Positions 1-25,543 of a DNA stretch of 25,543 nt are shown here, piece after piece. The position numbers and the translations under genes are program-made. The DNA lies in the IMG/VR virus record IMGVR_UViG_3300010885_013007, positions 1 through 25,543 of that record. One strand, 5' to 3'. The stretch comes from a virus. Numbering within the stretch: position 1 is the stretch's first letter; each line of letters opens with the position of its first letter. The notes beneath the pieces are model-generated. The model saw only the letters and a program-made list of their open reading frames with translations, was not told the DNA's origin and did no database searches.

Positions 1-2
1 GT

Positions 3-164
3 GGCAATAACAAGTTTGATTTGATACTTGCGGCCACAGCCCGTGTACGTGAATTGCGTCAGCAACAGCACGAACCCGCGTCTATTGCCACTATCACAGA
101 TGTATTATTAGAAATACAAAACAATAAAATAAACCCTGCAGAGTACAAGCGCAAGGTCAAGTAA
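3..164 (+). CDS. RNA polymerase omega subunit-like protein (3' part only)
   Basis: The open frame enters from the left edge and ends at TAA 162-164; 53 codons are visible. The translation begins GNNKFDLILAATARVRELRQ and ends NPAEYKRKVK. The NKFDLILAATARVRELR stretch matches the core of the bacterial omega subunit (RpoZ; typical NRFxLVLxAAxRARQL), and the following ITDVLLEIQNNKI resembles the omega helix after it. Omega helps assemble and stabilise RNA polymerase by clamping beta'. A phage copy could join host polymerase during infection; that is inference. The N-terminus is outside the window, so start and full length are unknown. The Ala tRNA starts 7 nt after the stop and is probably co-transcribed. 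Assignment is from motif resemblance only. Confidence 0.7.
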   Translation, partial: GNNKFDLILAATARVRELRQQQHEPASIATITDVLLEIQNNKINPAEYKRKVK

Positions 165-171
165 AGTTTTC

Positions 172-247
172 GGGGGATTAGCTCAGCTGGGAGAGCGGTA
201 GCTTTGCAAGCTATAGGTCAACGGTTCGATCCCGTTATCCTCCACCA
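172..247 (+). tRNA. tRNA-Ala(TGC)
   Basis: Complete cloverleaf. The acceptor arm pairs GGGGGAT with ATCCTCC, with one G-T wobble. The anticodon stem GTAGC/GCTAT encloses loop TTTGCAA with anticodon TGC, and the T arm AACGG/CCGTT encloses TTCGATC. Discriminator A and an encoded CCA end (245-247) are present. It lies directly after the omega-like gene. Confidence 0.97.
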
Positions 248-254
248 AATTTAA

Positions 255-342
255 GGAAAGTTGGCCGAGTGGTTAAGGCAACGGTTTGCTAAACCGTCGT
301 CCCGAAAGGGGCGCATAGGTTCGAATCCTATACTTTCCGCCA
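255..342 (+). tRNA. tRNA-Ser(GCT)
   Basis: Class II tRNA. Acceptor GGAAAGT pairs with ACTTTCC; the anticodon stem ACGGT/ACCGT-type arm carries anticodon GCT; a long variable arm (CGTCCCGAAAGGGGCG region) is typical of serine tRNAs. Discriminator G is followed by an encoded CCA (340-342). Confidence 0.97.
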
Positions 343-349
343 GAATGTA

Positions 350-379
350 TTGACAAATAGATTTGTACAGTAGTACAAT
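350..379 (+). promoter_or_regulatory. sigma70-type promoter inside the tRNA cluster
   Basis: TTGACA (350-355), an 18-nt spacer and TACAAT (374-379). The expected start point, about 7 nt downstream, falls at 386-388, which is the mature 5' end of tRNA-Val (388). It should drive tRNA-Val, the inverted-repeat element at 464-726 and tRNA-Thr. Confidence 0.8.
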
Positions 380-387
380 AGTAAAAT

Positions 388-463
388 AGGAGGTTAGCTC
401 AGTTGGTAGAGCGTCACGCTTACACCGTGAATGTCATCAGTTCGAACCTGGTACCTCCTACCA
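388..463 (+). tRNA. tRNA-Val(TAC)
   Basis: Acceptor AGGAGGT pairs perfectly with ACCTCCT (453-459). Anticodon stem TCACG/CGTGA encloses loop CTTACAC with anticodon TAC. Discriminator A460 and an encoded CCA (461-463) are present. The 22-bp inverted-repeat element begins at the very next base. Confidence 0.97.
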
Positions 464-726
464 AGTACTAATAAGTTTGGGCACATGGTGTGGCGATCAT
501 CTGATACATGTGGTAGTTTGAGTAGCGGCAGGCAATATCGGCCCCGTGGCTGGAAACAGTTAAATCGGGTACTCCCGAGGGCACAAGGAATTTTAGAGCT
601 GCGAAAGAGTTGCGCGAACCCATGAAAGAGCCTGTGAAGGCGAGCCTTTCCGCCAGGTAGCTCCTGGTAGGCATTGTGGTCCACTGTCGAGAAGCAGATT
701 TTAGTGTGCCCAAACTTATTAGTATT
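464..726 (+). ncRNA. Unidentified structured RNA or small element closed by a 22-bp inverted repeat
   Basis: The sequence at 466-485 is the exact reverse complement of 705-724, and two more pairs (one G-U) extend the stem to 464/726. Inside are further hairpins: 547-562 with a GAAA tetraloop (CTG-GAAA-CAG core), 565-578 (TCGGG-TACT-CCCGA), 653-667 (CCAGG-TAGCT-CCTGG) and a weaker AAGG-CGAG-CCTT near 637-646. It starts immediately after the CCA of tRNA-Val and ends 13 nt before tRNA-Thr, so it should be transcribed with both. I see no convincing reading frame and no match I can name: it lacks the landmarks of tmRNA, RNase P RNA, SRP RNA or a group I intron core. An alternative is a MITE-like DNA element, because the repeat core CTAATAAG...CTTATTAG is flanked by TA on both sides. 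Confidence 0.6.
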
Positions 727-739
727 AAATAGTGTTAAC

Positions 740-813
740 GCCCTTGTAGTTTAATGGTAAAACAGTTGACTTGTAATCATCAGACGTTAGTTCGATTCTA
801 TCCTGGGGCACCA
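740..813 (+). tRNA. tRNA-Thr(TGT), with unusual U-U mismatches
   Basis: Cloverleaf with acceptor GCCCTTG/CTGGGGC, D arm GTTT/AAAC with GG in the loop, anticodon stem GTTGA/TCATC around loop CTTGTAA (anticodon TGT), and T arm GTTAG/CTATC around TTCGATT. Discriminator A810 and encoded CCA 811-813. One T-T opposition sits in each of the acceptor (745/804), anticodon (766/780) and T (787/801) stems. It is probably functional, but degeneration cannot be excluded. Confidence 0.88.
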
Positions 814-829
814 AAAATTCAATTAAATC

Positions 830-1006
830 ATGACAGACTCTAAATTATCTAAGAATCCTTTTATTGCCGCCGCTATGGCAGCTAAAGCCGCCGCAACAGG
901 TACCAAGTTACCACCAGGCAAAGCCGCAAAGATTCAACAGGCCAAGTTTGGTAATCAAGTTAGCACAAACAAACCCACAAAAAAATCAGCCGGTCGGGGA
1001 CGATGA
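830..1006 (+). CDS. Small basic Ala/Lys-rich protein, unknown function
   Basis: 58 codons starting MTDSKLSKNPFIAAAMAAKA and ending in a basic tail (KPTKKSAGRGR). The ATG at 830 follows tRNA-Thr by 16 nt, and the stop overlaps the next ATG as ATGA (1003-1006), so it is translationally coupled to the oxygenase gene. The composition (alanine-rich helix, then a Lys/Arg-rich end) would suit a nucleic-acid-binding or virion-core peptide, but no family is recognised. No strong Shine-Dalgarno is seen before the ATG. The coding case rests on tight packing, composition and the overlap. Confidence 0.7.
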   Translation: MTDSKLSKNPFIAAAMAAKAAATGTKLPPGKAAKIQQAKFGNQVSTNKPTKKSAGRGR

Positions 1007-1737
1007 AACACTTGGTAAACATTGATTATTTAAAAAACGCCTTTACGGACTATAAGGGCGCCAACCCATTTGATCATTGCGTAATTGATGATTTCTTACC
1101 TGCAGACTTAGCTGAAAAAATTGAGTCTGAGTTTCTAGACTTCAACAGCGAACACTACTTTGGTTATAACAATGCTGTAGAAATTAAGAAGCAAAATAAA
1201 GACTGGGGCTTATTTCCTGAGCATACATATCAGTTATTTTATTATCTAAATAGCCAAACATTCCTTGACATACTGTCCGACCAATTGGGCATTAAATTAT
1301 ATGCCGATGATGGATTACATGGCGGAGGCTGGCATATACACGGCACCGGCGGAATTTTAAATCAACATTTAGACTACTCTATACATCCTAAATTAAACCT
1401 ACAGCGTAAGCTAAACATTATTATCTATGTAACCAAAAATTGGCAAGAGTCGTATGGTGGGCATTTAGGACTATTTCAAGGTCCAGACAAATTGATAAAA
1501 GAAGTAGCGCCAGTTTATAATCGTGCTATAATATTTGACACAACACAAGATAGCTGGCATGGACTTACTAGAGTATGTAGTCAACCTGAAGGTATATATC
1601 GTAAAAGTCTAGCTATATACTATCTAATAGATCCTCCCACAGAAGTAGACACACGTAGTCGTGCGTTATTTGCCCCAAGAGAAGATCAAAAAGGCGATCC
1701 TGCTGTATTAGAACTTATTGAATTGAGACGTAAATGA
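1003..1737 (+). CDS. 2-oxoglutarate/Fe(II)-dependent oxygenase (prolyl 4-hydroxylase-like)
   Basis: 244 aa. The double-stranded beta-helix iron triad is visible: HxD in NQHLDYS (H122, D124) and distal His in DSWHGLTRV (H186), with an Arg/Lys pair in YRKSLAIYYL (R200) placed to bind 2-oxoglutarate. Such enzymes couple oxidative decarboxylation of 2-oxoglutarate to hydroxylation of a substrate. Members are common in T4-like phages from aquatic settings, and their substrates are mostly unknown. Start ATG overlaps the upstream stop; its own stop overlaps the dCMP deaminase start (ATGA at 1734). The substrate cannot be inferred; proline or lysine in a protein, a nucleobase or a sugar are all possible. 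Confidence 0.88.
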   Translation: MKHLVNIDYLKNAFTDYKGANPFDHCVIDDFLPADLAEKIESEFLDFNSEHYFGYNNAVEIKKQNKDWGLFPEHTYQLFYYLNSQTFLDILSDQLGIKLYADDGLHGGGWHIHGTGGILNQHLDYSIHPKLNLQRKLNIIIYVTKNWQESYGGHLGLFQGPDKLIKEVAPVYNRAIIFDTTQDSWHGLTRVCSQPEGIYRKSLAIYYLIDPPTEVDTRSRALFAPREDQKGDPAVLELIELRRK

Positions 1738-2225
1738 AACCAAAATTAGTTAAAGCCTATATGGACACAGCAAAGATATTTGCTGAACTTAGTCATGCCA
1801 AACGACTACACGTTGGCGCCATTGTAGTTAAAGAAGATCGTATCATCTCAATTGGCTACAATGGCATGCCAGCAGGTTGGGATAACAACTGTGAACGAAA
1901 AGAGTACATGACTTTGGCCAACAATACTGGTGAGTTTGCCAGCTATGATTTTGACCAAACAGATGAAGACGGTACCATGTACCGATTAAAGACTAACCCT
2001 GAGGTCTTACATGCAGAAACTAACGCTATTGCGAAACTTGCTAGAAGTAACGAGTCTGGCCTCGATGCTGATCTTTTTGTTACTCATGCTCCTTGCTTGG
2101 ACTGTGCCAAGCTCATCTATCAATCGGGTATTAGAAGAGTATGGTTTGGCTCTAGTTATCGCGATGCTGCCGGGGTGGATTTCCTCGTACATTCCGGGAT
2201 CGAAGTAGTAAAGTTAGATGACTAA
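1734..2225 (+). CDS. Deoxycytidylate (dCMP) deaminase
   Basis: 163 aa. Zinc-binding signature of the cytidine/deoxycytidylate deaminase family: HAE (H93, catalytic E95) followed by PCLDC (C121, C124). The N-terminal segment HAKRLHVGAIVVKEDRIISIGYNGMPAG is typical of dCMP deaminases, including the phage T2/T4 enzyme. It makes dUMP from dCMP for thymidylate synthesis, rebalancing pools for phage DNA replication. Slightly shorter than T4 Cd (193 aa), so the allosteric dCTP/dTTP site may differ. Coupled by ATGA to the oxygenase gene; the next small gene starts inside its last codons (2218). Confidence 0.95.
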   Translation: MKPKLVKAYMDTAKIFAELSHAKRLHVGAIVVKEDRIISIGYNGMPAGWDNNCERKEYMTLANNTGEFASYDFDQTDEDGTMYRLKTNPEVLHAETNAIAKLARSNESGLDADLFVTHAPCLDCAKLIYQSGIRRVWFGSSYRDAAGVDFLVHSGIEVVKLDD

Positions 2226-2376
2226 GATATGGAGAATTTGGGCCAAAGCATTAGGTGAAAAATTGGGTTCCACCAATCAAGAAGCAGATCGTGTTGCTTT
2301 AGTTAGAACTCTAATTGTAATAATCTATATAGTAACCAACCTTTTTATTATTGCCAGCATAATTCGGCATTGGTAA
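2218..2376 (+). CDS. Small single-span membrane protein conserved in T4-like phages
   Basis: 52 codons. N-terminal MTKIWRIWAKALGEKLG is amphipathic, followed by EADRVALVRT and a hydrophobic span (about residues 31-48: LIVIIYIVTNLFIIASII) with a short IRHW tail. The pattern WxIWAKALGEK...EADxxAxxRTxI...HW is one I recognise from short uncharacterised proteins of marine T4-like phages. Start overlaps the deaminase stop by 8 nt in another frame. Likely inner-membrane; role unknown. The proposed terminator hairpin begins within its 3' end. Confidence 0.82.
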   Translation: MTKIWRIWAKALGEKLGSTNQEADRVALVRTLIVIIYIVTNLFIIASIIRHW

Positions 2377-2395
2377 AATGGTTGGTTTTCTTTTT
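2334..2395 (+). terminator. Terminator-like hairpin
   Basis: AACCAACC (2334-2341) pairs with GGTTGGTT (2380-2387) across a 38-nt loop that itself holds TGCC/GGCA, followed by TTCTTTTT. The loop is long for a classic intrinsic terminator, but its place between two transcription units fits. Confidence 0.5.
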
Positions 2396-2422
2396 GACTT
2401 TAATTTCTGATTAGTGTATACT
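2394..2422 (+). promoter_or_regulatory. sigma70-type promoter
   Basis: TTGACT (2394-2399), 17-nt spacer, TATACT (2417-2422). It lies immediately after the terminator-like hairpin and about 32 nt before the ATG at 2454, whose Shine-Dalgarno GGAG is at about 2444. Confidence 0.85.
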
Positions 2423-2453
2423 ATCTACTAGTTAAACCCTAAATGGAGTAGTC

Positions 2454-2618
2454 ATGTTTGAAAGTCTAGAAATCCGCCGTGCGGCCAATGGTTTTATTTT
2501 AGTAGTCAATACAGAAGAAGCCGCCCAAGAATTTGTCTATGATACCGAACGTAAATTAGTTCGTGTAGTTAAACAATACCTGGGCGAGCGTGTTAGTAAA
2601 GATGAAGCTAGCGAGTAA
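2454..2618 (+). CDS. Small acidic/basic hypothetical protein
   Basis: 54 codons, MFESLEIRRAANGFILVVNT...VRVVKQYLGERVSKDEASE. The layout (beta-strand-like N-terminal half with RRAANGFILVV, then EEAAQEFVYDTERKLVRVVKQYL) occurs in short phage proteins, but no function is known to me. It has its own sigma70 promoter and a GGAG ribosome-binding site, so it is probably expressed early. Its last 11 nt overlap the 3' end of the convergent glycosyltransferase gene. Confidence 0.85.
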   Translation: MFESLEIRRAANGFILVVNTEEAAQEFVYDTERKLVRVVKQYLGERVSKDEASE

Positions 2619-3297
2619 TCATACTTGCTAGGTTTTTAGTAGCATGTTCTATACGAGCTTGATGTACTAGTCCTGGCCAATGCACAATCCAATCGCCCGG
2701 TTCCCAAAGAGCTGGTGTTCCTAGTATGTCCGTACCAATAACACAGTAGTCGTATAGTTGCTCGTAGCTGTTCATATGACGTTGCGGCACAATCTTAATC
2801 AAGTGTTCAAATTCGTCTAAGGTATCAATGATGTATTGTTGAATGCCCCAACGGTCTTTTTGCTTACTGTCAGGTCCTTGGCTTTCTGCATATTCAGGAG
2901 TGCGGTCAATCATTGTTTGAATATAATCTCGCCCTTCGGGACTATTACGCAACAACCAATTACCAGAGTTTAAGTTTAGTCGATCCACTGGCATGATAAT
3001 ATGATAGTCATTGTCGATTTTGTCATCAATGGTAATAGTAAGATTGGTGATAGTGCTATCAGCTTCTGTCATTAGCAACCAATCAATTTCGGGATTTTGT
3101 TCAAATAATTTTTTGATAAAAAGTGGTTTATTGAAGTCCATGAAGTTGCTAAAAGGTGTAGTTTTAATTATAATATCACTATCGCCCAGGTTAGCCCATA
3201 GATAACCATAACGTTCGCAATATTCCAATTTGGTAGCGTCTGTTAGGTCCGACAAGTCTTTGATGTTTGTGGTGCTCATACTGGCAACGGCATGCAT
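2608..3297 (-). CDS. GT34-like glycosyltransferase (GMA12/MNN10 family)
   Basis: 229 aa. The central part IDWLLMTEADSTITN (about 71-85) holds the acidic D/ExD-type metal and nucleotide-sugar motif, and RLNLNSGNWLLRNS (106-118) matches the NxG-hallmark strand of galactosyl/mannosyl transferases of family GT34. The C-terminal DWIVHWPGLVHQ carries the conserved His/Gly segment. Expected to add hexose to a glycan in the cytoplasm. It is the only reverse-strand gene of the sugar island. The ATG at 3297 is preceded on its strand by AAAGGA. The palindromic late-type promoter at 3328-3341 should serve it. Confidence 0.85.
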   Translation of the reverse strand: MHAVASMSTTNIKDLSDLTDATKLEYCERYGYLWANLGDSDIIIKTTPFSNFMDFNKPLFIKKLFEQNPEIDWLLMTEADSTITNLTITIDDKIDNDYHIIMPVDRLNLNSGNWLLRNSPEGRDYIQTMIDRTPEYAESQGPDSKQKDRWGIQQYIIDTLDEFEHLIKIVPQRHMNSYEQLYDYCVIGTDILGTPALWEPGDWIVHWPGLVHQARIEHATKNLASMITR

Positions 3298-3327
3298 TTG
3301 AAATCCTTTTAAGGTAATTGATAATTC

Positions 3328-3341
3328 TATAAATATTTATA
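3328..3341. promoter_or_regulatory. Palindromic, bidirectional T4-type late promoter
   Basis: TATAAATATTTATA is a perfect palindrome and contains the T4 late -10 octamer TATAAATA on each strand. It sits between the divergent genes at 2608-3297 (minus) and 3341-4201 (plus). On the plus strand the octamer ends at 3335, so initiation would be at or just inside the ATG. Confidence 0.65.
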
Positions 3342-4201
3342 TGCGTATATTTGACTGCTTTACATTTTATAACGAACTCGATCTATTAGAATTACGTCTA
3401 CGTGAATTATACAATCATGTTGACCATTTTGTCATTGTTGAGTCTAACCAAACGTTCACTAACCGTCCCAAGAACTATATCTTTGAAATGGCCAAGGCTA
3501 GGTTTGCTCCTTGGAAAGATAAGATCCGCTACATCAAGCATAAGTCTCGCAGTCATTCTAATCCCTGGGATAACGAAACAGATCAACGTAATGCTATTAT
3601 GGATGGCCTGTATGATGCTGACCCCAGCGACATAGCCATTATTAGCGATGTAGATGAAATACCACGTGCGGCCGCAGTAGACTATATGCGCGAACACAAC
3701 ACACACATATACTATGGACTACGTATGCCTTTGTTTAACTTTAAGTTTAACTATATGCGTACTACACCAGGGCAGTACGATGTCTGGGCTATGGGCATAA
3801 TGGCAGGCTATCTTAATGATAATGTAACTCCTAACTTTTTGCGTAATCAACGGTTTGAACTAAATGTTTTTCCGTACCAACACAACGATGACCAAATATG
3901 CATGGTAGAACATGCAGGCTGGCATTTTGGGTATCTAGGTGATAACGAATATTTAAAGGATAAAGCCCGGAGCTTTAGTCACCAAGAAGTGAACACACCA
4001 GAGTTTTTGGCCAATATTGACGTGGCTAAATCCATTGCTGAAGGCAAGGAATGGGATCGTAACCAACCAAATCAATATCAAGTAGTCCGTGCCACAGACT
4101 ATTTCCCGGCAGACATTGATAAGTTCCCGGGCTTTATTTTGGACCACCCTGATGGAAATGATCCACTAGATTTTTTGCCGCCTTTCACGTATAATAAATA
4201 G
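3341..4201 (+). CDS. GT17-like glycosyltransferase
   Basis: 286 aa. MRIFDCFTFYNELDLLELRLRELYNHVDHFVIVES at the N-terminus, WDNETDQRNAI (about 76-86) and ISDVDEIP (101-108, the DxD-type metal site) are the hallmarks of glycosyltransferase family 17 (beta-1,4-N-acetylglucosaminyltransferase III-like). Many phage and bacterial members work on surface glycans. The start at 3341 is favoured because the family begins at exactly this MRIFDxF sequence. There is no Shine-Dalgarno, and the late-promoter octamer abuts the ATG, so a leaderless transcript is likely. First gene of the rightward sugar operon. Confidence 0.9.
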   Translation: MRIFDCFTFYNELDLLELRLRELYNHVDHFVIVESNQTFTNRPKNYIFEMAKARFAPWKDKIRYIKHKSRSHSNPWDNETDQRNAIMDGLYDADPSDIAIISDVDEIPRAAAVDYMREHNTHIYYGLRMPLFNFKFNYMRTTPGQYDVWAMGIMAGYLNDNVTPNFLRNQRFELNVFPYQHNDDQICMVEHAGWHFGYLGDNEYLKDKARSFSHQEVNTPEFLANIDVAKSIAEGKEWDRNQPNQYQVVRATDYFPADIDKFPGFILDHPDGNDPLDFLPPFTYNK

Positions 4202-4228
4202 TATTATCAAATAAAAACTGGAGATTCA

Positions 4229-5263
4229 ATGAGCAAGACTGTTCTAATAACCGGTGGCGCCGGCTTCATCGCGCACCACGTAATCGATAAAATCCTAAGA
4301 GACACAGACTGGAATATTGTTAGTCTAGATAGACTAGATATTTCTGGTAATCTAAATAGACTATACGACATGTTGCAGGATCATGACCCAAAAGCAGTAG
4401 CAAGTCGTGTACGTATTATATTCCATGACTTAAAAGCAGAACTAAACGAAATGATTGTCAATGACATTGGTCCTGTTGATATTGTTCTACATTTAGCCGC
4501 AGGTAGCCACGTAGATCGTTCAATTACATACCCAATGGAATTTGTACAAGACAATACTGTTGGCACAGTTAATATGTTAGACTATGCTCGCAAGAATCTC
4601 CCTAACTTAGAGAGTTTTGTCTACTTTAGTACAGATGAAATCTTTGGTGTAGCACCCCCGGGAGTTAGCTACAAAGAATACGATCGATACAATTCAACTA
4701 ATCCATACTCGGCTAGTAAAGCAGCCGCAGAAGAGTTTTGCGTAGCATACGAAAACACTTACAAGATGCCTATTGTTGTAACACATACCATGAACGTGTT
4801 TGGTGAACGTCAGCACCCAGAAAAGTTTATTCCCATGTGTATCCAACGTGCCAGGGACGGCGAGAAAGTTTATATTCATGCAGATCCTACACGTACACAT
4901 GCTGGTACACGTATGTACATCCATGCTAAAGACGTAGCCGACGGCCTTATGTTTATTCTAGGCTTAAAAAATTACAAGCACACAGGCGACTACGGACATG
5001 CACATTGCCCTAAGTTTAATCTTGTTGGTACAGAAGAAGTTGACAACTTGACCCTGGCACAATGGATTGCTAACGCACAAGGCAAGGAACTTAACTATGA
5101 AATGGTTGACTTCCATACTAGCCGCCCGGGACATGACCTACGTTACGCACTTGATGGCGGATTGCTTGCTAGTCTGGGTTGGGCACCGAGTATTAAACTA
5201 AGCGAGCGCATTGCTGAAATGACCAAGTGGACCTTAGACAACAAGCGTTGGTTAAGCAAGTGA
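4229..5263 (+). CDS. dTDP-glucose 4,6-dehydratase-like NAD-dependent epimerase/dehydratase
   Basis: 344 aa extended SDR. Rossmann motif GGAGFIA (9-15), catalytic STDE (134-137) and YSASK (Y160, K164); the DE pair after Thr is the dehydratase signature of RmlB-type enzymes. Known RmlB converts dTDP-glucose to dTDP-4-keto-6-deoxyglucose, the entry to rhamnose and other deoxysugars. Other NDP-sugar dehydratases share these motifs, so the nucleotide part is uncertain. A GGAG site lies about 7 nt before the ATG. The gene product probably feeds the downstream methyltransferase, epimerase and sugar C-methyltransferase. Confidence 0.9.
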   Translation: MSKTVLITGGAGFIAHHVIDKILRDTDWNIVSLDRLDISGNLNRLYDMLQDHDPKAVASRVRIIFHDLKAELNEMIVNDIGPVDIVLHLAAGSHVDRSITYPMEFVQDNTVGTVNMLDYARKNLPNLESFVYFSTDEIFGVAPPGVSYKEYDRYNSTNPYSASKAAAEEFCVAYENTYKMPIVVTHTMNVFGERQHPEKFIPMCIQRARDGEKVYIHADPTRTHAGTRMYIHAKDVADGLMFILGLKNYKHTGDYGHAHCPKFNLVGTEEVDNLTLAQWIANAQGKELNYEMVDFHTSRPGHDLRYALDGGLLASLGWAPSIKLSERIAEMTKWTLDNKRWLSK

Positions 5264-5880
5264 AATATACAGTAGAAAGTTATCTAGCCCAACATCCTGT
5301 AGCAAAAATCCAATTGGGGTGTGGTGGCAACCTGTTGGATGGTTGGTTTAATACTGATGGTCAATGCGATGGATGGTTTCATCCGGACGGATTTCGTTTA
5401 GATGCCAGCCAACCTTTCCCTATCCCCAACGATACATTTGATTACGTTTACAGTGAGCACATGATTGAACACTTGGACTATTGGAGTGGTCAACGTATGC
5501 TAGCTGAATGCTATCGTATTGCCAAACCCGGTGCTAAGGTTCGTATTACTTGCCCGGACTTTGAATTTTTAATTAAGTTATACATTGATGCAGACGATCT
5601 AGATCGCGAATACATGACTGATACAAAACCCGAGTGGGCACCTTATGTTAATCCAATTTTTACTATTAACAACTATGTTCGTGATTGGGGTCATAAGTTT
5701 ATCTATGACAAGCCTACTCTAGCGGCTAGTCTGCAGGCTGCTGGGTTTGTTGATGTAGTAGATTTTAAAATACGCGAAAGTCACGATCCTGTGCTACAAA
5801 ACTTAGAAGCAGATTTCCGTATGAAGCCGGGACATTTGCAATTAGAGTCAATGACATTAGAGGCTGTTAAACCTGTATGA
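5260..5880 (+). CDS. SAM-dependent methyltransferase (class I)
   Basis: About 206 aa. Motif I IQLGCGGN followed by LDGWFNTD and the acidic stretch, then FDYVYSEHMIEHLDY (post-I/motif II region) and ITCPDFEFLIKLY; this is the class I methyltransferase type often found in polysaccharide clusters. A GTG at 5260 overlapping the upstream stop as GTGA is preferred over the GTG at 5227, because it matches the overlap style of the island and gives MKYTVESYL, while the earlier start would add 11 residues read from the end of the dehydratase gene. Substrate likely a sugar or nucleotide sugar. Confidence 0.85.
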   Translation: MKYTVESYLAQHPVAKIQLGCGGNLLDGWFNTDGQCDGWFHPDGFRLDASQPFPIPNDTFDYVYSEHMIEHLDYWSGQRMLAECYRIAKPGAKVRITCPDFEFLIKLYIDADDLDREYMTDTKPEWAPYVNPIFTINNYVRDWGHKFIYDKPTLAASLQAAGFVDVVDFKIRESHDPVLQNLEADFRMKPGHLQLESMTLEAVKPV

Positions 5881-6683
5881 GCAAGATATTAATCACTGGC
5901 GGAGATGGTTTCATCGGTGGGTATCTACGCAACTATTTAAGCAAACAACACCAAGTATATGCCCCGGGCCGTAGTTTATTAGACTTAACTAACTTACACA
6001 GCGTTAACACCTTCTTTGACAACAACCAAGTAGACACAGTTATACATTGCGCCTTGATTGGACGTAATAATACTAACGGTGTTGATGATCAACTTACAGT
6101 GGGCAATCTTAATATGTTTGCCAACCTGTATCGTAACAAGCATAAATTTACCACACTGATTAACATGGGCACTGGCAACGAGTTTGATACGACTTGCAAC
6201 AATGATGGATCTCCAGAAATCACATTGTTTGATCGTATGCCAGTATCCAGTTATGCTTACAGTAAGAACTTGATTGCTAGAACTATTTCAGACACAGAAA
6301 ACATGTACAACCTACGTTTGTTTGGTGTATTCGGTGCTAAAGAAATTAACACTAGATTTTTTAAACGATTAAAGTTGGCCACGGAAGCATTTCATATTTT
6401 CCAAGATCACAAATTTGATTTCTTGTGGGTAGAAGATCTATTCCCTATTATTGATCTAGTATTGGCAGGCAACATGCCTTGGCGCGATATTAATTGTGTA
6501 TATCCTAAAAAATATTTGCTTAGTGAAATGAGCTATTTGTTTGCTCAAATAAACAATGTCAATAGCGACCTTATTAAGGTAGATGCACGTAGTCAAATAA
6601 ACTTCAGCGGAGATGCAACAAGACTTGCCTCTCTTAATTTACCTTTAAAAGGACTTGAGGCGGGGTTTGACAGTTATGTTTAA
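5877..6683 (+). CDS. NAD-dependent epimerase/dehydratase or reductase (SDR)
   Basis: 268 aa. Rossmann start MSKILITGGDGFIGGYL, catalytic YAYSKN (Y-x3-K), and a C-terminal part with WVEDLFPIIDLVLAG, similar to the substrate domain of NDP-sugar epimerases/reductases of the GDP-fucose-synthase and 4-ketoreductase kind. Somewhat short for the family (usually 300-340 aa). It would act after the dehydratase to reduce or epimerise a 4-keto-6-deoxy sugar (inference). ATGA overlap with the methyltransferase gene. Confidence 0.85.
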   Translation: MSKILITGGDGFIGGYLRNYLSKQHQVYAPGRSLLDLTNLHSVNTFFDNNQVDTVIHCALIGRNNTNGVDDQLTVGNLNMFANLYRNKHKFTTLINMGTGNEFDTTCNNDGSPEITLFDRMPVSSYAYSKNLIARTISDTENMYNLRLFGVFGAKEINTRFFKRLKLATEAFHIFQDHKFDFLWVEDLFPIIDLVLAGNMPWRDINCVYPKKYLLSEMSYLFAQINNVNSDLIKVDARSQINFSGDATRLASLNLPLKGLEAGFDSYV

Positions 6684-7812
6684 AGACTTTGATCTTATTG
6701 TAGTAGGCTCTGGAATCTTTGGTGCTGTTACAGCTGAACAGGCCAGTCGAGAAGGATTTAAAGTTGCTGTAGTAGAAAGCCGTAATCATATTGGCGGCAA
6801 CTGCTACACAGAAGATGATCCGGAAACAGGTATTAACGTACACAAGTATGGCCCACATATATTCCACACCAGCAACGAACGTATTTGGAAATACATAAAT
6901 CAATTTACAGAGTTTAACAACTATCACCACCGTGTTCGCGGAGTATGGAATGATCGTAGCTATGGTATTCCTATTACACTAGATACTATTAACAGTTTCT
7001 TTAACGAAAACTTTACACCTGCCGAAGCAGAACGTTTTATTGACAGTATTCGTACACATAACGATGATCCTACAAACTTTGAAGAGCAAGCACTGGCTCG
7101 TATTGGTCCACAACTGTATAATGCTTTTATACGTGGCTACACTATAAAGCAATGGGAAAAGAATCCTACGTTGTTGCCTGCCAGTGTTGCCCGTAGATTG
7201 CCTGTGCGTTATAACTACAACGACAGTTATTATTACGACAAGTGGCAAGGCATTCCTGTTGATGGATATACGCCAATCTTTGAACGTATGCTCAACCATG
7301 AAAACATTCAAGTGTTTTTAAACACGGACTGGTTTAGCGTGGCTGATCAAGCAGGCAATATACCTGTAGTATACACAGGTCCAATTGATAGATTCTATAA
7401 CTATCAACACGGAAGACTAACTTGGCGCACACTAGACTTTAAGTTTGAAGTAAAAGAAACAGGCGACTACCAAGGAATTGCCGCAATGAATTTTCCTAGC
7501 CAAGCCGTGCCCTATACTCGTTGTATCGAACACAGGCATTTTCATCCTGAACGTGACTATCCAAAAGATCGCACAATTATAAACTACGAGTATAGTCGTA
7601 CTGCTGAACCAGGCGACACAGAATACTATCCTGTTAACACAGACGAGGATAAAACACGTTTTGAGTTATATCGAACACAAGCCGATCAAGAACCCAATGT
7701 TGTATTTGGCGGACGTCTAGGCGAGTACATGTATTACGACATGCATCAAGTAATTGGTAGCGCACTCAGCGCATACAAAAAGAAAGTCAAAATTAAATTG
7801 ACTAAACAATAA
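6676..7812 (+). CDS. glf: UDP-galactopyranose mutase
   Basis: 378 aa from the ATG at 6676, close to the usual 365-390 aa of bacterial Glf. FAD-binding GSGIFG (11-16), the ESRNHIGGN segment (35-42), KYGPHIFHTS (58-66) and the C-terminal FGGRLGEYMYYDMHQVIGSAL are diagnostic. The enzyme interconverts UDP-galactopyranose and UDP-galactofuranose, the donor for galactofuranose in surface glycans. An in-frame TTG at 6655 would add seven residues, but 6676 starts right at the Rossmann strand (MFKDFDLIVVGSG) and overlaps the upstream stop by only 8 nt. A phage Glf implies galactofuranose in a phage-modified glycan. Confidence 0.96.
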   Translation: MFKDFDLIVVGSGIFGAVTAEQASREGFKVAVVESRNHIGGNCYTEDDPETGINVHKYGPHIFHTSNERIWKYINQFTEFNNYHHRVRGVWNDRSYGIPITLDTINSFFNENFTPAEAERFIDSIRTHNDDPTNFEEQALARIGPQLYNAFIRGYTIKQWEKNPTLLPASVARRLPVRYNYNDSYYYDKWQGIPVDGYTPIFERMLNHENIQVFLNTDWFSVADQAGNIPVVYTGPIDRFYNYQHGRLTWRTLDFKFEVKETGDYQGIAAMNFPSQAVPYTRCIEHRHFHPERDYPKDRTIINYEYSRTAEPGDTEYYPVNTDEDKTRFELYRTQADQEPNVVFGGRLGEYMYYDMHQVIGSALSAYKKKVKIKLTKQ

Positions 7813-7832
7813 TTTTAAAGTAAACTATTATC

Positions 7833-8549
7833 ATGACAAAACATGCCTTCATTGTAACCAGTGCTATTAACAGCAAATTTGGTGTATTTAAACCCACACA
7901 ACGACTACAACAAACATTGGCTACAGTAGCCAGTATTCGTCAACGTATTCCTGATGCTAAAATTATTATCATGGAATGTTGCGGCGAACCAATTAAGATC
8001 GAACAAGAAAATTTGCTTAGAACCAATTGCGATATCTTTATTGACTACAGCCATAATGAAGAAGTACAAGACTTGTATGACAATGATAACTGGGACGTGG
8101 TTAAGAATGGCACAGAAATCATGTGCTTTGGTCGTGCTCTGGCAGTATTAAAACACGAAGGCATGCTAGACGGAATTGATCGTATACACAAAATGTCCGG
8201 GCGTTATTTGTTAACCGATGACTTTGATCCTGCAACCTACGAAGATTCCACAGTGGTTGACAAGATTGTAATTGGTCCAAAGTATCAAAGCCAATTCCCG
8301 ATTGAAGTAACCACGGTACCGTTACAGTATATGGCTCGCTTGTGGTCTTGGCCCAATAGCCGCATTGATGAAGTAGTTGCAGTTTATTCAGACAGCTTTA
8401 TCTTCTTTGCTGAACGATTGGCCGCAGGCGGGTATGTAGATATTGAACATGTATTATACAAATTCTTAAATCCCGATCATGTACACGAAGTAAAAAACCT
8501 AGGCGTCGAAGGACAGATTGCACCAACTGGGGCGGCAATTAAAAACTAA
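7833..8549 (+). CDS. Probable glycosyltransferase-like protein, conserved in phages
   Basis: 238 aa. Begins MTKHAFIVTSAINSKFGVF followed by QRLQQTLATVASIRQRIPDAKIIIMECCG, a Rossmann-like strand-helix-strand typical of GT-A enzymes, then KMSGRYLLTDDFD (about 122-134), where the acidic DDFD could be the metal-binding motif. I recall similar uncharacterised proteins in T4-like phages, but no characterised family. Its position inside the sugar operon supports a role in glycan assembly. The stop overlaps the next start as TAATG at 8547-8551. Confidence 0.7.
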   Translation: MTKHAFIVTSAINSKFGVFKPTQRLQQTLATVASIRQRIPDAKIIIMECCGEPIKIEQENLLRTNCDIFIDYSHNEEVQDLYDNDNWDVVKNGTEIMCFGRALAVLKHEGMLDGIDRIHKMSGRYLLTDDFDPATYEDSTVVDKIVIGPKYQSQFPIEVTTVPLQYMARLWSWPNSRIDEVVAVYSDSFIFFAERLAAGGYVDIEHVLYKFLNPDHVHEVKNLGVEGQIAPTGAAIKN

Positions 8550-9766
8550 TGGATAACTGTAAACCAATTACCAATTGCTTGGCTTGCGATAGCACCCACT
8601 TGGTGCTTACTCTAGATTTAGGCCAACAACCATTGGCCAATAACTTCAGAGATTCTATTAGTACTGATGCAGAACAACTGTATCCATTGGCTATTAATCG
8701 TTGCGAGAACTGTAACCATTTACAACTTACTCATGCTGTGGATCCTGCGTTAATTTACACACACTATCTTTATGTCAGTGGTACTAGTGGAACTTACTTA
8801 GAATACATGGATTGGTATGCAAAATTTGTGCGCGAACAATTTCGCCATTGGCCAAGTCGTGTATTAGACATTGGTTGTAACGATGGTAGTCAACTTAATG
8901 TGTTTAAGAAACTGGGCTTTACCACATACGGAGTAGATCCTGCAGAAAACTTATACCCTGTATCCAGTGCCAATCATAATGTTAAATTAGGTTTTTGGAA
9001 CAAAGAATCGGTCTCTGGGTTTGGCACAGATTTTGATGTAATCACTTGTCAAAATGCATTTGCACACAATCCCGACCCTGTGGCATTTTTAAAATTAGCT
9101 AGAGAATATCTACGTACAGATGGTAAGATCTTTATTCAAACCAGTCAAGCAGACATGGTACCCAATGGTGAGTTTGATACTATCTATCACGAGCATATCA
9201 GTTACTACAATGCTCGTAGTATGCAATGGTTAGCCGAACGAGCAAAACTATCTCTAATAGATGTAATTAAAACTCCTATACATGGCACTAGCTATATCTT
9301 TGTACTTGCTAAACAACCAGCCAATGAATATCGTGTAGCTAACATATTGGCCACAGAAGCCGCACTAGGATTACAATTACCGGACACCTACACTCGATGG
9401 GCCGAAGGTGTGCGTGATTTGTTAATTAGACTGCAAGATCAAATTGCTGAATATCAGGGCTTTGGCTATCGTGTCATTGGCTACGGTGCGGCAGCAAAAG
9501 GTATGACCTTGCTAAACGCCAGCCAAATCAAGTTAGATGCAGTGGTAGATGATAACCCGTTGAAGCAAGGACTGTACTGTCCGGGCACTACAATTCCTGT
9601 GGTAAGTTCAGATTACATCGCCAGTCTTAGACATTCAGCTCAGCGTATAGTATTTGTCCCACTGGCTTGGAACTTCTATAGCGAGATTAAACGCAAAATA
9701 CAAAAAATACGTAATAATGAACTAGATATATTTTTACGTTATTTCCCAACTATCAGGTCAGAATGA
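8549..9766 (+). CDS. NDP-hexose C-methyltransferase-like protein
   Basis: 405 aa with the three-part build of sugar C-methyltransferases (NovU/TylC3 type): N-terminal zinc site CLAC...CENC (C10, C13, C52, C55), SAM-binding VLDIGCNDGS (about 105-114), and a C-terminal domain with VIGYGAAAKGMTLLN and VVDDNPLKQGLYCPGT. Such enzymes add a branched methyl group to a 4-keto-6-deoxy nucleotide sugar, which fits the RmlB-like gene upstream. Full length for the family. Overlaps the next gene by ATGA at 9763. The exact sugar and carbon position cannot be told. Confidence 0.9.
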   Translation: MDNCKPITNCLACDSTHLVLTLDLGQQPLANNFRDSISTDAEQLYPLAINRCENCNHLQLTHAVDPALIYTHYLYVSGTSGTYLEYMDWYAKFVREQFRHWPSRVLDIGCNDGSQLNVFKKLGFTTYGVDPAENLYPVSSANHNVKLGFWNKESVSGFGTDFDVITCQNAFAHNPDPVAFLKLAREYLRTDGKIFIQTSQADMVPNGEFDTIYHEHISYYNARSMQWLAERAKLSLIDVIKTPIHGTSYIFVLAKQPANEYRVANILATEAALGLQLPDTYTRWAEGVRDLLIRLQDQIAEYQGFGYRVIGYGAAAKGMTLLNASQIKLDAVVDDNPLKQGLYCPGTTIPVVSSDYIASLRHSAQRIVFVPLAWNFYSEIKRKIQKIRNNELDIFLRYFPTIRSE

Positions 9767-10653
9767 AAATAGAAACCCCAGTTAATATCTTAGTCAAACG
9801 ACGTGCCGCATTGGGTGACGTGGTAATGAGCACAGGCGTAGTGCGAGAACTGTATAAGCAACATGATGGCCAGTGCCATATTACTGTTGAAACAGAATAC
9901 CCGTTGGTATACAAAAACAATCCTTACATTCGGGATCTGCGTAACTGGGGTGAAGTCAATACCAACGACTACGATGTTGTTTATAACCTAGATGATGCAT
10001 ATGAACTAAATCCTGAAAATCATTTTGTCAGCAGTATGTTTGCTCGTGTATTCGGTCCACATGTAAGTAACTTAAACCAAGCACCAGACCTGCATGCCGA
10101 CGCACAAGATCGACACACAGTTGACCAAGACATAAAAGAATTAGATGCGCCATTCTTTGCTATCCATATGCGTAACTGGGCCTGGCCCTTAAAGAACATC
10201 GATATAGATACTTGGGGTGAAATTATCAGCGCAGTATTTGAAAAGCGCACAGATCACAAGGTAGTTACAGTAGGCGGCCCTACTGATTTAAGTTTTGACC
10301 ATCCTTTATTCTTTAATGCTAATGCACGTTATACTCCACAGCAGTTGGCATACTTTTTAAACTCAGCTAAATGCTTTGTTGGTATTGATAGTGGACCATT
10401 CCAAATTGCCGGTGCCAGCGACACACACGTTATTGGCCTGCTGACACACAATCCACCTGAGTATATTATGCCATTGCGTAAACTAGATACCATGTGGCAT
10501 GCTACAGCTATACAGGCCAACATAGATTGCGTGGGTTGTAATGTTAACCAAGTTCGACCAGTACGTGGCATTAACTGTATACACGGAGATTTCCGTTGTA
10601 ACAAAACTTGGGACACACAACGAATAGCCGATGCTATATTAGGACAATTATGA
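9763..10653 (+). CDS. GT9-like (heptosyltransferase family) glycosyltransferase
   Basis: 296 aa. N-terminal NILVKRRAALGDVVMSTGVVREL is the ALGDxxxxxP/T loop of ADP-heptose:LPS heptosyltransferases, and FVGIDSGPFQIAGASDTHVIGLL matches the family's donor-binding D/HSG site. C-terminal CVGCNVNQVRP and CIHGDFRCNKTW add a Cys-rich segment seen in some GT9 relatives. Known GT9 enzymes add heptose or other sugars to LPS core; acceptor and donor here are unknown. It forms a pair with the next, related gene. Confidence 0.88.
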   Translation: MKIETPVNILVKRRAALGDVVMSTGVVRELYKQHDGQCHITVETEYPLVYKNNPYIRDLRNWGEVNTNDYDVVYNLDDAYELNPENHFVSSMFARVFGPHVSNLNQAPDLHADAQDRHTVDQDIKELDAPFFAIHMRNWAWPLKNIDIDTWGEIISAVFEKRTDHKVVTVGGPTDLSFDHPLFFNANARYTPQQLAYFLNSAKCFVGIDSGPFQIAGASDTHVIGLLTHNPPEYIMPLRKLDTMWHATAIQANIDCVGCNVNQVRPVRGINCIHGDFRCNKTWDTQRIADAILGQL

Positions 10654-11411
10654 AAACATACAGACACTCGGGTACATTAGGCGACCTTATCTACAGCCTA
10701 AGCATTGTAAAGAAAATGGAACCGGGCGAATTTAAAATAGCTCTGCACAACATTGAAAATTGTGTTAGCCAATACGGATATCGTCCAGACGAAGTAGACC
10801 CAGCGCACAAAGGTCGCTTTACAGAACAAGACGTAGAATGGTTGCGCCCATTGCTAGAACGCCAAAGCTATATTCAATCTGTTGGTACATGGAGGCAGGG
10901 TGATCCTGAGCCTGATGTAGACTTGGACAAGTTCCGTGGCACACTATTTCGCGGATTTGAAGGCAATTACATTCTTGCTTACCACTTGGCATTTGGCATG
11001 GAGTTTAAAGTAGATGATTACTTGACTCCTTGGATTGAAGTAGATCCAATTAAAACCAAAGCTATGGTTGTAAGTCGTACTGCCCGTTACCGCGACCCTG
11101 CCGCAGACGAAACATGGAAGAAAATGGCCTACGATGGTATATTAGATCGTACCGGCATATTCGTGGGCACTGAAGCCGAGCACGAAGATTTTGTAAAACT
11201 AACAGATGTAAAGATTCCTTACCATCCAGTTAAAGACTTTTTGGAATTAGCCGGTGTTGTTGCTGGTGCTGATTTAGTTTTGGCCAACCAAAACTTTGTT
11301 TACAGTTTGGCTATAGCCCTGTGTAAGCAAACAGTATTGGAAACAATCAAAATTAAACCCCTACAGAATAACGAATGTTTCTTTCCACGTACCAATTGCC
11401 AGTACTTTTAA
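10650..11411 (+). CDS. GT-B-like glycosyltransferase-related protein
   Basis: 253 aa from ATG 10650, which overlaps the upstream stop (ATGA). MKTYRHSGTLGDLIYSLSIV carries the G-x-LGD loop seen at the start of GT9 proteins, and the C-terminal GADLVLANQNFVYSLAIALCKQTVLE resembles their donor-binding half, but the middle is short and the usual DSG is replaced by ANQNF. It may be a divergent glycosyltransferase or an inactive partner of the preceding one. The in-frame upstream start at 10608 would lie inside the previous gene and is rejected. Confidence 0.75.
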   Translation: MKTYRHSGTLGDLIYSLSIVKKMEPGEFKIALHNIENCVSQYGYRPDEVDPAHKGRFTEQDVEWLRPLLERQSYIQSVGTWRQGDPEPDVDLDKFRGTLFRGFEGNYILAYHLAFGMEFKVDDYLTPWIEVDPIKTKAMVVSRTARYRDPAADETWKKMAYDGILDRTGIFVGTEAEHEDFVKLTDVKIPYHPVKDFLELAGVVAGADLVLANQNFVYSLAIALCKQTVLETIKIKPLQNNECFFPRTNCQYF

Positions 11412-11413
11412 GG

Positions 11414-11421
11414 TATAAATA
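11414..11421 (+). promoter_or_regulatory. T4-type late promoter upstream of groES
   Basis: A perfect TATAAATA octamer three bases after the stop of the preceding gene and about 75 nt before groES. Followed by a T-rich run as in T4 late promoters. Confidence 0.6.
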
Positions 11422-11436
11422 TTTTTGCGGTAGTTG

Positions 11437-11466
11437 TTGACAATGCCGCAATCTTTGTAGTACAAT
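11437..11466 (+). promoter_or_regulatory. sigma70-type promoter of groES-groEL
   Basis: TTGACA (11437-11442), 18-nt spacer, TACAAT (11461-11466). The -35 box lies in the loop of an inverted repeat TTGCGG (11425-11430) / CCGCAA (11446-11451), a possible operator or leader hairpin. No CIRCE element is present. Confidence 0.82.
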
Positions 11467-11495
11467 TAATCATTAAATCATATTAAAAGGAGATC

Positions 11496-13417
<1,922 letters not shown>

Positions 13418-13433
13418 GTTAGTCTGCACTAAC

Positions 13434-13461
13434 AAAAACCCGTCTAAATGGCGGGTTTTTT
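13434..13461 (+). terminator. Rho-independent terminator after groEL
   Basis: AAAACCCG (13435-13442) pairs with CGGGTTTT (13452-13459) across a 9-nt loop, ending in a T tract to 13461. It is 16 nt past the groEL stop. Confidence 0.9.
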
Positions 13462-13462
13462 G

Positions 13463-13491
13463 TTGACCTTTAAATGTCATAATGTTATACT
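13463..13491 (+). promoter_or_regulatory. sigma70-type promoter abutting the GGCT-like gene
   Basis: TTGACC (13463-13468), 17-nt spacer, TATACT (13486-13491). Only six bases separate the -10 box from the ATG at 13498, so transcription should start at or next to the start codon (leaderless). The -35 box begins two bases after the terminator T tract. Confidence 0.8.
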
Positions 13492-13497
13492 TGCAGT

Positions 13498-13953
13498 ATG
13501 AAATATTTTGCATATGGTATGAATACCAACTTGGCCCAAATGGCCCTACGTTGCCCCGAAGCCAAGAGCTTGGGCAAGGCAGTACTTTATCAACACGAGT
13601 TTCGTTTTGCACATCACGCAGATATTGTGGAAAATTCTGCTTGCAATGTACAAGGAGTCCTTTGGGACATTACAGATCAGTGTTTAGCCGCATTGGACGC
13701 ATTAGAAGGTTACCCAACATATTACGAACGCAAGATTGTAACAGTATTTCACAACGGTAATCCTACACCAGCAATAACCTACTACATGGTTCCTGGTATA
13801 GCCAATGAATATCCCAGCGACGGGTATTTGGCCATGTTAAAAGATGGGTACACTGATCATGACGTTAGGCATGAGCAATTAGATCGAGCATTAGAATTTG
13901 TTGAACAATATTACACCACATTAGCACAAAAAGGACAGCCATATTATGGGTAG
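13498..13953 (+). CDS. Gamma-glutamylcyclotransferase-like (AIG2/GGCT fold) protein
   Basis: 151 aa. N-terminal MKYFAYGMNTNL is the YGSN-type substrate loop of the GGCT superfamily; ALDALEGYPTYYERKIVTV (about 80-98) holds the conserved catalytic Glu of the D-x-x-E-GYP-x-x-Y-x-R signature. GGCT enzymes cyclise gamma-glutamyl amines (releasing 5-oxoproline); the phage target is unknown, though cleaving gamma-glutamyl modifications or glutathione-derived peptides is plausible. Full length for the family. Promoter spacing suggests a leaderless mRNA; no Shine-Dalgarno is visible. An overlapping ORF from 13482 in another frame is a shadow. Confidence 0.88.
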   Translation: MKYFAYGMNTNLAQMALRCPEAKSLGKAVLYQHEFRFAHHADIVENSACNVQGVLWDITDQCLAALDALEGYPTYYERKIVTVFHNGNPTPAITYYMVPGIANEYPSDGYLAMLKDGYTDHDVRHEQLDRALEFVEQYYTTLAQKGQPYYG

Positions 13954-14131
13954 AGTTAAAGCCGATTGGCAAGCAGAATACGAACGCACTTTTCCAGCTG
14001 ATGTTGAGTTTGATGAGTGGGTTGAATCTATGGAAACTAAGATTAAATTAGCAGTTACTAAAAAGACTAAAATTGTGTTGCATAAAAACAACACCGAAGA
14101 ATACAGCCCGTATATTACTATAAACAGTTGA
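13946..14131 (+). CDS. Small hypothetical protein, charged
   Basis: 61 codons, MGRVKADWQAEYERTFPADVEFDEWVESMETKIKLAVTKK... with a helix-like acidic N-terminal half and a Lys-rich C-terminal half. Overlaps the GGCT-like stop by 8 nt, and AGGA lies about 11 nt upstream. No family recognised. Its stop overlaps the -35 box of the next promoter. Coding is supported by tight packing and the absence of a competing frame. Confidence 0.7.
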   Translation: MGRVKADWQAEYERTFPADVEFDEWVESMETKIKLAVTKKTKIVLHKNNTEEYSPYITINS

Positions 14132-14156
14132 TCCGAAATAACCAAAATGCTACAAT
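14128..14156 (+). promoter_or_regulatory. sigma70-type promoter (first copy of a duplicated upstream region)
   Basis: TTGATC (14128-14133), 17-nt spacer, TACAAT (14151-14156). The stretch from the end of the spacer through the leader (CCAAAATGCTACAATAGTT) is nearly repeated at 14435-14453. Drives the gene at 14185, whose AGGAG is at 14175-14179. Confidence 0.82.
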
Positions 14157-14184
14157 AGTTTTACTGTAACAAAAAGGAGCCAAA

Positions 14185-14418
14185 ATGGCTTATACCGTTT
14201 TCCAGCACAACACCCGTTTTGGTCCACGTAAGGGTTTAGAAGGCCCGTTCCACTACCCCAATGGGCAGGTACTGTATTATGACGCAAAAGAGGGAAAATA
14301 TTACGATCCTACAACGGATTTTTACGTGGAAAATGACGATGTTGCACGTTTACAACAGCAGGTTTTTGATGCTATAGCACGTGATTATGCAGATCCTTGG
14401 AAAACAGTGACGGTTTAA
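14185..14418 (+). CDS. Small aromatic-rich protein with tandem YYD-type motifs
   Basis: 77 aa. The middle part reads FHYPNGQVLYYDAKEGKYYDPTTDFYVEND (about 22-51): the closely spaced YYD...KYYDPTTDFY strand pattern resembles OCRE-type aromatic repeats or a small beta-hairpin binding module, but this is resemblance only. Own sigma70 promoter and an ideal AGGAG at 5 nt from the ATG, so it is likely strongly and early expressed. N-terminal AYTVFQHNTRFGPRKG is basic; C-terminal part is helical. Function unknown; protein-protein contact with a host factor is possible. Confidence 0.85.
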   Translation: MAYTVFQHNTRFGPRKGLEGPFHYPNGQVLYYDAKEGKYYDPTTDFYVENDDVARLQQQVFDAIARDYADPWKTVTV

Positions 14419-14447
14419 TTGACCCATAATTGCCAAAATGCTATAAT
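14419..14447 (+). promoter_or_regulatory. Near-consensus sigma70 promoter (second copy of the duplicated region)
   Basis: TTGACC (14419-14424), 17-nt spacer, TATAAT (14442-14447). It starts at the stop codon of the preceding gene. It should drive the AAA+ gene and probably the whole run to the hairpins at 18717-18804, since I see no terminator between. Confidence 0.88.
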
Positions 14448-14481
14448 AGTTGTATTGTAAATGATAAAGCAAGGAGCTAGT

Positions 14482-15528
14482 ATGTCAAATGTATCTTTTA
14501 TTCGCGTTAAGTCTGGTGCTTATCGTACTACAGACGTTTCTGGTCAAGTGTTCCAACTAGTAGAGCAGTACAAGAATACAGCCAAAGGTGGCTATGTTAC
14601 TGTTAAGAACGGTGACCGTTTTCCCGGCATGCCAGTGGACATCCGTGTTAAAGTCAATGGCATGAGCGATTACGACTTTGTAAGCGAGCAAGAATTTATT
14701 GAGCAAGGCAATACTCCTGTTGCAGAAGCAGTTGCATTAGAAACCTCAGCGGAATCTGATGAAGAAGTTATTGCACGTATCCGTCAACGTTTTGACATCC
14801 TAGACGAAATGACCACTGCCGCTACCAATGGCGACATCCGTGCAATGATTGTATCGGGTCCTCCGGGTGTTGGTAAGAGCTACGGTGTTGAGCGCATTGT
14901 TGAGAAGGCTTGTTTGTTTGACAAAATCTCAGGCAAGCGCCTCCGTGCAGAAGTTGTTAAGGGTAGTGCTACAGCCTTGGGACTGTACTCAACACTTTAC
15001 AAGTATTCGGACTCCAATTGCATGTTGGTGTTTGATGACTGTGACAGCATCTTGTTGGATGACGTTGCACTTAACCTGCTGAAAGGTGCTTTGGACTCAG
15101 GCAAGAAGCGTAAGATTTCTTGGTTGTCAGACAGCTCATTGTTGCGCCGTGAAGGCATTCCTGACACGTTTAACTTCAACGGTAGTGTAGTGTTTATTAC
15201 CAACTTGAAGTTTGACAAAATGAAGAGCCAGAAGTTGCGTGATCACTTGGATGCACTCCAGTCACGTTGTCATTACTTGGACTTGACCTTGGACACTATG
15301 CGTGACAAGATCTTGCGTATCCGCCAAATTGCCAAAGACGGCGAACTGTTTACAGAGTACGATTTTGAACAATGCGTACAAGACGAGATTATCGACTTTA
15401 TGACAGAGAACAAAAACCGTTTCCGTGAAATGAGTTTGCGTATGGCAATTAAGATTGCAGACCTGCGTAAGAGCTTTCCACTCAAGTGGAAGGCAATGGC
15501 AGAAGTTACTTGCATGAAGTCAGCTTAA
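14482..15528 (+). CDS. AAA+ family ATPase
   Basis: 348 aa from ATG 14482, chosen because AGGAG (14472-14476) is 5 nt away and because the upstream in-frame ATG at 14461 is almost at the transcription start. Walker A GPPGVGKS (126-133), Walker B MLVFDDCDS (181-189), sensor-1-like VVFITNLKFD (N241) and an Arg near 262 that could be the finger. The N-terminal ~110 residues (SFIRVKSGAY..., acidic linker TSAESDEEVIARI) form a separate domain. The ATPase core resembles clamp-loader/chaperone-type AAA+ proteins found in T4-like phages outside the replication module. Neighbours suggest a role with the L12-like protein or the envelope cassette. Confidence 0.92.
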   Translation: MSNVSFIRVKSGAYRTTDVSGQVFQLVEQYKNTAKGGYVTVKNGDRFPGMPVDIRVKVNGMSDYDFVSEQEFIEQGNTPVAEAVALETSAESDEEVIARIRQRFDILDEMTTAATNGDIRAMIVSGPPGVGKSYGVERIVEKACLFDKISGKRLRAEVVKGSATALGLYSTLYKYSDSNCMLVFDDCDSILLDDVALNLLKGALDSGKKRKISWLSDSSLLRREGIPDTFNFNGSVVFITNLKFDKMKSQKLRDHLDALQSRCHYLDLTLDTMRDKILRIRQIAKDGELFTEYDFEQCVQDEIIDFMTENKNRFREMSLRMAIKIADLRKSFPLKWKAMAEVTCMKSA

Positions 15529-15540
15529 GGATTTAGAATA

Positions 15541-15948
15541 ATGGAACAAGACAAAGACGAGCAGTACGACGTTTTGATCAGCGATGCTATTCGTTTCTTG
15601 GAAAGCCTTGGTAACTACTACGGTGCTGAACGTGCTATGGATGTTTGGTCGGCAATGGGTCCTGCTATGGGAGATGATGTCAAAGGCCAAGTGTTTATGA
15701 CCATGCTGTCAGACAACCACAGTAGCATGAGGCTTCAATTAAGTCGAACATCACATCTATACAACGGTTCCGGTGCGGCTGTACCTGTGATCAAGTGTAT
15801 TCGAACACATACCGGACTCGGTCTTAAAGAAGCCAAAGATATATGGGACGATACTGCAATGCGGGCAGTATGGATTGATTGCAAAACCCGCAGTTTGGCA
15901 AAAAATGCCCGAGACGAATTGATCTCGCTTGGAATGAGGGTACGATAA
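15541..15948 (+). CDS. Protein with ribosomal L7/L12 C-terminal-like domain
   Basis: 135 aa. Residues about 81-135, VPVIKCIRTHTGLGLKEAKDIWDD...ARDELISLGMRVR, match the bL12 C-terminal domain (VIKAVRxxTGLGLKEAKDLV...LEEAGAxV), the part that recruits translation GTPases. The N-terminal 75 residues (DAIRFLESLGNYYGAERAMDVWSAM...) are helical and unlike the bL12 dimerisation domain. Phage-encoded bL12-type proteins are known from aquatic phages. It may bind host EF-Tu/EF-G or compete with host bL12 on the ribosome (inference). Starts 12 nt after the AAA+ stop; its stop overlaps the next start (TAATG). Confidence 0.82.
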   Translation: MEQDKDEQYDVLISDAIRFLESLGNYYGAERAMDVWSAMGPAMGDDVKGQVFMTMLSDNHSSMRLQLSRTSHLYNGSGAAVPVIKCIRTHTGLGLKEAKDIWDDTAMRAVWIDCKTRSLAKNARDELISLGMRVR

Positions 15949-16229
15949 TGGTTGAGTTTTTATTGGTAACAGGTCTAGTAACATGTTGTTTGCTAGGCCC
16001 ACTATATGCACTTAAAGGAAAACGCATGGCAACAAAAAAACCAGCAGTAAAGAAAGCAACAAAGACAGCAGAACCCGTGGTAGCAGGCCAAGTTAAAACA
16101 GACTTTGGCACATTCCAAGTTGGTAACGCAGGCAACATTACACAGGTAAAACCTTACCCAACAAATGTTGACGCTATTGCCGACCTGACCGCTACAGAAG
16201 TGGCAGACAAGATTCGAACCGGAGCATAA
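15948..16229 (+). CDS. Membrane-anchored Lys/Ala-rich protein with a possible second internal start
   Basis: 93 codons from ATG 15948, which overlaps the upstream stop (TAATG). Residues 3-22 (EFLLVTGLVTCCLLGPLYAL) form one hydrophobic helix, followed by KGKR, then a basic ATKKPAVKKATKTAEP linker and a C-terminal module GQVKTDFGTFQVGNAGNITQVKPY. An in-frame ATG at 16026 has its own AAAGGA site 6 nt upstream and would give a soluble 67-aa form. Both products may be made: one tethered to the inner membrane, one free. No family recognised. Confidence 0.72.
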   Translation: MVEFLLVTGLVTCCLLGPLYALKGKRMATKKPAVKKATKTAEPVVAGQVKTDFGTFQVGNAGNITQVKPYPTNVDAIADLTATEVADKIRTGA

Positions 16230-16231
16230 TT

Positions 16232-16378
16232 GTGCGTAAACTTATTAAAGATCGCTTAACAGAAATTTGGTGTGAAGATCTAGAAATAGAGCATGACATC
16301 AGTGTTACCGACATGGCAAATCTAGGTGATGAAGATCTACTGGATTTGTATGACGAAGTATTTGGATACCAAGGTTAA
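16232..16378 (+). CDS. Small acidic hypothetical protein (GTG start)
   Basis: 48 codons, MRKLIKDRLTEIWCEDLEIEHDISVTDMANLGDEDLLDLYDEVFGYQG. GTG at 16232 has GGAG 7 nt upstream (16221-16224) and lies 2 nt after the previous stop. Basic first ten residues, then strongly acidic and helical, reminiscent of small phage inhibitors or adaptor peptides, but nothing specific. A shadow frame crosses its 3' end. Confidence 0.7.
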   Translation: MRKLIKDRLTEIWCEDLEIEHDISVTDMANLGDEDLLDLYDEVFGYQG

Positions 16379-16394
16379 TCACAAGGAGAAGCAA

Positions 16395-16538
16395 ATGTCT
16401 TATCGTTATCGTGTAGTTCTTAATAAAGAAATGGAATGCTACGTACTGAAGATTTTTGATGACGAAATTCCATTGACTGCCGTGGACTTTGATGAAGCTA
16501 TTGCCGAAGCAGAGGAAATTGTGCAGGAGTGGGTATGA
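16395..16538 (+). CDS. Small hypothetical protein, beta-rich then helical
   Basis: 47 codons from ATG 16395, chosen over earlier in-frame starts because AAGGAG (16383-16388) sits 6 nt upstream and the prior region belongs to the GTG-start gene. MSYRYRVVLNKEMECYVLKIFDDEIPLTAVDFDEAIAEAEEIVQEWV shows two strands and an acidic helix, like a small ferredoxin-like or antitoxin-like fold. Stop overlaps the next ATG (ATGA). Confidence 0.78.
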   Translation: MSYRYRVVLNKEMECYVLKIFDDEIPLTAVDFDEAIAEAEEIVQEWV

Positions 16539-16708
16539 TTAGATTAGTGGTTACATGGGTACTTATTACTGCTATAATTATCGGTATAACGTACTGTACA
16601 GATAAGGCAACAAAGAAAGAAGCAGGTAAGTGGAGTTTTCGATTGCTACAAGCTGGTATTGTGTCAGCTTTGGGCTTAGGTATTATTATTTTTCTTGAGA
16701 GACTATAA
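16535..16708 (+). CDS. Small two-span membrane protein
   Basis: 57 codons, MIRLVVTWVLITAIIIGITYCTDKATKKEAGKWSFRLLQAGIVSALGLGIIIFLERL. Two hydrophobic helices (about 4-20 and 38-53) joined by a lysine-rich loop, so the loop is expected on the cytoplasmic side with both ends outside, or the reverse in a holin-like hairpin. Length and topology would fit a small holin, antiholin or membrane adaptor, but no lysin gene is nearby. Coupled by ATGA to the upstream gene, and its stop abuts the ATG of the SPFH lipoprotein. Confidence 0.78.
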   Translation: MIRLVVTWVLITAIIIGITYCTDKATKKEAGKWSFRLLQAGIVSALGLGIIIFLERL

Positions 16709-17494
16709 ATGAAACGTATCATTGGTGCAACAGTTGTTGCTATTGCGGCTATGAATTTAACAGGGTGTGGTCAAGTTGAGCAAGGTAACGTGGGTGTGCG
16801 TACCACATTCGGTAAGGTCAGTCCCGAACCAGAATCACCTGGTATCTATGTTGCTGTGCTGTCTAGTGTTCGAGAGTTTACTGCTAAGGAAGCGGCTATT
16901 AACTTAGACAACATGACTCCCAAAGCCAAGGATAACTTGAGCTTGAAAGACCTGGACGTTACAGTTTACTACCGTACTGATCCCAGTAAGATTCCTGGCC
17001 TAACAGTCAAGTATGCAGGGCAAAGTGCCAGGGACGACAAGTCAGGTGTGTACTTTCCAGGTTTTCGCTTGTTAGAAAGTGTTAGCCGTGGTACAATCTA
17101 CGACATTGTAGGTACCAAGTACGATTCCTTGAGCATCCATAGTCGCCGTAATGAACTTGAAACTGATATCAAAGAAGCTATGCAAAAAGACTTGGATGCA
17201 AACGATCCCAAGACCTTTACTGTTACCCGTGTGGTTGTACGACAAGTGCTAACCGATCCGGCAATTGAAGAAAGTATTCGATTAAAGGCAACACGTGAAG
17301 CAGAGCTCAAAGCCAAGTTGATTCAAGTTGATATTGAACGTAAGAACGTGGAAATTCGTGAACTTGAAAACCAAGGTCTGACTACTGCGGTCCTGCGTAA
17401 CAAAGAACTTGATGTGCTAAAGATCGCGGCAGAAAAAGGCTCAATGTTTATTGTACCACAAGGTTCAACTCCAATGATCAACGTGAGCAAGTAA
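16709..17494 (+). CDS. SPFH/Band 7 (prohibitin-stomatin-like) lipoprotein
   Basis: 261 aa. N-terminal signal MKRIIGATVVAIAAMNLTGC ends in a lipobox L-T-G-C (C20), so it should be lipidated and face the periplasm. GNVGVRTTFGKV (26-37) and the alpha-beta pattern up to about 160 match the SPFH core (as in prohibitin, HflK/C), followed by a long charged helix KATREAELKAKLIQVDIERKNVEIREL typical of SPFH oligomerisation coiled coils. SPFH proteins form large membrane-scaffold rings; HflK/C control the FtsH protease. A lipid-anchored phage version could wall off membrane patches, affect lysis timing or block superinfection (inference). Confidence 0.9.
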   Translation: MKRIIGATVVAIAAMNLTGCGQVEQGNVGVRTTFGKVSPEPESPGIYVAVLSSVREFTAKEAAINLDNMTPKAKDNLSLKDLDVTVYYRTDPSKIPGLTVKYAGQSARDDKSGVYFPGFRLLESVSRGTIYDIVGTKYDSLSIHSRRNELETDIKEAMQKDLDANDPKTFTVTRVVVRQVLTDPAIEESIRLKATREAELKAKLIQVDIERKNVEIRELENQGLTTAVLRNKELDVLKIAAEKGSMFIVPQGSTPMINVSK

Positions 17495-17495
17495 T

Positions 17496-17738
17496 ATGAA
17501 CGAAGCATACACAAGTGAAGAAATTTTTACAATGTTTAATGACAGTGATTTGAAACAAGAATTCCAAATTGTTATTAATGCCAGATTTAATGCAATGTGT
17601 CAGGCCATGTATAACGCAGTACACAAACCAGAACTAATGGTTATGGCCGAACCACACGGCGATCTCTGGTTAGAGGAACACAACAGAGTGGTTACAGAGT
17701 ATCAAAGATATCACGATCCAGTGTCAGTTGGGAGTTGA
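17496..17738 (+). CDS. Hypothetical protein, helical
   Basis: 80 aa, MNEAYTSEEIFTMFNDSDLKQEF...VNARFNAMCQAMYNAVHKPELMVMAEPHGDLWLEEHNRVVTEYQRYHDPVSVGS. Mostly helical, no membrane span or signal. It begins 1 nt after the SPFH stop and ends 3 nt before the Tat-signal gene, so it is part of the envelope cassette although itself apparently cytoplasmic. No family recognised. Confidence 0.78.
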   Translation: MNEAYTSEEIFTMFNDSDLKQEFQIVINARFNAMCQAMYNAVHKPELMVMAEPHGDLWLEEHNRVVTEYQRYHDPVSVGS

Positions 17739-17741
17739 ACT

Positions 17742-18173
17742 ATGACAAATCGTAGAGGATTTTTACAATCCGTAGGTGCAGCATTGGGTAGTACCTTGTT
17801 GCCCGGTAGCACAGTTGCATCAGTGCTGACAGCAGCACCAGCAGTTACAGCCGCCGAGACTTGGTTCAGGCCAAGAAAATTTAGAGTAGTCGGCGGTATT
17901 ATCGATGCCGCCACATTTGAGCCAAAAACCTCAATTGTGCTGTTCAATCCAGACGGGTCATGGTTCAAAGAAGATGTGATGTATTCGAAGATATTGGATG
18001 ATCCGGCAAGACGAGCGGAAGTTGAAGAATTGGATAAGTTATATCCCAATTCCAATGTGCATAGCAGATGGGCCTTAGTATCAACCCGCCAGGTACTGGA
18101 AAAGCAAGGCGACCCACCACTTACTGCTGAGGAAGAAATTATGATTATCGAAAGCAAAAAGGAAACAGCATGA
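17742..18173 (+). CDS. Exported protein with a twin-arginine (Tat) signal
   Basis: 143 aa. The N-terminus TNRRGFLQSVGAALGSTLLPG fits the Tat consensus (S/T-R-R-x-F-L-K) with R4-R5, a hydrophobic but Gly/Ala-rich core and a likely cleavage site after AVTA (about residue 37). The mature part (WFRPRKFRVVGGIIDAATFEPKTS...) of about 105 residues has no recognised domain. Tat exports proteins folded in the cytoplasm, often with cofactors; phage-coded Tat substrates are uncommon. A GGGAG site precedes the ATG. ATGA-type overlap with the Ser-rich membrane gene. Confidence 0.82.
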   Translation: MTNRRGFLQSVGAALGSTLLPGSTVASVLTAAPAVTAAETWFRPRKFRVVGGIIDAATFEPKTSIVLFNPDGSWFKEDVMYSKILDDPARRAEVEELDKLYPNSNVHSRWALVSTRQVLEKQGDPPLTAEEEIMIIESKKETA

Positions 18174-18709
18174 ACCCAGATATCTTATTCATTGCAGGCA
18201 TGGTTGTACTAATTGTATTGGGGTTTGTTTCGTACAAGATCATTAGTCGTGCTCGTGTTAAGAAATTAAGAGCCGAAATCACCGCACGTTGGCAACGTGT
18301 TGAGGAACAGGCTCGTCGAGATCGTAACATGTACTTGGATAGAGAAGCGGCAATTGTGGCTAAAACTAGACAAGCAGAAACTCGCAAGGTAGCAGAGGCA
18401 TATCATACTCCATCATATATGATGGCCAATAATTCTATTACAACTTCGTCAGTATCAGCACCTGCTACAACAAGTTCCGCCACAAGTTCTAGTTCGGACA
18501 TGCTAACTACAATCTTGGTTGCTAACATGTTGCTTAATCATAGTAGTCCAAGTGTTGCAAGATCTAGTTCTAGCGGTGATGATACAACTCCTAAACGTAG
18601 TGTTGATACAGGACCAAGTTACAGTGACTCTAGTAGCAGTAGTTCAAGCTACAGTGATAGTAGTCCAAGTTACAGTGATAGCGGCTCTTCTAGTAGCAGT
18701 TTTGACTAA
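18170..18709 (+). CDS. Membrane protein with coiled coil and Ser-rich repeat tail
   Basis: 179 aa. N-terminal membrane helix (about 5-24, LFIAGMVVLIVLGFVSYKII), a basic/acidic coiled-coil-like part (28-75), a Thr/Ser-rich linker, a second weakly hydrophobic stretch (DMLTTILVANMLL), and a repeat tail of SYSDSS-type units ending in SSSSSFD. The tail is low complexity and unlike the rest of the window. Last gene before the triple hairpins. It might present a disordered tail to the periplasm or cytoplasm; topology is unclear. No family known to me. Confidence 0.8.
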   Translation: MNPDILFIAGMVVLIVLGFVSYKIISRARVKKLRAEITARWQRVEEQARRDRNMYLDREAAIVAKTRQAETRKVAEAYHTPSYMMANNSITTSSVSAPATTSSATSSSSDMLTTILVANMLLNHSSPSVARSSSSGDDTTPKRSVDTGPSYSDSSSSSSSYSDSSPSYSDSGSSSSSFD

Positions 18710-18716
18710 CCAGTTT

Positions 18717-18737
18717 CTACAGTACCACGTACTGTAG
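18717..18737. repeat. Perfect 9-bp palindromic hairpin
   Basis: CTACAGTAC (18717-18725) and GTACTGTAG (18729-18737) with a 3-nt CAC loop. No T tract follows, so it is not a terminator by itself. It could be an mRNA-stabilising 3' structure or a protein-binding operator. Confidence 0.7.
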
Positions 18738-18804
18738 CCGTGGCGCTTACTAGCTCCTGTGCCACGGTTTTGGTCCCCGGGTTTAATTACTCGGGGATTT
18801 TTTT
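18738..18804 (+). terminator. Tandem terminator hairpins after the envelope cassette
   Basis: First stem CCGTGGC (18738-18744)/GCCACGG (18761-18767) followed by TTTT; second stem TCCCCGGGT (18774-18782)/ACTCGGGGA (18789-18797, one G-T) followed by a seven-T run to 18804. The second is a strong Rho-independent terminator. Together with the palindrome before it, this closes the long unit from 14419. Confidence 0.88.
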
Positions 18805-18806
18805 AT

Positions 18807-18836
18807 TTGATTTACTATCTAATAATATGTTACAAT
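18807..18836 (+). promoter_or_regulatory. sigma70-type promoter abutting the HARP-like gene
   Basis: TTGATT (18807-18812), 18-nt spacer, TACAAT (18831-18836). The ATG at 18842 is five bases past the -10 box, so the mRNA should be leaderless. Confidence 0.75.
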
Positions 18837-18841
18837 AAGAT

Positions 18842-20023
18842 ATGACACAACATAAACATCAACACATTGAAACCTTCATTGAAATCGTTGCCGGCTTTCG
18901 TAACCCTGCAGGATCAATAGTGGGCAGTTTATACATGATGGGCGAGCCATTGATTAGTTTAGCCAGGTATGACGTAAAGGTAATTGAAAATTTATGTCAG
19001 CAAAGTCAAAACGGAATAGCGTACACAGACCGACAGGCTAAACTTGCTGTGGACTTGATCGTTAAGTACGAGCGACAGCTGGCCAAGCATAACATCAGTA
19101 TCGAAAATGTAAAAGTCTTACCAGAGTTTAGATTGCCTTTACGCACCATTGACCGTAGTACCCGTGTTTGGGTAGAAGACAACCTTATCAAGATTCGTTT
19201 TCCTTATGCACCAAATTTAATTGACAGCATACGAGAACAAAGCAAAACCAATCACGGCACGGTCAAATGGAATCAAACTAAAAGGATTTGGGAAGCCGAC
19301 CTAACTGAGTACACAGTAAATTGGGCCTATGCATTTGCACAGGCGCATAACTTTGAAATAGACTCAAGCCTTACAGAGTTTATGGATTTGATAATGGCAA
19401 CTGAAGCAACACCCTATGCAATTGAATTAAAAGCTGAAGCTGATCAATTGAGTATCACCAATGCAACCACATCCTTGCGTGACTATATCGACGAAAATCT
19501 AGGCGGGTTCGGTCTCGATAACCTGCTGACCTTAGTGGATTACGCACCTATATTAGGCTACACTTGTGATCCTGTAATACAGGAAGTAGTAATAGATGCA
19601 TACGGTACTAGATTTTGGAGCCTATGCCACAACAGAGAACTCAAAGTAGATCAGCGTAGCTATTACACAGATCAACTAATAGAAATAGTTCGTTATGCAG
19701 AAGTTACCAATAGGTTTCCTATCTATGTATACGAACCCGACCTGAGCGACAAGCTGACTATGCTGTTAATCAGGCACTTTGCCCGAGAGCAAGTGGTTAA
19801 CTTAAACAACAACGAAGTCGTTACACCAGAAACACGTTTTGTATACGCTAACAAAATACCCAAAACATCTATTGACCGTATACCTTTAATGATTAGTAGT
19901 GCTGGTATGCTGTATGGCGGAGACAGAGCATTATGGATACAGCAGGCCGAAAAGGTTGTATATTTTACAAAAGAAGTATACAATAAGGGTGTTAAAGGAA
20001 GAGACATTTGCAAGCTAAATTAA
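18842..20023 (+). CDS. Conserved phage protein with a HARP-like segment, upstream of UvsW
   Basis: 393 aa. Residues about 113-175 (DNLIKIRFPYAPNLIDSIREQ...GTVKWNQTKRIWEADLTEYTVNWAYAF) resemble the HARP domain of annealing helicase SMARCAL1 (strand, IxxIK helix, W-D-xxxKxW strand). No Walker motifs are present, so it is not itself a helicase. The C-terminal half (IPLMISSAGMLYGGDRALW) is unassigned. It overlaps UvsW by 16 nt, which suggests a DNA-annealing or fork-binding partner for UvsW (inference). Starts right behind a sigma70 promoter without a Shine-Dalgarno. Confidence 0.8.
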   Translation: MTQHKHQHIETFIEIVAGFRNPAGSIVGSLYMMGEPLISLARYDVKVIENLCQQSQNGIAYTDRQAKLAVDLIVKYERQLAKHNISIENVKVLPEFRLPLRTIDRSTRVWVEDNLIKIRFPYAPNLIDSIREQSKTNHGTVKWNQTKRIWEADLTEYTVNWAYAFAQAHNFEIDSSLTEFMDLIMATEATPYAIELKAEADQLSITNATTSLRDYIDENLGGFGLDNLLTLVDYAPILGYTCDPVIQEVVIDAYGTRFWSLCHNRELKVDQRSYYTDQLIEIVRYAEVTNRFPIYVYEPDLSDKLTMLLIRHFAREQVVNLNNNEVVTPETRFVYANKIPKTSIDRIPLMISSAGMLYGGDRALWIQQAEKVVYFTKEVYNKGVKGRDICKLN

Positions 20024-21492
20024 TAATTCGAGATGAAGTTAATGTTAAGATTGAAGGATTGGATCTTACCGACCGTACAGCTCTAGTTAAGAAGTTTAAA
20101 TATGAAATACCCGGCGCTAGGTATCAACCTAGCGTTCGTCTTGGCCGTTGGGATGGCAAGGTTGCGTTCTTTCAATTGGGTGGTAGCACATATATCAATC
20201 TGTTGCCCGAAATACTTGTTTATCTGGACAGTAAGGGATACGACATTGAAGTCGAAGATAACAGAGACTATAAGACCAATTTTGAGTTTGCTGAAATTAA
20301 AGAAGATACCTTTAGCCATATTACTTGGCCCAAGGGACATCAGCAGGCAGGGCAACCTATTGTACTCAGAGACTACCAACCACAGATTCTAAATAACTTT
20401 TTAGCCAATCCCCAAAGCATACAAGAAGTAGCCACAGGTGCTGGTAAGACTATCATGACTGCTGCCCTGAGCAAAACTGTAGAGCCCTATGGTCGCAGTA
20501 TCGTCATTGTGCCAAACAAAAGTCTAGTAACACAAACTGAAGCAGACTATATTAATCTAGGCCTTGATGTGGGTGTGTACTTTGGCGACCGTAAGGAATG
20601 GGGCAGAACACATACTATTTGTACTTGGCAAAGTCTAAACGTGTTACTAAAGAATACACAAGCAGGCACAGTAGACATCACCATTGGTGAATTCATTGAA
20701 GATGTTGTTTGCGTTATTGTTGACGAAACACACATGGCCAAAGCAGATGCATTAAAAACACTACTAACAGGTGTATTTGCAAAGGTACCTATCCGCTGGG
20801 GACTGACCGGCACTATTCCCAAAGAAGATTACGAACGTGTTAGTATATTATGTAGCTTGGGCACAGTTGTAGGAAAACTAAGTGCGTCGGAACTTCAAGA
20901 CGCAGGACATTTGGCCAACTGTCATGTAAATATAGTACAGCTACAAGACTTTGTAGAATACAAAGACTACCAAAGCGAATTAAAGTATCTAGTTACCACA
21001 ACAGAACGTATTGCCTACTTGGCCAAGATGGTTGATAAAATTAAAGAAGGTGGTAATACACTTATCCTAGTAGACAGGATTGAAACAGGTCGGATACTAC
21101 AAGCAGAACTAAGCACCTTGTTTAGTTTATTAAGTGACAAGCCTGACGTGGCATTTGTATCGGGTTCTACCAAAGCTGTAGATAGGAAAGAAGAATATGA
21201 TGATATTGCTACATCTACTAATAAGATTATTATTGCTACTTACGGTGTTGCCGCTGTTGGTATTAATATTCCTCGCATTTTCAATCTTGTGCTTGTTGAA
21301 CCGGGTAAATCCTTTGTGCGTGTTATCCAATCAATCGGGCGTGGTATTCGCAAGGCGGAAGACAAAGATTTTGTCCAAATCTGGGACATCACATCAACCT
21401 GTAAGTTCGCGAAACGTCATCTAACCAAGCGTAAACAGTTTTACAAAGAAGCAAACTATCCATTTACTATAGAAAAAACCTCATGGCAATAA
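20008..21492 (+). CDS. uvsW: UvsW-type recombination helicase (SF2)
   Basis: 494 aa. N-terminal domain with ARYQPSVRLGRWDGKVAFF (37-55), matching the RFNPRFRYGNWDGRI part of T4 UvsW. Motif I ATGAGKT (142-148), II DETH (239-242), III LTGT (266-269), motif V ATYGVAAVGINIP (410-422) and VI QSIGRGIR (441-448). T4 UvsW unwinds branched DNA and R-loops, drives fork regression and helps switch from origin- to recombination-dependent replication. Start is TTG at 20008, the only start that keeps the N-terminal strand, with AAAGGAAGAG just upstream, inside the previous gene. Confidence 0.95.
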   Translation: MQAKLIIRDEVNVKIEGLDLTDRTALVKKFKYEIPGARYQPSVRLGRWDGKVAFFQLGGSTYINLLPEILVYLDSKGYDIEVEDNRDYKTNFEFAEIKEDTFSHITWPKGHQQAGQPIVLRDYQPQILNNFLANPQSIQEVATGAGKTIMTAALSKTVEPYGRSIVIVPNKSLVTQTEADYINLGLDVGVYFGDRKEWGRTHTICTWQSLNVLLKNTQAGTVDITIGEFIEDVVCVIVDETHMAKADALKTLLTGVFAKVPIRWGLTGTIPKEDYERVSILCSLGTVVGKLSASELQDAGHLANCHVNIVQLQDFVEYKDYQSELKYLVTTTERIAYLAKMVDKIKEGGNTLILVDRIETGRILQAELSTLFSLLSDKPDVAFVSGSTKAVDRKEEYDDIATSTNKIIIATYGVAAVGINIPRIFNLVLVEPGKSFVRVIQSIGRGIRKAEDKDFVQIWDITSTCKFAKRHLTKRKQFYKEANYPFTIEKTSWQ

Positions 21493-21686
21493 GCATAGGT
21501 ACAATAGAAAAAAAAGAACATTATATTCTAGTAAAAATTCGAGGTACCGATGACGAGCTTAGAAATGCTAATCGGTGGTGTACACAAACCGAATGCGGCA
21601 AACAAGTAACCTGGCATACTTTTAGTTTCAAACGAGACGAAGAGTTAACCATGTTCAAATTAAAATGGGAAAGTTATAACGAATGA
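21483..21686 (+). CDS. Small hypothetical protein with two Cys and aromatic residues
   Basis: 67 aa, MAISIGTIEKKEHYILVKIRGTDDELRNANRWCTQTECGKQVTWHTFSFKRDEELTMFKLKWESYNE. Predicted mixed beta strands; WCTQTECGKQVTWH might hold a metal or a disulfide but is not a complete zinc motif. Overlaps the UvsW stop by 10 nt and couples by ATGA to the next gene. No Shine-Dalgarno of note, so translation probably relies on coupling. Confidence 0.75.
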   Translation: MAISIGTIEKKEHYILVKIRGTDDELRNANRWCTQTECGKQVTWHTFSFKRDEELTMFKLKWESYNE

Positions 21687-22183
21687 GAATTTTAACCTTA
21701 GACAACGAAAGCTATTCAATGGATGCAATTCCAGAGGAGATAGACGAAGTAAGATTTTGTGTATTAGACAACAGTGATCCAAAGGAACCTGATTACTTTT
21801 ATATTCCCTTAATCTTTTTAGAAAGTTTTAATAGCCCAGCATTAGTACTAAAGATTGGTCCGTATACTGTTCGTATGCCTGTGGATTGGCAATTACTAAT
21901 TGGCGAAAGCGACTTTGGTGATCTAGAAGTTGTGCCACTAACCAGCATCAATGACCGTGGATTTAGTGTATTTTGTTTTAATCCATTGACTAGTTTTAAA
22001 CCTGAATTTCATCCTGTGGAAATTGTGGACATTTATCAAGACGTTAAGTGGTATTTTCCTAAACTTAAACCGGGGCAGTTATTAGCAATACCCTTGACTG
22101 AAGGCAAGAAACCTTTGTGTGCTTATTTTATCAAAGATATCAGCAGACAAAGCGAGGTAGTGGATTACGGTAAGGTATGGTAA
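21683..22183 (+). CDS. Conserved hypothetical protein of T4-like phages
   Basis: 166 aa. Features IPLIFLESFNSPALVLKIGPYTVRMPVDWQLLIGESDFGDLEVVPLTSINDRGF and EIVDIYQDVKWYFPKLKPGQLLAIPL, sequence blocks I recall from uncharacterised proteins of marine T4-like phages. Beta-rich, no membrane span. It always seems to lie in core rather than accessory DNA there, so a basic phage role is likely (from memory, not checked). ATGA overlap upstream, 3-nt gap downstream. Confidence 0.85.
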   Translation: MRILTLDNESYSMDAIPEEIDEVRFCVLDNSDPKEPDYFYIPLIFLESFNSPALVLKIGPYTVRMPVDWQLLIGESDFGDLEVVPLTSINDRGFSVFCFNPLTSFKPEFHPVEIVDIYQDVKWYFPKLKPGQLLAIPLTEGKKPLCAYFIKDISRQSEVVDYGKVW

Positions 22184-22186
22184 CAC

Positions 22187-22453
22187 ATGGGCAGACTTAA
22201 ACCCGGCGCCACTTACATATACGAAAAAGCAGATGGCGTAACCTATGCCAGAGAAGCAGGGTCTGATCCCAGCACTAGAATTGTTATTGGGTGGGATTAT
22301 GATTTACAGAAACAATACGAATGGGATAAAATTGAGCATACTGCCAGGACAAATCCTGCTTTACAAGAAGCCCTGGAACGTGTTAAAATACTGTACGAAC
22401 TAAGCAAAGATGACAATGACCCAACACTCCCTCCTATGTGGCATCCAGTATGA
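22187..22453 (+). CDS. Conserved small phage protein (MGRLKPGATYIYE family)
   Basis: 88 aa. MGRLKPGATYIYEKADGVTYAREAGSDPSTRIVIGWDYD is a highly conserved start in T4-like phages of aquatic bacteria; the rest (LQEALERVKILYELSKDDNDPTLPPMWHPV) is helical, then Pro-rich. Function unknown. Coupled to the next gene by ATGA at 22450. Confidence 0.87.
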   Translation: MGRLKPGATYIYEKADGVTYAREAGSDPSTRIVIGWDYDLQKQYEWDKIEHTARTNPALQEALERVKILYELSKDDNDPTLPPMWHPV

Positions 22454-22917
22454 CAGATAAATTAAGTATTAAAAACGAAATGACGCAGTTTGATCGCAAG
22501 AACAGAGCGTTTTACGATGATCTCACTGACGAAGAAAAGAAGAAGTTTAGTCCTTACCTTATGATTCGCTATGGCTCAACAGTTGCTGGTAGTGCAGACT
22601 TGCAGGCCTACTACTTAATGAGCTGTAATGAACGACTTAATAAGAACTTCTTTGATATTAATACTACACATCATAAAAAGCTACAGTGGTTAATGGCCAC
22701 AACAGTAAGTCCCGGAATGGGCAATCAATATCATCAGTGGATTGCTCCAAAGAAAAAAGAAAATAACAATAAGGCAGCAAAGTTTTTTCGAGAACTGTAT
22801 CCGCACCTTAAAGAAGACGACATTAAACTATTAACTGAGCTAAATGATAAAGACGATCTTAAACGCATGGCTAGAGAACTCGGATGGGATGACAAACGAA
22901 TCAAATCAGACTTATAA
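22450..22917 (+). CDS. Conserved hypothetical phage protein
   Basis: 155 aa from ATG 22450 (ATGA overlap), preferred to an upstream start inside the previous gene. Helical: DRKNRAFYDDLTDEEKKKFSPYLMIRYGSTVAGSADLQAYYLMSCNERLNKNFF... and a C-terminal KEDDIKLLTELNDKDDLKRMARELGWDDKRIK. Similar proteins occur next to the zinc-finger protein in marine T4-like phages. I considered clamp-loader subunit gp62 for its size and place in the replication region, but see no decisive motif. Confidence 0.83.
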   Translation: MTDKLSIKNEMTQFDRKNRAFYDDLTDEEKKKFSPYLMIRYGSTVAGSADLQAYYLMSCNERLNKNFFDINTTHHKKLQWLMATTVSPGMGNQYHQWIAPKKKENNNKAAKFFRELYPHLKEDDIKLLTELNDKDDLKRMARELGWDDKRIKSDL

Positions 22918-23590
22918 ATGTCGTTACTGTGACAAAACGTTCCGCAAAGAATCAAGCCTTGCAGTACATCTCTGTGAACAAAAGCGGCGTTGGCAACAAG
23001 AAAAAGAAGTTGCAGTCCAACTTGGGCTCAAGGCATACCTACGTTTCTATGAAATCACACAAGGATCAGCCAAGCTAAAGTCATATGAGGACTTTGCCAA
23101 AAGCCCATACTACAATGCATTTGTAAAATGGGGGCGCCATATGGTAGGAATCCGTGGCATAAACCCTACAGCTTTCTTAGAATGGTTACTTAAGAACAAC
23201 AAAAAGATAGATCATTGGTGTAAAGATGAGTTTTATGTAGTATACTTACATGAGTATTTAAAACGTGAAGCAGTACAAGACGCCCTTGAACGAGCCTTAA
23301 AGGAAATGCAAGATTATGCAGACAACCACCCAGAACTCAAAAATGGTTTTAGCGATTATTTCCGGTATGGAAATGGTAATAGAGTGTGCTATCACATCGG
23401 CACTGGCCGTATTAGTCCTTGGATTGTGTTTAACTGTGATTCCGGTGTCAATTTTCTAGCAGACTTGACAGAAGATCATGTGGCAATGATTATGCCTTGG
23501 ATTGACCCGGACCATTGGCAACAGAAGTTTAAAGACTATATGGCAGATACAGAATGGGTCAAGGATATACTAGCCAAGGCAGGACTATGA
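22889..23590 (+). CDS. Zinc-finger protein conserved in T4-like phages
   Basis: 233 aa from ATG 22889. N-terminal YKCRYCDKTFRKESSLAVHLC (about 9-29) is a C2H2/C2HC-like zinc finger, followed by EQKRRW and a long helical body (VQLGLKAYLRFYEITQGSAKLKSYEDFAKSPYYNAFVKWGRH...). An in-frame ATG at 22844 would add 15 residues read from inside the previous gene; the finger placed near the N-terminus favours 22889. Probably binds DNA or RNA; the family is uncharacterised to my knowledge. Coupled to the mini-DnaE-like gene by ATGA. Confidence 0.87.
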   Translation: MTNESNQTYKCRYCDKTFRKESSLAVHLCEQKRRWQQEKEVAVQLGLKAYLRFYEITQGSAKLKSYEDFAKSPYYNAFVKWGRHMVGIRGINPTAFLEWLLKNNKKIDHWCKDEFYVVYLHEYLKREAVQDALERALKEMQDYADNHPELKNGFSDYFRYGNGNRVCYHIGTGRISPWIVFNCDSGVNFLADLTEDHVAMIMPWIDPDHWQQKFKDYMADTEWVKDILAKAGL

Positions 23591-24177
23591 AGTTTAAGTC
23601 AGACGTTGATATTGATTTTGCAGATCGTACTCAAGCACTACGGTTGCTTGAGCACACTCCTGCCAGCATCAATAGAAACGGTGCTTGGGTACAGCATAAC
23701 ACAGGGGTGTATGTAACTGACATTCCAATTGATCCATTTAATGGTCGTGCTAGTCTAGATTATCAAGCGGCAGAAGAACTTGGGTACATGAAGCTGGACT
23801 TTTTGAATGTTTCATTATATACCCAGATAAAGAGTGAACAGCATCTACAGGAATTGATTGCACAAGAGCCCGAATGGGATCGGTTATACGACCAAGAGTT
23901 TTGTAGTAAATTAATACATATCGGGAATCACTACGACACACTAATTAAAATGCCCGAAGCTGTAAACACTATACCGCGCATGGCCATGTTCCTTGCTGTA
24001 ATACGTCCAGCAAAGCGTCATTTAATAGGTCGAACCTGGCGGGAAGTTGCTGAAACCGTGTGGGAAAAGCCTGCTGAGGACGAGTATTTCTTTAAGAAGT
24101 CACACTCGCTAGCCTACGCACACTTGGTAGTGGTTAATATGAATTTATTGAGTAACCTTGCGAACAAGGGTAATTGA
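23587..24177 (+). CDS. Mini C-family polymerase-like protein (DnaE palm motifs)
   Basis: 196 aa. SDVDIDFADR (5-14) mirrors the PDFDVDF active-site strand of bacterial DNA polymerase III alpha (E. coli D401/D403); TGVYVTDIPIDP and LGYMKLDFLNVSLYTQI (66-81, D71) mirror the GVVI...KFDFLGLxTLTII region with the third catalytic Asp (D555); RMAMFLAVIRPAKR (131-144) mirrors the ALxRPGP block, and FFKKSHSLAYAHLVVVNMNLL (168-188) mirrors FNKSHAAAYALxxYQTAxLK. The order is kept, but the protein is about one fifth the size and lacks PHP, HhH and OB parts. It is either a degenerate, repurposed palm or a minimal nucleotidyltransferase. Comparison is by eye. Confidence 0.75.
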   Translation: MKFKSDVDIDFADRTQALRLLEHTPASINRNGAWVQHNTGVYVTDIPIDPFNGRASLDYQAAEELGYMKLDFLNVSLYTQIKSEQHLQELIAQEPEWDRLYDQEFCSKLIHIGNHYDTLIKMPEAVNTIPRMAMFLAVIRPAKRHLIGRTWREVAETVWEKPAEDEYFFKKSHSLAYAHLVVVNMNLLSNLANKGN

Positions 24178-24522
24178 TTTACGTTTGCTACGCTTGGTAG
24201 CCATTTCTTTTAGGCTCACATAAGGGCCCATTACAATTTCTACGTCTTTGCTGTTCATTGTACGTAAGCATACTCTAAATACAGCCCAGTCCATTTTAAG
24301 AAATACATTGATTGGGATCAATCTATTACTTTCCCACCACCACGTTTCCCCAAGACTTAAGAATACTTTCTTAACCTCATCGTCTTTTAACAGGCCAAAG
24401 TCATAAAGAGTAGTGATAATTTCATCGCTGTTTTGAATAATACCGATATAGTCGTTGCCACCGTAGGTAATGTGGCTCAAGTACGGGTATTGTGCTAGTA
24501 GTTGCTTGTAGTGTTCTTCCAC
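24145..24522 (-). CDS. Conserved hypothetical protein of T4-like phages (antisense)
   Basis: 125 aa, GTG start at 24522. MEEHYKQLLAQYPYLSHITYGGNDYIGIIQNSDEIITTLYDFG and LGETWWWESNRLIPINVFLKMDW...CLRTMNSKDVEIVMGPYVSLKEM are blocks I know from small conserved proteins of marine T4-like phages. Basic C-terminus (KRSKRKSITLVRKV). Convergent with the mini-DnaE-like gene, overlapping 33 nt at the 3' ends, and divergent from the structural genes to the right, with only 36 nt between start codons. Confidence 0.85.
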   Translation of the reverse strand: MEEHYKQLLAQYPYLSHITYGGNDYIGIIQNSDEIITTLYDFGLLKDDEVKKVFLSLGETWWWESNRLIPINVFLKMDWAVFRVCLRTMNSKDVEIVMGPYVSLKEMATKRSKRKSITLVRKVTQ

Positions 24523-24529
24523 GTTATCC

Positions 24530-24537
24530 GATAAATA
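24530..24537 (+). promoter_or_regulatory. T4-type late promoter of the structural genes
   Basis: GATAAATA, the usual variant of the T4 late octamer, 21 nt before the ATG at 24559. It marks the switch into late virion genes. Confidence 0.6.
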
Positions 24538-24558
24538 TGTTAAAGACGAGCAAATTAA

Positions 24559-25047
24559 ATGATTACTGTCAAAGCATATTTATACCCAAACTTAGCTGAG
24601 GTGCAGGTTTTTGACTCCTCTATATTTACAACAAGGAATCGCCAAGTGTATTCACGCCCAATTAAAGTCTATCAAGGCATAGATAACCCCGTTCAGGTCA
24701 TAGTACGTAATCAGGATCAAAAGAACGTTAACTTAACAGGATATACTGTTCAGGCCAGTATTCAAGATCCTACAAACCAAGTAACCGTTGAAACTTATGC
24801 TGTTACTTTTGCTAATACTGCTATTGGGCAAGGAACTTTTATCTTAGACAAAGGTACTATCAACACATTGGAACAGCGTTTTTACAAGTTAACATTTAAA
24901 ACTGTAAAAACATCAGACAGTACAGAACAACCGGTTTACATTGATGACAATTATGGTGTTCCATTGGACTTAGAAGTATTGCCGGCATATTGGGCAGAAG
25001 CAGCCTCACAAGATACCGAAGTTATTATTGATGGGGGTACACTATGA
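24559..25047 (+). CDS. Virion structural protein, fibre/baseplate N-terminal type
   Basis: 162 aa. RQVYSRPIKVYQGIDNPVQVIVRNQDQKNVNLTGYTVQASIQDP (about 28-71) resembles the N-terminal beta-sandwich of phage fibre and baseplate proteins (BppU-like NxDQKxVxLTG pattern). The rest is beta-rich with FKTVKTSDSTEQPVYIDDNYGVPLDLEV. Probably an adaptor between baseplate or tail and fibre. Late-type promoter upstream. ATGA overlap with the fibre gene at 25044 suggests co-translation. Confidence 0.82.
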   Translation: MITVKAYLYPNLAEVQVFDSSIFTTRNRQVYSRPIKVYQGIDNPVQVIVRNQDQKNVNLTGYTVQASIQDPTNQVTVETYAVTFANTAIGQGTFILDKGTINTLEQRFYKLTFKTVKTSDSTEQPVYIDDNYGVPLDLEVLPAYWAEAASQDTEVIIDGGTL

Positions 25048-25543
25048 CAGTATACGCAAACGTAGGCCACATACTATTAAAGCGTGGCAATACCATACAA
25101 AGTACAGCATACACAGGTCCATTGGGTGAACTTACATATGATACTGATTTAAGAACTCTACGTGTACACGATGGCAGCACCGCGGGTGGTAATATCATTC
25201 TTATTAATTCAAATAGTGTATCTTCATTATCTTCAACGGGCAATCTTCGTCTCACTGCCAATACCGCAGGGGTATCTCAACAATGGACCTTTGGTGGAAC
25301 AGGCACACTGACATTGCCCAACGGTGCAGTGATTCGAGACACAGCCGGTGATAGTGTGGCATTTGGTCAAGGTGCTGGAACAACCTCACAAGGTGTCCAA
25401 GCAGTGGCCATTGGTGCTGACGCTGGCGCAAACACACAAGGCGCTTACTCGGTGGCCATTGGTGTGTCCGCTGGCGCAAACACACAAGGCAGCACAGCAG
25501 TGGCTATTGGTAACGGTGCTGGTTCTACTGGTCAAGGTGAGGA
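25044..25543 (+). CDS. Tail-fibre protein with YadA-head-like repeats (3' end outside window)
   Basis: 166 codons visible, no stop. N-terminal GPLGELTYDTDLRTLRVHDGSTAGGN (about 25-50) matches the Mtd/fibre N-terminal motif (xGELxxDTDxxxLRVHDGTTxGG). A linker LRLTANTAGVSQQWTFGGTGTLTLPNG precedes four 16-residue repeats of the VAIGxxAGxxTQGxxS/A type, like trimeric-autotransporter head repeats that form a left-handed beta-roll. Expected to be a trimeric receptor-binding or long-fibre component. Reverse-strand ORFs here are shadows. Confidence 0.9.
   Translation, partial: MTVYANVGHILLKRGNTIQSTAYTGPLGELTYDTDLRTLRVHDGSTAGGNIILINSNSVSSLSSTGNLRLTANTAGVSQQWTFGGTGTLTLPNGAVIRDTAGDSVAFGQGAGTTSQGVQAVAIGADAGANTQGAYSVAIGVSAGANTQGSTAVAIGNGAGSTGQGE
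25356..25543 (+). repeat. 48-bp tandem repeats encoding 16-aa fibre repeats
   Basis: Units begin with GTGGC at 25356, 25404, 25452 and 25500 (the last one cut by the window edge). Units 2 and 3 share the 21-base block at 25422-25442 and 25470-25490 exactly. Protein pattern V-A-I/F-G-x-x-A-G-x-x-x-Q-G. Recombination between units could vary fibre length. Confidence 0.9.

Follow-up and report, generated by a model that had tools for sequence, protein, structure and literature searches.

The window, that is, the whole 25.5-kb stretch of DNA from an IMG/VR virus record that was analysed, contains genes encoding dCMP deaminase, a 2OG-Fe(II) oxygenase and a phage-encoded GroEL chaperonin (11798-13417; PHROG 5725, E 1e-178). 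Two tRNA genes, tRNA-Val (tac) at 388-463 and tRNA-Thr (tgt) at 740-813, were found on the plus strand by both ARAGORN and the Rfam model RF00005. Between them, on the same strand, lies a structured non-coding RNA of 263 nt (464-726) whose 5' end would be set by the 3' end of tRNA-Val. A sigma-70 promoter, TTGACA-18-TACAAT, is predicted at 350-379 on the plus strand from a consensus match only (11 of 12 positions); it would drive tRNA-Val, the RNA and tRNA-Thr.

The RNA is closed by a stem of about 22-23 pairs (464-486/704-726). Its uninterrupted core is a perfect 20-bp repeat, 466-485/705-724, detected by BLAST within the window (E 4e-5). The original prediction, made from this one sequence, had a long stem with 20 perfect base pairs beginning directly after the CCA of tRNA-Val and ending 13 nt before tRNA-Thr, and had noted no convincing ORF; all of this is borne out. 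The 263 nt fold to -95.5 kcal/mol, as against -78.2 +/- 4.6 kcal/mol for dinucleotide shuffles (z -3.74, 0 of 200 shuffles). No plus-strand frame is open in 464-726: in all copies of the RNA, each forward frame contains stop codons. On the antisense strand the window has a frame of 87 codons, which is broken in most homologues. A conserved open frame, as a protein-coding gene would have, was thus not found.

Two short genes lie nearby. A basic, alanine-rich protein of 58 aa (MTDSKLSKNPFIAAAMAAKAAA...KKSAGRGR) is encoded at 830-1006, 3' of tRNA-Thr, and its homologues occupy the same place in many of the phages that carry the RNA (below, the bearers). The second, at 2454-2618, encodes a protein of 54 aa (MFESLEIRRAANGFILVV...); in the group to which the window belongs, most bearers have it conserved at a distance of a few kb from the RNA. 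Neither has a Pfam family.

Homologues and compensatory changes

Related contigs were gathered via the proteins neighbouring the RNA. Full-length copies with about 78% identity were found by BLAST and nhmmer in L079, L078 and L007, together with a weak copy in L094. Motif scans of IMG/VR produced 12 stretches, all of them genuine, and L325 came next. A scan with the P7-AUUUUA motif yielded nine far more divergent copies, to which L418 was later added. The total is 22 distinct IMG/VR sequences on 26 contigs, 263-295 nt in length, whose identity to the window copy is 53-85%.

A MAFFT alignment of the 13 sequences found first (A3), which was not fitted to a model, served for drawing the structure by hand. 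In this alignment 94% of the pair cells are canonical and 39 of the 74 pairs are changed on both sides; no shuffle equalled either value, and slid versions of the structure paired at 35-40%. The covariance model R1 recovered the later copies, which had no part in building it, and the reach of the final homologue search is that of R1; the window copy has a covariance model score of 279 bits. With 22 sequences, 95.0% of the cells pair and 59 of the 74 pairs change on both sides, none of 500 shuffles being as good, and the covariation score is 0.549 compared with 0.194 +/- 0.009 for shuffled and 0.06-0.08 for slid versions. As this larger alignment is model-fitted, the counts from the unfitted A3 are the cleaner test. 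Compensatory changes thus exceed both the shuffled and the slid controls; a covariation test, by R-scape, had been proposed with the original prediction.

No Rfam family matched the window copy of the RNA at curated or lax thresholds: among 4227 families compared with the window, only tRNAs passed the curated cut-off, other hits being at chance level (E at least 1), and the RNA had no Rfam match to tmRNA, RNase P, group I or II introns, 6S, SRP, riboswitches or ribozymes. Resemblances to the hammerhead, RNase P and Y RNA had been judged by eye and were dropped. No prior description of the 464-726 RNA was found in the open-licence PMC literature. On comparative sequence evidence, this is a real RNA family that has not been catalogued before.

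The terminal inverted repeats could also be those of a miniature transposon or another small mobile element, and a TA-flanked MITE was indeed the alternative given by the original prediction. However, there is exactly one convincing copy in every bearer record searched whole, the ends do not recur in the rest of the window, nor elsewhere in two further bearers, the order of tRNA-Ser, RNA and tRNA-Thr is kept, and the interior covaries throughout. The mobile-element reading is therefore rejected.

Conserved fold

The conserved fold consists of 12 helices present in all 22 homologues; the coordinates below are those of the window copy, plus strand. In the closing stem P1 (464-486/704-726), 20 of the 23 pairs change on both sides. 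It is followed by the hairpin P1a (487-498), in which all three pairs covary and the loop GGC (492-494) is invariant in 22 of 22 sequences. Helix P2 (499-503, AUCUG, with 695-699) has four of five pairs changed on both sides, including a compensatory change of CUG/CAG to UUA/UAA in L396 and L403; helices of this kind, apparently frozen in the first set, covary once the distant copies are added. P3 (506-513/681-687) is paired in 99% of cells, and the pair at position 508 varies between CG, UA, AU and GC. The neck formed by P2 and P3 encloses a conserved asymmetric internal loop with an unpaired strand of the GAAAA type (GARAA, 689-693), each position of which is at least 95% identical in the 22 sequences.

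Two arms extend beyond this neck. The P4 domain (525-602) includes P4 (525-529/598-602; five of five pairs covary), P5 (541-544/579-582), P6 (549-551/558-560), the nearly invariant P7 (565-569/574-578) and a single strand AUUUUANA (590-597) that is mostly invariant, with AUUUUA nearly so. The P8 domain (620-679), in which both sides are changed in 18 of the 19 pairs, includes P8 (620-625/674-679), P9 (630-633/638-641), P10 (644-647/669-672) and P11 (652-656/664-668). P9 is capped by a GNRA loop in most first-group copies. The window copy has two GNRA tetraloops, GUGA closing 630-641 and GAAA in the hairpin at about 548-561. Loops of GNRA type had been noticed earlier from the single sequence; interior hairpins that one would choose by eye with one sequence at hand are only partly right.

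The arms P4-P7 and P8-P11 surround near-constant single-stranded segments. The 20 invariant unpaired columns include the GGC of P1a, AC in the loop of P7, the greater part of AUUUUANA and two positions of the GAAAA strand, and the unpaired positions are as conserved as the paired ones. The thermodynamic minimum for the single sequence differs from the conserved fold; the comparative structure has -77.5 kcal/mol as drawn and -90.9 kcal/mol with the remainder free to fold around it. A search for covarying stacks beyond the 12 helices gave none that were convincing, and no pseudoknot was found.

An architecture of two arms around invariant unpaired bases, with GNRA loops and a position within tRNA precursors, is what might be expected of a new ribozyme whose unpaired core is the active site and which processes itself or acts on the tRNA precursors. 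This is the most interesting of the rival explanations. However, no catalytic family of Rfam was matched even at E 10, the RNA ends lie outside the core and have no cleavage-site signature, and the fold contains no pseudoknot that we could find. We consider a ribozyme unlikely.

Genomic context and ends of the RNA

Homologues in other phages, which the original prediction had proposed to look for, show the same placement in several cases: the order tRNA-Ser or tRNA-Val, RNA, tRNA-Thr (tgt) is found in the window, L159, L163, L156 and L325. A tRNA directly adjoins the majority of copies. Seven aligned copies begin 0-4 nt past tRNA-Ser or tRNA-Val; the start is at most one base from the tRNA 3' end in L159, L163, L007, L079, L325 and the window, and 4 nt after the tRNA in L157. 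Candidate sigma-70 promoters with 11 of 12 consensus positions, the -10 box ending 3-13 nt before P1, precede the RNA in L156, L165, L397, L401, L398, L403 and L418. They are consensus matches only, each with a shuffle p of about 0.001 or lower, and the seven copies represent about six strictly independent lineages. The distance of these promoters to the stem suggests that the stem marks the 5' end of the RNA, and thus tRNA 3' ends and promoters would be two routes by which the 5' end comes to lie where the stem begins. Release by tRNA processing, as originally suggested, fits the copies flanked by tRNAs, but several homologues have a promoter of their own instead.

The flanking tRNAs in several phages and the 23-bp stem are also consistent with a mere spacer or processing signal of tRNA transcripts, in which the stem would be an RNase III site similar to those around pre-rRNA and the RNA would have no mature function. 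The interior, however, is constrained beyond the needs of a processing stem, having invariant loops and covariation in all helices, and several copies lie next to no tRNA and are preceded by a promoter of their own. We therefore regard a spacer as very improbable.

Downstream of the RNA there are about eleven unrelated groups of ORFs, or tRNA-Thr, tRNA-Leu or tRNA-Pro. In seven copies the gene that immediately follows is of the DctP type (PF03480). A coding gene begins about 2-70 nt away in many copies, and in L397 and L401 the start codon lies within the 3' arm of P1, which could be taken as evidence of a cis-regulatory leader, such as a riboswitch or attenuator, of the next gene. But the downstream neighbour varies (DctP-like, several unrelated genes, a tRNA) and no gene is consistently in the regulated position, no terminator-like hairpin was found near the element in the window, and the stem closes the RNA upon itself. 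The lack of relationship among the downstream genes argues for an RNA acting in trans and against a leader, which seems to us quite improbable, slightly less so than a spacer. A cis effect on the genes that start within P1 in L397 and L401 is possible.

The DctP-type genes (L161:5585-6571, plus strand, with homologues in L007, L078, L079, L155, L157 and L160) have no obvious signal peptide. A solute-binding protein of the TctC type (PF03401) is encoded elsewhere in the bearer G039 (L499:10105-11058, minus strand). Receptors of this type are common in Burkholderiales, and this one hints at the host.

Bearers of the RNA and its proposed role

The bearers are large T4-like phages (up to 357 kb). 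The terminases of four of them are 81-83% identical to that of the phage of L165, and the closest relatives in culture, at 54% terminase identity, are the phages of the Pseudomonas PA5oct group (Arenbergviridae). Three bearers of near-genome size (354-357 kb) share about 190-240 proteins with median identity of 51-62%, whereas about 110-150 proteins, at 43-47%, are common to them and three relatives that lack the RNA; by shared proteins, the bearers form a clade. The simplest reading of these sequence comparisons is that the RNA was gained by the common ancestor of the lineage and then kept. More than 30 protein families are specific to the three bearers, a number confounded by shared ancestry, and the gene-content comparison yielded no protein family tied specifically to the RNA.

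Outside this lineage, BLASTN searches of cultured phages with six copies (window, L165, L094, L400, L398, L401), and of plasmids and E. coli with the window copy, gave matches at chance level only. The model detected no copy in PA5oct or MIJ3, unlike the bearers, nor in Phosso, Vibrio 2.275, GAP32, KVP40, RaK2, XacN1 and Atu_ph07. With two divergent copies, matches fell on one shared site in the mycobacteriophages Wanda and Baka, but this region is dense in coding sequence and receives no score from the model. When bacterial and archaeal genomes were scanned with a pattern, there were 11 hits, all attributable to chance. Long inverted repeats near tRNAs in three relatives without the RNA bear no resemblance to it.

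Two other structures were observed in related sequences. A different repeat, closed by 19 bp and located near tRNA-Met, occurs in G049, a relative without the RNA (L520:17212-17570); it holds boxes similar to TATCCACAG and one exact TTATCCACA, which by count is at chance level. A viral contig related to the window encodes a two-piece permuted tmRNA of the betaproteobacterial type (L008:10413-10821, plus strand; 121 bits to RF01850, 118 bits to RF04321) with the tag ANDEQFALAA according to ARAGORN.

That the element is an RNA gene whose product acts in trans is highly probable. The explanation as a whole, a stand-alone trans-acting non-coding RNA gene of one jumbo-phage lineage, we hold to be likely. 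The RNA would either be cotranscribed with the tRNAs or have a promoter of its own, of the host sigma-70 type, and its 5' end would come from tRNA 3' processing or from the transcription start. The 3' end may arise when RNase P cuts before the tRNA that follows (a cut at the 5' end of tRNA-Thr would free the 3' side of the RNA), together with trimming or with RNase III acting on the stem. The closing stem would then shield the ends, making the RNA stable. Its candidate contact surface for a partner consists of the GGC of P1a, the GAAAA internal loop, AC in the loop of P7 and the AUUUUANA strand. The partner, of host or phage origin, would most likely belong to translation or RNA metabolism and be engaged during takeover, and the product is probably a stable RNA, or an RNP, that serves the takeover of the host in the area of translation. 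The role in translation or RNA metabolism is the weakest step of this scheme and is proposed tentatively, because of the company the RNA keeps, private tRNA sets and GOLLD. Somewhat more speculative still is the possibility of a new functional RNA machine, a ribozyme or RNP core, that is encoded beside private tRNAs and sometimes GOLLD and alters host translation or RNA processing.

Comparison with known phage RNAs

The original prediction of a structured RNA distinct from GOLLD and ROOL is upheld by the compensatory changes in homologues and by the Rfam comparisons: the copies from the window, L325, L165 and L163 did not match GOLLD (RF02032) or ROOL (RF03087) even at E 10. Similarly to the new RNA, GOLLD is structured and is found in phage tRNA arrays on the strand of the tRNAs. 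It differs in sequence and structure, has a model of 416 positions, and is often longer than 800 nt, sometimes with a tRNA inside (PMC12286853). ROOL is likewise phage-encoded and located near tRNA islands, but is about 570-660 nt long and contains several pseudoknots. Both form RNA-only cages, with no known function (PMC12286853). A search of the bearers for ROOL, run without a positive control, found none.

GOLLD matches at or above the Rfam cut-off were found in five bearers (G134, G136, G138, G140, G144). In G134, G136, G138 and G140, the four for which coordinates were compared, GOLLD follows the RNA at a distance of 2.9-3.1 kb and has the same orientation; the match in G134 is at C1:281439-281904 (L468:1439-1904, minus strand) and includes a tRNA. 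The bearers G088 and G039 have no GOLLD, and conversely G074 and the Sinorhizobium phage Phosso (PV764938, 33533-34001) have GOLLD and not the new RNA. The two RNAs thus occur independently, as separate families in one niche.

Small stable RNAs are also produced from the tRNA region of the T4-type phage T4. The T4 RNAs rnaC and rnaD (species 1 and 2; PMC3014915, PMC12685909), which have no known role (PMC3014915), are shorter, 139 and 119 nt as compared with 263 nt, and the model R1 detected no homologue of the new RNA in the T4 genome. The RNAs of phage tRNA arrays, GOLLD, ROOL and rnaC/rnaD, are an old puzzle, to which the new RNA adds a separate family. Its small size, 263-295 nt, makes probing, mutagenesis and cryo-EM feasible; covariation settles the secondary structure, promoters or tRNAs define the ends, and the short list of invariant unpaired bases provides targets for mutation. 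As the RNA and GOLLD lie about 3 kb apart in some giant phages, both can be studied in one infection.

What the first reader, a model, noticed from the sequence alone, without database searches (positions are those of the whole stretch)
23587..24177. A 196-aa protein with the catalytic-aspartate layout of a bacterial replicative polymerase
DxDxDF near the N-terminus, KLDFLN, an IRPAKR block and FKKSHSLAYA occur in the same order as DFDVDF, KFDFLG, FRPGP and FNKSHAAAYA in DnaE. All three catalytic Asp positions appear kept, although 80% of DnaE is missing. T4-like phages replicate with a B-family polymerase, so a mini C-family palm has no known place; it may be a nucleotidyltransferase, a decoy or a clamp-related factor.
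Basis: partly seen in the sequence, partly recalled or inferred. Interest (0 to 1): 0.82.

Follow-up and report, generated by a model that had tools for sequence, protein, structure and literature searches.

The report
Half of a split mini DNA polymerase
The gene encodes the catalytic half of a tiny bacterial-type (Pol III) DNA polymerase that a group of large phages keeps in two separate genes beside their normal T4-type polymerase; this was predicted from genomes in 2021, so it is not new, but nobody appears to have tested what it does.

Summary
Window 23587-24177 encodes a 196-aa protein with a trimmed C-family (DnaE/PolC) palm. D6, D8, D10, H37, K69, D71, R140, P141 and K143 are invariant in 210 distinct sequences down to 30% identity. 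Its AlphaFold model (pLDDT 93.5) superposes over 187-190 residues on eight Pol III alpha/PolC structures, matching E. coli alpha 397-781.

Nearly every long genome that carries it has a second small gene (~170-180 aa) with the GRGS part of the palm (alpha 279-393), stopping where this one starts. The phages also carry a B-family gp43. This is the split minimal Pol III alpha of 'group 2.2' jumbo phages, described computationally by Iyer et al. 2021 (PMC7824862). PHROGs already calls both halves 'DNA polymerase'.

Best explanation: the halves assemble without covalent joining into a minimal accessory polymerase at the phage fork or in repair. Anatomy, pairing and purifying selection are shown; assembly and activity are inferred. 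Added here: the N-half lies beside the clamp-loader gene in four phages checked, and the pair also occurs in a 141-kb non-jumbo phage. The 25.5-kb window is too short to show its own partner gene.

The parts
23587..24177 (+). C-terminal half of split minimal Pol III alpha (196 aa, phrog_11778): second part of the palm plus a reduced fingers segment
23602..23616 (+). D6-x-D8-x-D10, equivalent of E. coli alpha D401/D403/D405 (metal-binding strand)
   Evidence: invariant in 210 of 210 sequences; segment maps to alpha 399-420
23695..23706 (+). H37-N-T-G40, equivalent of the HAGG segment of E. coli alpha (H511)
   Evidence: H37 and G40 invariant in 210 of 210; alignment
23791..23808 (+). K69-L-D71-F-L-N, equivalent of K553-F-D555-F-L-G (third catalytic Asp)
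   Evidence: K69, D71, L73 invariant in 210 of 210
24001..24018 (+). I-R140-P141-A-K143-R, equivalent of the FRPGP block
   Evidence: R140, P141, K143 invariant in 210 of 210
24091..24120 (+). FKKSH173SLAY177A, equivalent of FNKSHSAAYA (fingers)
   Evidence: H173 209 of 209, Y177 207 of 209; PF17657 rings here in relatives
22844..23590 (+). Conserved upstream neighbour with a C2H2-type zinc-finger motif (phrog_11058, function unknown); its stop overlaps the start of the C-half
   Evidence: present in 221 of 229 eligible loci
24145..24522 (-). Conserved convergent neighbour, 125 aa (phrog_11637, function unknown), overlapping the 3' end of the C-half
   Evidence: present in 219 of 223 eligible loci
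22438..22917 (+). Conserved neighbour (phrog_11758, function unknown)
   Evidence: present in 204 of 211 eligible loci
20008..21492 (+). UvsW-type helicase, part of the same replication and recombination cluster

Best explanation
The protein is the C-terminal half of a split, minimal C-family (Pol III alpha type) polymerase. SHOWN by sequence, models and genomes: it contributes the metal-binding aspartates, the conserved palm Lys and His, and a stub of the fingers; a second protein encoded elsewhere in the same genomes contributes the GRGS segment of the palm and ends where this one begins; the two co-occur and sit in replication gene clusters of phages that also have a B-family polymerase. 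INFERRED: the halves bind non-covalently to rebuild one active site, GRGS and K69 hold the triphosphate of the incoming nucleotide, D8/D10/D71 hold two Mg ions, and the dimer adds nucleotides distributively. Lacking PHP, HhH, thumb and most of the fingers, it would rely on other replisome proteins for grip on DNA. Most likely job: an accessory polymerase for gap filling, one-strand synthesis or recombination repair beside gp43.
For: Invariant catalytic residues in 210 C-halves and 81 N-halves. Profile match to DnaE far above shuffled controls for both halves. C-half model superposes on E. coli alpha 397-781, N-half model on 279-393: adjacent, no overlap. Fingers model PF17657 rings at the C-half locus in six of ten genomes, once over cut-off. 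Pairing: 8 of 8 phage records, 59 of 60 listed phage records, 10 of 16 long contigs, Slicko01. Mantel r 0.91 over 19 pairs. dN/dS about 0.06. C-half between uvsW and primase/helicase, N-half 3-4 genes upstream of the gp44-type clamp loader. Same proposal in PMC7824862.
Against: No biochemistry found. The two halves could not be co-folded here, so the interface is not tested. Without thumb and most of the fingers, templated synthesis is not assured. Three long contigs have only one half each way, including a 289-kb contig with the N-half only; contigs may be incomplete. The window contig is too short to show its own N-half or gp43. Correlated divergence is expected of any core genes inherited together.
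Confidence: 0.7

Rival explanations
1. The two halves assemble but act as a different nucleotidyltransferase (untemplated addition, tagging of RNA or protein, short primer extension) rather than as a templated DNA polymerase.
For: Active-site residues are kept in both halves while thumb, PHP and HhH are missing; the Pol-beta-like fold is shared by many nucleotidyltransferases (general knowledge).
Against: The fingers stub with the SHxxxY motif is conserved, and both genes lie in replication clusters.
Confidence: 0.15
2. A catalytically inactive structural or regulatory subunit, for example a platform or decoy that binds clamp, clamp loader or host Pol III.
For: Small size; N-half lies near the clamp-loader gene.
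Against: Strict conservation of every catalytic Asp and of GRGS across very diverse phages is not expected of an inactive scaffold.
Confidence: 0.1
3. The halves are joined into one chain by protein trans-splicing, as in cyanobacterial DnaE.
For: Cyanobacterial DnaE is a known split C-family polymerase (general knowledge).
Against: N-halves stop within a few residues of the EFLK end and C-halves start a few residues before DxDxD, so there is no room for intein fragments.
Confidence: 0.02
4. A decaying fragment of a full DnaE with no function.
For: Short length relative to DnaE.
Against: dN/dS about 0.06 in close pairs, hundreds of intact homologues, fixed gene order.
Confidence: 0.01

Closest known systems
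Split minimal DNA polymerase III alpha of group 2.2 jumbo phages (Iyer et al. 2021, PMC7824862); PHROG 11778 (C-half) and 11127 (N-half)
   Same: Same split into a C-half with metal ligands and fingers stub and an N-half with GRGS, encoded by distant genes, beside a family B polymerase; this protein is a member by profile (3.8e-60).
   Different: The window member comes from an uncultured phage fragment; its own N-half is not visible. Nothing in the anatomy differs from the described family.
Bacterial DnaE / PolC (Pol III alpha)
   Same: Palm core, catalytic residues, RP and SHxxxY motifs in the same order.
   Different: Two chains instead of one; no thumb insertion, PHP, HhH, and only a fraction of the fingers.
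Cyanobacterial split DnaE with split intein
   Same: C-family polymerase encoded by two genes (general knowledge).
   Different: No intein fragments here; the break lies between GRGS and DxDxD rather than in front of the SH motif of the fingers (break point of cyanobacterial DnaE from memory).
T4 gp43 family B polymerase
   Same: Encoded by the same phages.
   Different: Unrelated polymerase family; a separate gene of about 900-1,000 aa.

Membership tests
Split minimal Pol III alpha, C-terminal half (Iyer et al. 2021) | Small separate protein with the metal-binding part of the C-family palm and a template-binding segment | tested here: met
   Invariant D6/D8/D10/K69/D71, model on alpha 397-781, PF17657 at relatives' loci
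Split minimal Pol III alpha, C-terminal half (Iyer et al. 2021) | N-terminal half encoded at a distance in the same genome | tested here: inconclusive
   Met in relatives; the window's own record is only 25.5 kb
Split minimal Pol III alpha, C-terminal half (Iyer et al. 2021) | Family B polymerase in the same phage | tested here: inconclusive
   Met in ten relatives' genomes; window record too short
Split minimal Pol III alpha, C-terminal half (Iyer et al. 2021) | No other Pol III alpha domains (PHP, HhH) in the phage | tested here: met
   None found in 13 (PHP) and 10 (HHH_6) relatives' records, with positive controls; the window itself shows none
Split minimal Pol III alpha, C-terminal half (Iyer et al. 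2021) | The halves reconstitute an active enzyme | not testable with these tools
   Needs co-folding or biochemistry
Full-length bacterial DnaE/PolC | Single chain with PHP, palm, thumb, full fingers and C-terminal domains | tested here: not met
   196 aa; PHP and HhH absent from relatives
Split-intein DnaE (cyanobacterial type) | Intein fragments at the break point | tested here: not met
   Ends of both halves leave no room for them

The most novel reading that the evidence does not exclude
Two separately encoded proteins of about 170 and 196 aa assemble without splicing into the smallest active C-family DNA polymerase, working at the same fork as a T4-type family B polymerase, so that one phage replisome uses both a bacterial-type and an archaeo-eukaryotic-type enzyme.
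Probability: 0.5. Interest if true: 0.78.

Novelty: new member of a known kind. Interest (0 to 1): 0.45.

Why it matters
If the pair is active it would define how little of Pol III alpha is needed for synthesis, give a natural split polymerase, and show two unrelated replicase families in one phage replisome. Iyer et al. also propose it as a model of the ancestral form of the C-family enzyme. The pair occurs in phages of common laboratory hosts (E. coli 121Q and PBECO4, Klebsiella RaK2, Pseudomonas Paride), so the question is directly testable.

Tried and rejected
Pfam on the single protein: no domain. phmmer against PDB sequences: no hit. The family profile against PDB sequences ranks estrogen receptors first at E about 1, with Pol III alpha at E 2-3: not significant, so the sequence-only PDB search was not used as evidence. 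An extra PF07733 match in CBB at 53183-53395 has three stops inside and was taken as chance. VIA-align lists a bleomycin N-acetyltransferase at Z 4.3 and glyoxalase/fosfomycin-resistance folds at Z 2.6-3.7 for residues 1-81; these lie below the Pol III alpha rows and cover only the small sheet. Decoy and pseudogene readings were rejected on conservation and dN/dS. A split-intein join was rejected on length. The full profile alignment at the DxDxD end slid into the thumb gap, so that segment was tested separately. The promoter/terminator scan was no better than its shuffles.

Full report
OBSERVATION. Its ATG overlaps the upstream stop. The motifs DVDIDF, KLDFLN, IRPAKR and FKKSHSLAYA are present in that order. 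Pfam finds nothing and TIGR00594 is far below cut-off, but PHROGs places it in phrog_11778 'DNA polymerase' (3.8e-60), with weak matches of the SHS end to three full C-family phage polymerase families.

HOMOLOGUES. tblastn finds 63 phage records, most of 284-490 kb (RaK2, 121Q, PBECO4, CBB, GAP32, PA5oct/Paride, Atu_ph07, Phosso, SCTP-2, Vibrio 2.275.O and others). IMG/VR scans give hundreds of relatives. In 210 distinct sequences at 30-100% identity to the window protein, D6, D8, D10, H37, G40, K69, D71, L73, W97, R140, P141 and K143 are invariant; H173 is invariant in 209 of 209 and Y177 in 207 of 209. dN/dS has a median of about 0.06 in close pairs; for the window gene against L001 it is about 0.09, with dS already 1.2.

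IS IT REALLY A C-FAMILY PALM? Yes, by several routes. Profile-profile alignment to a DnaE set gives a score of 69.7 for residues 35-143 against E. coli alpha 509-642, and the DxDxD segment maps to 399-420; 40 column-shuffled controls reach 26.1 at most, and the reversed DnaE profile gives 23.7. The AlphaFold model has mean pLDDT 93.5 and pTM 0.83. Foldseek against the PDB ranks seven Pol III alpha chains first (probability 0.91-1.00), while unrelated rows stay at 0.20 or below. VIA-align superposes 187-190 of 196 residues on eight Pol III alpha and PolC entries (Z 6.3-9.8, rmsd 2.9-4.0); the next, unrelated entry has Z 4.3 over 53 residues. Some of these Z values fall under 8, so the argument rests on coverage of the whole chain and agreement among all family members. 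In E. coli numbering the match runs 397-781. The curated fingers model PF17657 independently rings at the homologous locus in six of ten genomes, once over its cut-off.

THE MISSING PIECE. The C-half begins at the DxDxD strand, so a palm made from it alone lacks the GRGS segment. Searching whole records with PF07733 found a second small ORF in all eight phage records tested and in three of six metagenome contigs. These proteins (about 170-180 aa) end ...GxGRGSSVASYxLxLIGxHxxxSxxYxLDxxEFL and then stop, matching E. coli alpha up to residue 393. Their profile scores 65.4 against DnaE (shuffled maximum 24.4). The model (pLDDT 88.4, pTM 0.65) aligns from about residue 71-79 to 170 on alpha 279-393, with Z 8.9-10.6 in the best nine rows; eleven of twelve rows are Pol III alpha. 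The first 70 or so residues of the N-half have no match. R101, E105, L118, G136, G138, R139, G140, S141, L148 and F168 are invariant in 81 sequences. PHROGs names this family phrog_11127 'DNA polymerase'. Thus alpha 279-393 and 397-781 are covered by two proteins, adjacent and without overlap.

PAIRING. Of the 60 C-half records listed, 59 appear in the N-half list; the exception is a 109-kb record. Of 16 long metagenome contigs, ten hold both, three only the C-half (108-137 kb) and three only the N-half (118-289 kb); any of these may be incomplete. The 141-kb Alishewanella phage Slicko01 holds both, about 11 kb apart, so the pair is not confined to jumbo genomes. Elsewhere the two genes lie roughly 34 to 224 kb apart in record coordinates. 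Pairwise divergences of the halves correlate over 19 genomes (Mantel r 0.91, p 1e-4), which is also expected of any core genes inherited together.

CONTEXT. The C-half lies in a conserved cluster: ssb, uvsX, uvsW, several unknowns, C-half, a convergent small gene, primase, DnaB-type helicase (not every gene is annotated in each phage). Among loci with enough flank, the C2H2-motif gene precedes it in 221 of 229 and the convergent gene follows it in 219 of 223. The N-half lies three or four genes upstream of the gp44-type clamp loader in CBB, Atu_ph07, Paride and SCTP-2. The same phages carry a family B polymerase whose motifs A and B are intact in all ten genomes checked and motif C (DTDS) in nine; SCTP-2 motif C was not found by the pattern used. 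No PHP or HHH_6 domain was found.

LITERATURE. Iyer et al. 2021 (PMC7824862; [quoted passage not shown] The CBB paper had noticed the N-half as a truncated alpha (PMC5259590), the Atu_ph07 paper lists an alpha subunit (PMC6102473), and a marine survey found PF07733 in 51.9% of one jumbo-phage cluster (PMC9123017). Further searches of the held open-access library found no experimental test; most subscription papers and all preprints are not held.

MECHANISM. Shown: anatomy, conservation, pairing, gene setting. Inferred: non-covalent assembly of the halves, two-metal catalysis by D8/D10/D71 with GRGS and K69 on the triphosphate side (roles taken from general knowledge of Pol III alpha), and an accessory synthesis role. 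No split-intein sequence is present at the break, so trans-splicing as in cyanobacterial DnaE is unlikely.

LIMITS. G000 is a 25.5-kb virus record, so the window phage's own N-half and gp43 are unseen; relatives on long contigs that show both halves are about 50-75% identical to it in the C-half. The two halves could not be co-folded here.

VERDICT.

Noticed in passing
L293 (Pseudomonas phage Paride 88000-93700): The gp43-type gene breaks right after motif C (YGDTDSVDGST...), with a 565-aa ORF before the polymerase resumes; it looks like an intein or homing-endonuclease insertion at the motif C site.
   Followed up: no
L295 (Agrobacterium phage Atu_ph07 211500-214800): The family B polymerase is in two adjacent ORFs (549 and 418 aa), with motif A in one and motifs B and C in the other; the genome paper lists gp276 and gp277 as DNA polymerases.
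   Followed up: no
L386 and L392 (Alishewanella phage Slicko01, 141 kb): A phage well under 200 kb carries both halves of the split Pol III alpha and the same gene order, so the system is not restricted to jumbo phages.
   Followed up: partly
N-half family, residues 1-75 (model mfdbee63b6f70): The first 70-75 residues of the N-half show no match to Pol III alpha; they could be a phage-specific contact for the partner half or another replisome protein.
   Followed up: no
window 22844-23590 and 24145-24522: Two genes of unknown function (a C2H2-motif protein, phrog_11058, and a convergent 125-aa protein, phrog_11637) accompany the C-half in almost all loci and are candidates for partners.
   Followed up: partly
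window 11496-13417: ORFs that read as a GroES/GroEL chaperonin pair (sequence recognised by eye, not searched).
   Followed up: no
window 24559-25543: A tail-type ORF followed by repeats of the kind VAIG...AGxxxQG near the contig end.
   Followed up: no
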